A DNA stretch of 64,000 nucleotides from Chloroflexota bacterium. GTDB taxonomy: Bacteria > Chloroflexota > Anaerolineae > Anaerolineales > Villigracilaceae. The position numbers were made by a program, and so were the translations under genes. The notes beneath the pieces were generated by a model, which was not told where the DNA came from, did not search any database, and saw only the letters and a program-made list of their open reading frames with translations. This document shows positions 1 through 64,000 of this stretch, one piece after another (the stretch's first letter is position 1; every line of letters begins with the position of its first letter). The DNA is taken from the NCBI GenBank assembly GCA_016213105.1, contig JACRBN010000019.1, forward strand, positions 1 through 64,000, read 5' to 3'.

Positions 1-142
1 GGAGATGGTGATGCCGGGCGACAACGTGAACATGACGGTCGAATTGATCGTACCTGTCGGGTTGGAGCAGGGCTCGAAGTTCGCCATTCGCGAAGGCGGC
101 CTGACCGTCGGCGCGGGTGTCGTCACCAAAATCATCGAGTAG
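1..142 (+). CDS. tuf: Elongation factor Tu, C-terminal fragment
   Basis: Only the last 46 codons are present (frame begins at base 2, TAG at 140-142). They encode the end of the third beta-barrel domain of EF-Tu, the GTPase that delivers aminoacyl-tRNA to the ribosome; the PGDNV segment, the FAIREGG motif and the [10 protein letters not shown] ending are typical. rpsJ follows 11 bases later, the usual end-of-str-operon to S10-operon junction. The GTPase domain lies outside the window. Confidence 0.95.
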
Positions 143-153
143 GTGGTGAGATA

Positions 154-462
154 ATGGCCAAACAGAAGATACGTATCCGCCTTAAGGCTTACGATCACCG
201 CGTTCTCGACCAATCCGCCAAGCGGATCGTCGAGACCGCTGAGCGCACCGGTGCCCATGTTGTTGGCCCCGTACCCTTGCCAACAAAGATAGAACGGTAT
301 ACAATACGCCGCTCGACTTTCATCGACAAGGACTCTCACGAGCACTTCGAGATCCGCACGCACAACCGTCTGATCGATGTTCTTGATCCAGATTCGAAGA
401 CCATCGACATGTTGATGCGCCTGAACATGCCTGCGGGCGTGGATATCGAGATCAAAATCTAA
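154..462 (+). CDS. rpsJ: 30S ribosomal protein S10
   Basis: 102 residues, the normal S10 length. S10 sits in the head of the small subunit and, in other bacteria, also pairs with NusB/NusG in antitermination and transcription-translation coupling. The family motif GPVPLPT is at about residues 38-44, and the HFEIRTHNR stretch is typical of its C-terminal half. It follows tuf by 11 bases with a GGTGAG ribosome-binding site. Unlike in most S10 operons, it is separated from rplC by 169 bases that hold a long RNA hairpin. Confidence 0.97.
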
Positions 463-499
463 TTGGTTCAAATCCCGTAATAAGTTTGCGGTTTTTGAG

Positions 500-568
500 A
501 CAACGCAAGAGTAGGTCTGTGGGCAGACCCCGATAAAAGCTCTGCTCCAGACCTGCTGACTGCGTTGT
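500..568 (+). promoter_or_regulatory. Long structured RNA between rpsJ and rplC (candidate ribosomal-protein leader)
   Basis: Three nested helices can be drawn by hand. ACAACGCA (500-507) pairs with TGCGTTGT (561-568); AGTAGGTCT (510-518) pairs with AGACCTGCT (549-557), one G-U; GGGCAGA (521-527) pairs with TCTGCTC (541-547), one G-U. The loop is 528-540. No U-tract follows, so it is not an ordinary terminator. It lies just upstream of rplC-rplD, so feedback control by L3 or L4, or RNA processing, is plausible but inferred. Confidence 0.6.
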
Positions 569-631
569 ACGGAGATGATGCAGCCTAAGCCCCGGCTGAC
601 AGTCTCGTCAATAAAAGAATGAAGGAGAAAA

Positions 632-1270
632 ATGAGCATGTTGAAAGGGCTGATTGGCAAGAAGATCGGCATGACCCAGATCTTCGATGATAAAGGTGTC
701 GCTTATGCTGTGACCCTCATCGAAGCTGGGCCATGTTACGTTACCCAGGTGCGCGAGCCCGAAACAGAGGGATACTCGGCGGTGCAGTTGGGTTTCGGCG
801 AGGTCAATCCCAAACGCCTGACCGGCGGTGAGTTGGGACACCTGAAAGCCAACGAAATTCCCCCCCTGCGCTTTTTGCGCGAATTCCGCGCCAAAGATCA
901 TGATCTCAAAGTCGGCGACAAGGTTACCGTTGCCGATGCGTTTGCCATGGGCGAGCGTGTTGACGTGATCGGCGTGAGCAAGGGTAAAGGTTTCGCCGGT
1001 ACCGTCAAGCGCCATCACTTCCACGGCATGAACGCCACACACGGCACCTCCGACCGTAATCGTGCGCCTGGTTCGCGCGGCTCTGGCACCACGCCGGGCC
1101 GTGTCTACAAGGGCGCGCGCAGCACCGGTCACATGGGTGTGGATCGTGTCACGGCGCAGAATGTAAAGGTTGTCCTGGTGGATGCTGAGCGAAATCTGAT
1201 CGGCGTCAACGGCGCGGTTCCCGGGCCGAAAGGCGGCCTCATCATGATCAAAGAGGCGCGCAAGCAGTAG
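632..1270 (+). CDS. rplC: 50S ribosomal protein L3
   Basis: 212 residues, usual for L3, one of the primary 23S rRNA assembly proteins, whose central loop reaches toward the peptidyl-transferase centre. The N-terminus with GLIGKKIGMTQIF and the loop region GTSDRNRAPGSRGSGTTPGR are diagnostic. An AAGGAGAA ribosome-binding site precedes the ATG at 632; a second ATG two codons later is possible. It is the first gene after the structured leader and is followed 29 bases later by rplD. Confidence 0.97.
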   Translation: MSMLKGLIGKKIGMTQIFDDKGVAYAVTLIEAGPCYVTQVREPETEGYSAVQLGFGEVNPKRLTGGELGHLKANEIPPLRFLREFRAKDHDLKVGDKVTVADAFAMGERVDVIGVSKGKGFAGTVKRHHFHGMNATHGTSDRNRAPGSRGSGTTPGRVYKGARSTGHMGVDRVTAQNVKVVLVDAERNLIGVNGAVPGPKGGLIMIKEARKQ

Positions 1271-1299
1271 GCGCGCGGGAAACGGGAGCAAGATTAACC

Positions 1300-1929
1300 A
1301 TGAAAGTAGACATTTACAACATCGAAGGTCAAAAGCTTCGCGAGGTGGAATTGCCCGCGAGCGTCTTCGAAGCCGTGGTCAATATCGACTTGATGCACCA
1401 GGCCTACACGCGCCAGATGGCGAATGCGCGCCTGGGTACGCATGACACCAAGACCCGCTCCGAAGTATCCGGTGGCGGCCGCAAGCCCTGGAAGCAGAAG
1501 GGTACCGGCCGCGCCCGTCAGGGTTCCACCCGCGCCGCCCAATGGGTGGGTGGTGGACGAATTCACACACCGCATCCCCGCAGCTACGAACAGCGCATGC
1601 CCCGCAAGATGCGGCAGGCTGCCCTGCGCTCGGCGCTGACCGTCAAGGCCTCCGAGGCTGGCATCGTGGTGGTGGATGATTTCAATTTTAGTGAACCCAA
1701 AACCCGCCTGGTGGCCCAGGCCCTGACCAAGTTGGTCGGTGGATCCAGCGCGCTCGTGCTCATGCCCGAGAAGAACGAGTCCTACGAGAACGTCGCCCGC
1801 TGCGCCTCCAACCTGGATGATGCCAAGATCCTGCTGGCCAGTTATTTGAACATCCGCGATTTGCTCGGCTACGACAAGGTTGTCCTGCCGCTCAAGACCC
1901 TGGATGTGCTGACAGCCCACCTCGGATAG
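1300..1929 (+). CDS. rplD: 50S ribosomal protein L4
   Basis: 209 residues. L4 binds 23S rRNA domain I and lines the exit tunnel with an extended loop, seen here in the Gly/Arg-rich stretch around residues 45-75 (GGGRKPWKQKGTGRARQG). In E. coli L4 also represses its own operon by binding an mRNA leader. Here a structured RNA lies two genes upstream, so a similar loop is possible but not shown. It is followed after 10 bases by rplW. Confidence 0.97.
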   Translation: MKVDIYNIEGQKLREVELPASVFEAVVNIDLMHQAYTRQMANARLGTHDTKTRSEVSGGGRKPWKQKGTGRARQGSTRAAQWVGGGRIHTPHPRSYEQRMPRKMRQAALRSALTVKASEAGIVVVDDFNFSEPKTRLVAQALTKLVGGSSALVLMPEKNESYENVARCASNLDDAKILLASYLNIRDLLGYDKVVLPLKTLDVLTAHLG

Positions 1930-1939
1930 GAGTAGAGAC

Positions 1940-2245
1940 ATGACCAACACATACAATGTTCTCGTCCGCCCGCTGGTGACTGAAAAATCCAGCTACCAGT
2001 CGAGAAAATTACAGCAGTACGCTTTCGTTGTCGCCGATGATGCGACCCGCACCATGGTCAAGGATGCGATCGAAACCATCTATGACGTGAAAGTTGTCCG
2101 CGTCAACGTTGTCAATGCGCCTGCCAAACGTGGACGCCGCGCCCGCAGCCGTCGGTTGCTGGTTCGCCGCTCCGCCTTCAAGAAGGCCATTGTGACCCTT
2201 GCAGAGGGCCAGACCCTCGACGAAATTTTTGGAGGGGTGCAGTAA
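1940..2245 (+). CDS. rplW: 50S ribosomal protein L23
   Basis: 101 residues, standard for bacterial L23, which sits at the exit-tunnel mouth and docks trigger factor and SRP. The N-terminal [12 protein letters not shown] motif and the [16 protein letters not shown] segment identify it. Its last base (2245) is the first base of the rplB start codon, so the two genes are translationally coupled. A basic stretch near residues 55-75 would contact rRNA. Confidence 0.96.
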
Positions 2246-3081
2246 TGCCTGTCAAAAAGTATAAACCGGTAACGCCAGGCACCCGTGGGATGACTGGTTA
2301 TACCTTCGAAGAAATTACCAAGACCACGCCCGAGCGCGCCCTGCTCATGCCTCTTCGCAAGCAGGGTGGCCGCAATGCCCAGGGCCGTGTCACCGTCCGC
2401 CATCGCGGCGGCGGCGCCCGCCGCTACATTCGTGTGGTGGATTTCAAGCGCGAGAAGCACGGCATTCCTGCCAAGGTTGCGGCGATCGAGTACGATCCGA
2501 ATCGCACCGCCCGCCTGGCCCTGTTGTTCTACGTGGATGGCGAAAAGCGCTACATCATTGCCCCATTGGATGTGAAGGTTGGCGACACCATTGTTTCGGG
2601 TCCCAACGCTGAAATCCGCCCTGGCAACTGTCTGCCCATCGCCAACATCCCGGTCGGCACCCTGATCCATAACATCGAGATCCGGGCTGGCAAGGGTGCG
2701 CAGATGGTGCGCTCTGCGGGCGGCGCGGCCCAGTTGCTCGCCAAGGAAGGCGATTTCGCCCAGATCCGCATGCCCTCCGGCGAAGTCCGCCTGATCCACC
2801 AGGTCTGTTATGCCACCATCGGCCAGGTCGGGAACCTTGACCACAGCAATATCAAGTTGGGCAAGGCTGGTCGCAAGCGCCACAAGGGCATCCGCCCGAC
2901 TGTCCGCGGTACTGCGATGTCCCCCCGAGACCATCCGCACGGCGGTGGTGAAGGCCGCCAGCCGATCGGTTTGCCTGGGCCGAAGAGCCCGTGGGGCAAG
3001 CCCACCCTTGGCAAGAAGACCCGCCGCAACAAGAAGACTGACCAGTATATCGTGCGCCGCCGCAGCAAGAACAGCCGCTAG
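2245..3081 (+). CDS. rplB: 50S ribosomal protein L2
   Basis: 278 residues, full length. L2 is needed for subunit joining and peptidyl-transferase activity. The HRGGGARR motif near residues 53-60 and the C-terminal [16 protein letters not shown]-type loop (here [17 protein letters not shown]), which contains the conserved His of the family, are both present. The start codon overlaps the rplW stop by one base. The gene is followed by a 28-base gap with a ribosome-binding site for rpsS. Confidence 0.98.
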
Positions 3082-3109
3082 GCGCTGAGAGAATCTGAGG
3101 TACGAAGAT

Positions 3110-3385
3110 ATGTCCAGATCATTGAAAAAAGGGCCTTTCGTCGAGCCGAAACTGCTCAAGCGCATTGAGGCTATGAACCAGAAAGGCGAAAAGAAAGTTA
3201 TTCGCACATGGAGCCGCGCGAGTGTGATCTTTCCACAGATGGTGGGCCACACGATCGCAGTTCACGATGGGCGTCGCCATGTACCGATTTATGTCACCGA
3301 AAACATGGTTGGCCATCGCCTGGGTGAATTTGCGCCCACGCGTACATTCCGCGGCCATATGGCCGGCGAGAAGGCAGCGGCGTAA
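3110..3385 (+). CDS. rpsS: 30S ribosomal protein S19
   Basis: 91 residues. S19 sits in the small-subunit head next to S13 and contacts 16S rRNA and the A-site tRNA region. It begins [13 protein letters not shown] and continues with [19 protein letters not shown], both nearly invariant in the family. It occupies its normal place between L2 and L22 in the S10 operon. Confidence 0.97.
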
Positions 3386-3399
3386 GGAGAACATGAGCC

Positions 3400-3741
3400 A
3401 TGACTGATATTCGCGCTCAATTGCGCTTCCTGCCCCTGTCCGCTCAAAAAGTGCGCCTGGTCGTCGACCTGGTGCGCGGGAAAAGCGCCAATGAAGCCCT
3501 CGAGCTTCTGCGCTTTGCGAACAAGCGGGCCGCCCTGCCTGTCCAAAAGCTGGTATCCTCTGCGGTTGCCAATGCCGAAGAGAACTTCGGCGTCAGCCGT
3601 GACGATCTGTATGTTGCCAGCATCTTTGCTGATGAAGCCCCCACCCGCAAGTGGCGTCGATTTGGCGCCCGCGGCCGTTTCAAACCGATCCTGCGCCGCA
3701 CCTCGCATGTAACCATCGTCCTGCGCGAGCGCGGAGCATAA
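3400..3741 (+). CDS. rplV: 50S ribosomal protein L22
   Basis: 113 residues. L22 extends a beta-hairpin into the nascent-peptide tunnel, where changes can give macrolide resistance. Recognised by SAQKVRLVVDLVRGK near the N-terminus and the ARGRFKPILRRTSHVTIVL hairpin and tail. An AAGGAG site precedes the ATG. The 14-base spacing after rpsS and 10-base spacing before rpsC keep it in the same transcript. Confidence 0.97.
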   Translation: MTDIRAQLRFLPLSAQKVRLVVDLVRGKSANEALELLRFANKRAALPVQKLVSSAVANAEENFGVSRDDLYVASIFADEAPTRKWRRFGARGRFKPILRRTSHVTIVLRERGA

Positions 3742-3751
3742 AGGAGAAATT

Positions 3752-4501
3752 ATGGGTCGTAAAGTTCACCCGATCGGAATGCGCCTGGGAATCAACCAAC
3801 CGTGGCACGGCCGCTGGTTCGCCGAGGGCGCTCAGTATCGACAGCAACTGCACCAGGACCTGGCCATCCGCACCCTGCTGATTGGCAAGTCCTCCAAGGG
3901 CGGCTCCGCCGCCAATGCCAAGGTTCGCGAACTGCGCAAGGAACTGCCTGACACCATCAAGAATGCCAAGGCTGGTATCTCGCGCGTGGACGTGGAACGC
4001 ACGCCCGGCAAGATCCGCGTCATCATCCACACCGCCAAGCCCGGCATCCTGATCGGACGCAAGGGCGAAGGCGTCAAGAAGATCCGCGTCGCACTCGAGT
4101 CCCTGATCGGCAAGAAGATTGAACTCGACATCAAGGAGATTGCCTCTCCTGATATGGATGCCATGCTGGTGGCCTTCAATATCGCCGACCAGCTCGAGCG
4201 CCGCATTGCCTACCGCCGCGCCATGAAGCGCGCCATCCAGCAGGCCATGCGTCAGGGCGCCCTGGGCGTCAAGATCATGGTCGGCGGCCGCCTGGGCGGA
4301 GCGGAAATGTCCCGCGACGTCTGGCTCCGTGAAGGCCGTGTGCCTCTGCAAACCCTGCGTGCCAACATTGACTTTGCCCTGGCTGAAGCCCGCACCACCT
4401 ACGGCCAGATCGGCATCAAGGTCTGGATTTACAAGGGCGAAGCCCAGCCTGAAATCGAAGAAAAAGCTGAAGCGACCGAAGGCGTGTACGTCAGCGAGTA
4501 A
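3752..4501 (+). CDS. rpsC: 30S ribosomal protein S3
   Basis: 249 residues. S3 forms part of the mRNA entry tunnel. It starts MGRKVHPIGMRLGI and has the KH-domain GRKGEGVKK loop around residues 106-114, followed by the C-terminal domain with LGGAEMSR. It ends in a short acidic tail (EIEEKAEATEGVYVSE) that varies between phyla. Position between L22 and L16 is canonical. Confidence 0.97.
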   Translation: MGRKVHPIGMRLGINQPWHGRWFAEGAQYRQQLHQDLAIRTLLIGKSSKGGSAANAKVRELRKELPDTIKNAKAGISRVDVERTPGKIRVIIHTAKPGILIGRKGEGVKKIRVALESLIGKKIELDIKEIASPDMDAMLVAFNIADQLERRIAYRRAMKRAIQQAMRQGALGVKIMVGGRLGGAEMSRDVWLREGRVPLQTLRANIDFALAEARTTYGQIGIKVWIYKGEAQPEIEEKAEATEGVYVSE

Positions 4502-4533
4502 TCGCAGCGTCGCTTTGAGATGAGGTAGTTCTT

Positions 4534-4950
4534 ATGTTGATGCCAAAACGTGTTAAGTGGCGCAAGCAGATGCGCGGTCGTATGAAGGGCAAGGCTTTGC
4601 GTGGAGCAGAGATTTCCTTCGGCGAGTTCGGCCTGCAGGCGCTGGAGCCGGGTTGGATTACCGCCCGCCAGATTGAAGCCGCCCGTCGCGCCATCGTTCG
4701 TGAGATGAAGCGCCGTGGCAAGGTATGGATCCGTATTTTCCCGGCCAAGGCGTATACCCACAAGCCCCCCGAAACCCGCATGGGTTCCGGCAAAGGCAAT
4801 GTGGAATACTACGTGGCGGTTGTGAAGCCCGGTCGTATTATGTTCGAAGTCGGCGGCCTGTCTGCCGAAATCGCCACCGCGGCCCTGAAGAGCGCGCAGT
4901 ACAAATTCCCAATCAAGACCAAGGTTGTGGCGCGCGAAGGAGGCGAATAA
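4534..4950 (+). CDS. rplP: 50S ribosomal protein L16
   Basis: 138 residues. L16 organises the A-site region of the large subunit. Motifs include [15 protein letters not shown] at the N-terminus, [15 protein letters not shown], and [19 protein letters not shown]. rpmC begins two bases after its stop codon (ATG at 4952), so the two are almost certainly co-translated. Confidence 0.97.
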
Positions 4951-4951
4951 C

Positions 4952-5164
4952 ATGAAGGCCTCAGAAATTCGCAAACTCAGCGCGGAGGAAATCCGCACAA
5001 AGGTGGACGAGGCGCGTCACGAGTTGATGAATTATCGTTTCCAGCAGGTGACCGGCAAGTTGACCGATTTCACCCAGATCCGCAGATTGCGCCGCGACAT
5101 TGCCCGCATGGAAACGATCCTGACCGAACTCGATCGCGCTGCCGCGGTGGAAGGTGAAGCATGA
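4952..5164 (+). CDS. rpmC: 50S ribosomal protein L29
   Basis: 70 residues, a two-helix protein near the exit tunnel that helps recruit SRP and trigger factor. The start is placed at the ATG giving MKASEIRKLSAEE, preceded by the GAAGGAGG site that lies inside the end of rplP. A longer upstream reading in the same frame has no support. The stop overlaps the rpsQ start by four bases (ATGA). Confidence 0.95.
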   Translation: MKASEIRKLSAEEIRTKVDEARHELMNYRFQQVTGKLTDFTQIRRLRRDIARMETILTELDRAAAVEGEA

Positions 5165-5433
5165 ACAATCGACGTCGAATGACTGGTGTGGTCACCAGCA
5201 ACAAAATGACCAAGACCGTGGTGGTCGAGATCACGCGCAAGTTCCGCCACCCCCTTTACCAAAAGGTGGTGTACAGCAGCAAGCGTGTCAAGGCCCACGA
5301 TGAGATCGGTTGCCAGATCGGCGACCAGGTGCAGATCGTGGAATCCGCCCCGATTTCGCGGGACAAGCGCTGGGTGGTGGAATCCATCGTCAAGCGCGAG
5401 ATCCGCAATGCCGATCAGGGCGTGGGAGAATAG
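5161..5433 (+). CDS. rpsQ: 30S ribosomal protein S17
   Basis: 90 residues. S17 is an OB-fold primary 16S rRNA binder. It shows GVVTSNKMTKTVVVEI and RFRHPLYQK-like residues (KFRHPLYQKVVY), with the KAHDE and ISRDKRWVVE segments typical of the family. Coupled to rpmC by an ATGA overlap and followed after three bases by rplN. Confidence 0.96.
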   Translation: MNNRRRMTGVVTSNKMTKTVVVEITRKFRHPLYQKVVYSSKRVKAHDEIGCQIGDQVQIVESAPISRDKRWVVESIVKREIRNADQGVGE

Positions 5434-5436
5434 GCC

Positions 5437-5808
5437 ATGATTCAGCAAGAGTCTCGTATCAAGGTTGCTGACAACACCGGCGCGCGCGAATTGCTCGTCA
5501 TCCATGTGTTGGGCGGTTCGACCCGCAGGTATGGCTCGATTGGCGACGTGGTCGTGGCGACTGTCAAGTCTGCCGCCCCGCAGGGCTCGGTCAAGAAGAG
5601 TGAAGTCGTCCGCGCGGTAATCGTGCGCTGCACCAAGGAATGGCGCCGCGAGGATGGTTCCTACATCCGTTTCGATGACAACGCAGCCGTCATCCTGGAC
5701 GCGGATGGCACGAATCCGAAAGGCAGCCGCATTTTCGGCCCGGTGGCGCGCGAACTGCGCGACAAGGGCTACATGAAAATTGTTTCGCTGGCTCCGGAAG
5801 TCCTTTAG
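5437..5808 (+). CDS. rplN: 50S ribosomal protein L14
   Basis: 123 residues, a highly conserved protein at the subunit interface. It starts [18 protein letters not shown] and ends with the [19 protein letters not shown] block, both characteristic. It sits between S17 and L24 as in other spc operons. Confidence 0.98.
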
Positions 5809-5828
5809 GCTGGCGTGGGAGCGTACGT

Positions 5829-6161
5829 ATGAGAGTTAAGATCCGTAAAGGCGACACTGTGGAAGTGATCAGTGGCCGTCTCGAAGACAAAGGCAAGCGT
5901 GGTGAGGTGATCAACGTGTTGATCAAGGACCGCCGTGTGGTTGTGCAGGGCGTCAATATCCGCACCAAGCATCAGAAGCAGGTCCAAACCCAGGCCGGGC
6001 GCAACCTCAACCCGGGCCGCATCCAGTTCGAAGGTCCCGTGGACATATCGAACGTGATGCTCGTCTGCCCGAAATGCAATGAGACCACACGCGTCAGTGT
6101 CAAACGCGACGAAGACGTCGCGCACCGCGTGTGCAAAAATTGCCAGGCTTTGATCGATTAG
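5829..6161 (+). CDS. rplX: 50S ribosomal protein L24 with C-terminal zinc ribbon
   Basis: 110 residues. The N-terminal KOW domain ([20 protein letters not shown]) identifies L24, an assembly initiator. The C-terminus carries C80-x2-C83 and C102-x2-C105, a probable zinc ribbon absent from E. coli L24 but seen in several phyla. This fits the other zinc-type ribosomal proteins in this window (S14, S4, L31, L36). Confidence 0.96.
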
Positions 6162-6178
6162 GCCGTGGAGCGACTAGA

Positions 6179-6727
6179 ATGAATCGAATGCAGGAAATAT
6201 ACAATAAAGAAGTGGCTCCCGCCCTGTTCAAGTCGTTTGAATTCAGGAACGTCATGCAGGTGCCGCGCATCCAGAAGGTCGTTGTCAACATCGGCCTGGG
6301 CGAGGCGCTCGATAACCCCAAGGCCATCGAAGCGGCCACCTCGGACCTGATGCAAATCACCGGACAGAAACCGGTCACCACCAAGGCGCGCAAGAGCATC
6401 GCGAACTTCAAGTTGCGCGAAGGCCGCCTGATTGGCAGCAAAGTGACCCTGCGGGGCGACCGCATGTGGGCCTTCCTCGACCGTCTGATCAATGTGGCCC
6501 TGCCGCGCGTGCGTGACTTCCGCGGTATCTCCGCCAACGCCTTCGACGGCCGCGGGAACTATACGCTCGGCCTCAAAGACCAGCTGGTCTTCCCCGAGAT
6601 CGAGTACGACAAAATTGATAAACTGCGCGGCATGGAGATCACCATCGTGACCTCCGCCCGAAATGACGACGAGGCGCGTGCCTTGTTGAAAATGCTCGGA
6701 ATGCCGTTCAGCAAGAAGGAAGCATAA
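6179..6727 (+). CDS. rplE: 50S ribosomal protein L5
   Basis: 182 residues, close to the family norm. L5 binds 5S rRNA and contacts tRNA in the P site. The ATG at 6179 ([16 protein letters not shown]) is chosen because GTGGAG lies eight bases upstream; another ATG three codons later is possible. Conserved segments include [32 protein letters not shown] and [11 protein letters not shown]. Confidence 0.97.
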
Positions 6728-6730
6728 CCT

Positions 6731-6913
6731 ATGGCAAAGAAATGCATGCAATATCGTGAAATGCGCCGCCAGCACGCCGTGCAGGTGCGCAATCGATGCC
6801 AGCGCTGTGGACGTCCGCGCGGCTACATTCGCCGCTTCGGCTTGTGCCGCATTTGCTTCCGTGAACTGGCGCTGACGGGCAAGATCCCCGGCGTTGTAAA
6901 GTCATCCTGGTAG
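6731..6913 (+). CDS. rpsN: 30S ribosomal protein S14, zinc-binding type Z
   Basis: 60 residues, the short zinc form of S14. C23-x2-C26 and C39-x2-C42 form the zinc site, with the [21 protein letters not shown] core intact (positions 25-45). It starts three bases after rplE. S14 joins late in assembly of the small-subunit head. No zinc-free paralogue is seen in the window. Confidence 0.97.
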
Positions 6914-6930
6914 CCGGTGGAGGTGAGATC

Positions 6931-7344
6931 ATGAGTGTAAATGATCCGATCGCTGATATGCTGACCCGCATCCGCAATGCGGTCATGTCTGGGCATGCCC
7001 AGGTCGCGATGCCCAATTCCAAGATCAAGGCGGAAATCGCCCGGATCCTGAAGGATGAGGGTTTTATCGAGAGTTTCGAAACTGTGGACGGTGAACTGGC
7101 CACGCAAAAGGTGCTGCGCCTGAAGATCAAGTATGTGGGTGAGCGCCGCCAGCGCCGCCCGGTGATCTCCGGGTTGGAGCGCGTGAGCAAGCCCGGCCGC
7201 CGAATCTACACAAAGAAGACTGATATCCCCTGGGTGCTTTCGGGTATTGGCGTTGCCATCCTGTCCACTCCCAAGGGTGTGATGACCGGCGCACGCGCCC
7301 GCCAACTGAATGTTGGCGGCGAGATCCTGTGCAAGGTCTGGTAG
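6931..7344 (+). CDS. rpsH: 30S ribosomal protein S8
   Basis: 137 residues. S8 is a primary 16S rRNA binder and in E. coli the repressor of the spc operon. It begins [17 protein letters not shown] and ends with a [13 protein letters not shown] and GGEILCKVW block, both standard. The stop is followed by GGAGG for rplF. Confidence 0.97.
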
Positions 7345-7354
7345 GAGGTTCGAC

Positions 7355-7903
7355 GTGTCTCGCATTGGTCGTATGCCGGTAGAAATTCCGGGCGGCGTGC
7401 AGGTGAACTTGAACGGTTCACATGTGCAGGTCAAAGGCCCGAAGGGTGAACTCCAGCGCGTCTTCTCCCCGATCATTGGGATCGCGATGGAGAACAACAA
7501 CCTGGTCATCACCCGCAATTCTGATAATCCTGCGGAGCGCGCCCTGCACGGCACGACGCGCGCCGTTCTGGCCAACATGATCCACGGTGTGAGCAAGGGT
7601 TTCGAAGTGGTGCTGGAAGTGGAAGGCGTGGGATATCGCGCCGAAATGGACGGCAAGACCCTCGTGCTGCATGTCGGGTACTCGCACCCGGTCAAGATGG
7701 AACCGCCCATGGGCATTTCCTTCGAAACCGATGCCAAGACCCGTCAGATCAAGGTGTTGGGTTACGATAAGGAAGCCGTCGGTCAGGTGGCTGCCAATAT
7801 CCGCAAGGTGCGCCCGCCCGAACCGTATCATGGCAAAGGCCTGCGGTACAAGGGCGAACGTGTCCGCCGCAAGGCTGGTAAAGCCGGGAAAGGAGCCAAG
7901 TAA
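7355..7903 (+). CDS. rplF: 50S ribosomal protein L6
   Basis: 182 residues with a GTG start. The start was set at 7355 because the protein then begins MSRIGRMPVEIPGGV like other L6 proteins and because TAGGAGG lies just upstream; a longer in-frame reading into rpsH is not supported. The C-terminal signature PEPYHGKGLRYKGE is present. L6 sits near the sarcin-ricin loop. Confidence 0.97.
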   Translation: MSRIGRMPVEIPGGVQVNLNGSHVQVKGPKGELQRVFSPIIGIAMENNNLVITRNSDNPAERALHGTTRAVLANMIHGVSKGFEVVLEVEGVGYRAEMDGKTLVLHVGYSHPVKMEPPMGISFETDAKTRQIKVLGYDKEAVGQVAANIRKVRPPEPYHGKGLRYKGERVRRKAGKAGKGAK

Positions 7904-7906
7904 ATC

Positions 7907-8269
7907 ATGGCCAAGAGTCGTTCTGCTGCTCGCGAAAGACGTCATGCGCGCGTGCGCGCGCACGTGTCGGGCACCTCTGCCCGTCCCCGCCTGAACGTGT
8001 TCCGCAGTGTCAATGAGATTTACGCGCAGGTCATCGATGACAGCGCCGGGCAAACCCTTGTCGCGGCCTCATCCATCGACAAGGAATTGCGCGAGAAAAT
8101 GAAGGGCCTGAAGAAGGCCGAACAGGCCAAATTGGTTGGAAAAGCCGTGGCCGAGCGCGCCAAGAGCAAAGGGATCGAAACCGTTGTCTTCGACCGCGGC
8201 GGGTTCCGTTATTTTGGGCGTGTCAAAGCCCTGGCTGATGGCGCCCGTGAGGGCGGCCTGCAGTTCTAG
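7907..8269 (+). CDS. rplR: 50S ribosomal protein L18
   Basis: 120 residues. L18 carries 5S rRNA into the large subunit together with L5. Motifs [23 protein letters not shown]-like (in two parts) and the C-terminal [26 protein letters not shown] block identify it. It starts three bases after rplF. Confidence 0.97.
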
Positions 8270-8291
8270 TTTGGCCTGAGTGGAGTACATT

Positions 8292-8837
8292 ATGTCGGAA
8301 AAAGAAAAAACCGAAAAGCAATACGAAAGCGAAGACGGTTTCGAGGAGCGCGTCATTGAAATTGCCCGCGTGGCGAAAGTCGTCAAGGGCGGGCGCCGCT
8401 TCCAATTCCGTGTGACTGTTGTCCTCGGCGACAAAAAGGGCACCATTGGTATGGGCGTGGGCAAGGCCAACGCCGTCCCCGATGCGATGCGCAAGGCTTC
8501 CGAGCGCGCCCGCAAGAACCTGCGCGTGGTGCGCCTGTCTGGCACCACCATCCCGCATCAGACGCTCGGCCGCGTGGCCGGTGCGCGCGTCATGCTCAAA
8601 CCCGCTTCGGCTGGTACGGGCGTGATCGCGGCCGGTGGCGTGCGCGCCGTGCTCGAAGTGGCTGGCGTGCGCGACATCCTCACCAAGTCCATGGGCAGTG
8701 CCAACGTGTTGAACGTGGTCATGGCCACCTTCGACGCCCTGGACCAGATGAAGTCTCCGCAGGAAGAAGCGGCCCGCCGCGGCAAGAAGGTCGAAGACCT
8801 GCTGCCGTTCTGGGAGCGAAGGAGACAAAATGCCTAA
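8292..8837 (+). CDS. rpsE: 30S ribosomal protein S5
   Basis: 181 residues. S5 takes part in mRNA unwinding and decoding fidelity. The ATG at 8292 is preferred over an in-frame GTG four codons earlier, because GGAG stands six bases upstream. The N-terminus is charged ([20 protein letters not shown]), then [15 protein letters not shown] and the GIGMGKAN-like loop (here [13 protein letters not shown]) follow. Its end overlaps rpmD by eight bases. Confidence 0.96.
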
Positions 8838-9027
8838 GAAGAAGACCAGCGAAAAGACCCTGCGCGTGACCTGGGTCCGCAGCGATATCGGTTACACCAA
8901 GGATCAGAAAGCCACCGTGAAGGCACTCGGCCTGCGCCGTCTGCATCAGACCGTGGAGCACAAGGACACCCCGGCTCTGCGCGGTATGCTGAACAAGATC
9001 ATTCACATGCTCAAGATCGAAGAGTAG
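8830..9027 (+). CDS. rpmD: 50S ribosomal protein L30
   Basis: 65 residues, a small large-subunit protein. It shows the family core [22 protein letters not shown] and the usual C-terminal [10 protein letters not shown]. The ATG lies inside the end of rpsE, indicating translational coupling. Confidence 0.95.
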
Positions 9028-9033
9028 GTCAAG

Positions 9034-9489
9034 ATGAAACTACACGATCTCAAGCCCAATGAGGGCTCCAAAAAGAATCGCAAACGCGTCGGCCGCGGCA
9101 TCTCGGCTGGCCAGGGCAAGACGGCTGGCCGCGGTACCAAGGGCGCTGGTTCGCGCTCCGGCGAGGGCGGTCACCTGTACCGCCAGGGCGGCAACCTGCC
9201 GTTCTATCGCCGCCTGCCGTTCATCCGCGGTGAAGGTTTCACCCCGCCGCATCAGGTCGAATACAACGAGGTCAACCTCGATCAGTTGTCGGAATCATTC
9301 AAAGCCAACGCCGACGTGACCCCCGAAGCGCTCGAACAGGCCCACCTGCTGCGCGATCCCCGCAACCCGGTGGTCGTGCTTGGGCGCGGCGACATCGACA
9401 TTGCGCTCAAGTTGCGCGTACACCGCGTCAGCGCTGGCGCCAAGGCCAAGATCGAAAAGGCCGGCGGCAGTGTGGAATTAATTGCCTAG
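9034..9489 (+). CDS. rplO: 50S ribosomal protein L15
   Basis: 151 residues. L15 is a late-assembly protein. The Gly-rich N-terminal tail (GRGISAGQGKTAGRGTKG) and GGNLPFYRRLPFIRGEGF (each shown in part) are diagnostic. secY follows 21 bases later, as in most spc operons. Confidence 0.97.
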   Translation: MKLHDLKPNEGSKKNRKRVGRGISAGQGKTAGRGTKGAGSRSGEGGHLYRQGGNLPFYRRLPFIRGEGFTPPHQVEYNEVNLDQLSESFKANADVTPEALEQAHLLRDPRNPVVVLGRGDIDIALKLRVHRVSAGAKAKIEKAGGSVELIA

Positions 9490-9510
9490 GTCCTGGAAAA
9501 GGAACTTTTC

Positions 9511-10872
9511 ATGAAGAACTTCTTCTCGGCCTGGCGTTACCTGTGGAAATCGGAAGATATCCGCCGCAAGTTGTTGATCACCTTCGGCTTGCTGTCGCTC
9601 TTCCGTGTGGCGGCCACCATTCCAGTGCCCGGTGTAGACCAGGCCCTGCTCCAGAGTCTGTTTGCCGGTTCAGCAGGTGGAAATTTCCTGAATTTCCTCA
9701 ACCTGCTTTCCGGCGGCACGATTACGAACTTCTCGCTGTTGTCGATGGGCGTGTATCCGTACATCACGGCACAGATCATCATTCAATTGTTGGTCCCGAT
9801 CATCCCAGCCCTGCAGCGCCGCATGGAGGATGACCCGCGTGAAGGCCGCCGCTGGATGGAGAAGTGGACCTATTACCTGGCCGTTCCGATGGCAGCCCTT
9901 TCCGCCATCGGCCAGATCAGGATCTTCAATAGTCTGGCCGGCGGGGAAGTTATCAAATTCGGCTTCACCGGCGACCTGATCCTGCCGTCCATCACAGTCC
10001 TGGTGTCCATGACGGCCGGCACCATGTTCGCCATCTGGCTTGGCGAGTTGATCTCCGAATACGGCATTCGCGGCCAGGGTCTTTCCCTGATCATCTTTGC
10101 GGGTATCGTTTCGCAATTGCCGCGCAACTTCGTATCCCTGTTCTCCGACCCAAGTTCGGCGATCTTCCTGTTCCTGCTGACCCTGTTCGTGATCGTGCTG
10201 ACGGTGTACGCCATCGTCTACGTCACCCTGGGTCGCCGCAATGTGCCCGTCATGTACCCAGGCCGCCGCATGGGCAGCCGCATGTCCATGCCGGTCAAGG
10301 GCACCCTGCCCCTGATGGTGAACCTCTCGGGTATGATCCCGTTGATCTTTGCCAGCGCCATTTTGCAGTTCCCGGCCATCATTGCGGGCTTCTTCCTTCA
10401 ATCCACGAATGCAGCTGTGGCTGCCTTTGCCCAAAGCACCACGCAATTCTTCAATGGCACCGGCACGAACAGCTGGTTCTACTGGCTCATTTACACGATC
10501 ATGGTGGTTGCCTTCACCTTCTTCTACACGTCGGTGTTGTTCGATCAGCAGAACTATGGTGAGAACCTCAAACGCCAGGGCGCCAGCATCCCCGGTGTGC
10601 ATGTCGGCGCTCCCACCCAGAAGTACCTGAGCCGCGTGCAGAACCGCATTGCCCTGCCGGGCGCCCTGCTGCTGGGCTTCGTGGCCATCATGCCCTATCT
10701 GATTACATTGATCCTGCAGGTGGCAGGCATCGGCGCTTCCAATACCGCAGGCTTGTTCCTGGTTTCCTCCTCGGGCCTGCTCATCGTGGTTGGCGTGGTG
10801 CGTGACACCTTCATGAACATCGACGCCGAACTGAAATTACACGGATATCAAGACTCGATCCTTGTAAGATAG
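9511..10872 (+). CDS. secY: Protein translocase subunit SecY
   Basis: 453 residues with about ten hydrophobic segments, the channel of the Sec translocon. Family signatures include RVAATIPVPGVD near residue 30, SMGVYPYITAQIIIQLL near residue 77, and the cytoplasmic loop GYQDSILVR at the C-terminus. AAGGAA precedes the ATG. Located between rplO and adk, the conserved arrangement that couples ribosome and translocon expression. Confidence 0.97.
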   Translation: MKNFFSAWRYLWKSEDIRRKLLITFGLLSLFRVAATIPVPGVDQALLQSLFAGSAGGNFLNFLNLLSGGTITNFSLLSMGVYPYITAQIIIQLLVPIIPALQRRMEDDPREGRRWMEKWTYYLAVPMAALSAIGQIRIFNSLAGGEVIKFGFTGDLILPSITVLVSMTAGTMFAIWLGELISEYGIRGQGLSLIIFAGIVSQLPRNFVSLFSDPSSAIFLFLLTLFVIVLTVYAIVYVTLGRRNVPVMYPGRRMGSRMSMPVKGTLPLMVNLSGMIPLIFASAILQFPAIIAGFFLQSTNAAVAAFAQSTTQFFNGTGTNSWFYWLIYTIMVVAFTFFYTSVLFDQQNYGENLKRQGASIPGVHVGAPTQKYLSRVQNRIALPGALLLGFVAIMPYLITLILQVAGIGASNTAGLFLVSSSGLLIVVGVVRDTFMNIDAELKLHGYQDSILVR

Positions 10873-10880
10873 GAGAAAAC

Positions 10881-11531
10881 ATGGCCACCTACATTGTCTT
10901 GCTTGGTCCTCCAGGAGTTGGTAAGGGCACACAAGCCGAGATACTGGCTGAAAAGACCGGGTTGGTGCATGTTTCTTCGGGCGATCTGTTTCGCGAGAAT
11001 TTTAAAAATCAAACTGAGCTTGGAAAATTGGCCAAGTCTTTTATGGACAAGGGTGAGCTTGTCCCGGATGATGTGACCATCTCCATGATCCGCGAGCGCC
11101 TCACCCGTCCAGACTGCCAGGCGGGCGCCATTCTGGATGGTTTCCCCCGCACTCCCGCCCAGGCCGATGCGCTCGAGGTTATGCTCTCCGGGTTCAAAGG
11201 CAGGGTGGACGCTGTTCCGTACATCACAGCCGACGAGGCAGTGTTGGTGGAACGTGTCAGCGGACGTTGGACCTGTCGCGCCAGCGGACATATCTACCAC
11301 GAGAAGTTCAGCCCGCCGAAAGAAACGGGCGTCTGCGACCTGGATGGCTCCGAGCTTTATCAGCGCGACGACGACAAGGTTGAAACGGTCAGAAAACGCA
11401 TCAAAGTTTACCTGACGCAAACGACCCCACTGGTTGATTATTACCGCCAGCGTGGAAAGTTGATCGAAATTGATGGCATGCAGGCCGTTGAAGATGTAAC
11501 GGCCGTCCTTCTGCCAGCATTAAAGAAATAG
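10881..11531 (+). CDS. adk: Adenylate kinase
   Basis: 216 residues, the long-lid bacterial form that interconverts ATP + AMP and 2 ADP. The P-loop is GPPGVGKGT (9-17) and the DGFPRT motif is near residue 86. The lid has C132-x2-S135 ... C152-x2-D155: the spacing of a zinc lid, but with Ser in place of the second Cys. Whether it still binds zinc is uncertain. Sits between secY and map as in many bacteria. Confidence 0.96.
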   Translation: MATYIVLLGPPGVGKGTQAEILAEKTGLVHVSSGDLFRENFKNQTELGKLAKSFMDKGELVPDDVTISMIRERLTRPDCQAGAILDGFPRTPAQADALEVMLSGFKGRVDAVPYITADEAVLVERVSGRWTCRASGHIYHEKFSPPKETGVCDLDGSELYQRDDDKVETVRKRIKVYLTQTTPLVDYYRQRGKLIEIDGMQAVEDVTAVLLPALKK

Positions 11532-11540
11532 TGATTATCG

Positions 11541-12311
11541 ATGAATTGGGCTCGCCAGATACACCTTAAAACACCTGCCGAATTGAAGGTTATGCGCGAG
11601 GCAGGGCGCATCAATGCCAGTGTCCTGGCGGCCACCAAGGCTCTTTTACAACCCGGTGTGACCACAGCGGACCTCAACGCGGCTGCTGAGGAAGTGCTGA
11701 AGGCACACGGATGCTTTTCACCCTTCAAGGGCTATGGCCGTCCGCCGTTCCCGACCTCCGTCACGATCTCGATCAACGACGAGTTGGTGCATGGCATCCC
11801 CAACAAGAAGCGCAAGCTGAAGGACGGGGATATCGTCTCGGTGGATTGCGGGACGGTCTATGAAGGGTTTGTCGCCGACTCGGCCTATACGGGCTGGGTG
11901 GGGGAGATTTCCCCCGTGGCGAAAGCCTTGCTCGAGACAACCGAAGGCGCATTGTACGCCGGCATCGACAAGATGCGGGCGGGCGGGCGCAGCGGCGATA
12001 TCTCAGCGGCGATCCAAAAGTACGTTGAAGACCGTGGCTATTTTGTGACGCGCGAATATACAGGCCACGGCGTTGGGCGCGAGATGCACGAAGGGCCGCA
12101 GGTCCCGAACTATGGGACTCCAGGCAGCGGCGTGTTGCTCCGCCCGGGCATGACCATCGCGATTGAACCGATGGTGCTTGTCGGAACGGAAGAAACACGC
12201 GTCCTTCCTGACCAGTGGACGGTTGTCTCCGCGGATGGCTCACTGACGGCGCATTTTGAACATAGCATCGCCGTTACCGAAGGAGATCCCCTCATCCTGA
12301 CTGTCCTGTGA
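11541..12311 (+). CDS. map: Methionine aminopeptidase, type I
   Basis: 256 residues. Removes initiator methionine from nascent proteins with a dinuclear metal centre. The metal-ligand blocks are visible: DCGTVYEGFVADSAYT (two Asp), GHGVGREMHEGP (His), IEPM (Glu) and FEHSIAVTEG (Glu). The N-terminal SH3-binding extension of eukaryotic MetAP1 is absent. Nine bases separate it from adk. infA, normally next, is not here. Confidence 0.97.
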   Translation: MNWARQIHLKTPAELKVMREAGRINASVLAATKALLQPGVTTADLNAAAEEVLKAHGCFSPFKGYGRPPFPTSVTISINDELVHGIPNKKRKLKDGDIVSVDCGTVYEGFVADSAYTGWVGEISPVAKALLETTEGALYAGIDKMRAGGRSGDISAAIQKYVEDRGYFVTREYTGHGVGREMHEGPQVPNYGTPGSGVLLRPGMTIAIEPMVLVGTEETRVLPDQWTVVSADGSLTAHFEHSIAVTEGDPLILTVL

Positions 12312-12334
12312 ACCCACGCAGACACCCGTAATAC

Positions 12335-12363
12335 TGGACGGATTGAGAAAGTGCAAGTATAAT
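12335..12363 (+). promoter_or_regulatory. Probable promoter for the rpmJ-rpsM-rpsK-rpsD-rpoA segment
   Basis: TGGACG (12335-12340) and a consensus TATAAT (12358-12363) are separated by 17 bases in the map-rpmJ gap. The -35 matches the consensus at four of six positions. The promoter would give a roughly 44-base leader before rpmJ, which has its own AAGGAG site. Prediction only. Confidence 0.5.
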
Positions 12364-12413
12364 CGACTCTTTGGCTGTACCAATGTATGCCGTTGAGCAA
12401 GGAGACAGAATTC

Positions 12414-12527
12414 ATGAAAGTATCACCCTCCATTCGCAAGCGTTGTGCCAAGTGCCGTATCGTGCGGCGCAAGGGGCGCATCTATATTATTTGCGAAAAT
12501 CCCAAACACAAACAGCGACAGGGATAG
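12414..12527 (+). CDS. rpmJ: 50S ribosomal protein L36, zinc type
   Basis: 37 residues, the smallest ribosomal protein. The zinc ligands C11, C14, C27 and H32 of the C+ form are present, with [14 protein letters not shown] at the start and [10 protein letters not shown] at the end. AAGGAG lies eight bases before the ATG. It heads the alpha-operon block after a promoter-containing gap. Confidence 0.97.
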
Positions 12528-12541
12528 TAGGACAGTGACCT

Positions 12542-12928
12542 ATGGCAAGAATTGAAGGTGTTGACCTGCCCCGCAATAAGCGGGTTGAAATTGGCCTGAC
12601 CTATATCTTTGGTATTGGGCCTACGCGCGCAAATGAAATCCTGACCCACACCAAGGTCAATCCCGATATTCGGGTAAAGGACCTGAGTGAGGCGGATGTT
12701 TCCGCATTGCGCGAATATATCTCCAAGAATTTCAAGGTGGAAGGCGACCTGCGCCGTGAAGTTCAGATGAATATCAAGCGTCTGATCGAGATCGGTTCCT
12801 ATCGCGGTCTGCGCCACCGTCGCAACCTGCCTGTCAACGGGCAGCGCACGCGCACGAACTCCCGCACCCGCAAGGGCACCAAGAAGACGGTGGCCGGGCG
12901 CGGACGTCGCCGCGGCGGCAAGAAATAA
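12542..12928 (+). CDS. rpsM: 30S ribosomal protein S13
   Basis: 128 residues. S13 bridges the subunit heads and contacts P-site tRNA. It begins [17 protein letters not shown] and contains [20 protein letters not shown] and the basic tail [17 protein letters not shown]. First of the rpsM-rpsK-rpsD-rpoA-rplQ series. Confidence 0.97.
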
Positions 12929-12955
12929 TCCTGACCCGAAAGGTAAAGCAGAAAC

Positions 12956-13360
12956 ATGGCTCAGAGTGTACGTTCCACCCGGCGCTCCACCGGCGCCAAA
13001 AAGGGAAAACGCGCCCTGTCTTCCGGGCAGGTGCATATTTTTGCCTCGTTCAATAATACGATCGTCACCGTGACGGACACCGATGGCAATACGGTGGCCT
13101 GGGGCAGCGCTGGTTCGGCCGGCTTCAAAGGCTCGCGCAAGAGCACGCCCTTCGCCGCTCGTCTGGCTGCCGAACAGGCCGTAAAGGCCGCCCAGCAGTT
13201 GGGCATCCAGGAAGTGGACCTGTTCGTCAAAGGCCCTGGCCCCGGCCGCGAGAATGCCATCCGCGCCGTACAGTCCATGGGCATGAAAGTGCGTTCCATG
13301 TCGGATATCACGCCAGTCCCGCACAACGGCTGCCGTCCTCCGAAGAAACGCCGCGTGTAG
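12956..13360 (+). CDS. rpsK: 30S ribosomal protein S11
   Basis: 134 residues. S11 lies in the platform near the mRNA exit. Motifs [29 protein letters not shown] and the C-terminal [18 protein letters not shown] are canonical. The N-terminal 20 residues are basic and variable. Confidence 0.97.
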
Positions 13361-13382
13361 TTTTAGGTTGAGGTAGTCCCCT

Positions 13383-14033
13383 ATGTCGAAATCACTCAGT
13401 CCGGTTTGCAAACTTTGCCGGCGCGAAGGCGAAAAACTATACCTGAAAGGCGAACGCTGCTTCACCCCGAAGTGCGCGTTCGAGCGACGTAACTTTGCCC
13501 CTGGTCAGCATGGCCGCACGGCTGGACGTTCCAGCAATGCCAGCCGCACCGGGCGCGAATCCGACTTCGCCCGCCAGTTGCGCGCTAAGCAGAAGGCGCG
13601 CCGCATTTACGGCGTGCTCGAGCGCCAATTCCGCCGCTACTATGAAACCGCGCGCGGTCGTCATGGTCTGACAGGTCTCAACCTGCTCCAGATCCTCGAA
13701 TCCCGTCTGGATAACGTCATCTTCCGTCTGGGCTTCGCCTCCAGTCGCGCCCAGGCCCGCCTGCTCGTGACTCATGGTCACTTCACCGTGAACGGCCGCC
13801 GCACCGACGTCCCTTCGATGTTGTTGAAGGAAGGCGACCAGATCACCGTGCGCGATGGCTCGCGGCGCCTGGTTTATTTCAAGAACCTGGAAGCCGAGTC
13901 CCGCAACGCTCCATCCTGGCTGAACCGCGATCTGAAGAATCTCGCGGGTGCAGTCACGCGATTGCCCGAGCGTGCCGAAATCGATGGCAGCCTGAACGAA
14001 CAGCTCATCGTCGAGTACTACTCACGCCGCTAA
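13383..14033 (+). CDS. rpsD: 30S ribosomal protein S4, zinc-containing form
   Basis: 216 residues. S4 nucleates 16S assembly and in E. coli represses the alpha operon. The N-terminal C9-x2-C12 and C26-x4-C31 indicate the zinc-containing form. The S4 RNA-binding domain lies near residues 104-165 ([22 protein letters not shown] region). A strong hairpin follows before rpoA. Confidence 0.97.
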
Positions 14034-14046
14034 TTCGCTGGCATTG

Positions 14047-14071
14047 GCCTCGGCCGCCTGGCGGCCGAGGC
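14047..14071 (+). terminator. Strong hairpin between rpsD and rpoA (attenuator or processing site)
   Basis: An 11-bp perfect stem (14047-14057 with 14061-14071) with a CTG loop. The following bases are TCCTTCTGT rather than a run of T, so full termination is unlikely. It may adjust expression of rpoA relative to the ribosomal genes or mark an RNA-processing point. Confidence 0.5.
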
Positions 14072-14100
14072 TCCTTCTGTAACATTGCGAGAGGTGATCC

Positions 14101-15069
14101 GTGACGGGTATTACGAACATGGTCATGCCGAAGATCGAGCGCGAAGCTGAAGCTCGAAATTATGGCAAATTTACAATCAGCCCGCTGGAACGCGGCTATG
14201 GTGTGACGCTGGGCAACGCCCTGCGCCGCATCCTGCTTTCCTCGTTGGAAGGCGCGGCTGTATCGTCCATACGAATTGCGGACGTTTTGCACGAATTCAG
14301 CGACATCCCCGGTGTGCGGGAGGACGTCATCCAGGTCATGCTGCAGATCAAACAACTGCGCATCAAACTGGACGGCGTGGACAGCACCCGCATGCACCTG
14401 GAAGTCCGCGGCGAGGGCACTGTCACCGCCGCCGACATCATCACCCCGGCCGAAGTGGAGATTGTCAACCCCGATCTTTACCTCTTTACCGTGGATAACA
14501 ACAAAACCAAGTTGGACATCGAGTTGACGGTCGAACGCGGACGCGGTTATTCCCCCGCCAATGACCGCGCCGGGCACATGCCCATCGGCGAACTGCCGGT
14601 GGATGCAATCTACAGCCCGGTCAAACGTGTGAACTGGGAAGTGGTCTCGGCCCGCGTGGGTCAGAGCACCGCCTACGACAAACTCGTGCTGGATGTCTGG
14701 ACAGATGGCACCATCTCGCCGGAGCGCGCGCTCAGCTCCTCCGCCAAGCTTCTCATCGACCACCTGCGCTACATTGCGGGCGTCAACGAGGAAACCCTGA
14801 CGGTGGCTGTGGAACGCGAAGTGAGCGGCAGCCGCCTGAGCAGCGAAGTGGCTGAGACCCCTGTGGAAGCCCTTGACCTTTCGGTGCGCGTCTTCAACTC
14901 CTTGAAGCGCACCGGCATCACCACTGTTGGTGATGTGCTCGACCTGCTCGAAAAAGGCGAGACGGCCGTCATGAGCATCCGCAACTTTGGCGAAAAGAGC
15001 CTTGACGAATTGCGTCAGAAGATGCGCGAAAAAGGCTTCCTGAAAGACGATACGACCTCTGCGGAGTAA
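14101..15069 (+). CDS. rpoA: DNA-directed RNA polymerase subunit alpha
   Basis: 322 residues. The N-terminal dimerisation domain (about 10-235) contains RGYGVTLGNALRRILLSSL; the C-terminal domain (about 250-315) binds UP-element DNA and activators. R263, N266, K299, S300 and E303 correspond to the E. coli DNA-contacting residues R265, N268, K298, S299 and E302. The GTG at 14101 follows GAGAGG; an ATG six codons later is an alternative. The CTD is the closest relative in this window of the extra domain on L31. Confidence 0.97.
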   Translation: MTGITNMVMPKIEREAEARNYGKFTISPLERGYGVTLGNALRRILLSSLEGAAVSSIRIADVLHEFSDIPGVREDVIQVMLQIKQLRIKLDGVDSTRMHLEVRGEGTVTAADIITPAEVEIVNPDLYLFTVDNNKTKLDIELTVERGRGYSPANDRAGHMPIGELPVDAIYSPVKRVNWEVVSARVGQSTAYDKLVLDVWTDGTISPERALSSSAKLLIDHLRYIAGVNEETLTVAVEREVSGSRLSSEVAETPVEALDLSVRVFNSLKRTGITTVGDVLDLLEKGETAVMSIRNFGEKSLDELRQKMREKGFLKDDTTSAE

Positions 15070-15076
15070 TTGAAAG

Positions 15077-15454
15077 ATGCGACATTCGGTTTCTGGTTAC
15101 AAACTGGGACGGAGCATGGGCGCGCGTATTGCCCTGCGCCGCAACCTGATCAAACAGCTGTTCACTCACGAACGGATTCACACCACGAAGGCCAAAGCGG
15201 CCGCCGTTCGCGGAGAGGCCGAACGCCTGATCACCATCGCGCGCAACAGCGCCGAGTCCAGTGACAGCGCCAAGGTCCATGCCCGCCGCCTGGTTGCCGC
15301 CCGCCTGGGTGACAATCAGCTTATCAAGCGCCTGTTCGATGAGATTGCCCCGCGTTTTGCCACCCGCCCGGGCGGTTACACGCGCGTTCTCAAGCTCGGT
15401 CCCCGCATGGGTGACTCGGCTGAGATGGTCATCCTCGAACTGGTCGAAGAATAA
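15077..15454 (+). CDS. rplQ: 50S ribosomal protein L17
   Basis: 125 residues. Begins MRHSVSGYKLGRSMGAR and contains ALRRNLIKQLFTHERIHTT in its N-terminal half, as in other L17 proteins at the tunnel exit. It follows rpoA by seven bases, the standard end of the alpha operon. Confidence 0.97.
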   Translation: MRHSVSGYKLGRSMGARIALRRNLIKQLFTHERIHTTKAKAAAVRGEAERLITIARNSAESSDSAKVHARRLVAARLGDNQLIKRLFDEIAPRFATRPGGYTRVLKLGPRMGDSAEMVILELVEE

Positions 15455-15489
15455 TTTTGTGATAGACGGTTGGCAGACCGCCAACTGAA

Positions 15490-16239
15490 ATGGCACGTTA
15501 CCAGGTGATCCTTGCCTACGATGGCACCCATTTTATGGGGAGCCAGAGGCAGGCAAACTCCCGAACCGTGCAGGGTGAGCTCGAAAAAGCCCTGTGCAAA
15601 CTGGGATGGTCTCAACGTTCGGTCCTCATCGCCGGGCGGACGGACACAGGCGTTCACGCCAGCGGCCAGGTGGCTGCATTCGACCTCGAATGGTCCCATG
15701 CAGAAGACCAGCTCCTGCGCGCACTGAATGCCAACCTGCCTGCCGACCTGGCTGTGCGCGAGGCCCGCGTTGCAGCGGAGGATTTTCATCCCCGTTTCGA
15801 CGCAGTCTCCCGCCGCTACCGCTATAGCCTGTTCAGCCAGCCGATTCGCGACCCGTTACGCGAGAACCTGGCCTGGCGAACCTGGCCAACGGTGGACGGC
15901 GCACTCCTCGCCCAGACCGCCTTGCTTTTGACCGGCACGCACGACTTTGCGGCTTTCGGTTCACCGACCAGCCCAAAGGGAACGACTGTGCGCACCGTAA
16001 TGAAAGCGGAGTGGCGCCCCGTGGAGGAAGACGAGTGGCAGTTCGAGATCCAGGCGGATGCTTTTTTGTATCGCATGGTGCGGCGGCTGGTCTTCGTTCA
16101 GGTGGCGATTGCGCAGGGAAAGGCCTCGGCTGATGCCGTGGCCAGAATCCTGGCAGGGCAGGCTGCGGATCCCGCAAGGGAACTTCCCGCCGGCCTGGCT
16201 CCCGCCCACGGGCTCACCCTGGTCGAGGTTACGTACTAG
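15490..16239 (+). CDS. truA: tRNA pseudouridine(38-40) synthase TruA
   Basis: 249 residues. TruA makes pseudouridine at positions 38-40 of the tRNA anticodon arm. The catalytic aspartate is D52 in AGRTDTGVHASGQV. Other family blocks are YDGTHFMGSQRQ near the start, the FHPRFDAVSRRYRY segment and FLYRMVRRLV toward the end. Placed between rplQ and rplM as in many Gram-positive genomes. Confidence 0.96.
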   Translation: MARYQVILAYDGTHFMGSQRQANSRTVQGELEKALCKLGWSQRSVLIAGRTDTGVHASGQVAAFDLEWSHAEDQLLRALNANLPADLAVREARVAAEDFHPRFDAVSRRYRYSLFSQPIRDPLRENLAWRTWPTVDGALLAQTALLLTGTHDFAAFGSPTSPKGTTVRTVMKAEWRPVEEDEWQFEIQADAFLYRMVRRLVFVQVAIAQGKASADAVARILAGQAADPARELPAGLAPAHGLTLVEVTY

Positions 16240-16282
16240 ATCATCTGGAATGTAAAAAAGATAACGAAACGGAGAGACGAAA

Positions 16283-16726
16283 GTGCAACAGAAGACGTAC
16301 TATCCGAAGGCGAGCGAAATCGAGCGCAAGTGGTATGTGGTGGATGCCAACGGTCAGAACCTGGGCCGCCTGGCAACCCGCATTGCCCACGTCCTGCTCG
16401 GCAAACACAAACCGACCTTCACGCCTGGCGTGGAGATGGGTGACTACGTGGTTGTGGTGAATGCCGGCAGCCTGACCGTAACCGGCACCCGCACGCATAG
16501 CCGCCTCGACACCAAGTTTTATTACCGCGTCTCGGGCTACCCGGGCGGCATCAAGAGCATCAGCCTGCGCGATCAGCTCAAGCAGTACCCCGATCGCGCC
16601 CTGCGCGATGCCGTGTGGGGCATGCTCCCGCACAACCGCATGGGCCGCTCCCTGCTCAAGCGACTGAAGGTTTATGCCGGGCCGAGCCATCCGCACGGCG
16701 CGAATCAGCCCGAGGAATTGAAGTAG
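16283..16726 (+). CDS. rplM: 50S ribosomal protein L13
   Basis: 147 residues with a GTG start preceded by GGAGAG. L13 is an early assembly protein. Motifs RKWYVVDANGQNLGRLAT and GMLPHNRMGRSLLKRLKVY are family hallmarks. Forms the usual L13-S9 pair with rpsI, 19 bases downstream. Confidence 0.97.
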   Translation: MQQKTYYPKASEIERKWYVVDANGQNLGRLATRIAHVLLGKHKPTFTPGVEMGDYVVVVNAGSLTVTGTRTHSRLDTKFYYRVSGYPGGIKSISLRDQLKQYPDRALRDAVWGMLPHNRMGRSLLKRLKVYAGPSHPHGANQPEELK

Positions 16727-16745
16727 AAAGGAACGGAGAGCGATT

Positions 16746-17141
16746 ATGTCTGTTCAATATTTTGAAGGCGTTGGTCGTCGCAAGGAAAGCAGTGCCCGTG
16801 TGCGCTTGATGAACGGCTCAGGCAAGTTTGTCGTCAACGGCAAGGAAGCTGCCGCGTATTTCAGCCGTCTGGGCGACCTGCAGGACATCCTGCGTCCCTT
16901 CACGGCCGTCGGTGAAGACAGCCAGAGGTACGATGTATCCGTGGTTGTCAACGGTGGCGGCCCGACCGGCCAGACCGAGGCAGTCCGCCTGGGTCTCGCC
17001 CGCGCCCTGCTGCTCATCAACACCGAGTGGACTGCCGCCCTGCGCAAGTTCGGCCTGCTGACCCGCGACGCCCGCGTCAAGGAACGCAAGAAACCAGGCC
17101 TCAAGCGCGCCCGCAAGGCTCCCACCTACACCAAGCGTTAA
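16746..17141 (+). CDS. rpsI: 30S ribosomal protein S9
   Basis: 131 residues. The C-terminal tail of S9 touches P-site tRNA. Signatures: FEGVGRRKESSARVRL at the start, NGGGPTGQTEAVRLGLARAL in the middle (in two parts) and the basic ending KKPGLKRARKAPTYTKR. It closes the ribosomal super-operon and is followed by an inverted repeat with a T-tract. Confidence 0.97.
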   Translation: MSVQYFEGVGRRKESSARVRLMNGSGKFVVNGKEAAAYFSRLGDLQDILRPFTAVGEDSQRYDVSVVVNGGGPTGQTEAVRLGLARALLLINTEWTAALRKFGLLTRDARVKERKKPGLKRARKAPTYTKR

Positions 17142-17163
17142 TCGCGTTTTTTACAGCCTGTTG

Positions 17164-17214
17164 CGTAATACGTAATTCGTAAGGTACGCTTTACGGGTTA
17201 CGTATTACGTTTTT
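17164..17214 (+). terminator. Terminator-like inverted repeat after rpsI
   Basis: CGTAATACGTAA (17164-17175) is the exact reverse complement of TTACGTATTACG (17198-17209), with an inner CGTAA/TTACG pair, and TTTTT follows. It probably ends the ribosomal transcript. Its internally repetitive CGTAAT.. make-up suggests it is also a copy of a dispersed repeat. Confidence 0.7.
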
Positions 17215-17232
17215 AATTTCCAGGAGACTCCG

Positions 17233-18300
17233 ATGAATTTTTCCCAGATCGCCTCGATCTTTGGCCTGCTTGGCATCCAACCGCCCCCGCGGCTGGTCCT
17301 GCTCGAAGCGCAGGCGCTCCGCCTGGCGCACGTCCCGCCAACCCCGCCCGATTGCGCCACCCTGCTGACCGGCATCGACTCGGCGGAACTGGCCGAGCAG
17401 GTCAGGACGGTGCTGCTGGCGGTGTATCCGAGGGAGCACGTGGTTCTGTCGGTGGCGGACGGTAGGAGGAGGGAGGAAACCGTGGGGGAATGGAATTCCG
17501 CGTCCGATTGCCTGTATGTTCCGCCGCTGGCCGAGGGGATGAGCTTCGAGGCCTTCCAGGAGATCGTCGCCCACCTGCGCGCGCCCGACGGCTGTCCCTG
17601 GGACCGTGAACAGACACACGCCACCCTGCGCAAGCATTTGATCGGCGAGGCGTATGAACTCCTGGATGTGATGGATCGCGACGATAAGGACGGCATGCGC
17701 GAGGAGTTTGGCGACCTGCTGCTCCAGATCATGCTCAATGCGCAAATCGCCAACGAGGCGGGCGACTTCAACGTTAACGCGGTGGTCAAGGGCATCTACG
17801 ACAAGATTATCCGCCGCCACCCGCATGTGTTTAGCGAGGTTGAGGTGGATGGGGTACATGGCGTCCTGCAAAACTGGGAGAAGCTGAAGGAGCAGGAACG
17901 GGGAAAGAAGAAGGATGGCAAGGGCCTGCTCGACGGCGTGCCCCTGTCCCTGCCCGCCCTGAACCAGGCCCAGGAGTACCAGGACCGCGCCGCGCGCGTG
18001 GGCTTCGACTGGCCCGAGATCGAAGGCGTGCTGGAGAAGATCCGCGAGGAAATCCGCGAGGTGCAGGAGGCTTCCGAACCCGATCACGTGGCCGAGGAAA
18101 TCGGCGATCTGATGTTCGCGCTGGTCAACCTGGCGCGCTGGAAAAAAGTGGATGCCGAGTCCGCCCTGCGCGGAACCAACCTAAAGTTCAGGACGCGTTT
18201 CGCGCACATCGAGGCGGGCGCAAAGGCCCAGGGCCGCAACCTGTCTGACCTGTCGCTGGATGAGATGGAAGCCCTGTGGCAGGAGGCCAAGCGGGCGTAG
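17233..18300 (+). CDS. mazG: MazG-family nucleoside triphosphate pyrophosphohydrolase with truncated methylase-like N-terminus
   Basis: 355 residues. Two MazG domains hydrolyse NTPs to NMPs. The first spans about 99-200 (FQEIVAHLRAPDGCPWDREQT, then EAYELLD and EEFGDLLLQ); the second about 235-350 (EIREVQEA, EEIGDLMFALVNLARW). The first ~95 residues resemble the tail of the tetrapyrrole-methylase domain of YabN-type fusions: a segment around YPREHVVLSV ends in the LYVPPL junction. The SAM-binding half of that domain is absent. AGGAG precedes the ATG. Confidence 0.9.
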   Translation: MNFSQIASIFGLLGIQPPPRLVLLEAQALRLAHVPPTPPDCATLLTGIDSAELAEQVRTVLLAVYPREHVVLSVADGRRREETVGEWNSASDCLYVPPLAEGMSFEAFQEIVAHLRAPDGCPWDREQTHATLRKHLIGEAYELLDVMDRDDKDGMREEFGDLLLQIMLNAQIANEAGDFNVNAVVKGIYDKIIRRHPHVFSEVEVDGVHGVLQNWEKLKEQERGKKKDGKGLLDGVPLSLPALNQAQEYQDRAARVGFDWPEIEGVLEKIREEIREVQEASEPDHVAEEIGDLMFALVNLARWKKVDAESALRGTNLKFRTRFAHIEAGAKAQGRNLSDLSLDEMEALWQEAKRA

Positions 18301-18338
18301 GGATGCATCCTAACAGGAGTGATAGGACGGGTCCGCGC

Positions 18339-18392
18339 CGAAGGACTTATAATTTTCCTGGGACCTGGAACCCATCCCCGGTCCTTCGTTTT
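18339..18392 (+). terminator. Possible terminator after mazG
   Basis: CGAAGGAC (18339-18346) pairs with GTCCTTCG (18381-18388), followed by TTTTGGG. A TATAAT at 18348-18353 lies inside the loop and could instead serve as the -10 of the next gene. The two readings are not exclusive. Confidence 0.4.
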
Positions 18393-18436
18393 GGGCAACA
18401 ACGGGATCAGTTTTGTTTTTGGGAGGGCATGATCGA

Positions 18437-19399
18437 ATGAGCGCACAGGGGAATCAACAGGAAGAAGAACTGACGCCCAAGCGGGATATTCCCGATGCCT
18501 GGGCGGGCAATGGGCTTTGTCCCATTTGCGGGGCGGGCGGATTTTCCGTGGTGCATCTGGCGGGATATGCCGATTACTTCGTTTGCAAGCATTGCGAGCT
18601 TTCCTTCGAGGTGGAGCAGGGCGGGAAACTGGTGCGTCTCAAACACATCCCCGATGACTATGACCAGGTGTACGACAAGCTGCGCTTTCGCTGGGTGGAA
18701 TTGTCGGCCGTGCGCACCCTGGCGTTGAAGGATCGTCCCTCCCTCGTCCCGCAGCAGCCCAAAGCGGAAGTGACCGCCCCCGCGCCGACGGTCTCCCTCA
18801 CGGACGATGAGGTGATGGAGCGCGCCATCAGCATGTATCGCCTGGGCAATCAGCCCAAAATGATCGAGGTCATTCTGCTGCAGGCGGGCGCGAAACCCGA
18901 ACAGGCGACGAAGGCCTTTGCCCGCCTGAAAGTCATGGAGGGGCAGACGGCGCAGAAGCAATCCGCGAAGTTTGTGTGGTTTGTGGCGGCCGCGATGGTT
19001 GTTGTCGTGGGGGCGCTGGGTGGTTTGTATTTCAGCGGATGGTTCGAGGAACGCAGGCAGGTGGCTGCGGCCACGACCGCAAAGCCCCCGCAGGAACTGC
19101 TCCTGAAGGAGGTGCAGAAGCAGCTGCCCGACTCGGCTGTCTACCAATCTGGGCCAGCCAAAAGCGGATGTCCGACCAGCGCGGCGGACGCCGCCCGCTT
19201 ATTCGGCGGGGAGGTGAGCGCCTGGGAGCACACCAGCCGGTATGCTTGGCAGTTGACCAGCACCGCGCAGATGGTGACATTAAAGGTTCCCGACGGGATG
19301 ACCGTGGCCTACTTCAAGAATCCGTCCCTGGAGTTTGTCAACGGCTACGGCCCGTTGACCATCACCAACGTCAACTTTGCCATGATCACGTGCGAGTGA
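18437..19399 (+). CDS. Zinc-ribbon membrane protein of unknown function
   Basis: 320 residues; family not recognised. An N-terminal zinc ribbon (C28-x2-C31 and C50-x2-C53) precedes a linker, a region with alternating charged helices, and one transmembrane segment at about residues 178-200 (FVWFVAAAMVVVVGALGGLY). The remaining ~120 residues would be outside and contain two Cys. The ATG at 18437 follows GGGAGG. It stands alone between mazG and a terminator. Confidence 0.7.
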   Translation: MSAQGNQQEEELTPKRDIPDAWAGNGLCPICGAGGFSVVHLAGYADYFVCKHCELSFEVEQGGKLVRLKHIPDDYDQVYDKLRFRWVELSAVRTLALKDRPSLVPQQPKAEVTAPAPTVSLTDDEVMERAISMYRLGNQPKMIEVILLQAGAKPEQATKAFARLKVMEGQTAQKQSAKFVWFVAAAMVVVVGALGGLYFSGWFEERRQVAAATTAKPPQELLLKEVQKQLPDSAVYQSGPAKSGCPTSAADAARLFGGEVSAWEHTSRYAWQLTSTAQMVTLKVPDGMTVAYFKNPSLEFVNGYGPLTITNVNFAMITCE

Positions 19400-19426
19400 T
19401 GCGCACATCGCTGATCGAATCGCAGC

Positions 19427-19460
19427 GCGGCGGACACAGAGTCCGCCGCACTTTTGTTTT
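19427..19460. terminator. Bidirectional terminator between convergent genes
   Basis: A 9-bp stem (19427-19435 with 19441-19449) with loop ACAGA, followed by ACTTTTGTTTT on the plus strand. It ends the zinc-ribbon gene and lies downstream of the minus-strand acetyltransferase. Confidence 0.75.
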
Positions 19461-19508
19461 CGGAGAGTCCGCAGCAGAACTTGCGAACTCCGCCTGGAAC
19501 TGGGATGG

Positions 19509-20051
19509 TTATGTTTTGTCCACAGGGCAGGCCATGAGATACTCGTCATAATAGCTGCCGTCGTAAAAGATGACCTGCGGTTCGACGCCATACGTTGTAA
19601 AGCCGCAGCGCTCGTAGCAGCGGATGGCGGGCTGATTGGCGGATACCACCGCCAGCTTGGCGATGGTGACCCCGTTGGCCCTTGCCCAATCCAGGCAGGC
19701 GCGGATCATGGCTTCGGCGATGCGCTGTCCGCGCCAGGTCGCGTTGACATACACGCCCCAAATCGTGGCGCTGTGTTTGATCTTGGGAGCCGCCGAACGA
19801 ACGATGCCTGTCATGCCGATCACGCTGCCTTCGTATTCGGCAAAGAACAGCGAAAGGCTTGGGTCAGGTTGCAGGCGTTCCACCCAATAGCTGTACGGCT
19901 GGGCGGCAATCACTTCGTAACTCTGCCCAAAGACGGTGGGGTGATTCTGCAGCGCCTCCAGCCGCAGGGCGCGATAATTATCCACGTCTGCCAGCGTGGC
20001 AGTGCGGATGAGTACATCCCCTTTGATAGTGTGGATGAGGGTCGGGGTCAT
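19509..20051 (-). CDS. GNAT-family N-acetyltransferase
   Basis: 180 residues. The acetyl-CoA binding motif A is seen as GVYVNATWRGQRIAEAMI (about residues 97-114), with flanking beta strands IGMTGIV and KLAVVSANQPAIRCYERCG typical of RimI-like GNATs. The substrate cannot be told. The ATG overlaps the stop codon of the upstream lipoprotein as ATGA, so the two are coupled. Confidence 0.85.
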   Translation of the reverse strand: MTPTLIHTIKGDVLIRTATLADVDNYRALRLEALQNHPTVFGQSYEVIAAQPYSYWVERLQPDPSLSLFFAEYEGSVIGMTGIVRSAAPKIKHSATIWGVYVNATWRGQRIAEAMIRACLDWARANGVTIAKLAVVSANQPAIRCYERCGFTTYGVEPQVIFYDGSYYDEYLMACPVDKT

Positions 20052-20677
20052 TGTCCGCAGGTGAAACGGTTGAGCGCTTCGTTGAAGAGCGCCTCGGGGG
20101 AGCCGCTGTCGGGGGTGTAGATCTTCCAGGCGAAGACGCGGTCGCCGCAGACCCAGCCACCGACGCCGCCGAAGGGCAGTAAGGGGGAGGCGTTGCTGCC
20201 GATGGAGGTGTACATCACGTTCATGTTGTGTACCAGTTTGGCGCTCATCTCGCCCGTGCGGGTGTCGTACGCGTCGTCCTGGATCAAGTTCATCAGGAAT
20301 TGCGGGTCGGTCGCTCCAGGCGCGGTCTGCCACAACACCTGAATGAACAGATTGGCGCTGTAGGCGGCCAACATCCCTTGCGCGTAGCCGCTGACATTGC
20401 CAGGGTTCTGCTGGGCGCTCACGTCGAAGAAGGCCATCTCGGGCGGGTGCCCGATGCAGAACTGGTACTCGCAGAACAGGCCGACCAGGCTGAAGGGAGT
20501 GGCGGTCGGGATGGGCAGGGGCATTTCCGAACGGGTGGGGGTTGGGATGGCGGCCAGGGTGGCGGCCACCGACTGTCGAATCTGGAGTTGGGGATCAGGC
20601 GTCGCTGTAGAGCCGCAGGCGGCCAGTAAAACGGAACCAGCCAACAGTCCAGCCAGGAATGGGTAAAGTTTTTTCAT
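20048..20677 (-). CDS. Lipoprotein of unknown function
   Basis: 209 residues with a signal peptide and lipobox LLAACG (Cys at residue 20). The mature part starts with a Thr/Pro-rich linker and contains four further Cys (around FCEYQFCIGH and near the C-terminus), which could form disulfides. No family recognised. A TATAAT on the minus strand (20690-20685) ends seven bases before the ATG and no ribosome-binding site is seen, suggesting a leaderless mRNA. Confidence 0.7.
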   Translation of the reverse strand: MKKLYPFLAGLLAGSVLLAACGSTATPDPQLQIRQSVAATLAAIPTPTRSEMPLPIPTATPFSLVGLFCEYQFCIGHPPEMAFFDVSAQQNPGNVSGYAQGMLAAYSANLFIQVLWQTAPGATDPQFLMNLIQDDAYDTRTGEMSAKLVHNMNVMYTSIGSNASPLLPFGGVGGWVCGDRVFAWKIYTPDSGSPEALFNEALNRFTCGQ

Positions 20678-20684
20678 GGGTGTG

Positions 20685-20690
20685 ATTATA
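20685..20690 (-). promoter_or_regulatory. -10 element of a likely leaderless promoter (lipoprotein-GNAT pair)
   Basis: Minus-strand TATAAT with seven bases to the ATG at 20677. This spacing would place the transcription start at or next to the A of the ATG. No clear -35 was found. Confidence 0.5.
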
Positions 20691-20698
20691 CAGTCAAA

Positions 20699-20732
20699 CG
20701 AAAAAGTGCCTGCATCCATATGCAGGCACTTT
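20699..20732 (-). terminator. Terminator of the nirK transcript
   Basis: A 13-bp perfect stem (20703-20715 with 20720-20732) and loop CCAT. Read on the minus strand it is followed by TTTCG. It lies directly after the nirK stop codon. Confidence 0.85.
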
Positions 20733-20746
20733 GCTATGAACCAGGA

Positions 20747-22591
20747 TTAATGTCCGCCGCCAGGAGTGATCACTCCGTCGAAGACATCCTTGTTGTCAGG
20801 GCCCTCCACGACAAGATAGGCCGCCAGTCCGCGCTGCATGCGGGAGAGGGCGTGATCCACGAGGATGTAGCGTCCAGGTACTTCGAGCTTGAACTCGACC
20901 ATGGTGGCGCCGCCAGGCGGGACGGTGGTGGTCTGCACGTCGGTCAACGGGTTGGACGTGAGCGAAGCCTGGTCGTACACACGATCGAAGATCTCGCCGA
21001 TGACGTGGAAAGAGGAGGTGAAGTTGGGGCCGCCGACGCCGAAGAAGATGCGCACGGTCTCACCGACCTGGGCCTTTAGGGAGTGGGCGTCGCTGGTCAG
21101 GCCCATGGACGCGCCGTTGAAGACGAAGTATTCGGGATCCTCGTTGAGCAGCTTGTCGGTATCGCGGGTGAGCTGGCCTGCAGTGCCGAAGGGCTGGGTG
21201 GTGTACAACTCGCCTTGCATGACGTAGAACTCGCGGTCGACGGGAGGCAGGCCGCCTTCGGGCTCGACCAGAATCATGCCGTACATGCCATTCGAGATGT
21301 GATCGGCCACCATTGGCGTGGCGCAATGGTAAACGTACAGGCCGACGTTGAGCGCCTGGAAGGTGAACATGGTCTCTTTGCCAGGCTTGGTCTGGGTGGC
21401 GACCGCGCCGCCGCCTGGGCCTGTCACCGCGTGGAAGTCGACAGAGTGTGCGTTGGCGCTGGTGATGCTGTTCTTGAGGTGCACTTCGACCGTATCCCCC
21501 ACTCGCACGCGGATGAAGGGGCCTGGCACGAGGCCGTTGAATGTCCAATAGGTGTAGGTGGTGCCGTCAGCCAGCATGCCCGAAACTTCCATGGTTTCCA
21601 AATCGATGCGGACATGCTCGGGGCCGCGCGCGCCGACCGACGGGGGAATGTCCATCGGATCGTGGACGATATCCACCGCATTCGCATCGGCTGGGCCTGC
21701 GGCTGCCGCGGGGGAGGAGGTCATGTTCATGTCTGACATGCCGCTCTGGACAGCGCTGACGTTTTCCACGCCCGAGCCGACGATGAATTTGCCTTCCATG
21801 CCTGCCTGGCGATGGCCTGGGATGGCGCAGTAGTAGGCGAAGGTGCCGTCGCGGTCGGGCATGAATTCGAGCGTGGTGCTGCTCCCCAGGCCGACTACAT
21901 CCTCAGATTGGGCGTTCGCGCCCTCGAAGAAAATATTGTGCTGGATGCCGTCCGCGCTGGTCAGCGTGATCTGGACGGTGTCGCCCGCGTTGGCTTTCAG
22001 GTCGGGATTGGCCTTGCCGTCGATGTCGCCGCCCTTGCCGAGGAAGACCATCCTGCCATCCTGCATGGCGGTGTCGAGCGCATACGCCACGGTCACGCCT
22101 GTGGGCTGGGCGCTGGGCGCGGAAGTGTCAGCGCTCACGCTCATGTCCATGCCAGTGGCTTCAGCCAGTGCGGGGACTTCGGCGTCGCCGACCAGCAGAT
22201 AACCCTGCATGCCCGCTTCGGCGTGGCCAGGGACGCTGTCCATGTAGACGAAGGCGCCGTCGCGGTCGGGGGCGGTAAAGGTTAGGGTTGTGACCTTGCC
22301 CTGTCCGCTGACGCGCTCGGTCTTGGCGTCCACATCGGGGAAGAAGATGTCGTGTTCGGCGCCCTCGCCGTTGATGAGGGTGATCGTGACTTCCTCGCCA
22401 GGCTGGACTTTGAGCGCGGGGTTGACCACGCCTTCGATGTCGCTGCCAACGCCGACAAAAACGAGCTGGCCGTCCTTCAGGGCAGTGGTCAGCACGTAAC
22501 CGCCCTGTTCACTGGTGGGTTTCGCGCCGCAGGCCGTCAGCAGCAGGACAGCCAGCAGGCAGATGCTTAAAATTTTGGAAATGGATTTCAT
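20747..22591 (-). CDS. nirK: Copper-containing nitrite reductase (NirK) with two extra N-terminal cupredoxin domains, lipid-anchored
   Basis: 614 residues; reduces nitrite to nitric oxide outside the cytoplasm. Lipobox LLTACG (Cys21). Cupredoxin 1 (about 30-135) has H80, H123 and M128, but D118 where the copper Cys should be. Cupredoxin 2 (about 165-272) has H218, C255, H260, M265. The NirK core (about 305-600) has type-1 ligands H382, C423, H431, M436, type-2 ligands H387, H422, H580, and catalytic D385 and H529. Assignments rest on motif comparison with known NirK. The start overlaps the stop of the DUF1858 gene (ATGA). Confidence 0.9.
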   Translation of the reverse strand: MKSISKILSICLLAVLLLTACGAKPTSEQGGYVLTTALKDGQLVFVGVGSDIEGVVNPALKVQPGEEVTITLINGEGAEHDIFFPDVDAKTERVSGQGKVTTLTFTAPDRDGAFVYMDSVPGHAEAGMQGYLLVGDAEVPALAEATGMDMSVSADTSAPSAQPTGVTVAYALDTAMQDGRMVFLGKGGDIDGKANPDLKANAGDTVQITLTSADGIQHNIFFEGANAQSEDVVGLGSSTTLEFMPDRDGTFAYYCAIPGHRQAGMEGKFIVGSGVENVSAVQSGMSDMNMTSSPAAAAGPADANAVDIVHDPMDIPPSVGARGPEHVRIDLETMEVSGMLADGTTYTYWTFNGLVPGPFIRVRVGDTVEVHLKNSITSANAHSVDFHAVTGPGGGAVATQTKPGKETMFTFQALNVGLYVYHCATPMVADHISNGMYGMILVEPEGGLPPVDREFYVMQGELYTTQPFGTAGQLTRDTDKLLNEDPEYFVFNGASMGLTSDAHSLKAQVGETVRIFFGVGGPNFTSSFHVIGEIFDRVYDQASLTSNPLTDVQTTTVPPGGATMVEFKLEVPGRYILVDHALSRMQRGLAAYLVVEGPDNKDVFDGVITPGGGH

Positions 22592-22821
22592 CGTTCGCTC
22601 CTTATTAAGAGGTTTGAGTCCTGGGTCGCCTTGCGCACAGCCTCCATCAGTGTCTCGGGCTGGATGTGGTAGGTGTCGGCCACATCCAGCAATGAGCAGA
22701 AGCGCGCCAGGTAACAGCCAATACAGGCCGTCTTGAACGCGCGGAACAGGCTGGCGGTTTCGGGCCAGTCGGTTAGCGTGTCATGCACGCTGGTGTGGAG
22801 TTGGGGCGGTGTGCGATCCAT
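22588..22821 (-). CDS. DUF1858-type small redox-disulfide protein
   Basis: 77 residues. The C-x2-C motif in ACIGCYLARFCSLLDVAD, the preceding WPETASLFRAF and the following IQPETLMEAVRKA match the DUF1858 fold found with hybrid-cluster and nitrogen-oxide genes. A third Cys follows six residues after the pair. Its stop codon overlaps the nirK start, so the two form one translational unit. No ribosome-binding site; TACAAC ends six bases before the ATG. Confidence 0.8.
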   Translation of the reverse strand: MDRTPPQLHTSVHDTLTDWPETASLFRAFKTACIGCYLARFCSLLDVADTYHIQPETLMEAVRKATQDSNLLIRSER

Positions 22822-22827
22822 GCACCA

Positions 22828-22870
22828 GTTGTACCCCCGCGGCGCAGGTTTGTCTTTGCGCTAGCGCAAA
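22828..22870 (-). promoter_or_regulatory. Leaderless promoter with Crp/Fnr-type palindrome at -41.5, upstream of DUF1858-nirK
   Basis: TTTGCGCTAGCGCAAA (22855-22870) is a perfect 16-bp palindrome with the 5-N4-5 half-site geometry of Crp/Fnr sites (TTGCG-N4-CGCAA). A minus-strand TACAAC (22833-22828) stands six bases before the ATG. If transcription starts at that A, the palindrome is centred at -41.5, the class II activator position. The Crp/Fnr gene lies immediately upstream. Confidence 0.65.
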
Positions 22871-23000
22871 TAGCGGATTGAAATTGTCTTATTTGATTTA
22901 ACCTTGCGAAGGTTTGGAATCAAAGGGACGCTTGGATGAAATCACGTAAAAGCTTGAAGAGAAGCATTACTTTATGGCAAAACCCTCGTAAGGTTCATGT

Positions 23001-23699
23001 TTAAGATTCATCCAACTCCTCGGCAATCTGTACGAGGCTGTGCGGTTTGCAGAGCACGACCCGCTCGCGGCCTGTTTCCACCAGGCCGTTTCGCTCCCAC
23101 TCAGCCAGCACGCGGCTGGCCGTGAAAATGGTGGTGCCAGACATCTCGGCCAGATCCTGACGGGTGAGGGCCAGCTCGATGTTCCCATCCGCGTTTTTGA
23201 GGCCCAGTTGGGCGGTCAGGCGCAGGATGGATCGGGCGATGCGGCGTTCCACTTTTTCGGTGGCCAGCTCACGGTACCGTTCCTGCATCTCCTGGATGTA
23301 GCCCGTCATCAGCTGCATCAGGTCGAAGGACAGGTGGGGACGGGTTTGCATCATTTCACGCCAAAAAGCGGATTCGATGGCCAGGGCGGTGCTGGCTTCC
23401 AGCGCCTGGGCCGTGGCGGGATAGATCGCATCTGCACGGACGGCGCCCAGCGCGCCGAACATCTGCCACTCGCTGATCGTTCGCAAGTTCACCTGCTGTC
23501 CCGCCGTACTGGATTGCATCAGCTTGGCGCGCCCCGCAACCAACACGTACAGGTATTTGGCGGGGTCGCCTTGAAAAAAGAAGAACCCGCCTTCTTCGAT
23601 GGAGCGCAGGATGCTGCGTTCGAGCAGCAATTTCAAGTCGTCGTCCGTGGCGTGCTGGAAGACGCTGACTTTGCGCAGGTCGGCGGGGAGGATGGTCAT
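23001..23699 (-). CDS. Crp/Fnr-family transcriptional regulator
   Basis: 232 residues: an N-terminal cyclic-nucleotide-binding-like beta-roll (about 10-120), a dimerisation helix and a C-terminal winged HTH (about 165-215). The HTH has LTRQDLAEMSGTTIFTASRV; the position that is Glu in Fnr and Crp recognition helices is Phe here, predicting a different site. No Fnr-type N-terminal Cys cluster, so no iron-sulfur oxygen sensing is evident. TAGAAT ends six bases before the ATG without a ribosome-binding site. Likely controls nirK. Confidence 0.9.
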   Translation of the reverse strand: MTILPADLRKVSVFQHATDDDLKLLLERSILRSIEEGGFFFFQGDPAKYLYVLVAGRAKLMQSSTAGQQVNLRTISEWQMFGALGAVRADAIYPATAQALEASTALAIESAFWREMMQTRPHLSFDLMQLMTGYIQEMQERYRELATEKVERRIARSILRLTAQLGLKNADGNIELALTRQDLAEMSGTTIFTASRVLAEWERNGLVETGRERVVLCKPHSLVQIAEELDES

Positions 23700-23705
23700 T
23701 GGGTA

Positions 23706-23711
23706 ATTCTA
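23706..23711 (-). promoter_or_regulatory. -10 element of a likely leaderless promoter for the Crp/Fnr gene
   Basis: Minus-strand TAGAAT, six bases before the ATG at 23699, with no Shine-Dalgarno sequence in between. It is divergent from the csoR promoter about 50 bases away. Confidence 0.45.
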
Positions 23712-23757
23712 CTCCGATTAGGACGAATTTCACCTTTCGCTTGTGACACTCCCTGAC

Positions 23758-23817
23758 TTGACAGTGCGGTGGGCGGTCGGGTATGATTTGTGAACCCATC
23801 CCCCCAGGGGGGGGTAA
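23758..23817 (+). promoter_or_regulatory. csoR promoter with C-tract/G-tract operator
   Basis: TTGACA (23758-23763), an 18-base spacer and TATGAT (23782-23787) form a good promoter. The predicted start (about 23794) lies in ACCCATCCCCCCAGGGGGGGG (in part, 23794-23814), a C-run/G-run dyad like those bound by CsoR repressors. Binding there would block initiation until copper is bound. Confidence 0.6.
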
Positions 23818-23857
23818 GAACCAAAGGATTGACGCGCTCAGAGAGATCGAGGTACCC

Positions 23858-24127
23858 ATGGAAAACGATAATTCGCTCCGCCGTTTGAAAACGATCGAAG
23901 GCCACCTGAAAGGCGTCATCCGCATGGTGGAGGAGGATGCCTACTGCATCGACGTCATCCGCCAGATCCAGGCGGTGGAGGCGGCCCTCAACAAGGTCAG
24001 TTCGCAGATTCTGGAGAACCACCTGAACTCGTGCGTGATCACCGCCATCCAGGGCGACGACCAGAAGGAACGCGAGCGCGTGCTGAAAGAGATCACCGAA
24101 GTGTTCGATATGGCCAATAAAGTGTAA
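23858..24127 (+). CDS. csoR: CsoR-type copper-sensing repressor
   Basis: 89 residues, all-helical DUF156 family. C30, H55 and C59 reproduce the Cys-x24-His-x3-Cys spacing of copper-sensing CsoR, supporting Cu(I) rather than Ni/Co or formaldehyde sensing. The start is the ATG giving MENDNSLRRLKTIEGHLKG; a longer upstream reading would include the operator. First gene of the copper cluster. Confidence 0.88.
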   Translation: MENDNSLRRLKTIEGHLKGVIRMVEEDAYCIDVIRQIQAVEAALNKVSSQILENHLNSCVITAIQGDDQKERERVLKEITEVFDMANKV

Positions 24128-24184
24128 TTCGCAGAACATGCGTGTCTCTGCTTAAACCAAATTCATTTCCAGGAGAAATAAACC

Positions 24185-24403
24185 ATGACTACCGTTACCT
24201 ACACCGTCCCCGCAATTTCCTGCGGACATTGCACCCACACCATCGAGACCGAAGTCGCCGAACTGGCTGGCGTTCAGTCTGTGAAGGCTGAGATCGACAC
24301 GAAGAAGGTTGTCATCACCTTCGATGCCCCCGCCGACGAGCAGAAGATCAAATCCCTGCTGGCGGAGATCAATTATCCTGCTGACGGGTTGATTGCCCTT
24401 TAG
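24185..24403 (+). CDS. copZ: CopZ-like copper chaperone (HMA domain)
   Basis: 72 residues, one ferredoxin-like HMA domain. The metal site is SCGHC (Cys13 and Cys16, C-x2-C) near the N-terminus. CAGGAGAAA precedes the ATG. It probably passes Cu(I) to CopA encoded next door. A palindromic dispersed repeat separates the two genes. Confidence 0.85.
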   Translation: MTTVTYTVPAISCGHCTHTIETEVAELAGVQSVKAEIDTKKVVITFDAPADEQKIKSLLAEINYPADGLIAL

Positions 24404-24408
24404 TTACC

Positions 24409-24481
24409 GTGTCATGCTGAGGAGCGAAGCGACGAAGAATCTCATGTTTAATGAGACCCTTCGCTCCGCTCAGGGTGACAC
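24409..24481. repeat. Dispersed palindromic repeat between copZ and copA
   Basis: GTGTCA (start) pairs with TGACAC (end), with inner CTGAG/CTCAG, GAGCGAAG/CTTCGCTC and CTCAT/ATGAG pairs around a GTTTA loop. The CTTCGCTCCGCTCAGGG arm recurs in the larger element near 33.8 kb, so this is a family of imperfect palindromes. Confidence 0.75.
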
Positions 24482-24492
24482 ATCATAAAACC

Positions 24493-26943
24493 ATGAGCGA
24501 AACGAAACAACTTACCTTACCGATCACTGGCATGACCTGCGCGAACTGTGTCGCCACAGTGGAGCGCAACCTCAAGAAAATGGATGGCGTGCAGACTGCC
24601 GTCGTGAACCTGTCCTCGGAGCGCGCCACGGTCGAGTTCGACTCCTCGAAGTTGGTGCTGACCGATGTCATCGCGCGCGTTCAGCGGGCGGGCTACGGTG
24701 TGGCCACGGGTGAAGCCGACCTGGTCATCAAGCGCCTGGCCGACGACAACGACGCCCGCCGCCTCGAAAAAGCCCTGTCCAAACTGGACGGCGTGCTTGA
24801 AGCGCAGGTCACGTTCACGACCGAGAAGGCGCGCATCCAGTACGTGCCGACCGTCATCAGCCAGGCGGAGATCCGTCGCGCGGTCAGCGCCGCTGGATTC
24901 GAAGCTCTCGAATTGGGCGGCGATACCGAAGACGCGGAAGCCATGGCGCGCGAGCACGAGATCACCGAACAGCGCAACTTGCTGTGGATCGGCCTGCTCT
25001 TTACCGTGCCGCTCTTCCTCTTCTCGATGGCTCGTGACTTCGGTCTGCTCGGCATGTGGGCGCACGCGGAATGGGTACATTACGCCATGTGGACGGTGGC
25101 CACGCCCGTGCAGTTCTACGTGGGCTGGCAGTATTACGTGGGCGCGTACAAGTCCCTGCGCAACGGCTCGGCCAACATGGATGTGCTGATCGCGATGGGT
25201 TCATCGGTCGCGTATATCTATTCGATCTTCATTACGCTGGGCCTCATTCCTGGACACGTATACTTCGAGACCTCGGCAGTGATCATCACACTGATCCGTT
25301 TGGGCAAGTTCCTCGAAGCGCGCGCCAAGGGACGCACCTCCGAGGCGATCAAGAAGCTGATGGGACTGCGCGCCAAGACCGCACGCATCGTTCGCGATGG
25401 CGTCGAGGTAGAAGTGCCCGTGGACGAAGTGCGGGTCGGCGACGTGGTGCTGGTACGCCCAGGCGAGAAGATTCCCGTGGACGGTGTGGTGGTCGATGGC
25501 CGCTCGGCCGTGGACGAATCCATGCTGACGGGTGAGTCCATGCCTGTGGAGAAAAAGCTTGGCGAACCTGTCATTGGCGCGACGCTCAACAAGCTGGGCC
25601 TGCTCAAGTTCGAGGCAACCAAGGTTGGCAGGGAGACGGCGCTGGCGCAGATCATCAAGCTGGTCGAGGATGCGCAGGGCAGCAAGGCGCCCATCCAAAA
25701 ACTGGCGGATCAGGTTTCGGGCATCTTTGTCCCTGCGGTGATCGGGATTGCGGCGTTGACCTTCATTGGCTGGTATTTCTTCGGGCCTGCGCTGCCCATC
25801 AATGCGGAGATGGACAACTTCACGCGCGCGCTGATCAACATGGTGGCCGTGCTGGTCATCGCCTGTCCGTGCGCGATGGGTCTGGCTACGCCGACCGCCG
25901 TCATGGTGGGAACAGGCAAGGGCGCGGAGGTGGGCATCCTCTTCCGCACCAGTGAAGCGCTCGAACGCGCGGGCCGCATCGGCGTGGTGGTGCTCGATAA
26001 GACGGGCACGATTACGAAGGGTCAGCCTGCGGTGACGGACATAGTGGGGAGCGGACAGTGGACAGTGGGTAGTGATGAGTTGCTAAGATTGGCGGCTTCG
26101 GTGGAGAAGGGCAGTGAACATCCGCTGGGCGAGGCAATTTGGGCCGAAGCGACCCGTCGCGGATTGGTTTTGGCGGAAGCGGCTGGGTTCAAGGCCGAGC
26201 CTGGGACCGGTGTCCAGGCCGAGGTCGAGGGCAGGCTTGTTGCCGTCGGCAACGTGAGAATGATGCAGGCGCGGAATCTCTCCTTAAGTGGAATCCAGTC
26301 CGAGGTCGACCGTCTGCAATCCGAGGCCAAGACTGCCATGCTGGTCGCCGTGGACGATCAGATCGCGGGCGTGATCGCCGTGGCGGATACGCTCAAGGAC
26401 GGCTCGGTCGAGGCCATCCAGGAACTGCATCGGCTGGGGCTGAAGGTTGCCATGATCACGGGCGATAACCAGAAGACCGCCGAAGCGATTGCGAGACAGG
26501 TCGGCATCGATATGGTGCTCGCGGAAGTATTGCCAGCGGGCAAGGCTGAAGAAATCAAGAAACTCCAGAAGCCAATCGTCAATCGTCAATCGTCAATCGG
26601 AAATATCGTGGCGATGGTCGGCGACGGCGTGAACGATGCGCCTGCCCTGGCCCAAGCCGACGTGGGCCTGGCCATCGGCACGGGCACGGATGTGGCCATG
26701 GCGGCTGCGCCCGTGACCTTGATGAGCGGCGACCTGCGCGGCGTGGGGCGCGCCATCTCGCTCTCGCGCAAGACACTGGCGACGATCAAACAGAACCTGT
26801 TCTGGGCGTTTTTCTATAACATCATTTTGATCCCTGCCGCCGCGCTGGGTTATCTCAACCCGATGCTGGCGGCTGGCGCGATGGCGTTTAGCAGTGTGTT
26901 CGTGGTCAGTAACAGTCTGCGCCTGCGCGGGCAGAAGATCTGA
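24493..26943 (+). CDS. copA: Copper-exporting P1B-type ATPase CopA
   Basis: 816 residues. HMA domain 1 has C16-x2-C19; HMA domain 2 (about 75-145) has lost its Cys pair. Eight membrane segments surround the CPC motif at 458-460. Catalytic blocks are TGES (346-349), phosphorylated D502 in DKTGT, HP in SEHPLGEA, and GDGVNDAP (710-717). Two short non-family insertions made of DNA repeats occur at about 518-528 and 694-703. The start at MSETKQ is chosen because it begins just before the first HMA strand; an upstream reading lies in the repeat. Confidence 0.94.
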
Positions 26944-26948
26944 AATTC

Positions 26949-26983
26949 GAGGGCGGTCTGAAGAAACAGGCCGCCTCTTTTTA
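26949..26983 (+). terminator. Attenuator or terminator after copA
   Basis: GAG-G-GCGGTCTG (26949-26960, one bulged G, one G-U) pairs with CAGGCCGCCTC (26967-26977), followed by TTTTTA. The next copper-cluster gene starts only 18 bases later, so partial termination is likely. Confidence 0.6.
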
Positions 26984-27000
26984 TAAGGATAACCTTTAAC

Positions 27001-27519
27001 ATGCGTATCAACAAACTTTCCCTTATGATCGTTTCGCTTTTGCTGGGTTCATGGCTGACAGCCTGTGCGCCCAAGGCCGCAGAGATGCCGACCGTTGTCC
27101 TGCCTGCGGGCATGGCCTACGTGGACGGCAAGGAAATCTACTTTGTCCATACCGAGACCTCCGATGCCGATGTGGCGAAACTGCTGACCGACATGATGGA
27201 TTCGCCTGTGCTGCATGTGCCCGCGCTGGCCAGTACGCCAGACGAAGCGCTGGCGAACGTGTATGTATTCGATAACGGTCTGGAAGGCATGGGTCCGTTC
27301 GGTTATCAGTCCGATGTTTTCGATAATCCGCCTGGAACGGATGGCTACTCGCCCCTGCGCCGCATCAACGTGGTGACCTGGGTCGACCCAACCCAGGCCC
27401 GCGAGTTGAAATCGGTGGCTGAGATACAGGCTGCGGAGGCAGCGGGTGAGGTGACGATTGCCCAGCCTGGCGTGGTGGTCAACATGCCCTTTGTCGTCTG
27501 GGATGGCGGAAAGCGCTAA
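27001..27519 (+). CDS. Copper-cluster lipoprotein of unknown function
   Basis: 172 residues, signal peptide with lipobox WLTACA (Cys22). The mature domain begins PTVVLPAGMAYVDGKEIYFVHTE-like and contains His and Met residues in VHTETSDADVAK and DMMDSPVLHVPAL that could bind metal, but no known motif was recognised. Placed between copA and the TauE-cupredoxin gene, so a role in extracytoplasmic copper handling is inferred from context only. Confidence 0.65.
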   Translation: MRINKLSLMIVSLLLGSWLTACAPKAAEMPTVVLPAGMAYVDGKEIYFVHTETSDADVAKLLTDMMDSPVLHVPALASTPDEALANVYVFDNGLEGMGPFGYQSDVFDNPPGTDGYSPLRRINVVTWVDPTQARELKSVAEIQAAEAAGEVTIAQPGVVVNMPFVVWDGGKR

Positions 27520-27522
27520 CGC

Positions 27523-28761
27523 ATGTCTGTCAATAAAGCCCGATCTCCCAAGATCGAAAAGCCGCAATCCCCCAAAGTGGATCCCGTGGTACTGACGGCG
27601 TTGGGCATCCTGTTGGTCGCCGTGGCCGCCCTTATGATGGTCAGTCCATCGCTGGGCCAGCAGGGCGTGACGGTGGATGTTGGCGCCTTCTCGATGAGCC
27701 AGTTGATGGTGGCCTTTGTCACGGGCGTGACCACGGGCGGCCTGAGTTGCCTGGCCGTGCAGGGTGGCCTGCTGGCCAGTTCACTGGCGCACCAGATCGA
27801 GCAGGATTACCTTCAGGATATGCCGCAGGGAAAAAAGGCGAAGGACAAAGTCCAGCCGAAACGTTCCAACAGCGCCCTGCCCATTCTGCTTTTCCTCACG
27901 TCCAAACTCGTGATGTACACCCTACTGGGCGCACTCTTCGGCTGGGCGGGATCCTTCCTGACCTTCAGTCCCGTCACGCGCGCGGTGCTGATGATCGCTG
28001 TTGCCGTCTTCATGCTGGGCAATGGCCTGCGCATGTTGAACGTTCACCCGATCTTCCGCTACTTCTCCATCGAGCCGCCCAAGTTCATTACGCGTTACAT
28101 CCGCCGCACGGCCAAAAATGGCACGGAATTGTTCACCCCGCTCTTCCTCGGTGCGCTGACGGTCTTCATCCCTTGCGGCGTGACCCAGGCCATGCTGGCG
28201 ACCGCGCTCGGCACGGGCAGCGCCCTTGCAGGCGCGGCGTTGCTGTTCGCTTTCACGCTCGGCACCAGTCCCGTCTTTTTCATTGTCGCGTATCTGACGA
28301 CGGAACTAGGCGCGCGTCTCGAAGAATTCTTCATGCGTTTCGTGGCCGTGGTGGTGCTGATTCTGGGACTCGTAACCCTGAACGGCGCGCTCAACCTGCT
28401 GGGCTCCCCGCTCTCCTTCGAGAACCTGACCCGCGGCCTGCTCCCGTCTTCGAGCAGAGCCTCCGCCCAAGCCACCTCCGCGCCGATCTCCTCAACAGGC
28501 GGGATCACGCTCATGGTTCGCTCGGACGGCTACTTCCCGCAGACGCTCCAGGCTCCCGCAGGCCAGACTGTCACCCTCAGCCTCGTCACGAACCAGACCT
28601 ACTCCTGCGCCCGCGATTTCGTCATCCCCGACCTGAACTATTACCAACTCCTGCCCGATACGGGCACGGTCACCGTGGACATCCCCGCCCAGCCCGCAGG
28701 CACAAAGCTGTTCTTCACCTGCTCGATGGGTATGTATACGGGGCAGATTATTTTCGAATAG
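27523..28761 (+). CDS. TauE/SafE-like membrane protein fused to a C-terminal cupredoxin domain
   Basis: 412 residues. About six to seven membrane helices (roughly 20-300) resemble the sulfite-exporter/UreH-like family that includes copper-handling proteins; PCGVTQAMLATALGTGS is its Pro-Cys-Gly helix motif. The last ~90 residues form a cupredoxin-like domain with Cys in YSCARDF and Cys/Met in FFTCSMGMYTG as candidate copper ligands. It starts three bases after the lipoprotein stop. The charged loop after helix 2 holds a Lys-rich stretch. Confidence 0.8.
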   Translation: MSVNKARSPKIEKPQSPKVDPVVLTALGILLVAVAALMMVSPSLGQQGVTVDVGAFSMSQLMVAFVTGVTTGGLSCLAVQGGLLASSLAHQIEQDYLQDMPQGKKAKDKVQPKRSNSALPILLFLTSKLVMYTLLGALFGWAGSFLTFSPVTRAVLMIAVAVFMLGNGLRMLNVHPIFRYFSIEPPKFITRYIRRTAKNGTELFTPLFLGALTVFIPCGVTQAMLATALGTGSALAGAALLFAFTLGTSPVFFIVAYLTTELGARLEEFFMRFVAVVVLILGLVTLNGALNLLGSPLSFENLTRGLLPSSSRASAQATSAPISSTGGITLMVRSDGYFPQTLQAPAGQTVTLSLVTNQTYSCARDFVIPDLNYYQLLPDTGTVTVDIPAQPAGTKLFFTCSMGMYTGQIIFE

Positions 28762-28768
28762 TTACCAT

Positions 28769-28870
28769 ACCTGACAGGTCTCATCTGCACCGATATCATC
28801 CATTACCCTTGCTGGGACAATGGTCACAATCGACCAGCTACCTATGGAGACCTGTCAGGTCTTTTTCTTC
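28769..28870 (+). terminator. Long inverted repeat with T-tract between TauE-cupredoxin and HMA genes
   Basis: ACCTGACAGGTCT (28769-28781) pairs exactly with AGACCTGTCAGGT (28848-28860), then CTTTTTCTT. The loop is 66 bases. Each arm is itself nearly palindromic (ACCTGACAGGT). It could terminate or separate the small HMA gene from the rest of the cluster. Confidence 0.55.
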
Positions 28871-28882
28871 CAGGAAAAAATC

Positions 28883-29101
28883 ATGATCAAGAAAACCTAC
28901 TCCGTCCCCGACATGCACTGCTCGAATTGCTCGATGAAGCTCGAAGGCATCGAAGATGACCTGCCTGGCATCCGCGAGATCAATGCCAGCTATCATAAAC
29001 AGCAGATGACCGTCGAGTTCGACGAAATGCAGGTCAGCGAGGAACAGATCCTGGCGGCGGTGAAGAAGAAGGGCTACCAGGCGCTTCCAACCTCGTCGTG
29101 A
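28883..29101 (+). CDS. Second small HMA-domain metallochaperone
   Basis: 72 residues with C-x2-C in DMHCSNCSMKLEGIE (Cys13 and Cys16). Similar in size to copZ but divergent in sequence. AGGAAAAAA precedes the ATG; a longer in-frame reading runs back into the inverted repeat and is not favoured. Likely an alternative copper donor in the same cluster. Confidence 0.82.
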   Translation: MIKKTYSVPDMHCSNCSMKLEGIEDDLPGIREINASYHKQQMTVEFDEMQVSEEQILAAVKKKGYQALPTSS

Positions 29102-29239
29102 AGGTCGCGTTATGAACATAACCTGCTGGCGGACGGTGTGATGCCGTTCGCTTTTTATTTTCAAATGAAGCACCCCGCGCGGAGTATAATTTCCGCCTAC
29201 AACCCATCGTTGCATTCATTGGTTTGGCCAGAGGTAAAT

Positions 29240-30139
29240 ATGAATAAAGGTATCCTGTACGGCATCGGCGCGTACGCGCTGTGGGGCTTCTTCCCCATTT
29301 ACTGGAAATTTCTGCATCACATCTCCGCTCTGCAGTTGATCAGCCATCGCATCGGCTGGTCGTTCCTCATGCTCATGGCGGTCATCTTCGTCACCCGTCA
29401 ATGGACAGACCTGCGCTCGAAGTTCAGCGCCCGCGTCTTTGGCATTTATTTCATCGCCGCGATTTTGATCGGCGTCAACTGGCTGACCTACGTCTGGGCG
29501 GTCAATGCGGGCTTCATCGTCGAGACCAGCCTGGGCTATTTCATCAATCCGCTGCTGAGCGTATTGCTGGGCGTGGTCATCCTGCGCGAAAAACTGCGTC
29601 CCGCCCAGTGGATTCCAATTGGGCTGGCTGCGGCGGGCGTGATCTATCTGACCGTCACCTACGGCAAGCTGCCATGGATCGCACTCACGCTGGCCTTTTC
29701 GTTCGGCGTCTACGGCCTGGTCAAGAAGCTGGCTCCGCTCGGCTCGCTCTACGGCCTGACGCTCGAAACAGGCATCCTCTTCCTGCCTGCGCTGATCTAT
29801 TTGTTCATGATGGAAGCCAACGGCACAGGCGCCTTCCTGCACACGGGCGCGACCTCCGACCTGCTGATGATCGGCGCGGGCATCGCCACCACTGTGCCCC
29901 TGCTGATGTTCGCCTCCGCCGCGCAGCGCATTCCGCTTTCGACGGTCGGCCTGCTGCAATACATCGCGCCGACCCTGCAATTTTTGCTGGGAGTCTTCGT
30001 CTACAAGGAAGCCTTCGACTTCAATCACTTCATCGGATTCAGCGTGGTCTGGCTGGCGCTGATTATCTTCTGGGTCGAGAATTATCTGGCGCACCGCGCC
30101 GTCTCGACTGAACCCATCCCAGAGATGGGGGAGGGCTAA
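29240..30139 (+). CDS. rarD: RarD-like EamA-family transporter
   Basis: 299 residues with about ten transmembrane helices. It begins NKGILYGIGAYALWGFFPIY, the RarD hallmark, and contains WLTYVWAVNAG and LGYFINPLLSVLLG. RarD proteins are permeases of unproven substrate. GAGGTAA precedes the ATG, and a TATAAT lies at 29185-29190. The next gene starts at the base after its stop. Confidence 0.88.
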   Translation: MNKGILYGIGAYALWGFFPIYWKFLHHISALQLISHRIGWSFLMLMAVIFVTRQWTDLRSKFSARVFGIYFIAAILIGVNWLTYVWAVNAGFIVETSLGYFINPLLSVLLGVVILREKLRPAQWIPIGLAAAGVIYLTVTYGKLPWIALTLAFSFGVYGLVKKLAPLGSLYGLTLETGILFLPALIYLFMMEANGTGAFLHTGATSDLLMIGAGIATTVPLLMFASAAQRIPLSTVGLLQYIAPTLQFLLGVFVYKEAFDFNHFIGFSVVWLALIIFWVENYLAHRAVSTEPIPEMGEG

Positions 30140-31156
30140 ATGAAAATCCTATTCATCGGTGGGACGGGGCTGATCAGTTCGGCCTGTTCGGAACTAGCCA
30201 TCCAGCGCGGACATGACCTGACTCTGCTGAATCGCTCTGCCTCGACGAAGTATCCTGTACCCGTAGGCGCCACTGTGCTCCAGGCCGACATCCACGCGGA
30301 CGAGGCGGGACTCTCCGCCCTGTTGGCGACTCAGCGCTTCGACGTCGTCGTTGACTGGATCGCCTTCACTGTTGAAGACATCGAACGCGACCTGCGCCTC
30401 TTCCGCGGCAAAACGGATCAGTTCGTCTTCATCAGTTCGGCCAGCGCCTATCAGAAGCCGCCGCAGCATTACATGATCACCGAAGAGACCCCGCTGGAGA
30501 ATCCCTTCTGGCAATACTCACGCGACAAGATCGCCTGCGAGAATCGCCTGATGCAGGCCTATCGCGAGGACGGTTTCCCCGTCACCATCATCCGCCCGTC
30601 GCTTACGTATGGCCCGTCTCAGATCGCGCTGTGCGTCAACTCGTGGCAGCATCCGTGGACGGTCATCGAGCGCATGAAGCACGGACAGAAGATCATCGTG
30701 CCTGGCGATGGCACTTCGCTGTGGGTGATGACCTGGCATGAGGATTTCGCCGTGGGCCTGCTGGGTCTGCTCGGAAATCCGAAGGCGATTGGCGAAGCCT
30801 TCCAGATCACGTCCGATGAAGTGCTATCGTGGAATCAGATCTATCTCGAAGTGTACAAAGCCCTCGGCCTGGAGCCCAACATCGTCCATGTGGCTTCGGA
30901 ACTGATCACCGCCTACGATGAGCACGCCCTCGGCAGCCTGATCGGGGACAAGGTCAACAGCGTGGCCTTCGACAACAGCAAGATCAAACGCTTCGTGCCC
31001 GAGTACGACTGCAAGGTCAATTGGGCCGAAGGCTGCCGCCGCACGCTGGCCTGGTTCGAGTCGCACCCCGAATTCCAGACCGTGGATGAAGGCTCGAACC
31101 AATTGTGGGATACGATCCTCTCTGCCTACGAAGGCGCCTTCCCAAGGAAGGACTGA
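30140..31156 (+). CDS. NAD-dependent epimerase/reductase (extended SDR family)
   Basis: 338 residues. Rossmann motif GGTGLIS at residues 7-13 and the catalytic YSRDK (Tyr-x3-Lys) around residue 124-128, preceded by FISSASAY. The C-terminal half is of the sugar- or isoflavone-reductase kind. Substrate unknown. Starts directly after the rarD stop, so it is co-transcribed with it and with the DUF2203 gene that follows by one base. Confidence 0.85.
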   Translation: MKILFIGGTGLISSACSELAIQRGHDLTLLNRSASTKYPVPVGATVLQADIHADEAGLSALLATQRFDVVVDWIAFTVEDIERDLRLFRGKTDQFVFISSASAYQKPPQHYMITEETPLENPFWQYSRDKIACENRLMQAYREDGFPVTIIRPSLTYGPSQIALCVNSWQHPWTVIERMKHGQKIIVPGDGTSLWVMTWHEDFAVGLLGLLGNPKAIGEAFQITSDEVLSWNQIYLEVYKALGLEPNIVHVASELITAYDEHALGSLIGDKVNSVAFDNSKIKRFVPEYDCKVNWAEGCRRTLAWFESHPEFQTVDEGSNQLWDTILSAYEGAFPRKD

Positions 31157-31157
31157 C

Positions 31158-31532
31158 ATGCCGCGTTATTTCACTCATGAAGAAGCCAACGCCTTGCTGA
31201 TCGAGATCCACCCCGTGGTGGAGGAGATCATGCGCATTCACGAGGTCGTGGTCAGACGTCAGCCTGAGGCTTGGCCCGCCATTGCGCGCGCGGCAGGGAA
31301 CGGTGGCAGCCGCGCCGCCAGCCAGATCGTCCCTGAATTCGAGCGCCTGCGCGAATTGGTGCATCAAGTGCAGGATCAGGGCGTGATCGTCAAGGACATG
31401 GGCATCGGCCTGCTGGATTTCCCGTCGCTGAAGGACGGGCGCGAGGTGTATTTGTGCTGGAAATATGGGGAAGACCAGATCGATTTCTGGCATGACGTGG
31501 ATGCAGGCTTTATGGGCCGCCAGCCCTTGTAA
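31158..31532 (+). CDS. DUF2203-family protein
   Basis: 124 residues. Recognised by YFTHEEANALLIEIHPVVEE at the start, and VKDMGIGLLDFPSLKDGRE and LCWKYGEDQIDFWHDVDAGF near the end. Family function is unknown. The ATG follows the epimerase stop by a single base; a longer upstream reading would overlap that gene and lacks the family sequence. Confidence 0.85.
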   Translation: MPRYFTHEEANALLIEIHPVVEEIMRIHEVVVRRQPEAWPAIARAAGNGGSRAASQIVPEFERLRELVHQVQDQGVIVKDMGIGLLDFPSLKDGREVYLCWKYGEDQIDFWHDVDAGFMGRQPL

Positions 31533-31539
31533 AATCGTT

Positions 31540-31564
31540 CCGCCCGCAGTTTAACTGCGGGCGG
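31540..31564. terminator. Hairpin after DUF2203
   Basis: An 11-bp perfect stem (31540-31550 with 31554-31564) and TTA loop. There is no strong T-tract on the plus strand (AATTATC), so efficiency is uncertain. It separates the rarD transcript from the merR promoter. Confidence 0.55.
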
Positions 31565-31578
31565 AATTATCTCAACTC

Positions 31579-31609
31579 TTGACTCTCCCCCCACTGGAGG
31601 CTGTATAAC
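31579..31609 (+). promoter_or_regulatory. MerR-type promoter with 19-bp spacer
   Basis: TTGACT (31579-31584) and TATAAC (31604-31609) are 19 bases apart, the over-long spacing typical of MerR-regulated promoters. The spacer contains CTCCCCCCACTGGAGG, a CTCC...GGAG dyad. TATAAC ends six bases before the ATG, so the mRNA is probably leaderless. This suggests that the MerR gene activates itself. Confidence 0.7.
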
Positions 31610-31615
31610 ACAACC

Positions 31616-32434
31616 ATGATACGTATCGGAGACTTTTCCCAACTCAGCCGTGTGCCCATCAAGACTCTTCGCTATTATGACGAAGTAGGCCTGCTCAAGC
31701 CTGTCCGTGTGGATGATTTCACGGGCTATCGTTATTACGAGCATGAGCAGATCGCGCGCCTGAACCGCATCCTGGCCCTCAAGGATTTGGGCTTCTCGCT
31801 GGAGCAGATCGGCCAACTGCTCGACGCGGGACTCTCACCCGAGCAAATGCGCGGGATGCTGATCCTGCGTCAAAGCGAGATCAGGCAAAGGGTGCAGGAG
31901 GAAGCGGAGCGGCTTGCGCGCGTGGAGTCGCGGCTGAGACAAATCGAACAGGAGAATGAAATGTCCAAATACGATGTGGTTGTCAAGCATGTGGACGCGA
32001 TCCGCATTGCGTCAGTGCGCGGGGTCGTTCCCACGCCGCCCGAGCAGGGCAGCCTGTGGGGTGAACTGGAGCAAATGCTGGCCAGGCAGGGAATCAAGCC
32101 TGTCGGCGCGTGCCTCAGCCTGTACCACGACGAGGAACCCAAGGAGCGCGATTGGGATATCGAGGTTTGCGAACCCGTGGCGGGGGATGTGACCGCCTCC
32201 AGGGGCATGAACGTGTATGAACTGCCCGCCGCGCCCAGCATGGTTTGCGCCATTCACCACGGCCCATTCCAGACCTTGAGCCAGGCCTACGATGCCCTGA
32301 TGAAGTGGATCGACGAGAATGGCTATCACATCTGCGGCCCCGTGCGCGAAGTGTACCTGCGCCCCTCGGACAACGACAGCCAAACCGACCCGAACACGGT
32401 CACCGAGATCCAGGTTCCCGTGATGAAAGCCTGA
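31616..32434 (+). CDS. MerR-family regulator with GyrI-like effector domain
   Basis: 272 residues. The N-terminal MerR winged HTH (1-70) has IGDFSQLSRVPIKTLRYYDE and GLLKPVRVDDFTGYRYY. A coiled-coil helix (about 75-110) follows, then a GyrI/BmrR-like drug-binding domain (about 120-270) with the usual FQTLSQAYDALMKWI and VREVYLRP segments. The likely trigger is a lipophilic compound. Ends at a strong terminator. Confidence 0.9.
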   Translation: MIRIGDFSQLSRVPIKTLRYYDEVGLLKPVRVDDFTGYRYYEHEQIARLNRILALKDLGFSLEQIGQLLDAGLSPEQMRGMLILRQSEIRQRVQEEAERLARVESRLRQIEQENEMSKYDVVVKHVDAIRIASVRGVVPTPPEQGSLWGELEQMLARQGIKPVGACLSLYHDEEPKERDWDIEVCEPVAGDVTASRGMNVYELPAAPSMVCAIHHGPFQTLSQAYDALMKWIDENGYHICGPVREVYLRPSDNDSQTDPNTVTEIQVPVMKA

Positions 32435-32441
32435 CCGAAGC

Positions 32442-32470
32442 AAAGTCCCCGTCGAAAGGCGGGGACTTTT
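32442..32470. terminator. Bidirectional terminator between merR-like gene and hypothetical gene
   Basis: A 10-bp stem (32442-32451 with 32460-32469) and loop TCGAAAGG, flanked by TTTT on the plus strand. It serves two convergent genes. Confidence 0.8.
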
Positions 32471-32471
32471 G

Positions 32472-33008
32472 TCAGCGTTCGATGGTGTAGCCGTCCATCA
32501 GGCCGATGTTGACCACCGCCATGGACGCGCGCAATTCGTTGAATTTCGCGTTGGGCAACTGACAGGTAATGACCGCATCCTGGAGGGGCAGGAATGCATA
32601 TTGAAGATTGGTACTCACGCCCTCCTCCTCGGCGGAAAGCGCTGTCCCTTTGATAAGGTATGGCCCGATGTACAGCGTAATGGGGAATTCGAAAGTATTG
32701 TCCTCGAAAGCCCCATTACAAATGTCCACCCCCGCGGAGTCCATGGCCAGGATGGCCAGCGTGTTGGTGTCATTGGGCAGGAACCATTTTGGGAAGGTGG
32801 CAGGCTGGGTGCTGAGATTCCCAATCGGCTGGACGCGCACATCTGTGGCAAAGATCTCCGAACTGAGCGCGTCGCCAAATTCCTCGGTGGCGGCCCAGCC
32901 CAGGATGTCGTTGTCTTCGTCGCAGGCGCCTTCGATCATGTAATCGCGGGTCAGAACGATGACCTGGTAGGGCCGTGGGGCTTGTTTTTCCTTTTTCTTT
33001 CCGAACAT
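32472..33008 (-). CDS. Hypothetical protein
   Basis: 178 residues; no family recognised. It begins MFGKKKEKQAPRPYQVIVLTRDYMIEG and has a mixed alpha/beta composition with two Cys (residues about 32 and 98) and no membrane segment or signal peptide. The ATG at 33008 follows AAGGAGG; upstream in-frame residues would overlap the marR promoter. It is divergent from marR, so the two might share control. Confidence 0.65.
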   Translation of the reverse strand: MFGKKKEKQAPRPYQVIVLTRDYMIEGACDEDNDILGWAATEEFGDALSSEIFATDVRVQPIGNLSTQPATFPKWFLPNDTNTLAILAMDSAGVDICNGAFEDNTFEFPITLYIGPYLIKGTALSAEEEGVSTNLQYAFLPLQDAVITCQLPNAKFNELRASMAVVNIGLMDGYTIER

Positions 33009-33082
33009 GGCTGCCTCCTTGAATATGGATGGTCTCATTATATGGTGGAGCCGTATTTCGTGGATGGGATATTGGTATACCC

Positions 33083-33137
33083 TTGTTGGAATGAGAAATT
33101 CGAATATAATTAGCTGGCTAATAATTAGTTGGCTAAT
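33083..33137 (+). promoter_or_regulatory. marR promoter with tandem operators
   Basis: TTGTTG (33083-33088), 16-base spacer, TATAAT (33105-33110). ATTAGCTGGCTAAT (33109-33122) and ATTAGTTGGCTAAT (33124-33137) are near-identical copies 15 bases apart, each a TTAGC-N2-GCTAA dyad. They overlap the -10 and the start, so bound MarR would block its own transcription. Confidence 0.75.
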
Positions 33138-33168
33138 CATTATTCACCCAAGGAAATTTGAGGCAACT

Positions 33169-33627
33169 ATGCACCGACCTCCCGAACCCAAAACCCTGGA
33201 CGCCCTGCTGGCCCAGGTCTCGCGATTGCACCATCACCGCGCCCATACGTTGTTGGATGAAGTTGGCCTGTACCGCGGACAGCCGCCCGTGCTGTTCATC
33301 TTGCTGGAGCAGGACGGCCTGACCCAGCGGGAACTGGCCGAACGCCTGGAGATCACGCCCGCCACGATGACCAAGATGCTCCAGCGCATGGAAAAGGCGG
33401 GATTTATCCAGCGTCAGGCCGACGCCCACGACCAGCGTGTCTCGCGCGTGTATCTCACCCAACAGGGACATGATGTCCACGCCAGATTGGAGGAGATCTG
33501 GCAGCAGTTGAACACGGAGAACTTCGAAGGCTTCAACGAGGAGGAACAGACTGTCTTGCGCAGCTTCCTGTTCCGCATCCGCGAAAACCTGCTCCGTGCA
33601 ATTGACGACGGGCTGCCGGTTGAATAG
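33169..33627 (+). CDS. MarR-family regulator of an ABC exporter
   Basis: 152 residues. Winged HTH with GLTQRELAERLEITPATMTKMLQRMEKAGFIQRQAD-type helices (about 55-95) and the wing DAHDQRVSRVYLT. It lies upstream of two ABC half-exporters and downstream of a promoter with paired dyads, pointing to ligand-relieved repression of the exporter. The ATG at 33169 follows TTGAGG. Confidence 0.88.
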   Translation: MHRPPEPKTLDALLAQVSRLHHHRAHTLLDEVGLYRGQPPVLFILLEQDGLTQRELAERLEITPATMTKMLQRMEKAGFIQRQADAHDQRVSRVYLTQQGHDVHARLEEIWQQLNTENFEGFNEEEQTVLRSFLFRIRENLLRAIDDGLPVE

Positions 33628-33637
33628 GCTGGAAATA

Positions 33638-33831
33638 TTCGCCCTGAGCGGAGCGAGGCGTGGTGGTCAAGTAGGTCGTTGCTCTTCCGACCGTATCGAG
33701 ACCCAGCCGAGCGTAGTCGAAGGGCAGGTGAGCAAGGTACTGATATTTTCTGCTTATCCACCCTTCGACTACGCCGCGCCAAGCCTGCCCTGAGCCTGCC
33801 GAAGGGGGCGCGCGGCTCCGCTCAGGGCGAA
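33638..33831. repeat. Composite palindromic element (MITE/REP-like)
   Basis: Bounded by a 17-bp perfect inverted repeat (33638-33654 with 33815-33831; TTCGCCCTGAGCGGAGC). It holds an inner 14-bp inverted repeat, GCGTAGTCGAAGGG (33711-33724) with CCCTTCGACTACGC (33761-33774), and extra copies of CCTGAGC / CCGAAGG. It shares the GCTCCGCTCAGGG arm with the repeat at 24.4 kb. No coding capacity seen. Confidence 0.75.
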
Positions 33832-33924
33832 GAATCGGCTGAAATTTATTGCTCGATTATTTTGTTAAGTTGCAATAGACCGCAGTCCCGTAAAACAAAA
33901 AAACTATAAGGAAGTTCCACTGAA

Positions 33925-35667
33925 ATGAACGCAGGACTCAAACTCGCAAAATTTATCAAACCCTACTGGCGCTGGGTGTTGATCGCGCCTGTGCTCATGA
34001 CCCTAGAAGTGGCCATGGACTTGATGCAGCCGCGCATGGTCGAACGCATCGTGGACGAGGGCATTGCCCGCCTCGACTTGAACCTGGTGCTGCAAACAGG
34101 CCTGCTGATGTTCGGGCTGGCCGTGATCGGCGCGTTGGGTGGCATGAGCAACGGCATCTTTGCCGAACTGACCGTCCAGACCTTTGGCGCGGACTTGCGC
34201 GAAACGCTCTTCCGCAAGGTGCAGACCTTTTCCTTCGGCAATCTCGACGAACTGGAGACGGGTCAGCTCATCACGCGCCTTACCAACGACGTGACCCAGG
34301 TGCAGGAGGCGCTGCTGATGATCCTGCGCATCCTGGTGCGCGCGCCGCTGCTGCTGATCGGCAGCTTAATCATGGCTATCATCACCAGTCCGCAACTGGC
34401 CTTTCTGCCGCTGGTGTTGATGCCGATCGAGCTGGCCGCCGTGGTGTGGATCGTCAACAAGGCCACGCCGCTCTTCACCATTGTCCAGGAAAAACTGGAT
34501 GCGCTCAACCAGGTCATGCAGGAGAACCTGGCGGGTGTGCGCGTGGTCAAGGCCTTTGTGCGCGCGCGACACGAGAATGAACGCTTTGGAACTGCCAACA
34601 CCAACCTGACGGATCAGTCTGTGCGTGCCATGCGCACGGTGGCGATCATGCCCGCCTTCATGATGTTGACCATGAACCTGGGCATCGTGGCGGTGCTGTG
34701 GTTTGGCGGCATGCGCGTCACAGCAGGGGAGATGCAGATGGGGCAGATCATCGCCTTCATCAACTATTTGATGACGACCCTGTTCTCGCTGATGATGGTC
34801 AGCCAGTTGGTCATCCAACTAGCGCGGGCCGAGGCCTCTGCGAAGCGCATCCAGGAAGTGCTGGAGAGTCAGCCCAAGGTGCAGAATCAGCCCAACGCGT
34901 TGACGGATTTCAAATCCCAGGGGCGCATCGCCTTCGAGAACGTCACCTTCAACTACAACGGCGCCGACGGCGATCCCGTGCTCAAGGGCGTCAGCTTCGT
35001 GGCCGAGCCTGGACAGACCGTGGCCCTGCTCGGCACGACAGGCGCGGGCAAGTCCAGCCTGGTGCATCTTATCCCGCGTTTTTACGATGTGACCTCGGGC
35101 TGCGTGACCATCGACGGGCGGGATGTGCGCGACTTCGACCTGGCCACGCTGCGGCGTGAGATTGGGATTGCCCTGCAGGAGACCGTGCTGTTCAGCGGCA
35201 GCATCCGCGACAACATCCGCTACGGGCGGCCCGACGCTCCCGACGAGGAGGTGACCGCCGCGGCGCAGGCTGCGCAGGCGCACGAGTTCATCCTGTCGAT
35301 GTCCGACGGCTATGACACCGTCCTCGGCCAGCGCGGAGTCAACCTCTCGGGCGGACAGAAGCAGCGCATTGCCATCGCGCGCGCGCTGCTTCTCAAGCCG
35401 TCCATTTTGATTTTGGACGACAGCACCAGCGCCGTCGACGTGGAGACCGAGACCAAAATTCAAACGGCGCTCGAAACCATTATGAAGAACCGCACCAGCT
35501 TTGTGATCGCCCAGCGCATCAGCACCGTGTTGAACGCCGACAAGATCCTGGTGCTCGACGACGGCCAGATTGCCGCCGAAGGCACGCACCGCGAGTTGCT
35601 GGCGAACAGCCCGATTTACCGCGAGATCTATGACTCCCAACTGGGAAACGGAGTGAACCATGACTGA
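33925..35667 (+). CDS. ABC exporter half-transporter, degenerate-site subunit
   Basis: 580 residues: six-helix exporter membrane domain (about 15-310), then nucleotide-binding domain. Walker A GTTGAGKSS at about 370, signature LSGGQ at about 474. The catalytic Glu after Walker B is D499 (ILILDD) and the H-loop His is Gln (FVIAQRIS), the pattern of the inactive partner in heterodimeric exporters such as TM287/288 or BmrCD. It overlaps the second subunit by eight bases. Confidence 0.9.
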   Translation: MNAGLKLAKFIKPYWRWVLIAPVLMTLEVAMDLMQPRMVERIVDEGIARLDLNLVLQTGLLMFGLAVIGALGGMSNGIFAELTVQTFGADLRETLFRKVQTFSFGNLDELETGQLITRLTNDVTQVQEALLMILRILVRAPLLLIGSLIMAIITSPQLAFLPLVLMPIELAAVVWIVNKATPLFTIVQEKLDALNQVMQENLAGVRVVKAFVRARHENERFGTANTNLTDQSVRAMRTVAIMPAFMMLTMNLGIVAVLWFGGMRVTAGEMQMGQIIAFINYLMTTLFSLMMVSQLVIQLARAEASAKRIQEVLESQPKVQNQPNALTDFKSQGRIAFENVTFNYNGADGDPVLKGVSFVAEPGQTVALLGTTGAGKSSLVHLIPRFYDVTSGCVTIDGRDVRDFDLATLRREIGIALQETVLFSGSIRDNIRYGRPDAPDEEVTAAAQAAQAHEFILSMSDGYDTVLGQRGVNLSGGQKQRIAIARALLLKPSILILDDSTSAVDVETETKIQTALETIMKNRTSFVIAQRISTVLNADKILVLDDGQIAAEGTHRELLANSPIYREIYDSQLGNGVNHD

Positions 35668-37498
35668 GCAACGCCGCACCCCGCCTCCGCCTCCTCCCCC
35701 GCTGATGGGATTCCGCGGCGGCCCGCCGATGGACTTCCTGCGCGGCGGCGCGCCCAAATCGAAAGACCCGCGTGGAACCGTCCGCCGCCTGTGGAGCTAC
35801 CTTGAACGTCAGCGCTGGCTGCTGATCGCCACCACGCTGCTGGTGATCGTCACCTCGGTCATCGACCTGCTCGGCCCATACCTGATGGGTCTGGCCATCG
35901 ACTCATACATCAGCAAATCCAACCTGCCTGGGCTGGCGCGTCTGCTCGGCTGGATGACTGCCTCGTACGTTCTGGCCGCCGCGGGAACCTGGCTGCAAAC
36001 CTATATGATGGCGGGCGTGGCCCAGCGCGCCGTGCGCGATATGCGCACCGACCTGTTCGCCCGCTTGCAAACCCTGCCCGTGCGTTTCTTCGACCAGCGC
36101 GCCCACGGCGAGATCATGAGCCGCCTGACCAACGATGTGGAGAATATCAGCAACATCCTGGCCACCAACGCCAGCCAGTTGATCTCCAACGTGCTGAGCC
36201 TGATCGGCGTGGTCATCATCATGTTCGTGATGAGCGTGCCGCTGGCCATCGTCAGTCTGATCGTCATGCCGTTGACTTACGTTCTGACAGGGCAGATCGC
36301 CAAGCGCACCCGCGCGGGCTTCCGCCAGACCCAGCAGGCGCTGGGCGAACTGAACGGCATTATCGAGGAGACGGTCACGGGTGAGCGCGTGGTGCAGGCC
36401 TTCGTGCGCGAAGCGGCCACCACCGAACAGTTTTCCACGGTCAACCGCCGACTGCAAAAGGTGGCCCTGCGCGCGCGCGTCTTCACCAGTTTTATGGGGC
36501 CGCTGATGAACATGGTCGGCAACCTGGGGCTGGACATCGTGGCCGTCACAGGCGGCTGGCTGGCCGTCCTGGGGCTGGCAACCGTCGGCGAGATCGCCTC
36601 GTTTATCAACTACTCCAGCCGTCTGGGACGTCCACTCAACCAGATCGCCCAATTGTTCACTTCCATCCAGTCGGCGCTGGCGGGCGCGGAGCGTTTCTTC
36701 GAGATGCTGGACGAAACCCCCGAGACCGACGCGCCCAACGCTGTCCCGTTGGAGCACATCAAAGGCCACGTGCGCCTGACGGATGTTTCCTTCGGCTACG
36801 ATGCGGATGTGCCCGTGCTGAAGAACGTCGACCTGGAGGCGAAGCCAGGCCAGATGATCGCCCTGGTCGGCCCGACGGGTGCGGGCAAGACCACCATTGC
36901 CAACCTGCTAACCCGCTTCTACGATATCGACCGCGGCACGATCCAAATCGATGACCTGGAGGTTGGCTCCGTTAAAAAAGATGACCTGCGCCGCAAGTTG
37001 GGACTCGTGCTTCAGGACAACTTCCTGTTTGCCGCCACCGTCATGGAGAATATCCGCTATGGACGGCTGGAAGCCACGGACGAGGAGGTCAAAGCCGCCG
37101 CCAAACTGGCCAACGCCGACCTGTTCATCCACCGCCTGCCGCACGGTTACCAGACCGTGCTGACCGAACGCGGCAGCAACCTCAGCCAGGGACAGCGCCA
37201 ACTGCTGGCCATCGCCCGCGCCATCCTGGCCGACCCCGACATCCTGATCCTCGACGAGGCCACCAGCAACGTGGACACGCGCACCGAGAAGCACCTGCAG
37301 GAAGCGCTGCTCAACCTGATGCAGGGGCGCACCAGCTTCGTCATCGCCCACCGTCTGTCCACCATCCGCGACGCCGACCAGGTGCTGGTTATCAGGAACG
37401 GCGAGATCGTCGAGCGCGGAAATCACGACAGCCTGCTGGAGCAAAAAGGCTTCTATCATCACCTATACATGAGCCAGTTCAAGGGCCAGCAGATTTGA
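35660..37498 (+). CDS. ABC exporter half-transporter, catalytic subunit with poly-proline N-terminus
   Basis: 612 residues. Begins with seven consecutive prolines (residues 8-14), a run that normally stalls ribosomes and needs EF-P. Six-helix membrane domain, then Walker A GPTGAGKTT, signature LSQGQ and intact Walker B with E533 (ILILDEATS) and H-loop His (FVIAHRLS). Complements the degenerate first subunit; together they likely export drugs or lipids under MarR control. Confidence 0.9.
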   Translation: MTEQRRTPPPPPPPLMGFRGGPPMDFLRGGAPKSKDPRGTVRRLWSYLERQRWLLIATTLLVIVTSVIDLLGPYLMGLAIDSYISKSNLPGLARLLGWMTASYVLAAAGTWLQTYMMAGVAQRAVRDMRTDLFARLQTLPVRFFDQRAHGEIMSRLTNDVENISNILATNASQLISNVLSLIGVVIIMFVMSVPLAIVSLIVMPLTYVLTGQIAKRTRAGFRQTQQALGELNGIIEETVTGERVVQAFVREAATTEQFSTVNRRLQKVALRARVFTSFMGPLMNMVGNLGLDIVAVTGGWLAVLGLATVGEIASFINYSSRLGRPLNQIAQLFTSIQSALAGAERFFEMLDETPETDAPNAVPLEHIKGHVRLTDVSFGYDADVPVLKNVDLEAKPGQMIALVGPTGAGKTTIANLLTRFYDIDRGTIQIDDLEVGSVKKDDLRRKLGLVLQDNFLFAATVMENIRYGRLEATDEEVKAAAKLANADLFIHRLPHGYQTVLTERGSNLSQGQRQLLAIARAILADPDILILDEATSNVDTRTEKHLQEALLNLMQGRTSFVIAHRLSTIRDADQVLVIRNGEIVERGNHDSLLEQKGFYHHLYMSQFKGQQI

Positions 37499-37569
37499 GA
37501 GGTTCGAGTCCTGTCACCTTATTTTTGTCCAAACTGGGCTACATTTCATTGCGCGCCGCCCAAACCCGT

Positions 37570-37643
37570 ACACGGATTTCACTGATTTCACGGATGAACA
37601 CGGAGAGATCAAAAAAATCCGTGAAAATCTGTGCTATCCGTGT
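37570..37643. repeat. ACACGGAT-type dispersed repeat
   Basis: CACGGATTTCACTGATTTC, CGGATGAACACGGAG and AATCCGTGAAAATCTGTGC / ATCCGTGTC form repeated and inverted CACGGAT units. This sequence style recurs as an intergenic repeat in many bacterial genomes (general knowledge). No coding sense. Confidence 0.65.
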
Positions 37644-37729
37644 CCCCAAAAAGGTTGCCAACCAGCCATCATGCAATGACTTGTAGGTTATTTTGGGCCA
37701 AATTTAGGTGTCAGGTCTATATCAATAAA

Positions 37730-37762
37730 AACACGCTCCCATTCAAAGGAGCGTGTTTGTTT
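37730..37762. terminator. Bidirectional terminator downstream of the ABC operon
   Basis: A 10-bp stem (37730-37739 with 37748-37757) with TGTTTTCG on the plus side and TTTTTATTGAT on the minus side. It can stop both the ABC operon and the convergent MFS gene. Confidence 0.75.
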
Positions 37763-37845
37763 TCGTGTATCTAATAAAAATCGCCGAATCACCATGAAAT
37801 CCTAAAGTCTCCCTTTAGGATTTCAGGCCATTTTGCCTTGCGGCA

Positions 37846-39051
37846 TCAATCCGCGCTTTGGGTTTCCAACGGGGCTTCTTTTCTCACAGTCTCCCTCGGT
37901 AGAAAGAACAGGCTGGCGACGAAGCCGATCAGCATGATGAGGGAACCCGTCATGAAGGGGAAGCTCAGGTTCAAATCCAGCGCCTTGCCTGCCCACAGCG
38001 GGCCGACCACGCGCCCCAGGCTCATGTAGGCGTTGTTCAGTCCCATCGCCTGACCCTGTCCGCCCGCGGCGCGTTTGGAGATGAGCGAGGATACGCTTGG
38101 TCGGAGCATGGCGTTGCTCAGGATGAAAATGCTGGTGGTCAGGATGACCGTGAATAGGTCGCGGGCGGTCAGCATGAGCAGGAAGCCGAAGATGCTGGCG
38201 AAGAGCGAAACCTTGGTCACCGCCACGTCGCCCCATTTGCGGGTGGCGACTCCCGTCAGCACGCCCTGCACCACCGCGGAAACCAGTCCGACCACGGTCA
38301 GGATGATGCCGATGGTCTGTGACGTATAACCGTAGCGCGACTCGGTGTAAAAAGCGAAGATGCCCTCGAAGTTGGTCAGCGCAAAGTTGTGCAGGAAGGC
38401 CAGCACCAGCAGGAAACCGAGCGGGCCGAACAACGCCGCCCACATGGCGCGGAGTTGGGGGCCGCGTAACACGGAGTGGGTCGAGTCCCGTTTTTCGACG
38501 GGCAGCGATTCAGGCAGGAAGACCCAGAGCAGGATCGCCGCCAAAATCGAGAGTCCCGCCGCCAGGAAGAATGGCATCTGGAAGGAGGCCCCGCCCAACA
38601 TCCCGCCGATGCCTGGGCCTAGCACCATCCCCACGCCCATGGCTGCGCCGACGATGCCCATCCCGCCGCCGCGCTCGTGCTCCTCGGTGCTGTCGCTGAT
38701 GAAGGCCATGGCGGTCGGCATGGTGGCCGCAGACAGGATTCCGCCCAGGGCGCGGAACAGGTACAAAGTCCACAGGTCGGTGGCCAGCCCAAAGCCGACC
38801 ATGGTCAGGCCGTTGCCGAGCGCTCCCAGCAGCAGGATCGGCTTGCGCCCGAAGCGGTCGGAGAGACCGCCCCAGATGGGGGAGAAGAGGAACTGCATCA
38901 GCGAGAAGATCGCCATGAGCAGACCCATCGCCACACCGCCCCCGCCGAACTTTTCCACCAGGAAGGGCAGGATCGGGATGATCATCCCGAAGCCGAGCAT
39001 GACGACAACCAGCGTGAAGAATAGGATGGCCAGGTTGCGGTTTTTGAACAT
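37846..39051 (-). CDS. MFS transporter, TetA-like drug:proton antiporter type
   Basis: 401 residues with about twelve membrane helices. The loop-2/3 motif GGLSDRFGRKPILLLG marks the drug-antiporter branch, and GxxxGPxIGG-like GPGIGGMLGG in helix 5 is the antiporter motif C. A minus-strand TATAAT (39064-39059) sits seven bases before the ATG with no ribosome-binding site. Divergent from the first UbiA gene. Confidence 0.88.
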   Translation of the reverse strand: MFKNRNLAILFFTLVVVMLGFGMIIPILPFLVEKFGGGGVAMGLLMAIFSLMQFLFSPIWGGLSDRFGRKPILLLGALGNGLTMVGFGLATDLWTLYLFRALGGILSAATMPTAMAFISDSTEEHERGGGMGIVGAAMGVGMVLGPGIGGMLGGASFQMPFFLAAGLSILAAILLWVFLPESLPVEKRDSTHSVLRGPQLRAMWAALFGPLGFLLVLAFLHNFALTNFEGIFAFYTESRYGYTSQTIGIILTVVGLVSAVVQGVLTGVATRKWGDVAVTKVSLFASIFGFLLMLTARDLFTVILTTSIFILSNAMLRPSVSSLISKRAAGGQGQAMGLNNAYMSLGRVVGPLWAGKALDLNLSFPFMTGSLIMLIGFVASLFFLPRETVRKEAPLETQSAD

Positions 39052-39058
39052 GCGGGTG

Positions 39059-39064
39059 ATTATA
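39059..39064 (-). promoter_or_regulatory. -10 element of a likely leaderless promoter for the MFS gene
   Basis: TATAAT on the minus strand with a seven-base gap to the ATG. A plus-strand TATAAT for the UbiA gene (39102-39107) lies 38 bases away, so the divergent promoters are compact. Confidence 0.5.
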
Positions 39065-39135
39065 CTCCTGCGGGGTGACGAAGTAATCGGACAAGTGTTG
39101 TTATAATTGCCAAAATTTTCCCAAAGGAGCAAGTA

Positions 39136-40161
39136 ATGAACTTTAGCATGTGGCGCAAAGCGCTGAACGTCATCCCCGAGGTCTCCAAGGAGGAATGGGA
39201 TCGCCTGGATGTGATCTCGAAATGGTTGATCTCCACCCGCGCGGCGGTGTTGATCATGACCTTTATTTCCGCCGCCCTGGCGGGACTCTTCGCCTTCCGT
39301 GACGGCGCGTTTCAATTCCTCCCGTGGCTGGCCCTGGCCTTCGGTCTGATCATGGCGCATGCCACCAATAACATCTTCAACGATTTCACCGATTTCGTGC
39401 GCGGTGTGGACAAGGATAATTACTACCGTACGATGTACGGCGCCCAGCCCATCGCCAGCGGATTGATGACGAAGCGTCAGCATCTGACCTATTTCGCGGT
39501 GACGGGGCTGATTGCTCTGGTCGCGGGCCTATACCTGATCTTCATCAACGCCAGCGACCCCGTCATCTGGATCCTGCTTGGCTTGGGCGCGTTCTTCGTT
39601 CTGTTCTACACCTGGCCGCTCAAGGGACTGGGCCTGGGCGAGGTGGCCGTGCTGGTGGTCTGGGGCCCGCTGATGATCGGCGGTGGCTACTACGTGATGG
39701 CCCACAAATGGGACTGGAACGTGGTCACTGCCAGCCTGCCCTACGTGCTGGGTGTGACGACGGTCATCTTCGGCAAGCACATCGACAAGTTGATGATCGA
39801 TAAGTCCAAGGGCATCCACACCCTGCCCGTGGTGATCGGCGAGCAGGCCGCCCGCTACGCCGTGCTGGCGATGATGATCCTGCCGTACTTCTTCACGGGA
39901 TATCTGATCGCGATTAAGTTTTTCACGCCCGTCATGCTCATCGTGCTGTTCGCCCTGCCGACCTTCCTCAAAGTGTATCCCGCCCTGCTGAAACCCAAGC
40001 CCGCTGAACGCCCCGCCGACTTCCCCGACGGGCAGGGCGGCTGGCCGCTCTACTTCGCGCCGATGGCCTTCTGGAACAACCGCTCCTTCGGCACACTCTT
40101 CATGCTCGGCCTGCTGGTCGATGTATTGTTACGGGTCTTCCTGCCGGCGTTCTGGCGTTAG
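39136..40161 (+). CDS. UbiA-family prenyltransferase, paralogue 1
   Basis: 341 residues with about eight to nine membrane helices. The first Asp-rich motif lies in NIFNDFTDFVRGVDKDN and the second in KHIDKLMIDKSKG. The fold transfers a prenyl chain to an aromatic or glycerol acceptor, for example in menaquinone synthesis; the acceptor here is unknown. The N-terminal WRKALN...EEWDRLDVISKWLISTRAA is shared with paralogue 2. TATAAT at 39102-39107 and AAGGAG precede it. Confidence 0.85.
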   Translation: MNFSMWRKALNVIPEVSKEEWDRLDVISKWLISTRAAVLIMTFISAALAGLFAFRDGAFQFLPWLALAFGLIMAHATNNIFNDFTDFVRGVDKDNYYRTMYGAQPIASGLMTKRQHLTYFAVTGLIALVAGLYLIFINASDPVIWILLGLGAFFVLFYTWPLKGLGLGEVAVLVVWGPLMIGGGYYVMAHKWDWNVVTASLPYVLGVTTVIFGKHIDKLMIDKSKGIHTLPVVIGEQAARYAVLAMMILPYFFTGYLIAIKFFTPVMLIVLFALPTFLKVYPALLKPKPAERPADFPDGQGGWPLYFAPMAFWNNRSFGTLFMLGLLVDVLLRVFLPAFWR

Positions 40162-40497
40162 GTCGTAAAGAAGAGCGGATCATCTCCGCTCTTTATTTTT
40201 ATCACCGCGGGTAGTGGTAATTTGATAAGTGACGTGGCGCGGAATACCCTGCGGGTACGATGTGGCATTCCGCGTACCCATGATTTGGCGGGATACCATC
40301 CCGCCCCACGGAAATTATCACTTCGTTTATGCCACTACCTCACCGCGATGATGGCATACACGTAGCGCAAATTGCCAATTTGCGCCACAAAGGCAGCAAA
40401 CTGTGGCGGTGAGCCACGGCAAATCCTGAGGAGCCTTGTTTTTTTAACCTTGGGATTGGTTGTATAATTTGCCACAATCAACTTTTTTGGAGGAAGA
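40162..40497. repeat. Gene-free stretch with a terminator and a cluster of palindromes
   Basis: After the terminator come inverted pairs GCGGAAT/ATTCCGC, GGCGGGAT-ACC-ATCCCGCC, GCGCAAATT-GCC-AATTTGCGC, and a loose GGTAGTGG..CCACTACC outer pair. The array resembles a REP/BIME cluster. The TATAAT of the second UbiA gene is at 40463-40468. Confidence 0.65.
40171..40200 (+). terminator. Terminator after UbiA paralogue 1
   Basis: A 9-bp stem (40171-40179 with 40185-40193), loop TCATC, followed by TATTTTTATC. A clear intrinsic terminator, so the second UbiA gene has its own promoter. Confidence 0.8.
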
Positions 40498-41637
40498 ATG
40501 AAAATAAATTTTGCCATGTGGCGCAAGGCATCCTGGGAACTGATCAAGATGGATAGCAAACAGGAATGGGAATCCCTTGATGTAGTCTCCAAGTGGCTGA
40601 TTGCCACACGTTCCGCGGTGACGACCGTCACCATTTATTCATGCATTATTGCGGGATTACTGGCCTGGCGCGACGGCAACTTTTCCTGGTTGCCGTGGAT
40701 CATCCTGACCCTCGGCCTGTTCATTGCCCACGGCACGAACAATCTGCTCAACGACTACACCGACTTCTCACGCGGCGTGGACAAGGACAACTACTTCCGC
40801 ACCCAGTATGGCGTCCATCCGCTCGTGCAGGGCTTCTGGAACAAGTCGCAGCAGATCCAGTGGTTCCTGGTCAGCGGCGTGATCGCCTTCCTGTCGGGCA
40901 TCTTTGCCCTGTACTACACGGGCTTCAACGCCTCGGTCATCGGCCTGTTTGCGTTCGGCGTGCTGATGCTGTTGTTCTACACCTGGCCGCTCAAATATTG
41001 GGCGCTGGGCGAGCTGGCCATCTTCCTGATCTGGGGCCCGATCATGATCGCAGGCGTGTACTTTGTGCTGGCTCTCGGTCAGGGCGGCGATTTCAGCAAC
41101 ATCTGGTACGTGGCCCTGGCGGGCATTCCCTTCGGCTTGAGCGTGGCCAGCATCAACGTCGGCAAGCACATCGACAAGATGATCCCCGACAAGCAAAAGG
41201 GCGTGGGCACCTTCCCCGTGCGCGTTGGCCAGACCTTCGCGCGCTACGTCAACATGGCAGCCATTGTCATCGCCTACGCGGTCGTGATCTACCTGGTCGT
41301 GACGGGCTACTTCTCCGTCTTCATGCTGCTGATCCTGTTCGCCTTGAAACGCGCCTTCTATGCCGTGGCGGTACTCTCCAAGCCGCGCCCCGAGGGTCCG
41401 CCCGCCGGCTTCGAAGCCTTCTGGCCCACCTGGTTCTCGGGCTTCTGCTTCTATCATAACCGCCTGTTCGGCGGCCTGTTCATTTTGGGCGTGCTGCTCG
41501 ATACGTTTGCGCGCCTGTTCGAGAAGAGCCTGCCGCTCTCGCTTAACTGGATGGGTGCCATTGCCCTCGGTGTGGCGGCGGTTTACGCTATCGTGCAAAT
41601 GCTAATGGACAAGGCCAAAAAAGCCAAGGCCGCGTAG
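40498..41637 (+). CDS. UbiA-family prenyltransferase, paralogue 2
   Basis: 379 residues. Same architecture as paralogue 1: MWRKA start, Asp-rich motif in NNLLNDYTDFSRGVDKDN, second motif KHIDKMIPDKQKG, and FYTWPLK in the middle. It has an extra C-terminal membrane segment and a lysine-rich end (DKAKKAKAA). GGAGGA precedes the ATG. Two neighbouring copies with separate promoters suggest duplication and specialisation. Confidence 0.85.
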   Translation: MKINFAMWRKASWELIKMDSKQEWESLDVVSKWLIATRSAVTTVTIYSCIIAGLLAWRDGNFSWLPWIILTLGLFIAHGTNNLLNDYTDFSRGVDKDNYFRTQYGVHPLVQGFWNKSQQIQWFLVSGVIAFLSGIFALYYTGFNASVIGLFAFGVLMLLFYTWPLKYWALGELAIFLIWGPIMIAGVYFVLALGQGGDFSNIWYVALAGIPFGLSVASINVGKHIDKMIPDKQKGVGTFPVRVGQTFARYVNMAAIVIAYAVVIYLVVTGYFSVFMLLILFALKRAFYAVAVLSKPRPEGPPAGFEAFWPTWFSGFCFYHNRLFGGLFILGVLLDTFARLFEKSLPLSLNWMGAIALGVAAVYAIVQMLMDKAKKAKAA

Positions 41638-41651
41638 TTCGAATGGAACGA

Positions 41652-41684
41652 GTAGGGGCGGGGTTACCCCGCCCCTACTTTTTT
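41652..41684 (+). terminator. Terminator overlapping the stop codon of the convergent gene
   Basis: A 12-bp GC-rich perfect stem (41652-41663 with 41667-41678), loop TTA, then TTTTTT. Its downstream arm includes the TAG (41677-41675) and final coding bases of the minus-strand gene. Confidence 0.9.
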
Positions 41685-42445
41685 AATTCCAGACCTTCGA
41701 TCTCCAGCCAGGCTTCGGGATGCGCCAGCACCCCGAACGATATTTTCCCTGCAGGGGTAAACGCCGCGAATTGATTGTCGATCCACAGGATGAAGCCCAG
41801 GGGCGGATGCGGACTCACCGACGTTTCCAACACGATGACATCATCCACCTCGAAGATGACCCGATCCTCCCGCCACCTGAGCCTGTAGCCGTGCCATTGA
41901 GTGACGTCCACGCTGAGAGCGAATGCATCCTCGGCGATGACCCGTCCCAATCCGCGGCGGGCTGCGATGCGCGAGAAGGGCAGGGCCAGTCCCGCGCCGA
42001 TCAACGCTGGATGAAAACGGGGCGCGCGAAACGTTTGCGCGAGGAAGCCGTGGGCAGGGTGAGCCTGCCCTGCGACCAAAGGGAGTGTCGAAGGGTTATC
42101 TTTGAAGGAAAGATAATTTTGCGGCGAGGCGTAGAAGAACCAGGCCGCGTTCGGCAGCGCAGGCAGGCGGAACGGGTTCCCGCCGAAGCCGAGGCTCAGC
42201 CCGAAGGGATCGTTCCAGACGCCGAAGCCCCAGGTCCCAGGCGTGGATTCGGCTGAGGCGCGGGCACGCAGGCTCAGGTCCAGGGAGCGGTGGGGGAAAT
42301 CCCGCCGCGCGAGGCCGGTGTAATCGTCCAGTTGGGCGTCGTCGTAGCGGGAGCCATCCGAGGCGGGGATCGTGAGGCGCAATCCGCCCGCGGTCTCGAT
42401 AACGGATGCGCCCTGGGTGTGCCTGCGGGATAGGTTGGGTTTCAT
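41675..42445 (-). CDS. Beta-sandwich protein of unknown function (concanavalin/GH16-like)
   Basis: 256 residues without signal peptide. The C-terminal half, with WHGYRLRWREDRVIFEVDD, ETSVSPHPPLGFILWIDNQ and GKISFGVLA, looks like laminin-G or GH16-type lectin/glucanase folds that measure ligand binding. No catalytic Glu pair of GH16 (ExDxE) was found, so an enzyme activity is not claimed. Convergent with the UbiA gene, whose terminator enters its stop codon. Confidence 0.6.
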   Translation of the reverse strand: MKPNLSRRHTQGASVIETAGGLRLTIPASDGSRYDDAQLDDYTGLARRDFPHRSLDLSLRARASAESTPGTWGFGVWNDPFGLSLGFGGNPFRLPALPNAAWFFYASPQNYLSFKDNPSTLPLVAGQAHPAHGFLAQTFRAPRFHPALIGAGLALPFSRIAARRGLGRVIAEDAFALSVDVTQWHGYRLRWREDRVIFEVDDVIVLETSVSPHPPLGFILWIDNQFAAFTPAGKISFGVLAHPEAWLEIEGLELKK

Positions 42446-42482
42446 GGGAGGTCTGAAACTATTTTAATCCATTTGCGCGGTA

Positions 42483-42488
42483 TATAAT
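42483..42488 (+). promoter_or_regulatory. -10 element of a likely leaderless promoter
   Basis: TATAAT six bases before the ATG at 42495 with the intervening CATCCC containing no ribosome-binding site. Confidence 0.55.
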
Positions 42489-42494
42489 CATCCC

Positions 42495-43325
42495 ATGCGA
42501 CGTATTTTCCCGCTCCTGCTTATTTTGATGCTCCTGCCTGGCCTGGCCTGTTCAAGTTCGGCGCTGCCCTTCCTCCAGCCGACGCCCACGGTCTTTGTCC
42601 TGCCGACGTTTACCCCCTCGCCAACGCCGCCGCCGACGCCCACAGCCACATCTCTGCCGCCCACGCGGGAGGTTCAGCCCGTCCCAGCCTGGGTGGCGGA
42701 GTTTGCCGATCCCATCCTGGCGGCGCTGGCGGGCCAGTATCCCGCCTACAAGGATGATTTCTCGGGCTACAACCTGGGCTGGTTCTACGTCAAGCGCGAG
42801 AGCCCGGACGGGCCTTTTTATGCGCATCTCGAAGACGAAACCCTGCTGTTGAAGATCCCCGACGAGCGGGAGTTTCGGGATGCGATGGTCTATAACCCCA
42901 GCATGATTCGCAGGGACTTTGTGTTAAGTGTGGACTTCAAGTTTGGGAAGACCCAGCCGCACGATATTCTGCGCTTCCAGTTCAACCAGTCTGCTGAACA
43001 AAGTGTGCAATTGGATCTGTCCAAACACGAGGACTGGAACTTCGACTGGAGTTTGCGGGCGCCGCTGCAATCCATCACGGGCACGTACGAGTATTTCTCG
43101 CCCGAGTTCATCAACGTGACGATCATCCTGCGCGGAACCGAGTGCGCGTTCTATCTGAACCACGATCCGCTCGGCTATTTGAGCGATTGCAGGAGCGGTT
43201 CCGTGGTGGAAAAATCCCCGCGGGCGGTGTCGTTCCACCTGCTGTCCACCACGGGGTACGAGGCCTTGATCATGATCGATAACGTCAAGTTGTGGGATTT
43301 GGAGAAAGTCCCCGGGCTGCCGTAG
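42495..43325 (+). CDS. Secreted lipoprotein with Pro/Thr linker and LamG-like domain
   Basis: 276 residues. Signal peptide with lipobox LPGLAC (Cys19), a Pro/Thr-rich spacer (about 28-62), then a ~200-residue all-beta domain (YKDDFSGYNLGWFYV..., DFKFGKTQPHDILRFQF...) of the kind found in family-16 or DUF1080-like carbohydrate-binding proteins. Function unknown. Its neighbour on the other strand is also a beta-sandwich protein. Confidence 0.7.
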   Translation: MRRIFPLLLILMLLPGLACSSSALPFLQPTPTVFVLPTFTPSPTPPPTPTATSLPPTREVQPVPAWVAEFADPILAALAGQYPAYKDDFSGYNLGWFYVKRESPDGPFYAHLEDETLLLKIPDEREFRDAMVYNPSMIRRDFVLSVDFKFGKTQPHDILRFQFNQSAEQSVQLDLSKHEDWNFDWSLRAPLQSITGTYEYFSPEFINVTIILRGTECAFYLNHDPLGYLSDCRSGSVVEKSPRAVSFHLLSTTGYEALIMIDNVKLWDLEKVPGLP

Positions 43326-43411
43326 GAAAATCCGCGTTTCAGTATGTTCCTCTCGCGAATCAAAAATCGGGAATCGTATTCCCGATTTTTGATTCATGTG
43401 TGGTGCGTATG

Positions 43412-43549
43412 TTACGAGCCGCGCAATCTCTTCTTCAATTCAGCTTCTGAGACGCCCTCCTTGCGGGCCTCCTGTTTCACGCGGCGGATGTGCTTGCGCT
43501 TTCCCGGGGATAATCTTTTGCGCTTCTGCTTGTCTGGTACGGTTTCCAT
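43412..43549 (-). CDS. Small highly basic hypothetical protein
   Basis: 45 residues, about 40% Lys/Arg, starting METVPDKQKRKRLSPGKRKH. The start is chosen at 43549 because CAGGAG stands just upstream; a longer reading is possible. The charge pattern fits nucleic-acid binding, but no family was recognised. It shares strand and neighbourhood with a CsbD-like gene. Confidence 0.5.
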   Translation of the reverse strand: METVPDKQKRKRLSPGKRKHIRRVKQEARKEGVSEAELKKRLRGS

Positions 43550-43584
43550 GGCTTGCTCCTGTAAAATGATTGGCTTGAGGCTCG

Positions 43585-43815
43585 TTACGCGGTCTTCTTG
43601 TGTTTTGCTTCGTGTTCTGCCCAAAACCTGCCAACCTCTTCGCGGGCTTTCTGGCGTGTATACCCATATTTCACCTGGAGCATGGTGACGAACTTGTCGA
43701 ATTTAACCTCCGCCTTGTCCACCTTCTTCAAATCGAAATCCGCCATCAGGCTCCACCATAAGGTGGCCTGGTCTCGAATCACTTCCCATTTTTCCTCAAA
43801 TAGAGCCCTGTTCAT
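43585..43815 (-). CDS. CsbD-like stress protein
   Basis: 76 residues, predicted helical. The sequence EEKWEVIRDQATLWWSLMAD, then LKKVD and KYGYTRQKAREEV, follows the CsbD pattern (W...W..L.D.DL...G..., YGY...A). CsbD proteins are induced in general stress in other bacteria; function is not known. GGAGATCC precedes the ATG on the minus strand. Confidence 0.7.
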   Translation of the reverse strand: MNRALFEEKWEVIRDQATLWWSLMADFDLKKVDKAEVKFDKFVTMLQVKYGYTRQKAREEVGRFWAEHEAKHKKTA

Positions 43816-44061
43816 GGATTGGATCTCCTTTCCTTAAGGACGCGTTTCAACGCCGTTCCGCAGGTGATGTTGATTGAATCGGGGTAAATATTGGGAGCTT
43901 CATGATTTTGTTTTTTGATCGGCCGTTGATTTCCCCCCATGCGGTAAAACAAAATATACAAACTCGATCACTGCCTGGTGATTGAGTTCATTGTACTACG
44001 TACTGCGCGGAAATGCTGAATTTGCCCCTGCTCATCCCTTACTTTGTCGATTTTTCCAGGA

Positions 44062-44511
44062 TCAGGTTTCCAAAAAACGTTCCAGCCACGGGCCGAGGAT
44101 GGGGTAGCGAAACTCGCGGCCGTTGAGCACGGAAATCGACGCCACCAGCCGGACGAGGGTCAGCAGCAGCGAGAATGGAAAAATACACGCAAAAATCACG
44201 GGTTGAAAGAGGAAAGGCAGGGCGAAAGCCCATCCAAAATCGTTCACAGACGTGGCCTGTTCCATAAAGACAAACATGGAGCCAGACATGCCCAGCAGGG
44301 CCAGGATGAAGAAGCAGCCGAACACGGTCCCCAAGAGGGTCGTGACGGCAAAGTCAAAGGTCAACGCTTGCAGGGCCTGAAACTTAACGAAGCGCGATTT
44401 GTCCTTTTGCAAAGCCCACACGATCAGCGCCGCCAGCGTTCCGAAAAAATGTGCCAGCGCGCTCATCAGCTTTTCGTCGGAGGTGGGGCTGGGGTTACTG
44501 GATGGGTTCAT
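44062..44511 (-). CDS. DUF4870/Tic20-like membrane protein, single unit
   Basis: 149 residues with four hydrophobic segments. It has the family opening SDEKLMSALAHFFGTLAALIVW and KSRFVKFQALQAL, and the closing GREFRYPILGPWLERFL. Its start lies inside the end of the longer upstream DUF4870 gene (17-base overlap), so translation is coupled. Function unknown. Confidence 0.8.
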   Translation of the reverse strand: MNPSSNPSPTSDEKLMSALAHFFGTLAALIVWALQKDKSRFVKFQALQALTFDFAVTTLLGTVFGCFFILALLGMSGSMFVFMEQATSVNDFGWAFALPFLFQPVIFACIFPFSLLLTLVRLVASISVLNGREFRYPILGPWLERFLET

Positions 44512-45445
44512 TTTGGGGCAATCCCTGAAGCGGAGGGGTGGTCATCCTGCGGGCCATGATCCCGCCTAAAATGGGATATTTGAACTCGTGACCGCGCATG
44601 GTGCGGACGCCGGCGATGGCGGCCATCAAATAATACAGCGGGATCACGAAGAGCGCTATCAACTGAAGCAGGAACATGCCGCCGATCAGAAGGATGGCCA
44701 GCCAGCCCGCACCGCCAAATAGGAGCTCATCGTTGCCGTTCCTCCCGCCAGCCAGGATGATTATTGCGGCCATGAAAACCAGGAAGAATACGAAACTTCC
44801 CACATAGGAGAAAATAGTGGCAGCCACCGAGATCAACTGATAGAAGACAGCCTGCAGGGACTGAAAGGCCAGTTTGGCAGAACGCTCCTTCTGACTGAAC
44901 CAGACGATCAGCGGGGTGATGATCCCGAAGAGTTGCAGGATGGCCGTCAGGTGGCAGACCCCGCCCACCCAGGCATCCTCCCGTCGCTCGAACTCCTCGT
45001 CCGTGACCTGGCCGTCAAAGAGCTTGCCTTTCAGCCACGAGCCGAGGATTGGGTAATGGAAGTCACGCCCCAACATACAGAAGACCGCGCCGACCAGGCC
45101 TATCAGGAGAAACAATCCCCACTGGCCGAAGATGGACAGCAGCATGACGGCTTGCAGGACCACCTGAAAGACGGGCGAATCCAACTGCTCGGGGCTGGAC
45201 ACAAGCGCTGCGGCGAACATCACCCCGAACATGGCAATGAACACAAAAATCAGACCCAGGATCCAACCCCAGAATGCCAGGGCCTGGTATCCCAGGGCCT
45301 GCAAGGCATGGTAGCGAACGTACTTCGACTTGTTCCTTTGCATGATCCAGATGGCAAGCGGCGCGATGGGGCCGAAGAACGAAAAAAACACCGAGCCGTG
45401 CGCCAGCGCAGCCAGGACTTTTTCGTCAGAGGTGGGGTTTTCCAT
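44495..45445 (-). CDS. Tandem-duplicated DUF4870/Tic20-like membrane protein
   Basis: 316 residues holding two DUF4870 units: one from SDEKVLAALAHGSVFFSFFG (about 4-150) and one from REDAWVGGVCHLTAILQLFG (about 160-310). Each ends with F(H/K)YPILG (DFHYPILGSWL and EFKYPILGGIM). About eight membrane segments. The ATG at 45445 follows AGGAGG. With the single-unit gene it gives three units in a row. Confidence 0.8.
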   Translation of the reverse strand: MENPTSDEKVLAALAHGSVFFSFFGPIAPLAIWIMQRNKSKYVRYHALQALGYQALAFWGWILGLIFVFIAMFGVMFAAALVSSPEQLDSPVFQVVLQAVMLLSIFGQWGLFLLIGLVGAVFCMLGRDFHYPILGSWLKGKLFDGQVTDEEFERREDAWVGGVCHLTAILQLFGIITPLIVWFSQKERSAKLAFQSLQAVFYQLISVAATIFSYVGSFVFFLVFMAAIIILAGGRNGNDELLFGGAGWLAILLIGGMFLLQLIALFVIPLYYLMAAIAGVRTMRGHEFKYPILGGIMARRMTTPPLQGLPQNEPIQ

Positions 45446-45514
45446 GAATGGGTGTCCTCCTGAAAATGGGTGGATGGGGCAATCATACCCTGATTGCCTC
45501 GTTCGTGGAAATCG

Positions 45515-45546
45515 AAACGGCCCCGCGTTCTTGAACGAGGCCGTTT
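45515..45546 (-). terminator. Terminator of the vapBC-like operon
   Basis: AAACGGCC (45515-45522) pairs with GGCCGTTT (45539-45546). Read on the minus strand, after the toxin stop, the stem is followed by TTCGATTT. Moderately convincing. Confidence 0.5.
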
Positions 45547-45554
45547 TGATTGGC

Positions 45555-45986
45555 TTAAAGTTCACCGACCCAGTGAACCCACCTTAACTTGAAATCTTTT
45601 CGGCAGCGATTGTACAACCGTTCATCCAAAGTCCAGAAATCAACCGCCAGATTTTCCGCCAGGGCCAGGTAAAACACATCATAGGCCCTGGATTGATTCA
45701 GTTTTCCCGCCAGTTCGAGCGCGCGCAGACTGAGTTCTTCGTCTTCATTGATAATTTCCACGCGCAGACCGTGGATGGTTCGTAGTGCTTCCCCGGCCTC
45801 ATCCGACGATATTTCCTTGTGGGAGCAAAGGAAGCGGATGGCGGACGCGGTTTCACTCAACCACAGGCGCGGGGCGCAAGGGGTTACTTGTTCACGGTCG
45901 ACGCGATCCCAGAAGGATTCCAGGTTGTCTGTGATGTTCAGCGCCGTCTGAACGGCGATGTTAGCGTCCACGACCCAGTAACTCAT
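45555..45986 (-). CDS. vapC: VapC-like PIN-domain toxin ribonuclease
   Basis: 143 residues. PIN-domain acidic residues D7, E45, D103 and D121 are in place (VVDANIAV, SETASAIR, AYDVFYLALAE, WTLDERLY). Such toxins cleave tRNA or rRNA when freed from the antitoxin. The ATG at 45986 follows GAGGAGAGG and overlaps the antitoxin gene by 26 bases, a normal TA arrangement. Confidence 0.88.
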   Translation of the reverse strand: MSYWVVDANIAVQTALNITDNLESFWDRVDREQVTPCAPRLWLSETASAIRFLCSHKEISSDEAGEALRTIHGLRVEIINEDEELSLRALELAGKLNQSRAYDVFYLALAENLAVDFWTLDERLYNRCRKDFKLRWVHWVGEL

Positions 45987-46257
45987 TGGCCCTCTCCTCA
46001 CGCAACTGTTCTAGGACGTTCACGGCATCCGTAACGGGTTTTCCCTTGCGGCGTTTCAGCACACGAGCTTTGAGCGCGCGGGCATTTTCCAGGGCCTGTT
46101 GTCTTTCACGCTGCTGGCTGTTGTCTTCCCGCAGCCCGGCCGTGATGTATTCGCGCACCAGGTCGCTGACGCTGCGATTCTTTTGCTGCGCCAGTTTTTC
46201 CAATGCTTCCCGCTGACGGCGTTCCAGCAACAGATTGACGCGTTGTAATTCCTGCAT
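45961..46257 (-). CDS. RHH-type antitoxin paired with VapC-like toxin
   Basis: 98 residues. The ribbon-helix-helix part is QRVNLLLERRQREALEKLA followed by RSVSDLVREYI. The C-terminal Arg/Glu-rich tail would embrace the toxin. Start MQELQRVN at 46257 with AGGAG upstream. It is read from a near-perfect sigma-70 promoter that has a palindrome in its spacer. Confidence 0.82.
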   Translation of the reverse strand: MQELQRVNLLLERRQREALEKLAQQKNRSVSDLVREYITAGLREDNSQQRERQQALENARALKARVLKRRKGKPVTDAVNVLEQLREERANELLGRGR

Positions 46258-46281
46258 GGCAGAACTCCTTCCAATGCGGGC

Positions 46282-46311
46282 ATTATACACACCCGCATGC
46301 GCATGTGTCAA
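46282..46311 (-). promoter_or_regulatory. Antitoxin-toxin promoter with palindrome in the spacer
   Basis: Minus-strand TTGACA (46311-46306) and TATAAT (46287-46282), both consensus, with an 18-base spacer. CATGCGCATG (46296-46305) is a perfect palindrome directly downstream of the -35, a good candidate for autoregulation by the RHH antitoxin. Confidence 0.75.
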
Positions 46312-46321
46312 CGAAAGGCGA

Positions 46322-48661
46322 TCACTGCTCCCTGCTCTCCGCTTCCCACCAGCCCATCAACTCACTCATCGCCATACTCGGCGTGGCGTCGCCCTGGCGG
46401 CCTGAATTCCAGGTGACGATCAGGTCGCGTTTGGCGCGCGTGATGCCGACGTAGAACAAGCGCAGGCGTTCCTTGACGTAGTCCAGGCGGGATTGCCGGG
46501 TGGCGGCGCCTTCCTCGTACCAGTTGTATTCGCTGGTCGACTCCAGGGCAGTCAACTGGGCCAGGGCTTCAGCTTCCAGGTTCAGTCCGCCGCGCACGAA
46601 CCACTTCTCCGAGATGAAACGGTCGCCTGGCATATCCGAGGGGAAGTCGTAATTGTTGGCTGACATGATGTACACACGGTCCCACTCCAGGCCCTTGGCC
46701 TTGTGCATGGTTGTCACCACCACCTTGCCGCGGTGCCGCTCAGGGTCGAAGCCCGAATCGTCGGACGAGAAGCCGATGAAGCGGCGCTCGTTTTTGGCGA
46801 TCACGGCCAGCTCCGAGGTCAGCTCGGGCAGGCGCCAGTCGCCGTGGTCCGCGGCGGCCTTGCGCAGCACCAACGCCAGCTTGTGCGCCAGCGCCAAATC
46901 CGAGGCCTCGCTGAACACATCCTGCGCCAGGGTGAGGATCAACTGGTCGACGGGCAGTGTGACTGCGTCCAGCCAGCGCCGCACGTTGACGCGGAAGTCG
47001 GCCATCTCCTGGATGACCTGCTGCGACTCGGACTCACTCAACAGGGCCAGCCAATCCTGCCTGATGCCTGACCCTCTTCCCAAGGGGATGGCGGGCGCGA
47101 CGAAGGTTTCCACCTCGCCGATGCGCCTCAGCAGGTCAGCCGTGACCTTGACCAGTTCCATCTTCTCGACGTCCGAACGCCAATCCCGCCGCCAGACTTC
47201 GTAGGCTTTCGCCAATTTCCGCGCGGACTGCGGGTCGGCCAGGTAGGAGAGCAGGTAGTTCAACGATCCTGCCGCCGCGCGCGTCTCGGAGGTGCTGGAA
47301 ACCAGTTCAAGCGGATCGATGCCGCGTTTGCGCAGCGAATCGATGACTTCCACGCCGCGGTTGTTGCGCGGGACGAGGATCGCGATGGTCGGTTTGGCGG
47401 CGTCGGGGACGTCGGCCAGCGAGTCGAGGTAGCCCTTGACCGACTTGACCACTGCCTCCAGTTCCTCCTCGGGCGCGTATTTTCTGCTGATGAAATGTAC
47501 CGCCTCAGGCTGGTCGGGCGGGTTGACGGGTTGGTAGCCCTCGGGCACGGGCTGAATGTACGGCAGCGAGAGCGCCGTCCGCGCCCCGGGCAGGGGATGG
47601 GAACGCATGACCCAGTCGATCAGGTGATTGGCGACCGCCAGCACCGACGGCTGGGAGCGCCCCGATTCGGGCATGTCCACGCTGGGGTTTTCGCGGATGA
47701 AGGCGCGCAGCAGTTCGGGCGAGGCAGTCGTGAAGGTTTCGAAGATGGCCTGGTTGGGGTCGCCGACGCGCACCCAGTTTCCGACCCCCCTCCTGCTTCC
47801 CCCATTTTCTGTGAAAATAGGGGAAGAGTCCCGAAGGGACGAGGAGGGGACGGAACCAGACAGCAGAGCCAGAATCCGCTCCTGGGTGCGGCTGGAGTCC
47901 TGGGCCTCGTCCTCCAAAATGAAGGGATAGCGGAAGCGCAGGCGCTCCAGGAATTCCTCATCGTGTTCGAGCAGGGTCAGCGCCAGGCGGATCAGGTCAT
48001 CGAAGTCGACCGCGCCGCGATAGGCCAGGGCGCGCTGGTAGTCCGCGTAGATGCTCCAGCCGAGTTCGGCCAGGGGCAGCGGGGCGGGGGCGGCCTCCAG
48101 CATGACGCGCAGACTCTCGGGCGTCAGCAGACGGTCCTTCGAGGAGCGGATGAAGGCCAGGGCCAGGGAGTCCAGCAGGTTGGGCAATTGGTCGCGCCGT
48201 ACCCAGTCGCGTTTGGAGCCGTCCAGAGCGGGGTCGAAGTAGTCGTCGAGAAAATCGGGATGCGCCGCCAGCCAGGCGTTGACCGACTCGCGGCGGATGA
48301 AGCCCGCCTCGCGCTCGTCGATGATGCTGAACTGATTCTCCAGTCCCACGCTGGCGGGCTTCTCGCGCACGATGTCATGCGCCAGTCCATGCAGGGTGCG
48401 GACGCGATACTTGTACAGCGCCAGCAGGGGATTTTCAAAGAAGCGTTTGATGCGCGCCTCGAAGTTGTCCACCGCCGAGTTGACCAGCGTAACGATCAGC
48501 ACCTCCTGCCCGTCCTGCAGGGCGCCGCCCGCGATGATCTGCGCCGCCAGCGCCGAGAGGATGTGCGTCTTGCCCGCGCCAGGCACGGCGGCAATGCCGA
48601 GCCGTCCGCCGTTATAGCGGAGGATGTTTTGTTGGGAGGGGCGGGGAGTAAAGTTCATCAT
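46322..48661 (-). CDS. UvrD/PcrA-type superfamily 1 DNA helicase with in-frame repeat insertion
   Basis: 779 residues. Walker A AVPGAGKTH (about 25-33), Walker B LEDEAQDS, motif III VRVGDPNQAIFETF, and motifs V-VI VTTMHKAKGLEWDRVYIM and YVGITRAKRDL. All helicase motifs look intact. About residues 271-293, between Walker B and motif III, are encoded by a palindromic dispersed repeat and are not family sequence. Two adjacent ATGs are candidates (48661, 48658), with no clear ribosome-binding site because the tandem-repeat array begins just upstream. Confidence 0.88.
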   Translation of the reverse strand: MMNFTPRPSQQNILRYNGGRLGIAAVPGAGKTHILSALAAQIIAGGALQDGQEVLIVTLVNSAVDNFEARIKRFFENPLLALYKYRVRTLHGLAHDIVREKPASVGLENQFSIIDEREAGFIRRESVNAWLAAHPDFLDDYFDPALDGSKRDWVRRDQLPNLLDSLALAFIRSSKDRLLTPESLRVMLEAAPAPLPLAELGWSIYADYQRALAYRGAVDFDDLIRLALTLLEHDEEFLERLRFRYPFILEDEAQDSSRTQERILALLSGSVPSSSLRDSSPIFTENGGSRRGVGNWVRVGDPNQAIFETFTTASPELLRAFIRENPSVDMPESGRSQPSVLAVANHLIDWVMRSHPLPGARTALSLPYIQPVPEGYQPVNPPDQPEAVHFISRKYAPEEELEAVVKSVKGYLDSLADVPDAAKPTIAILVPRNNRGVEVIDSLRKRGIDPLELVSSTSETRAAAGSLNYLLSYLADPQSARKLAKAYEVWRRDWRSDVEKMELVKVTADLLRRIGEVETFVAPAIPLGRGSGIRQDWLALLSESESQQVIQEMADFRVNVRRWLDAVTLPVDQLILTLAQDVFSEASDLALAHKLALVLRKAAADHGDWRLPELTSELAVIAKNERRFIGFSSDDSGFDPERHRGKVVVTTMHKAKGLEWDRVYIMSANNYDFPSDMPGDRFISEKWFVRGGLNLEAEALAQLTALESTSEYNWYEEGAATRQSRLDYVKERLRLFYVGITRAKRDLIVTWNSGRQGDATPSMAMSELMGWWEAESREQ
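47785..47849. repeat. Palindromic repeat inserted in the UvrD coding frame
   Basis: Nested pairs CCCCTCCT/AGGAGGGG (47787-47794, 47842-47849), CTTCCCC/GGGGAAG (47796-47802, 47820-47826) and ATTTTC/GAAAAT (47804-47809, 47813-47818), plus a GTCCC-GA-AGGGAC side hairpin. It reads through in frame as a Ser/Arg-rich loop. Confidence 0.75.
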
Positions 48662-49059
48662 AATTTTGAATCGTGAAGGCGCAAGGAGTTTGTTATGTTC
48701 TTCTCGTGCTTGGCAGTGAGACATTATTGAACCGCCAAGGTTTTTTTATCGGTTTTCTTTGCAGCCTTGGCGCGCTTGGCGGTGAGACATTTTTCAACCG
48801 CCAAGGGCGCGAAGAGCGCCAAGGATTTTAATGAATCTTCTTCGCGTTCTTGGCGTGCTTGGCAGTGGGACATTGTTGAACCGCCAAGGGTGCGAAGAGC
48901 GCCAAGGGTTTTGAATCGGTTTTCTTTGCGGTCTTGGCGTGCTTGGCGGTGGGACATTTTGAACCGCCAAAGGTGCGAAGAGCGCCAAGGGTTTTGAATC
49001 GGTTTTCTTTGCGTTCCTGGCGTGCTTGGCGGTGAGACATTATTGAACCGCCAAGGGTG
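48662..49059. repeat. Tandem array of ~83-bp repeats
   Basis: AACCGCCAAGG begins units at 48730, 48796, 48879, 48962 and 49046 (spacing 66, 83, 83, 84). Each unit runs AACCGCCAAGGGTGCGAAG, AGCGCCAAGG, a T-rich centre with CGGTTTTCTTTGCG, then CTTGGCGTGCTTGGCGGTG. The ends are inverted copies of each other (ACCGCCAAG/CTTGGCGGT). Open frames through it are low-complexity Lys/Ala repeats and are not real genes. Confidence 0.85.
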
Positions 49060-49482
49060 TTATGGCCTTTTGATGAACCTGACGGGCGCGGCGGATTCCT
49101 CGAGGCCGTTGGCGACTCTTTGAATGCCATTCTTGATCAATTTTACATTCCAGTTTATCAGAAAGCCAAGTTTACAGTTCTTCAATTTGAGATAGGTGAT
49201 TAACTGCGCCAAGTGAATTGGAAGAACGGTATCGACAGCCTTATTTTCGATGATGACAAGATTATCGACCAGTTCATCGATCCGATAGCCTTCATCAAAT
49301 TCCTGGCCGTCGTACAGGATCGGCAGTGTGACCTCAGTAAGGACGAGCCTGCCGCGTTTGCGAAGCTCATACGCGTGGCATGCCTGATAGGCGGATTCCA
49401 AAAGCCCTGGCCCAAACTGCTTGTGAACCTGAAAGGCGCAATCAACGATGTCTGCGGCAATTGCATCGATGTCTGTGCTCAT
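49060..49482 (-). CDS. GxxExxY-family protein (PD-(D/E)XK nuclease-like)
   Basis: 140 residues. The name-giving motif is in GPGLLESAYQACHAYELRKRG; the nuclease-like core follows with LVDNLVIIENKAVD (E-x-K) and HLAQLITYLKLKNCKLGFLINWN. Function not established; these small proteins resemble Holliday-junction or Vsr-type nucleases. The ATG at 49482 follows AAAGGA. It stands between the repeat array and the glycosyltransferase. Confidence 0.85.
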   Translation of the reverse strand: MSTDIDAIAADIVDCAFQVHKQFGPGLLESAYQACHAYELRKRGRLVLTEVTLPILYDGQEFDEGYRIDELVDNLVIIENKAVDTVLPIHLAQLITYLKLKNCKLGFLINWNVKLIKNGIQRVANGLEESAAPVRFIKRP

Positions 49483-49794
49483 GTGTGGATCCTTTCTCCC
49501 TGACTTTACTTGCGTTTCTGACGATGAGTCGATTTTACAGCTTATGATCCAGATATTCCAGTCCAAGTTGTGTGTTCAGGAAACTGCCCAGCCACTCGAT
49601 GCCTTTGTAAATGGCGGGCGTGAATGGCTGAACCTGGATGAGCTTCCACGCGCCGCGGATGAACTCATCCACTAGCACGACAGCGAAAATCCAGCCCTCA
49701 GTTCCGCTTTGAAGGCGGGAGCGATCAGCGGAAGCCTGTTTTTGATTCCCCACACGAAGTGATAGTAGAGACGCCAAAAAGGCGTGGGTACTTC
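49483..49794. other. Intergenic stretch with a possible gene remnant
   Basis: No secure gene. A minus-strand reading frame has a protein-like C-terminal part. A weak hairpin ACGCC-AAAAA-GGCGT lies near 49772-49786, after the glycosyltransferase stop. Otherwise unremarkable. Confidence 0.4.
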
Positions 49795-49828
49795 CTACCT
49801 TTCTTGCTCCTCCCTTGTCTCCAGCCAC
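49535..49828 (-). pseudogene. Possible remnant of an unknown gene
   Basis: 97 codons open. The last ~50 (VLVDEFIRGAWKLIQVQPF, then IYKGIEWLGSFLNTQLGLEYL) look like real protein with a GC-rich third position, while the first part does not and overlaps the glycosyltransferase end. No family recognised and no ribosome-binding site. It may be a decayed fragment or chance. Confidence 0.25.
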
Positions 49829-50940
49829 TGACGCACAACCAGGTATCCAATCATTCCCGTGTTGAGCAGGATGGCAGTCAACAGGAACAGGTTACTTTGC
49901 AGGTCTGTCAAACTGAACAAAAACAGCGCATACACCAGGCTGGAGATGACCTGGTAGCCAAGGGCCACGTACCAGTAGGAGGGCGCGAAGAAGGCCAATA
50001 CCAACGCAAGATTGTCCGCGGGGTAGAAATAACGGTCGTGCATCCTGGGCAGCAGGAAGGGGGCCAGGACGGTCGACACCAGCGCCATGAGCAGCACCAG
50101 CCTCGGGGTTAGCGCAAAACGGCGGCGGGCGTAGACCAGGACCCAGCCGCCGAGCAGAATCACCGTCAGCGCCAGGCCGCTGTAGTAGATCGGCTTGATC
50201 CACGTGGGATGTCCCACCGCAAACGAGTACAGGTTGGGCGCGTGCATGGATAATTGCTGGAATTCCCCCGACTGCGAAACGTAGATGGTCAGCGCCTCCA
50301 TGAACGGACGCCCCGCCCACACCGCGGGCAGGATGCTGGCCACGAACACCAACGGCGGGATGATCAGGGTCGGCCAGGGGATGCGTTTCTTGAAAAACAT
50401 CACCGCCAGGAAGGGCAGCAGGAAGACCGCCTGCGCCTTGACCGCGAGCGAGAGTCCCAGCATCCACATCGCGGGAGCGGGACGCTCGGTCAGCAGGAAA
50501 TAGACACACAGCAGCAGGAAACACGTGTACAGCGAATCGATCTGTCCCCAATAGGCGCTGTTGAGGATGACCGTGGGCAGCAGCAGGAAGCCCGCCGCGG
50601 CCAGCCAGGGCGCCTGTCCCTGCGGATATTTCAGCCTGACCAGCTTGTAGACCGCGAACGCGCTCAACAGGTCGAAGGCGGTCGGGATCAGCTTGAGCGC
50701 CAGCTTCGGGTCGACTACGCCCCGCACCAGCGAGGCCAGCCACAAGAGATAGAGATAGGGCGGCGTGTACACCGAGAAGTCATCGGCCAGGGCCGCGAAT
50801 CCGCGCTGCTCGAAGTGGCTGTACCAGTTCAGGTAGCCTTTGGTGTCCACGTTCTGGCGCGGAAAGCTGACGACGCGCAGCACGACCGCCAGCGCGAACA
50901 TTAGCACGATCAGCGCTGTAACAAGAGTCTGTTTGCGCAT
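49795..50940 (-). CDS. GT-C type membrane glycosyltransferase
   Basis: 381 residues with about ten membrane helices. The first extracytoplasmic loop has NVDTKGYLNWY, whose D32 is a candidate catalytic Asp, and the late motif MHDRYFYPADNLALV is shared with polyprenol-phosphate-dependent mannosyl/glucosyltransferases. The sugar and acceptor are unknown. The ATG begins two bases after the stop of the upstream helicase-like gene; a longer reading overlaps that gene and is rejected. Confidence 0.82.
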   Translation of the reverse strand: MRKQTLVTALIVLMFALAVVLRVVSFPRQNVDTKGYLNWYSHFEQRGFAALADDFSVYTPPYLYLLWLASLVRGVVDPKLALKLIPTAFDLLSAFAVYKLVRLKYPQGQAPWLAAAGFLLLPTVILNSAYWGQIDSLYTCFLLLCVYFLLTERPAPAMWMLGLSLAVKAQAVFLLPFLAVMFFKKRIPWPTLIIPPLVFVASILPAVWAGRPFMEALTIYVSQSGEFQQLSMHAPNLYSFAVGHPTWIKPIYYSGLALTVILLGGWVLVYARRRFALTPRLVLLMALVSTVLAPFLLPRMHDRYFYPADNLALVLAFFAPSYWYVALGYQVISSLVYALFLFSLTDLQSNLFLLTAILLNTGMIGYLVVRQWLETREEQER

Positions 50941-50942
50941 GC

Positions 50943-53027
50943 TCACGACGCCTGCTCCTGCAGGATTTTTTGGAAGGCCCTGAGCAGTTCGCCGCGTTGT
51001 TCGTACCCGCTTTCGCCCAACTCGGCCAGCCCCAGGTAGACCCGTTCGCGGCAGCGCCTGAGCAGCCCGCCGATCAAACGCGACATGGCCTCCTGGGAGG
51101 AGCGCACCTCGTCGGCATCGCTCCACAACTGTCCGCTGGGCCAGCCGCGCGCCAGCACGTGCGGATGCGTCAACGGCTGGGCCAGGCGCTCGTACCATCC
51201 GCTCGAACCAGGGTCGAGCCAGAACTGCACCGCAGCGGGGCGGTTCATCAGCAGGAAGGTGTGCGCGGGCGCCACCAGCACCGCGTCGGTGTTTTGCTGT
51301 CTCCAGGCCTCCACGTACGAGGCGGCGATCACCCCGTCTTGCAGCATGGCGATGTATTCCCTGCCCAGGCCCGACAGGTTTCCAGAACCGGTCAGATCCA
51401 AAGCCAGGCGGAATTTCTTGAACGACTCGATCAGGCTGGCGGCCACACGCACGCGGTCGAAATCCGCGTGATAGCCGAAGCCAGGCTGCGACAGCACCTC
51501 TCCGAACAGCTTGCGCAGGAAATGATCGAGCGGAAGCGGCTCCGCCTCGCGCTGGGCCAGCAGCCAGTCGCGCAGGATGGAGTAGCCCAGCCCCAGCGAG
51601 AAAGTGATTCTTTCCTGGACCTCGGGTTTGATCCCGTCAAATGGGGCGAGCGCCAGCTCACGCGGACGGTAGACGATCTCCGTCAGCAGTTGCGCGCGCA
51701 CCAGGTCGAGGCCGTCGATGGACAGCATCAGGGCGTAGGCCACGTCGAATTTCGGCGGGCGGATCTCCCAGTGCGGATGCGCCAGCGCCGCCAGCGTCAG
51801 CAGCGCCTGACTGGCGGGCTCATCCCGCAGGGAGCGCGAGGGACGGTGCGAACGCCACGGAATGCCCAGCCTTTCGAGCCGATGCGTGAGCGAGAAGCGC
51901 AGCGCATCCGAAAGATAGGGCGCGAGGATGACGATTTCTGCAGGCGGCAGGCCGCCGTCCAGCAATTGCCTGACCTCGCCCGCCACCACGTCCAGCATCT
52001 CAGGGTAGAAGCGCGACTGGATGATCGAAAGCGCCTCGATGCCCGTGGCTTCTGTGCTGGGCGGAGCGACCTGGCCCGGGGCGATGGCGTGCGGCAGATG
52101 TTCGCTCAAATCCGCGATGGGCTGGCTCATCACGAAGGATTCATCGAAGAGAACCTGTTGCTCGCAAAGTTCGCGCAGCGCGGATCCCGTGCTCATGTCC
52201 GCGCCGAGGAAGTAGCGGAAGCCGCCGCCCTCGTCGTAGACCAGCAGCGCGGAGTCGAAGTCCGCGATCCACTCGCGCAGGATGTCGTGCGCGCGCGGGC
52301 CGTCCTCCTCCACGTTGTCGTAGATCAGATGGCGGTAGGCGCGGGCCAGGTAGTCGCGCACCTGCGGTTGCGGCCATAGGACGTTCGCGAAGCTTTCCAA
52401 TTGCAGCGAGAAGTCGAGCAGGTTGTTTTGCAGGCAGTACGTGCGGAAGCGGTTGGCGCATTCCTGCGCGTCGGCATACACGCGACGCTGGGCGGGATCG
52501 CCCGAGTAGGCCAGATCCAGCCGCGCACCGATCTCGGTGTGTGGGAAACCGATCACCGCCGACTTGTTCAGGTTGTCGATAACCTGTGAGTACAGGCGGT
52601 TGCGGTCGATGGTGACCGACTCGAAGAAGCCCTCGTCCAGCAGCGGACGCACGAGGTGCGCCATGTAGTATTGCGCGGTTTCGAGCGTCAGGAAGACGGG
52701 CGGCAGGTCGGGACGGGCGAAACCGCCCGCCTCGGCAGCCAGCGGCCAGAACAGGTCGACCATGCGGCGCGCCAGGCCGCCCAGCGTGGCGGGAGTCACC
52801 TCGCCGCCCGCGTATGGATCGAAGTACAGACTTTCGAGGTAAGGCTCGTGCAGGGAGCGCTGCGGCGCGAGCAGCAGGATCGAATCGGCGCGCACGCCCT
52901 GGGCCAGCAGGTGCTTCAGCCGCTCCACCGCCGCGAAGGTTTTGCCTGTCCCCGCGTAGCCGGACAGGAAGCTCTTCGCATCCAGCGGAGCTTGCGCAAT
53001 ATCGAGTTGGGCGGGTGTCAGGTCCAT
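50943..53027 (-). CDS. UvrD-like helicase-fold protein with degenerate motifs
   Basis: 694 residues. The Walker A loop GYAGTGKTF is intact (about residues 23-31), but the Walker B region reads HLIYDNVEEDGPRAH and motif III reads VYDEGGGFRYFLGAD rather than GDxxQ. Later helicase motifs (QxxTxHxxKGLE-like) could not be found. It may bind ATP for DNA end processing in AddAB-like fashion, but this is inference. Same strand as the UvrD and GxxExxY genes. Confidence 0.7.
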   Translation of the reverse strand: MDLTPAQLDIAQAPLDAKSFLSGYAGTGKTFAAVERLKHLLAQGVRADSILLLAPQRSLHEPYLESLYFDPYAGGEVTPATLGGLARRMVDLFWPLAAEAGGFARPDLPPVFLTLETAQYYMAHLVRPLLDEGFFESVTIDRNRLYSQVIDNLNKSAVIGFPHTEIGARLDLAYSGDPAQRRVYADAQECANRFRTYCLQNNLLDFSLQLESFANVLWPQPQVRDYLARAYRHLIYDNVEEDGPRAHDILREWIADFDSALLVYDEGGGFRYFLGADMSTGSALRELCEQQVLFDESFVMSQPIADLSEHLPHAIAPGQVAPPSTEATGIEALSIIQSRFYPEMLDVVAGEVRQLLDGGLPPAEIVILAPYLSDALRFSLTHRLERLGIPWRSHRPSRSLRDEPASQALLTLAALAHPHWEIRPPKFDVAYALMLSIDGLDLVRAQLLTEIVYRPRELALAPFDGIKPEVQERITFSLGLGYSILRDWLLAQREAEPLPLDHFLRKLFGEVLSQPGFGYHADFDRVRVAASLIESFKKFRLALDLTGSGNLSGLGREYIAMLQDGVIAASYVEAWRQQNTDAVLVAPAHTFLLMNRPAAVQFWLDPGSSGWYERLAQPLTHPHVLARGWPSGQLWSDADEVRSSQEAMSRLIGGLLRRCRERVYLGLAELGESGYEQRGELLRAFQKILQEQAS

Positions 53028-53052
53028 AACTCTATTTTCCCACAAAAAAACA

Positions 53053-53115
53053 AGACTTCGGAAGTCTGTGATCGCGACCCCTTGCGTGGGGTCTTCCAAC
53101 AGACTTCCGAAGTCT
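53053..53115. terminator. Nested palindromic terminator/repeat
   Basis: AGACTTCGGAAGTCTGT (53053-53069) pairs exactly with ACAGACTTCCGAAGTCT (53099-53115). Each arm is itself nearly palindromic (AGACTTC/GAAGTCT), and GACCCC/GGGGTC pairs inside. A run of A (53043-53049) on the plus strand supplies a T-tract on the minus strand for the dienelactone hydrolase gene. Confidence 0.6.
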
Positions 53116-53124
53116 ATTGAAGCA

Positions 53125-53796
53125 CTACTTCAAATGCCTCGCAAAGAACTTTGTCACCCGCTCCCAGGCGTCCTGCGCGGCCTCGGGTTTGTACACGCTC
53201 GAGTCGCTGTCGCGGAAGAAGGCATGGCCCGAGTTGGGATATAGGATGACCTCATGTTCCACGCCGATCTCGCCCAGCAGTTGATCGAACTCCTGCACGG
53301 TGCCGATGGGGATCGAAACGTCCGCGTCGCCGAACAGGCCGAGCACGGGCGCGTGGAAGTTCGCGCGCATCTGCTCGAACAGCAATTGCATCTGTCCGCC
53401 GTAGAAGGTGCAGACGGCGTTCAGCGGGCGGCGCAGCCCGAGCGCCAGCGACATCCTGCCGCCGAAGCAGAATCCCACCGAGCCGACCTTGCCCGTGCAG
53501 TCGGGATGCGACTGGAGCGCGTCGTAGAGTTTTTCCAGGTCGGCGGGCGCACCTGGGGCATATGTCTGCACCAGTTCCCTGGCTTTGTCACCGTCGCCGA
53601 GCGCGGCCAGTTCGCCGTGATACAGGTCGGGGGCAAAGGCCAGGTAGCCCTGCGCCGCAAAGCGTTCGGCCACCGATTTGGTCTGGGCATCCAGCCCCCA
53701 CCATTCCTGGATGACGATCACAGCCGGCCAGGGGCCTTCCCCTTCATGTTTGACCAGATAACCAGGGACCGAGCCGAGTTGTGTCATTTCGCTCAT
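53125..53796 (-). CDS. Dienelactone hydrolase family protein
   Basis: 223 residues, alpha/beta hydrolase with the DLH triad: nucleophile C110 in VGFCFGG, D159 in FGDADVSIP and H191 in NSGHAFF. E31 (QEWWG) matches the Glu that orients the Cys in the family. The substrate is not necessarily dienelactone. A single cytosolic gene between two terminators. Confidence 0.9.
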   Translation of the reverse strand: MSEMTQLGSVPGYLVKHEGEGPWPAVIVIQEWWGLDAQTKSVAERFAAQGYLAFAPDLYHGELAALGDGDKARELVQTYAPGAPADLEKLYDALQSHPDCTGKVGSVGFCFGGRMSLALGLRRPLNAVCTFYGGQMQLLFEQMRANFHAPVLGLFGDADVSIPIGTVQEFDQLLGEIGVEHEVILYPNSGHAFFRDSDSSVYKPEAAQDAWERVTKFFARHLK

Positions 53797-53817
53797 GTGT
53801 ACCTCTCAAAGAGTTGG

Positions 53818-53852
53818 GAATAAAAGTCCCACCAGGGGGCAGCCCTGGTGGG
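53818..53852 (-). terminator. Terminator of the sppA-DUF4350 transcript
   Basis: A 10-bp stem (53828-53837 with 53843-53852), loop GGCAG; on the minus strand it is followed by ACTTTTATT. It lies directly downstream of the DUF4350-like gene. Confidence 0.85.
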
Positions 53853-53868
53853 GTGTGGGTTTGTCCTG

Positions 53869-55323
53869 CTATCCCGCGGGTGTGGGAGTGACATCTTCGG
53901 CTGGCACGTCCGTGGGACCGACGGGTTCCTCGTAGGGGACGTAGGGGTCTTCCGAGAAGCTGCCCCCGAAGCCGATGCTGCACAGGCCGACCTGGCCCTG
54001 GATCAGACAACTGGACAATCCGCCATAATTGAGCGCGCTCAACAGGTAGGTCAGGTCGTCGGTGGTCTCGGCCAGCAGGACGAGCGTATTGCCTTTCTCG
54101 CCCGGCGAGAACAGCACCAACCCGTTGCCGATGCGACCGACCTTGCCGATGCCGGGCACCTCCACGAAGGAGGAGAATTCCTCCGTCACGAGCTCGAAGC
54201 CTTCGATAAAGGGCAGTAGGTCCTCGGATTGGGCGAAGGTCCCGAGCACCAGCGTGTCCCCGCTGCTGGGCGCTTTCTGCACCAATTGGACCTGGGCGCC
54301 GACCAGTTGCAGGTTGGCCTGCATACTGCCGAGCGCCGCCACCATTTCGGCCGTCATCTGCACCTCGGAGGTGGGCAGGACCTGCACGGTCTGCCCGCTG
54401 AAGAGGAAGGGGAAGTCGGCCAGGGACGGTTCGCGTGTGCCGCCCAGCAGGAAGTCCGCGATATTGCCGATCAGCGCGGAGTTATCCGCCACGGTGTTGT
54501 AGGGCGTGGACAGGAAGGTGAAATCGCCGAAGGCCAGCACGTTTCCGTCCGCGCTGAGGGCGGCCCCGCCTTCCGCCGCGTTGTGCGTGTCGGTCATGGA
54601 CGAGAAGGTCTGCTTCCCGCTCAGGAGCAGCAGTGTGCCCGTTTCGGTTTTGACCGAGTGCGACCCATACAGCGCGACCCGTTTCAGGCCGATGGCCAGT
54701 TCGTTCTTGCCGAACTGATCGAAGTACACGTTGCGGAAATTCCCTTCGTTCTCGGCCATGTTGTAGAGATAATTGTTGTTGACCGAGATCCCGAAGGGGG
54801 CCAGCAGCGGATTGACGGCGTTGCTGTCGGAAAACTGGCTTTCGGCGCCCGTGTTGTAATCGTAGAGCAGCATACCGCGGGTGGCGTCGGTGAAGATCGC
54901 CAGGCGTCCGCCGCGGTCGACGAAGTCGGTGAGCAGGCGGATTTCCTCGTCGGTGTAGTAGGCGTTCGGCGCGATGATCACGTAGGAACTGGCATAGCGC
55001 AGGCGTGACGCCAACATGCCATACTCCATGTCGAATTCGACCCGCGCGCCGCGGGTGGTCAGCGCCTCGGTCAGGGCCTGGATTTCACTTTGCTGAAACA
55101 GGTTGGAATGCAGCGTATCGATAACCACCACGCCGTTCCCCGCGGTGGCCTTGGCGGGCGCGGCGGGCGATTGCACCGGCGCAGCCGGCAGGTCCATCTT
55201 GGTGTAGTCGGGAATCTGCACCTTCTCTGAACGCGTGTAATACCCGGGGTAGAACCAGATCGCGCGCGCGGCGATTGGCAGAAGGAAGACGATCAGGGCG
55301 ATCCAAATCCATTTGCGATTCAT
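53869..55323 (-). CDS. Membrane-anchored DUF4350-like protein
   Basis: 484 residues. One N-terminal membrane anchor (about 5-23), a Pro/Ala linker, then a Rossmann-like ThuA/DUF4350 domain (GVVVIDTLHSNLFQQSEIQA; FVDRGGRLAIFTDATRG) with an unusually Asn-rich loop (SVNNNYLYNM). The C-terminal ~150 residues are a second domain ending in a Pro-rich acidic tail. Likely extracytoplasmic. Nine bases after the peptidase gene, so probably acts with it. Confidence 0.7.
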   Translation of the reverse strand: MNRKWIWIALIVFLLPIAARAIWFYPGYYTRSEKVQIPDYTKMDLPAAPVQSPAAPAKATAGNGVVVIDTLHSNLFQQSEIQALTEALTTRGARVEFDMEYGMLASRLRYASSYVIIAPNAYYTDEEIRLLTDFVDRGGRLAIFTDATRGMLLYDYNTGAESQFSDSNAVNPLLAPFGISVNNNYLYNMAENEGNFRNVYFDQFGKNELAIGLKRVALYGSHSVKTETGTLLLLSGKQTFSSMTDTHNAAEGGAALSADGNVLAFGDFTFLSTPYNTVADNSALIGNIADFLLGGTREPSLADFPFLFSGQTVQVLPTSEVQMTAEMVAALGSMQANLQLVGAQVQLVQKAPSSGDTLVLGTFAQSEDLLPFIEGFELVTEEFSSFVEVPGIGKVGRIGNGLVLFSPGEKGNTLVLLAETTDDLTYLLSALNYGGLSSCLIQGQVGLCSIGFGGSFSEDPYVPYEEPVGPTDVPAEDVTPTPAG

Positions 55324-55332
55324 TCTGGCCTC

Positions 55333-56190
55333 CTAGGGTTGCGCTGCCGAGGGCAGGGGCGGGATGAACAGCAGGTACAACCCGGGTTGTCTGGGGTAGG
55401 GCAGGCTCAATCCCTCGCTGTCGGTTTGGAAGAACAGACCCGCCAGGTCGACTTGCAGCCCGGCCAGATCGTACAGATCGGCGGTCTCGTAGTTTCGCAG
55501 ATGGGCCATTTCCGCCGCCTTTGCCACAGCGTCGCTCTCGGTGCCGATGGCGTCGATGATGCCCATGTCCACTGCCGCGGCCCCGGTCCACAACTGCCCA
55601 CGCAGGATGACCTCGGGTCCGACCTTGAGCGCGTCGCCGCGGCCCAAGTCCACCGCTTCGTAGAAGACCTCCTTGATCATTTCGATCTCGCGCAGGTAGG
55701 CATCGCGCGGGGAGCCCCACAGTTTATACGGCCCGGTGGAGATCAGGTCTTCATAGATGAAGGGCGTGGGCGGCAGGTATCCGATCACGCCCACGTTGCC
55801 TACCTCCGAGGTGGGCTTGGCGTAGATGTAATCGGTGCCCACGGCCAGGTAGTAGGCGCCGCTGGCCGCCATGCCGTTGACCGAGGCCACCAGCGGCTTT
55901 TCATCGCGCAGGCGCTCGAGTTCGAGATAGACCGCCTCCGTGTCCACGACCGTGCCGCCCGGGCTGTTCAGCACCAGCACCACAGCCCTGATTTCGGGGT
56001 GCTTGCGCGCATAATCGATCTGCGCGAGCAGGTCGTTGGCTGTGTAGGAATAGATCGCATCTTCCAGGCGAATGATTCCCACAACGGGTTTGGGGATGGC
56101 GGACGCAGCGAACACGCCCAACAACAGGGGCAGTACGATCCACAACAATCCCCGTTGCACGTGCTCCCATTTCAATTCGGGAAATTTCAT
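55333..56190 (-). CDS. SppA-like signal peptide peptidase (S49/ClpP-fold)
   Basis: 285 residues. One N-terminal membrane helix (about 14-30). Nucleophile S110 in NGMAASGAYYLA, oxyanion-region NSPGGTVVDT, and the likely general base K156 in PYKLWGSP. Short form, resembling B. subtilis SppA. Would cut residual signal peptides or membrane proteins. AAGGAG precedes the ATG. Confidence 0.85.
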   Translation of the reverse strand: MKFPELKWEHVQRGLLWIVLPLLLGVFAASAIPKPVVGIIRLEDAIYSYTANDLLAQIDYARKHPEIRAVVLVLNSPGGTVVDTEAVYLELERLRDEKPLVASVNGMAASGAYYLAVGTDYIYAKPTSEVGNVGVIGYLPPTPFIYEDLISTGPYKLWGSPRDAYLREIEMIKEVFYEAVDLGRGDALKVGPEVILRGQLWTGAAAVDMGIIDAIGTESDAVAKAAEMAHLRNYETADLYDLAGLQVDLAGLFFQTDSEGLSLPYPRQPGLYLLFIPPLPSAAQP

Positions 56191-56501
56191 GGCAACTCCT
56201 TTTCTGGATCAATCTGTGATGTCCCACACGTCCCGCAGGTTGTGGCGATGGGCATGCCTGGATTACTACTGTAAACCACGGGACGTTAATCGCAAGGCAG
56301 GACTGGGTATTTTCCAGCATATACGAGGTGGGAAGGTTTGTCAACCAGTATTGTGTACTACCTGTTTTTATTGTATAGTAGATGTCTTGCAAAAGTCATA
56401 AATTAGCCTTGCTCCAGGCGGCGTCCCCGCCGCCGAGGACTGCGGCGGGAGCACTTATGCAAGAGGTCTAGTTGAAAAAAATCATTTCCACGGAGATTCC
56501 C
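56191..56501. repeat. Intergenic stretch with a palindromic element
   Basis: No gene seen. TCTTGCAAAAGT (56385-56396) and ACTTATGCAAGA (56453-56464) are inverted with one mismatch in twelve. Inside is a GGCGGCG-TCCC-CGCCGCC hairpin (56417-56434). The CGGAG before 56502 is the ribosome-binding site of the next gene. Confidence 0.55.
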
Positions 56502-56996
56502 ATGCCCAATCTGCCTCCCTCCCGTTCCGCCCGTTCCGGTCTTGCCCCTGCCAAAGCTGTCGGCAAGACCGCAGCCGGGGGAGCATCCTACGTCAAGTTC
56601 TCGGACAAGTTGACCGACTCCCTGGAAGACATCAGCCGCATGATCCAGGAACACAAGGACATGATCGACGCCATCCAGGAGGTGGCCCTCGAGCTGACCA
56701 ATTCCATCGGCTCCCTGCACACGCTCACGGTCAAATACGCGGGCATCGCCAACTCGATCCTGGATGTGCTGCTGCCCATCGTCAAGAGCCTGCCGATCAT
56801 CCCCAAGAACGTGACCGACATGCTGGTCAAGCTCGAAAGCCTGACCCAGCAGATCATCGACAACCAGGTGTCGACCTCGAAGACCATCGTCGACGTGCAG
56901 GGCGGCCTGCGCTCGGGCGACGTTTCGAAAATCAAGGGACACGCGGGTGAACTCCAGGCGGTGACGAAGGCCATCACGGGCATCCTGCCGAAGTAG
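56502..56996 (+). CDS. Helical protein of unknown function
   Basis: 164 residues. After a Ser/Ala/Arg-rich N-terminal ~40 residues, it is predicted almost entirely helical with heptad-like spacing (SDKLTDSLEDISRMIQEHKD, IANSILDVLLPIVKSLPI). No membrane helix, Cys or catalytic motif. It could be a coiled-coil or phasin-like protein, but no family was recognised. ATG chosen at 56502 for its CGGAG; a TTG ten codons earlier is less likely. Confidence 0.55.
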   Translation: MPNLPPSRSARSGLAPAKAVGKTAAGGASYVKFSDKLTDSLEDISRMIQEHKDMIDAIQEVALELTNSIGSLHTLTVKYAGIANSILDVLLPIVKSLPIIPKNVTDMLVKLESLTQQIIDNQVSTSKTIVDVQGGLRSGDVSKIKGHAGELQAVTKAITGILPK

Positions 56997-57035
56997 TCAC
57001 GGGGCGGGTTCCGTAAAATTGCTGGCCTCCCGCGG

Positions 57036-57064
57036 TTGACATGCCCCCGGCCTGCATGTATAAT
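57036..57064 (+). promoter_or_regulatory. Consensus promoter for rplU-rpmA-rpmE
   Basis: TTGACA (57036-57041), 17-base spacer, TATAAT (57059-57064): a perfect sigma-70 consensus. Start of transcription about 57071, where a strong hairpin begins. Confidence 0.9.
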
Positions 57065-57070
57065 ATCGTC

Positions 57071-57107
57071 CGCTCCTGCCCCGGCAGTTGGTTTGCTGGG
57101 GCGAGCG
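57071..57107 (+). promoter_or_regulatory. Structured 5' leader of rplU (candidate L21 leader)
   Basis: CGCTC/GAGCG, GCCCC/GGGGC and GGCA/TGCT pair in turn (57071-57086 with 57094-57107, one two-base bulge, one G-U). It begins right at the predicted start of transcription and is followed by about 110 further leader bases. L21-type autoregulatory leaders are known elsewhere; identity here is a guess. Confidence 0.5.
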
Positions 57108-57218
57108 CTTGTATATCCCAGCTTCCCCGTTCGCAGGCGCAGGTTCACCCCAGATGAATCAAAGGGTAGCAAGAAACCCGCAGGCCCACGGTGAAGTGAA
57201 TGACTGGAGAGTCAAAAA

Positions 57219-57536
57219 ATGAAATATGCGATCGTTGAAAGCGGCGGCAAACAGTACCGCGCCGTCGAAGGCTCCACCATTGATGTGGACCGCCTGCCCG
57301 TTGAAACGGGTGAGAAGATTGACCTGCCCGTCCTGCTCGTGGCGGATGGCGATGATGTCCAGATCGGCACCCCGCTCCTTGGCGCCCCGGTCAAGGCCAC
57401 GGTGCTGGCTCACGTCAAAGGTCCCAAAGTCCTGTCCTTCAAATACCGCCCGAAGAAGCGCATCCGCGTTCGCGGTGGGCATCGCCACCAGTACACGCGC
57501 CTGATGGTCGACGCCATCGGGGGCGAGGGCAAGTAA
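57219..57536 (+). CDS. rplU: 50S ribosomal protein L21
   Basis: 105 residues. Begins MKYAIVESGGKQYRAVEGS and has the C-terminal FKYRPKKRIRVRGGHRHQYTR, both diagnostic. TGGAGAG lies before the ATG. First gene of a three-gene ribosomal operon driven by a consensus promoter. Confidence 0.97.
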   Translation: MKYAIVESGGKQYRAVEGSTIDVDRLPVETGEKIDLPVLLVADGDDVQIGTPLLGAPVKATVLAHVKGPKVLSFKYRPKKRIRVRGGHRHQYTRLMVDAIGGEGK

Positions 57537-57592
57537 GCCAGGACGTCAGTCCCGCGGTCCCATCCGATACAAAAAGAGTGTAAGAGGTAGAA

Positions 57593-57865
57593 ATGGCTCA
57601 TAAAACTGGCGGCGGTTCAAGCCGCAATGGACGTGATAGCAATTCCCAGCGCCTGGGCGTGAAGCGCTACGCTGGCCAATTTGTGCTCTCTGGCAACATT
57701 CTCGTTCGACAGCGTGGCACGAAGATCAAGCCTGGCTTGAATGTGCTGGTGGGTAAGGACGATACGCTCTTCGCTGTCGCTGACGGCGTGGTGATGTTCG
57801 ACGTGATCCACGGCCGCAAGCGCGTGAACGTGGTTCCGGTACAGCCAGCGGTTGTGGCTGAATAA
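57593..57865 (+). CDS. rpmA: 50S ribosomal protein L27
   Basis: 90 residues. Begins [20 protein letters not shown], the flexible N-terminus that reaches the peptidyl-transferase centre, without the cleaved N-extension of Firmicutes L27. [21 protein letters not shown] is typical. AGAGGTAG precedes the ATG. Confidence 0.97.
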
Positions 57866-57876
57866 AGGATATATCA

Positions 57877-58350
57877 ATGAAGCCCCAAATTCATCCCACC
57901 TATTATCCCGACGCGAAGGTCTCCTGCGCCTCCTGCGGCAAGACCTGGACCACGGGTTCGACCCGCAAGGAACTGCGCGTGGATATTTGCTCGAATTGCC
58001 ACCCGTTCTTCACCGGCGAGGCCGCCCGCCTCATCGACATTGAAGGCCAGGTGGATCGCTTCTATAAGAAGCTCCAGGCTCGACAAACCCACGTGGATGC
58101 TGTGTCGGCTCGCGAAGCTGCCAAGGCTGCGCCCGAACGCACCATCGAAGAACTCGGCCTGGCCACCCGCGCCACCGATGCGCTCAAGAAGGCTGGCGTT
58201 GCCACTGTGAACCAACTGCTTGCCAAACTTGGCGAAAGCGACGGAGCCGTGCTGGCGATTGCAGGCTTCGGCCAGTCTTCGCTGACTGCGGCCAAGAAGA
58301 AACTGCGCGCGCTCGGTTACGAACTGCCCGAGACCCCCGCCGCGGCGTAA
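57877..58350 (+). CDS. rpmE: 50S ribosomal protein L31 fused to an RNA-polymerase-alpha-CTD-like domain
   Basis: 157 residues, about twice the usual L31. Residues 1-70 are zinc-type L31: C17-x2-C20 and C38-x2-C41, HPTYY at the start, [21 protein letters not shown] (in part) after the second pair. Residues 89-148 align without gaps to RpoA 254-313 in this window, 21 of 60 identical by hand count. R98 matches the alpha DNA-contact Arg and G132/S135 are kept, but N, K and E contact residues are D101, S134 and A138. Reading frame and terminator are intact, so this is a real fusion. Confidence 0.93.
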
Positions 58351-58376
58351 TCAGGCATTTCCTTCTGGAAAAATGA

Positions 58377-58410
58377 CAGGCAGACGTGAAAACGTCTGCC
58401 TGTTTGTTTA
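58377..58410 (+). terminator. Terminator of rplU-rpmA-rpmE
   Basis: An 11-bp stem (58377-58387 with 58392-58402) closed by a stable GAAA tetraloop, followed by TTTGTTTA. It ends the operon and confirms that the extended L31 stop at 58350 is the true end. Confidence 0.9.
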
Positions 58411-58565
58411 CCCAGCAGGTTCACCAATTGCGCTTTTTTAAGGAGGGGAAAAGCGCACTTTGTGAGCGTGGGTATTATATAATAGGACATGCAATTTATC
58501 CCCACAGGGTACCGCCCATCTTTGCAGGGCTGGATGGGCAGTCACCCCAAGCGAGAATAGAACTC

Positions 58566-59135
58566 ATGAAGCATACCCACGGTTCCATCGAAGTTGTGTG
58601 CGGTTCGATGTTCAGCGGCAAAACGGACGAGTTGATCCGCCGCCTGATTCGCGCCACCATTGCAAAGCAGAAGGTGCAGGTCTTCAAACCCGCCATCGAC
58701 GTGCGTTACGCCGTCGAGAAGGTGACCTCGCACGCCGGCGCGAATTTCGACGCCATTCCGATCCAGAACGCGCAGGACATGTTCACCCGCATGGATCCCG
58801 ATACGACCGTGATCGGCATCGACGAGGCCCAGTTCTTCGACCCCGAAGTCGTGGAAGTGGCCCGCAGCCTGGCTGAGAAGGGCATCCGCGTGCTGGTGGC
58901 TGGACTGGACATGGACTTCCGCGGCGAACCCTTCGGCCCGATGCCGCGCTTGATGGCCATGGCCGAGCACGTGGACAAGCTCCACGCCATCTGCATGGTC
59001 TGCGGGGACGAAGCCTCGCGCACCCAGCGCCTGGTCAACGGCAAACCCGCCCGCTACGATGACCCCGTCGTGATCGTGGGCGCCTCGGAACTGTACGAAG
59101 CCCGCTGCCGTGTTCATCACGAGGTCCCGCGTTAG
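58566..59135 (+). CDS. tdk: Thymidine kinase
   Basis: 189 residues, type II (zinc) TK. P-loop [12 protein letters not shown], Walker B-like GIDEAQFFD, lasso region, and zinc ligands C-x2-C in [11 protein letters not shown] and C-x2-H in ARCRVHH. Salvages thymidine. The start at 58566 begins exactly at the family N-terminus; the longer upstream reading is spurious. A TATAAT lies at 58478-58483. Confidence 0.95.
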
Positions 59136-59206
59136 CGGGGGCGAAGTACCACGCTAGTGGTGCATCGCATCCGCGGATCATCTCACAAGGGAAGGTTTTG
59201 TCTTCG

Positions 59207-59455
59207 ATGACCAGAAACAAGGTATGCACTGAATGTGGCGGCCGGATGCGTTCGGGCTTTGTCGTCGGCCACGAAAACGAAACCGATGTGCCGCAGAATG
59301 CTCTTTACTGGCTCGAAGGCCCCCGCCAAAAGGAATTCTACGGCTTGAAGACCGACAGGAAAAAGACCCATTACATCGTGGCCTACCGCTGTGAACAATG
59401 CGGCTTTTTGAAATTCTATGCTGGCCCCGACCAGACTACTGAAACCAAAGAATGA
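59207..59455 (+). CDS. Small zinc-ribbon protein
   Basis: 82 residues. N-terminal C-x2-C (VCTECGGRM) and C-terminal C-x2-C (YRCEQCGFLKFYA) would make one zinc ribbon around a central strand region (LEGPRQKEFYGLK). An AAGGGAAGG lies upstream; a TTG three codons earlier is an alternative start. Nine bases before hpt, so co-transcribed with it. Function unknown. Confidence 0.75.
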   Translation: MTRNKVCTECGGRMRSGFVVGHENETDVPQNALYWLEGPRQKEFYGLKTDRKKTHYIVAYRCEQCGFLKFYAGPDQTTETKE

Positions 59456-59463
59456 AGTAAAAC

Positions 59464-60021
59464 ATGCAAAATTATCAAGACCTGCTCTCCGAAATCCTGA
59501 TCGACGAAGACAAGCTCCAGGTACGCATCGCGGAACTGGGCAAACAGATCAGCGCCGATTATGACGGCGCCGACCTGCTGCTCATTTGCATCCTGCGCGG
59601 CGGCGTCCCCTTCCTGGTCGACCTCAGCCGTCACATCACCGTCCCGCACATGGTGGACTTCATGGCGGTGTCCTCCTATGGCGCAGGCAAACGCGAATCG
59701 AGCGGGCACGCCCGCGTCTCCCTCGACCTGCAAATGGACATCCGCGGCAAGGATGTCCTGCTGGTCGAGGATATCATCGACAGCGGCCATACCATTGCCT
59801 CGGTGCTCAACCTGCTCGGCACGCGTCAGCCCAAAAGCCTGAAGGTCTGCGCCTTGCTCGACAAGCCCTCGCGCCGTGAAGCCTACGTTCCCATTCATTA
59901 CTGCGGCTTCGAGATCCCCAACAAATTTGTCTTCGGCTACGGCCTCGACCTGGACGAGTACTACCGCAACCTGAAATTCGTCGGCGTCGTGGATCTCGCG
60001 AAGTACAAACCGCCCGCCTGA
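59464..60021 (+). CDS. hpt: Hypoxanthine phosphoribosyltransferase
   Basis: 185 residues. PRPP-binding loop VLLVEDIIDSGHT (about 98-110), ILRGGVPFLVDL near residue 43 and the end DLDEYYRNLKFVGVVD are family signatures. Salvages hypoxanthine and guanine. Grouped with tdk as a nucleotide-salvage neighbourhood. Confidence 0.95.
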   Translation: MQNYQDLLSEILIDEDKLQVRIAELGKQISADYDGADLLLICILRGGVPFLVDLSRHITVPHMVDFMAVSSYGAGKRESSGHARVSLDLQMDIRGKDVLLVEDIIDSGHTIASVLNLLGTRQPKSLKVCALLDKPSRREAYVPIHYCGFEIPNKFVFGYGLDLDEYYRNLKFVGVVDLAKYKPPA

Positions 60022-60043
60022 GTGGCCGCAGGGGAGTCGCAGG

Positions 60044-61696
60044 ATGGGAGACGAAAAGAAACAATCCGCTTACGCGGGACGCTGGGTGGCCCGCCTGCAT
60101 GGACACATCATCGCCCAGGGCGGCACGCCCGAGCTGGCCCGCCGCGCCGCCCTGTCTGCCCGCCACAAGGAAAGCCCTGAGATCATTTACATGCCCTTTG
60201 AATTCTCCCTCCCCCCTTTAGTGAATCAAGTGCGCGCCGTGCTGCCCGACCAGGAAATCTACCTGGTGGGCGGTGCCGTGCGTGATATGCTGCTGGGACG
60301 CGCCTCGCACGACCTGGACTTTGCCGTGCCTGCCAAAGCCATTCCCCTCGCCCGCAGGGTCGCCGACGCCCTCGACGTCGCCTACGTCACCCTCGACGAG
60401 GAGCACGACACAGGCCGCATCATCCACACTTCGGAGGACGGGACGCGCACCTACCTCGACTTTGCCTCCTTCCGCGGCCGGACGCTGGAGGAGGATCTGC
60501 GCGACCGCGACTTCACGATCAACGCCCTGGCCCTCGACCTGCAACAGGCGGCCATCCTCGACCCGCTCGAAGGCGCCGCCGACCTGCGCGCCAAACGCAT
60601 CCGCGCCTGCTCACCGACCGCGCTAAGCGCTGATCCCATCCGCATCCTGCGCGCCGTGCGCCAGGCCGCCGCGTTCGGATTCCAGATCGAGAAGGAAACG
60701 CGCGAGTGGATGCGCCAGGCCGTGGGTCAATTGGGCCAGGTCTCGCCCGAGCGCCAGCGCGACGAACTCTTCAAGATGTTGGACGGTCCCAAACCGGATG
60801 CCTCCATCCGCGCGCTGGAGATGCTGGGCGTGCTTCCGCAGCTCCTGCCCGAATTGAGCGCCCTGAAAGGCGTGGTACAGTCCCCGCCGCATGTCTACGA
60901 TGTGTGGACACATACCCTGGCGGTCCTGCAGCACCTGGATGGCCTCCTGGCTGCCCTGGACGTGAATTACAACCCCGACTCGACCAACGACCTGTACACA
61001 GGCCTGCTCACACTGCGCATTGGCCGCTACCGCGAACAGATCACGAAACACATCGACACCCCGCTGACGACCGACCGCTCCGCGCGCGCGCTGCTGCTGT
61101 TTGCCGCCTTGTATCACGATGTGCGCAAACCCCAGACCCGCAGCGTGGAGGAGGGCGGCCGCATCCGCTTCTTCGACCACGAAGTGCAGGGCGCGGAGGT
61201 GGCCGCCGAGCGCGCCCAGGCCCTGCGCCTCAGCACGGACGAGCTGCATCGCTTGCGGATCGTCATCAGGAACCACATGCGCTTCCATTTCCACACCAGC
61301 CGCATGGATGGGGAAGGCCAATCGCCTTCGCGCCGCGCCATCTACCGCTTCTTCCGCGAAAGCGGCGCCGCAGGCACGGAATTGATCCTGCTCGGGCTGG
61401 CCGATTTGCGCGCCACCCACGGTCCCAGCCTCAAACAGGAAACCTGGAGCGCCGCGCTGGACGTGGCGCGCGTCCTGCTCGAAAATTATTGGGAGAAACC
61501 CCAGGAGACGATTGCCCCGCCGCGCCTGCTGGACGGCCACGATCTGATGCGCGCCCTGGAACTCAAGCCGGGTCCCGCCGTGGGCGAGGCGCTCGAAGCC
61601 ATCCGCGAGGCGCAGGCCACGGGCAAGGTCTCCACCCGCGAAGAAGCGCTGGAATTTGGGAAGCATTGGTTGGAAGAACAGCATAACTCGTCCTGA
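60044..61696 (+). CDS. CCA-adding/poly(A) polymerase-like nucleotidyltransferase with DUF5678 and HD domains
   Basis: 550 residues. Residues 1-50 are a DUF5678-like module (YAGRWVARLHGHIIAQGGTP, SPEIIYMP). The nucleotidyltransferase head has YLVGGAVRDMLLGR, catalytic DLDFAV and RDRDFTINALALD. A poly(A)-polymerase C-terminal region follows, and a HD domain (LLFAALYHDVRKP) lies at about 350-450. It probably adds or repairs the tRNA CCA end; which activity cannot be told. Starts 22 bases after hpt. Confidence 0.88.
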   Translation: MGDEKKQSAYAGRWVARLHGHIIAQGGTPELARRAALSARHKESPEIIYMPFEFSLPPLVNQVRAVLPDQEIYLVGGAVRDMLLGRASHDLDFAVPAKAIPLARRVADALDVAYVTLDEEHDTGRIIHTSEDGTRTYLDFASFRGRTLEEDLRDRDFTINALALDLQQAAILDPLEGAADLRAKRIRACSPTALSADPIRILRAVRQAAAFGFQIEKETREWMRQAVGQLGQVSPERQRDELFKMLDGPKPDASIRALEMLGVLPQLLPELSALKGVVQSPPHVYDVWTHTLAVLQHLDGLLAALDVNYNPDSTNDLYTGLLTLRIGRYREQITKHIDTPLTTDRSARALLLFAALYHDVRKPQTRSVEEGGRIRFFDHEVQGAEVAAERAQALRLSTDELHRLRIVIRNHMRFHFHTSRMDGEGQSPSRRAIYRFFRESGAAGTELILLGLADLRATHGPSLKQETWSAALDVARVLLENYWEKPQETIAPPRLLDGHDLMRALELKPGPAVGEALEAIREAQATGKVSTREEALEFGKHWLEEQHNSS

Positions 61697-61725
61697 ACGG
61701 AGCCGCATTCTATTTTGCTCCGGCG

Positions 61726-61792
61726 GGATTTGTAATCCCGCCGCCTACATCCCAAACACGCACATGTAAAATGCGCCGCGCTGGGCGCATCA
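61726..61792. repeat. Short hairpins between the CCA-like and exonuclease genes
   Basis: GGCGGGATT-TGT-AATCCCGCC (about 61724-61744) and ATGCGC-CGCGCTGG-GCGCAT (about 61772-61791). The first resembles the GGCGGGAT/ATCCCGCC palindrome at 40.3 kb. One of them may act as a weak terminator. Confidence 0.45.
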
Positions 61793-61813
61793 GGAAAAGA
61801 GTTGAGAGGTAGC

Positions 61814-62350
61814 ATGAACATCGTTTATTTCGATCTCGAAACCCAGAAGCTGTTCGAAGACGTGGGAGGCCGCACGGGAACCGCCAAACTAGGCCTGGCC
61901 TGCGGCGTCACCTGGTCGACCGCGCGCAACGACTTCGCCGTCTACTGGGAGAAGGATGCCGCCGCCCTGGTGGCCGAGCTTAAGGCCGCCGACCGTGTGG
62001 TGGGCTTCAACATCCTGAACTTCGATTACGAAGTGCTCAAGCCCTATACCCCGACGGAAAATTTCCGCGCCTTCCGCTCCACCGACATGCTGGCCGACAT
62101 CTTCAAGAGTCTCGGCTTCCGCCTCAGCCTCGACTCGCTGGCCAAGGCCACCCTCGGCGCGACCAAGACCGCCGACGGCCTGCAATCGGTGGAGTGGTAT
62201 CGCAATGGCGAGCTGGACAAGGTGGCCGAATACTGCAAGGCCGACGTGGACATTACCCGCCGCGTCTACGAGTTTGGGCGCGACAACGGCTTCGTGTATT
62301 ACTACTCGAAGCTGGGCAGCAAGTTGAAACTTATCGTTAACTGGAAGTGA
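61814..62350 (+). CDS. DEDDy-type 3'-5' exonuclease domain protein
   Basis: 178 residues, RNase H-like fold. D7 and E9 (VYFDLET), N66 and D71 (GFNILNFDYE), and Y140-x3-D144 (EYCKADVD) give the DEDDy pattern. Stand-alone, without a helicase or polymerase partner in frame. GAGAGG precedes the ATG. Confidence 0.82.
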   Translation: MNIVYFDLETQKLFEDVGGRTGTAKLGLACGVTWSTARNDFAVYWEKDAAALVAELKAADRVVGFNILNFDYEVLKPYTPTENFRAFRSTDMLADIFKSLGFRLSLDSLAKATLGATKTADGLQSVEWYRNGELDKVAEYCKADVDITRRVYEFGRDNGFVYYYSKLGSKLKLIVNWK

Positions 62351-62356
62351 GGAAAA

Positions 62357-63103
62357 ATGAATCTGGCTTACACTCGACAGGGGCAGGGGACGCCGCTGCT
62401 ACTCATCCACGGATATCCGCTCGACCATTCCATTTGGGATGAAGTTGCCCCGCTGCTCTCCGCGACCTTTGACCTGATCCTGCCCGACCTGCGCGGATTC
62501 GGCGCCTCGGCCTCTCCCGCCGATCCCTGCACGATGGCGGATATGGCATCCGACCTGGCCGAACTGCTCGACAAGCTGGGCCTCCAGCAGGCCGCGCTGG
62601 CGGGCCACTCCATGGGCGGATACGTGGCGTTGGCCTTTGCCCGCGCGTATCCCGCGCGCCTGCGTGGATTGGGACTGGTGGCCTCGCAAGTCCTGGCCGA
62701 CAAACCCGAGGGACGGGAGGCGCGCTACAAAACCGCCGCCACTGTGGCCGAAAATGGGGTCGGCGTGGTGGCCGAGGCGATGACGCCCAAATTGTCCGCG
62801 GATGCGCGGGTGCAGGCGCGTGTGCGCGGCCTGATCGAACAGCAGACGCCCGCCGCGGTGATCGGCGCGCTCCAGGCGATGGCCGAACGGTTGGACTCCA
62901 CGGAGCTGCTGCCCAGCCTGCGTATGCCCATCGTCCTGATCCACGGCGACGCGGATGTGTTGATTCCCAGCGACCGTGCGCGCGAGGTGCAAACGGCCGT
63001 TCCGCAGGCCAGGCTGTTCACGCTGGCAGGGGTCGGTCACATGCCCATGTTGGAAGCCCCGCAGCAGGTGGCCGACGCATTGAAACACCTGGTATGGAAT
63101 TAA
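62357..63103 (+). CDS. Alpha/beta hydrolase
   Basis: 248 residues. Nucleophile S85 in LAGHSMGGYVAL, D200 in IHGDADVLIP, H228 in GVGHMPMLEAP; an HGYPLDHSIW oxyanion region near residue 18. Close in style to esterases or haloperoxidase-like hydrolases; substrate unknown. Six bases after the exonuclease gene. Confidence 0.9.
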   Translation: MNLAYTRQGQGTPLLLIHGYPLDHSIWDEVAPLLSATFDLILPDLRGFGASASPADPCTMADMASDLAELLDKLGLQQAALAGHSMGGYVALAFARAYPARLRGLGLVASQVLADKPEGREARYKTAATVAENGVGVVAEAMTPKLSADARVQARVRGLIEQQTPAAVIGALQAMAERLDSTELLPSLRMPIVLIHGDADVLIPSDRAREVQTAVPQARLFTLAGVGHMPMLEAPQQVADALKHLVWN

Positions 63104-63107
63104 ACGC

Positions 63108-63141
63108 AGCGCGCCCGTCACAGGGTGGCGGGCGCGCTTTT
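63108..63141 (+). terminator. Terminator after the alpha/beta hydrolase
   Basis: A 10-bp GC-rich stem (63108-63117 with 63129-63138), loop TCACAGGGTGG, followed by TTTC. Confidence 0.8.
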
Positions 63142-63168
63142 CATAACGGGATCAGGCACAAGCTGCGC

Positions 63169-63609
63169 TTATTTGCTCATCAGTGGGTGGGTGCTCGAAA
63201 CAACGCGTCCCTGAACGGGATTCGCGGCCGCCTGTAAACTTCCCGTGGCGGTGCGGCGCACAAGCTGTTTGATATGCGCGATCAGCACACTGCTGGGAGT
63301 CGGCTTGACCAGGTAATCATCCGCGCCGGTATCGAGGATGCTGGCGATCATGGACGGGTCGTTGAGCGCAGACAGGACGATGATTGGCACGTTGCTGAAA
63401 CCGCGCACCTTTCTGCATACGTCCCAACCGTCCATATCTGGCATCATCAAGTCCAGGATGACCAGGTCGATTTTCTTTTCGTGCAGGATGACGATTCCAT
63501 CCGGGCCGCTGTTGACCGTGTTCACATCATACCCATGCGATTTGAGCAGCAGGGCCAGCAGTTCTGTTACGGCAGCATCATCATCAATGACCAATAGTTT
63601 GGTTGGCAT
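63169..63609 (-). CDS. Stand-alone CheY-like response regulator
   Basis: 146 residues, receiver domain only. Acidic pocket D9/D10/D11, phosphoacceptor D53 in VILDLMMPDMDG, S80 switch and K102 in LVKPTP. The last ~25 residues are an unstructured tail without DNA-binding motif. No kinase neighbour in the window. Confidence 0.92.
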   Translation of the reverse strand: MPTKLLVIDDDAAVTELLALLLKSHGYDVNTVNSGPDGIVILHEKKIDLVILDLMMPDMDGWDVCRKVRGFSNVPIIVLSALNDPSMIASILDTGADDYLVKPTPSSVLIAHIKQLVRRTATGSLQAAANPVQGRVVSSTHPLMSK

Positions 63610-63881
63610 GCATCTTTTTCCAGTCTCGTACTATTATCCCTGATTTGTTGAAATATATACTTTGCAATGGATTAACAATTCGCGCAACAGGTTTATTGTT
63701 TTCTCAGATATCTGTTGCAAATGCGCAAATATCCACGAAAACATGCTTGTGAACCAGCCCCAACCTGCGCCCTGTCTTTTCCGTTGCGTTTTCAATTTCT
63801 GACAATCGTATGTAAAAGTCATCACTTTTGTCCAATTCCTTTGTGGTAAACTTCACACAATTAAATCGATTGCATAAAACC

Positions 63882-64000
63882 TGCAAGGAGGTTCATGTGG
63901 TTACAACAACCAAAAAAGTAGTCAAGAAGGTCGCAACAAAGAAGCCTGTCAAGAAGGCAGCCGCGGCCCCCAAGAAATGGGTGTATTTGTTCGAAGAAGT
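63882..64000 (+). CDS. ppdK: Pyruvate, phosphate dikinase, N-terminal fragment
   Basis: The 3' end is cut by the window. AAGGAGG at 63884-63890 precedes a GTG at 63897; the ATG one base earlier in another frame stops after eight codons. The peptide starts with a Lys-rich extension (TKKVVKKVATKKPVKKAA), then KKWVYLFEE, the characteristic PPDK opening. PPDK interconverts pyruvate and PEP. Only 34 codons are seen, so the assignment is by N-terminus alone. (Coding begins at 63897.). Confidence 0.7.

Follow-up and report, generated by a model that had tools for sequence, protein, structure and literature searches.

The only copy of ribosomal protein bL31 found in the genome of a Chloroflexota bacterium of the class Anaerolineae (assembly GCA_016213105.1) is a single chain ending in a module with the fold of the C-terminal domain of the RNA polymerase (RNAP) alpha subunit, RpoA (aCTD). 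The gene lies in the first 64,000 nucleotides of contig JACRBN010000019.1, the whole stretch of DNA analysed here (the window). Ribosomal proteins of this class have repeatedly taken on aCTD-type modules, and an extension made of a polymerase domain, acquired again and again by several ribosomal proteins, is a new form of ribosomal-protein extension. The fusion had been picked out by a model working from the letters alone (the sequence-only reading), which knew of no description of it; none of the fusion or its context was found in the open-access full-text literature searched.

The fused frame is intact, as the sequence-only reading had stated (Table 1), and it opens with the complete zinc-type L31 domain that this reading described, including four cysteines in two CxxC pairs (C17, C20, C38 and C41). 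The top Foldseek matches of the fused chain were short chains of solved ribosomes, unnamed in the table of matches and taken as L31 from their length and match. The fused rpmE is the third gene of an rplU-rpmA-rpmE cluster, an order also seen at seven relatives' loci (L257, L258 and L260-L264). The protein shares with the zinc-type bL31 (PF01197; bL31A) a complete domain, both CxxC pairs and the gene order, and differs in its length of 157 residues. The tail is encoded on L31, not on the RNAP alpha chain, whose gene in the window retains an intact aCTD of its own. Behind the fused gene the sequence-only reading had placed a terminator with a GAAA loop; the hairpin exists, but its terminator-like score was obtained on the minus strand only and the T run on the plus strand is interrupted, which supports a terminator only in part.

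Table 1. Features of the fused gene and its surroundings in the window, and the genomes and loci of relatives with modules on bS16 and bL21
Feature	Position	Strand	Evidence or remark
Sigma-70-type promoter-like site, 5' of rplU-rpmA-rpmE	57036-57064	+	12/12 consensus bases, 17-base spacer; consensus match only
rplU (bL21), 105 aa, without aCTD module here	57219-57536	+	ORF and motifs by eye; relatives' bL21 compared
rpmA (bL27), between rplU and fused rpmE	57593-57865	+	ORF by eye
bL31-aCTD fusion gene (rpmE)	57877-58350 (ATG 57877 to TAA 58350)	+	Intact ORF, 157 aa
bL31 body, residues 1-66, zinc type	57877-58074	+	Pfam PF01197, 86.2 bits; NCBIfam PRK00019.1; Foldseek
Linker, residues 67-81	58075-58119	+	AlphaFold2: predicted continuation of a long helix spanning 55-83
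aCTD-like domain, about residues 82-151	58120-58329	+	PF03118; VIA-align; 21/60 identity to RpoA
Hairpin with GAAA loop, 3' of fused gene	58376-58403	.	Hairpin scan: 12 pairs, 7 G-C
rpoA, own aCTD retained	14101-15069	+	Intact, GTG start 14101; aCTD 68.4 bits (Pfam match 14842-15030)
bS16 with aCTD module	loci L195, L222, L230, L231, L232, L235, L268, L269, L270		Genomes G065, G157, G212, G227, G101, G240, G132, G177, G195
bL21 with aCTD module	loci L257, L258, L259, L260		Genomes G157, G065, G132, G227

Profiles, the predicted fold and conservation throughout the order support the reading that a genuine L31 here carries a tail of aCTD type. In the whole protein, Pfam places RNA_pol_A_CTD (PF03118) at residues 82-144 with 35.8 bits against a curated cut-off of 23.8. 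Searched alone, as the sequence-only reading had proposed, the tail scores 37.8 bits (E 1.5e-9), and PF03118 is the sole Pfam family above its own cut-off. The NCBIfam models of RpoA match the tail as well (best E 3.8e-10), with scores under their whole-protein cut-offs, as expected since the tail is a single domain, and a sequence search of the PDB places RpoA chains at the top. The gap-free hand alignment of residues 89-148 with residues 254-313 of the window's RpoA (numbered from GTG 14101) proved exact, with 21 of 60 positions identical; the maximum in 2000 shuffles of the tail was 15. The NusA AR family is not among the Pfam matches of the tail, and no AR chain appears in the best 50 VIA-align rows, which excludes nothing.

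The fused protein was modelled with AlphaFold2 from 20 aligned fusions (the window's and those of 19 named loci). In the model (mean pLDDT 76, pTM 0.40), the L31 fold is followed by the long helix and by five short predicted helices (residues 90-93, 97-105, 111-120, 122-126 and 133-146); given the low pTM, the modelled placement of the two protein halves relative to each other is uncertain. With this model, Foldseek returned ribosomal chains first and RNAP alpha chains lower, among the best 50 rows. When the tail model was compared by VIA-align, the structural test that the sequence-only reading had suggested, it matched the aCTDs of E. coli (Z 10.9), Synechococcus (9dvu_A; Z 10.7, rmsd 0.9 over 60 residues) and Bacillus (1z3e; Z 10.3). 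The top 37 rows by Z (10.9 to 8.4) were all aCTD-bearing chains, and the first non-alpha rows, the helix-hairpin-helix domains of Rad51/Dmc1, appeared from Z 8.3 amid further aCTDs. Since a Z below about 13 may reflect an arrangement common in helical folds, the fold backs the profile match and does not stand alone, the sequence profile being the stronger evidence. An unrelated helix-hairpin-helix family, one of two ways in which the sequence-only reading thought it might fail, is ruled out by the aCTD being the only family above its cut-off and by the aCTDs in the top fold rows.

The other was a separate gene joined to L31 by misassembly. A search with the fused protein found the fusion in 60 of the 61 genomes of the window's order, the window genome included, which rules out an assembly error or a frameshift. 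The exception (G041) gave a match to RpoA only, with no L31 seen; in one genome (G006) a contig end cuts the match so that it begins with residue 18, and in the others it runs from L31 through the tail. In the class sample, at least 47 of 199 genomes have a match that reaches into the tail (query end at 136 or beyond). Among the matches listed for the phylum sample, 28 of 301 genomes reach into the tail, all 28 in the window's class, and no row from other classes does so. A scan of named L31 kept 80 loci. Among the matches listed, the module is present at 19, all of them Chloroflexi/Chloroflexota or Anaerolineae-group records, and absent from the other 61, which span many phyla including other Chloroflexota and encode an L31 of 65-115 residues. 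Three loci of other phyla with query matches up to 119-145 (L315, L348 and L358) are not fusions, their L31 ending at 74, 66 and 67 residues, and the long L31 frames of three genomes of other families (G142, G225 and G155) carry, by eye, charged low-complexity tails and not the module.

In the window's own genome (28 contigs, 97.55% complete), the fused-protein search at E 0.001 gave two matches, the fused L31 and RpoA, and no second L31; a search with PF03118 returned the same pair. Purifying selection acts on the tail: its pN/pS was 0.05-0.28 in nine close pairs, in each of which the L31 body, at 0.00-0.14, was the more constrained part.

Additional PF03118 matches were read in 40 genomes of the class, picked mostly for several matches or a fused L31. 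A C-terminal aCTD module was found on bS16 in nine genomes (families f20, f54 and f58) and on bL21 in four (three of f20 and one, G132, of f58), and bL31 was unfused in the five f20/f54 genomes read that have bS16/bL21 modules (L257, L258 and L260-L262). NusA modules follow the KH domains and precede the acidic tail, with two copies in G145 and G084, and in three genomes RpoC has an aCTD-like insert after the catalytic NADFDGD motif (L276, L277 and L278, in G150, G142 and G111). Pfam confirmed the aCTD on bS16 (43.0 bits), on bL21 (51.8), on NusA with two modules (120 for both) and on the bL31 of G145 (59.0). In the window's order, the aCTD module of NusA (L201 1363-3381 and others), placed after KH2 and before the acidic tail, is diverged. 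The copy in the window genome, at frame residues 482-552, was detected at i-E 1.4e-9 by a profile made up largely of L31 tails, and Pfam reports no aCTD on it. By eye, the NusAs of families f34/f60/f62 have at best a recognisable degenerate stretch without the GxG hairpin.

Further matches lie elsewhere. A response-regulator/glycosyltransferase-like (GT2-like) protein (L194 813-4172, G177) has, by eye, three aCTD modules in a row, and a small XRE-type HTH protein (Pfam HTH_3; L275 120-638, G064) has a terminal one, so the modules have spread beyond the expression machinery. Four loci (L073, L095, L096 and L192) show two to six aCTD-like repeats, mostly with a short E. coli-like loop, and the first three have sigma-region-like parts by eye.

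The fusions were placed on a tree built from RpoA sequences, the CTD removed, of 62 genomes of the class. Its main fused clade holds 32 fused genomes and the unfused G063 (f18), which indicates that the module can be lost. Three fused genomes of families f30/f55/f59 stand amid unfused families, and the fused G145 stands beside the unfused G118. A single clade for all 36 fusions was rejected (tree test, p 0.0007); the module was therefore acquired by bL31 on two or more occasions. A third separate gain, in f30/f55/f59, is suggested by this tree and by one of the domain alone, while a single origin of the fusions without G145 was not rejected (p 0.114). The domain tree, built on 67 columns and of weak resolution, has the same three sets of L31 tails, with the f30/f55/f59 rows split over more than one branch. 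The modules of NusA, bL31, bS16, bL21 and RpoC and four others group together, apart from RpoA (support 84, few columns), and eight repeats from sigma-like and small proteins side with E. coli RpoA.

The G145 tail falls within its family's NusA modules (support 96, starred). It is 79% identical to the second module of its own NusA (108 bits, compared with 82.4 for the best RpoA and 70.9 for the best other L31 tail), direct evidence of a separate capture, which most simply would have come from NusA. The sequence-only reading had compared the tail with RpoA only; the nearest non-ribosomal module in this recent case is that of NusA, and bS16 and bL21 carry modules too. A direct copy from RpoA in the window's lineage is unsupported, since the NusA, ribosomal-protein and RpoC modules group off RpoA in the domain tree, although most of them have the longer loop of the class RpoA described below.

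Canonical binding of UP elements by the bL31 tails appears unlikely from their residues. The E. coli contact set, which we take to be R265, N268, G296, K298, S299 and E302, with a loop at 281-290, is present only in part in the window: R, G and S are kept and N, K and E are changed. As the sequence-only reading had noted, R98 corresponds to the alpha arginine and D101, S134 and A138 differ; the window's RpoA has N, K and E at these three positions. Each of the six residues is kept in 68/68 rows of the class RpoA. Among 85 rows of bL31 tails, R265 is kept in 79, G296 in 78, K298 in 57 and S299 in 48; N268 and E302 are mostly lost, surviving in 14 and 5 rows, with D in place of E302 in 54. Given these counts, we do not claim a UP-element-binding aCTD. 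The 26 NusA rows keep R265 in 19, N268 in 17 and K298 in 24, and the equivalents of R265, K298 and S299 are found in all bS16 (8/8) and bL21 (4/4) modules. Position 294 is N in 68/68 RpoA rows, as against G in 84/85 L31, 21/26 NusA, 8/8 bS16 and 4/4 bL21 rows. The loop, of 10 residues in E. coli by the same numbering, has 13 or 14 in all RpoA (68/68) and L31 (85/85) rows of the class and 13 in 25/26 NusA, 5/8 bS16 and 1/4 bL21 rows; as the modules mostly share the longer loop of the class RpoA, most look home-grown. In sum, the bL31 tail resembles the RNAP aCTD in profile, five-helix fold, R265 equivalent and a loop three residues longer, as in the class RpoA, and differs in its place on a ribosomal protein, in the window's substitutions at N268, K298 and E302, in G and not N at 294, and in a basic fourth helix.

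NusA C-termini were read in 80 genomes of the class and in nine from other classes, 89 in all and with four more loci set aside, and a module was called at a profile E < 1e-3. It was absent from all nine Chloroflexota of other classes read. These nine, and G084 and G096, in which L31 was unread, are left out of the co-occurrence table. The 34 class genomes without a ribosomal module were labelled unfused by reading (29) or from L31 frames of at most 100 residues (5), and none of the 20 L31 fetched as a check had the module. Of the 44 genomes of the class in which a ribosomal protein carries the module, 36 had one on NusA as well, compared with 5/34 of those without (Fisher p ~1e-8, on a raw table of related genomes). 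The counts were 35/44 and 5/34 with a profile free of NusA sequences, 36/44 and 6/36 with G084 and G096 left in, and 17/25 and 1/30 without the 24 genomes picked for aCTD matches or as the window's own. Independent pairs on the tree numbered two on supported branches and six on all branches, too few for significance. Because the genomes are related and only two independent pairs are supported, the association between NusA and ribosomal modules is suggestive only. Two genomes (G138 and G199) have a fused bL31 and no NusA module, and five (G063, G064, G066, G072 and G118) have a NusA module and no ribosomal one.

As part of the only bL31, the module would be displayed by nearly every ribosome. 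On the 30S head, the C-terminus of bL31 touches uS13 at bridge B1b (PMC10931766, in part), so the module would stand there beside uS13, on its helical tether. Our preferred reading, to which we give somewhat less than an even chance, is that the tail is a candidate docking module touching the transcription machinery, much as NusA AR2 docks on the aCTD. Its partner would be the aCTD of RpoA, NusA, or nearby nascent RNA or DNA, and ribosome and polymerase would be held together, which is the coupling that the sequence-only reading had proposed for the fusion. That the module occurs on several ribosomal proteins fits a tether more readily than a single fixed contact with rRNA. Its retention across the order under purifying selection, the raw association with NusA modules, and the R265, K298 and S299 equivalents kept on bS16 and bL21 also speak for docking. 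bS16 and bL21 lie at different places on the ribosome. Because the sites of bL31, bS16 and bL21 differ and one module is nearest to that of NusA, docking is narrowly favoured over a purely structural role.

In that structural role, the module would be an extension that binds rRNA or ribosomal proteins, bracing the 30S head or bridge B1b or aiding assembly, and would never meet RNAP. Domain extensions of ribosomal proteins are of a known kind. We regard this as nearly as likely as docking, because one helix of the bL31 tails is basic and two DNA-contact residues are missing from most of them: the mean charge of the fourth helix is +4.07 in L31 tails, as against +0.32 in RpoA and +0.38 in NusA; positions 304 (K), 305 (K or R) and 308 (R) are basic in 78-80 of the 85 rows; and the GxG hairpin, with its G at 294, is canonical. 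The published contact of the bL31 C-terminus with uS13 fits it too. Together, the basic helix and the loss of N268 and E302 are as suggestive of rRNA as of RNAP partners and count against docking, as do the looser constraint on the tail than on the L31 body and the spread of such modules to a glycosyltransferase-like protein and HTH proteins. On the other side, the bS16 and bL21 modules are net acidic on average (-2.67 over 6 rows and -3.0 over 3 rows, compared with +0.76 in L31) with a weaker charge on the fourth helix (-0.33 and +1.67), and the bL31 tails of f30/f55/f59 and G145 are themselves acidic, with a net charge of -3 to -9.

The docking reading also has a wider form, which we hold as a proposal with rather more doubt than belief: in this class, ribosome and transcription machinery would share one covalently attached docking module, an aCTD-type domain that may first have been on NusA and would have been transplanted at least twice to bL31 and further to bS16 and bL21, so that ribosomes would bind RNAP or NusA through it. 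An improbable alternative is that a promiscuous small helix-hairpin-helix domain was captured by chance, with no logic in its hosts and a minor role in solubility, stability or weak affinity for nucleic acids. The modules on the GT2-like protein (three copies), the XRE-type HTH protein and sigma-like proteins, and the loss in G063 within the main fused clade, speak for it; retention in 60/61 genomes of the order, purifying selection and the repeated attachment to ribosomal proteins, NusA and RpoC argue against it. Autogenous control, in which fused bL31 off the ribosome would bind its own promoter DNA, its mRNA or the transcribing polymerase through the tail, is very improbable: DNA or NusA could be bound by a domain of aCTD type, and gamma-proteobacterial bL31 represses its own mRNA, but the repressing part there is the N-terminal segment (PMC10931766, in part), the gene is third in its cluster, and N268 and E302 are mostly lost.

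Related systems are known. NusA AR domains and the aCTD are helical folds of the same broad class, and NusA is said, in work attributed to Schweimer in 2011 and cited in PMC12297416, to bind at the UP-element site of the aCTD. NusA-dependent expressome contacts also link ribosome and RNAP. In E. coli, the NTD and AR2 of NusA bind the RNAP aCTD (PMC7171158 and PMC12297416, in part). The C-terminal AR1/AR2 of that NusA is likewise a docking platform, with AR2 for the aCTD (PMC7171158, in part), whereas most NusA modules of the class match the aCTD family itself. The link between uS10 and NusG is a physical connection of the ribosome with RNAP (PMC10931766, in part), and these NusG-uS10 and NusA contacts are of the same kind as the putative coupling by bL31 and use separate proteins; unlike them, the fusion has a polymerase-type domain covalently in a ribosomal protein. 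If docking is correct, this would be a coupling system unlike NusG-uS10, with polymerase-type domains built into the ribosome; if rRNA is the partner, the fold of a polymerase domain would have been recruited as a ribosomal part. For the coupling of ribosome and RNAP outside E. coli, a lineage whose ribosomal proteins repeatedly took a polymerase-type domain, with one on NusA in many of the same genomes, offers a natural and directly testable case, the modules being 65-residue domains amenable to purification and binding tests.

Some single observations were also made. In six fused bL31 (L068, L106, L113, L122, L123 and L296), most or all of the zinc cysteines are lost and the aCTD module is kept. 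Frames of about 1380-1560 residues in G087, G117, G139 and G174 contain aCTD matches. Stand-alone aCTD-like frames of 84-86 residues occur at L199 420-677 and L200 376-627, in G114 and G164, both of which have the L31 fusion.
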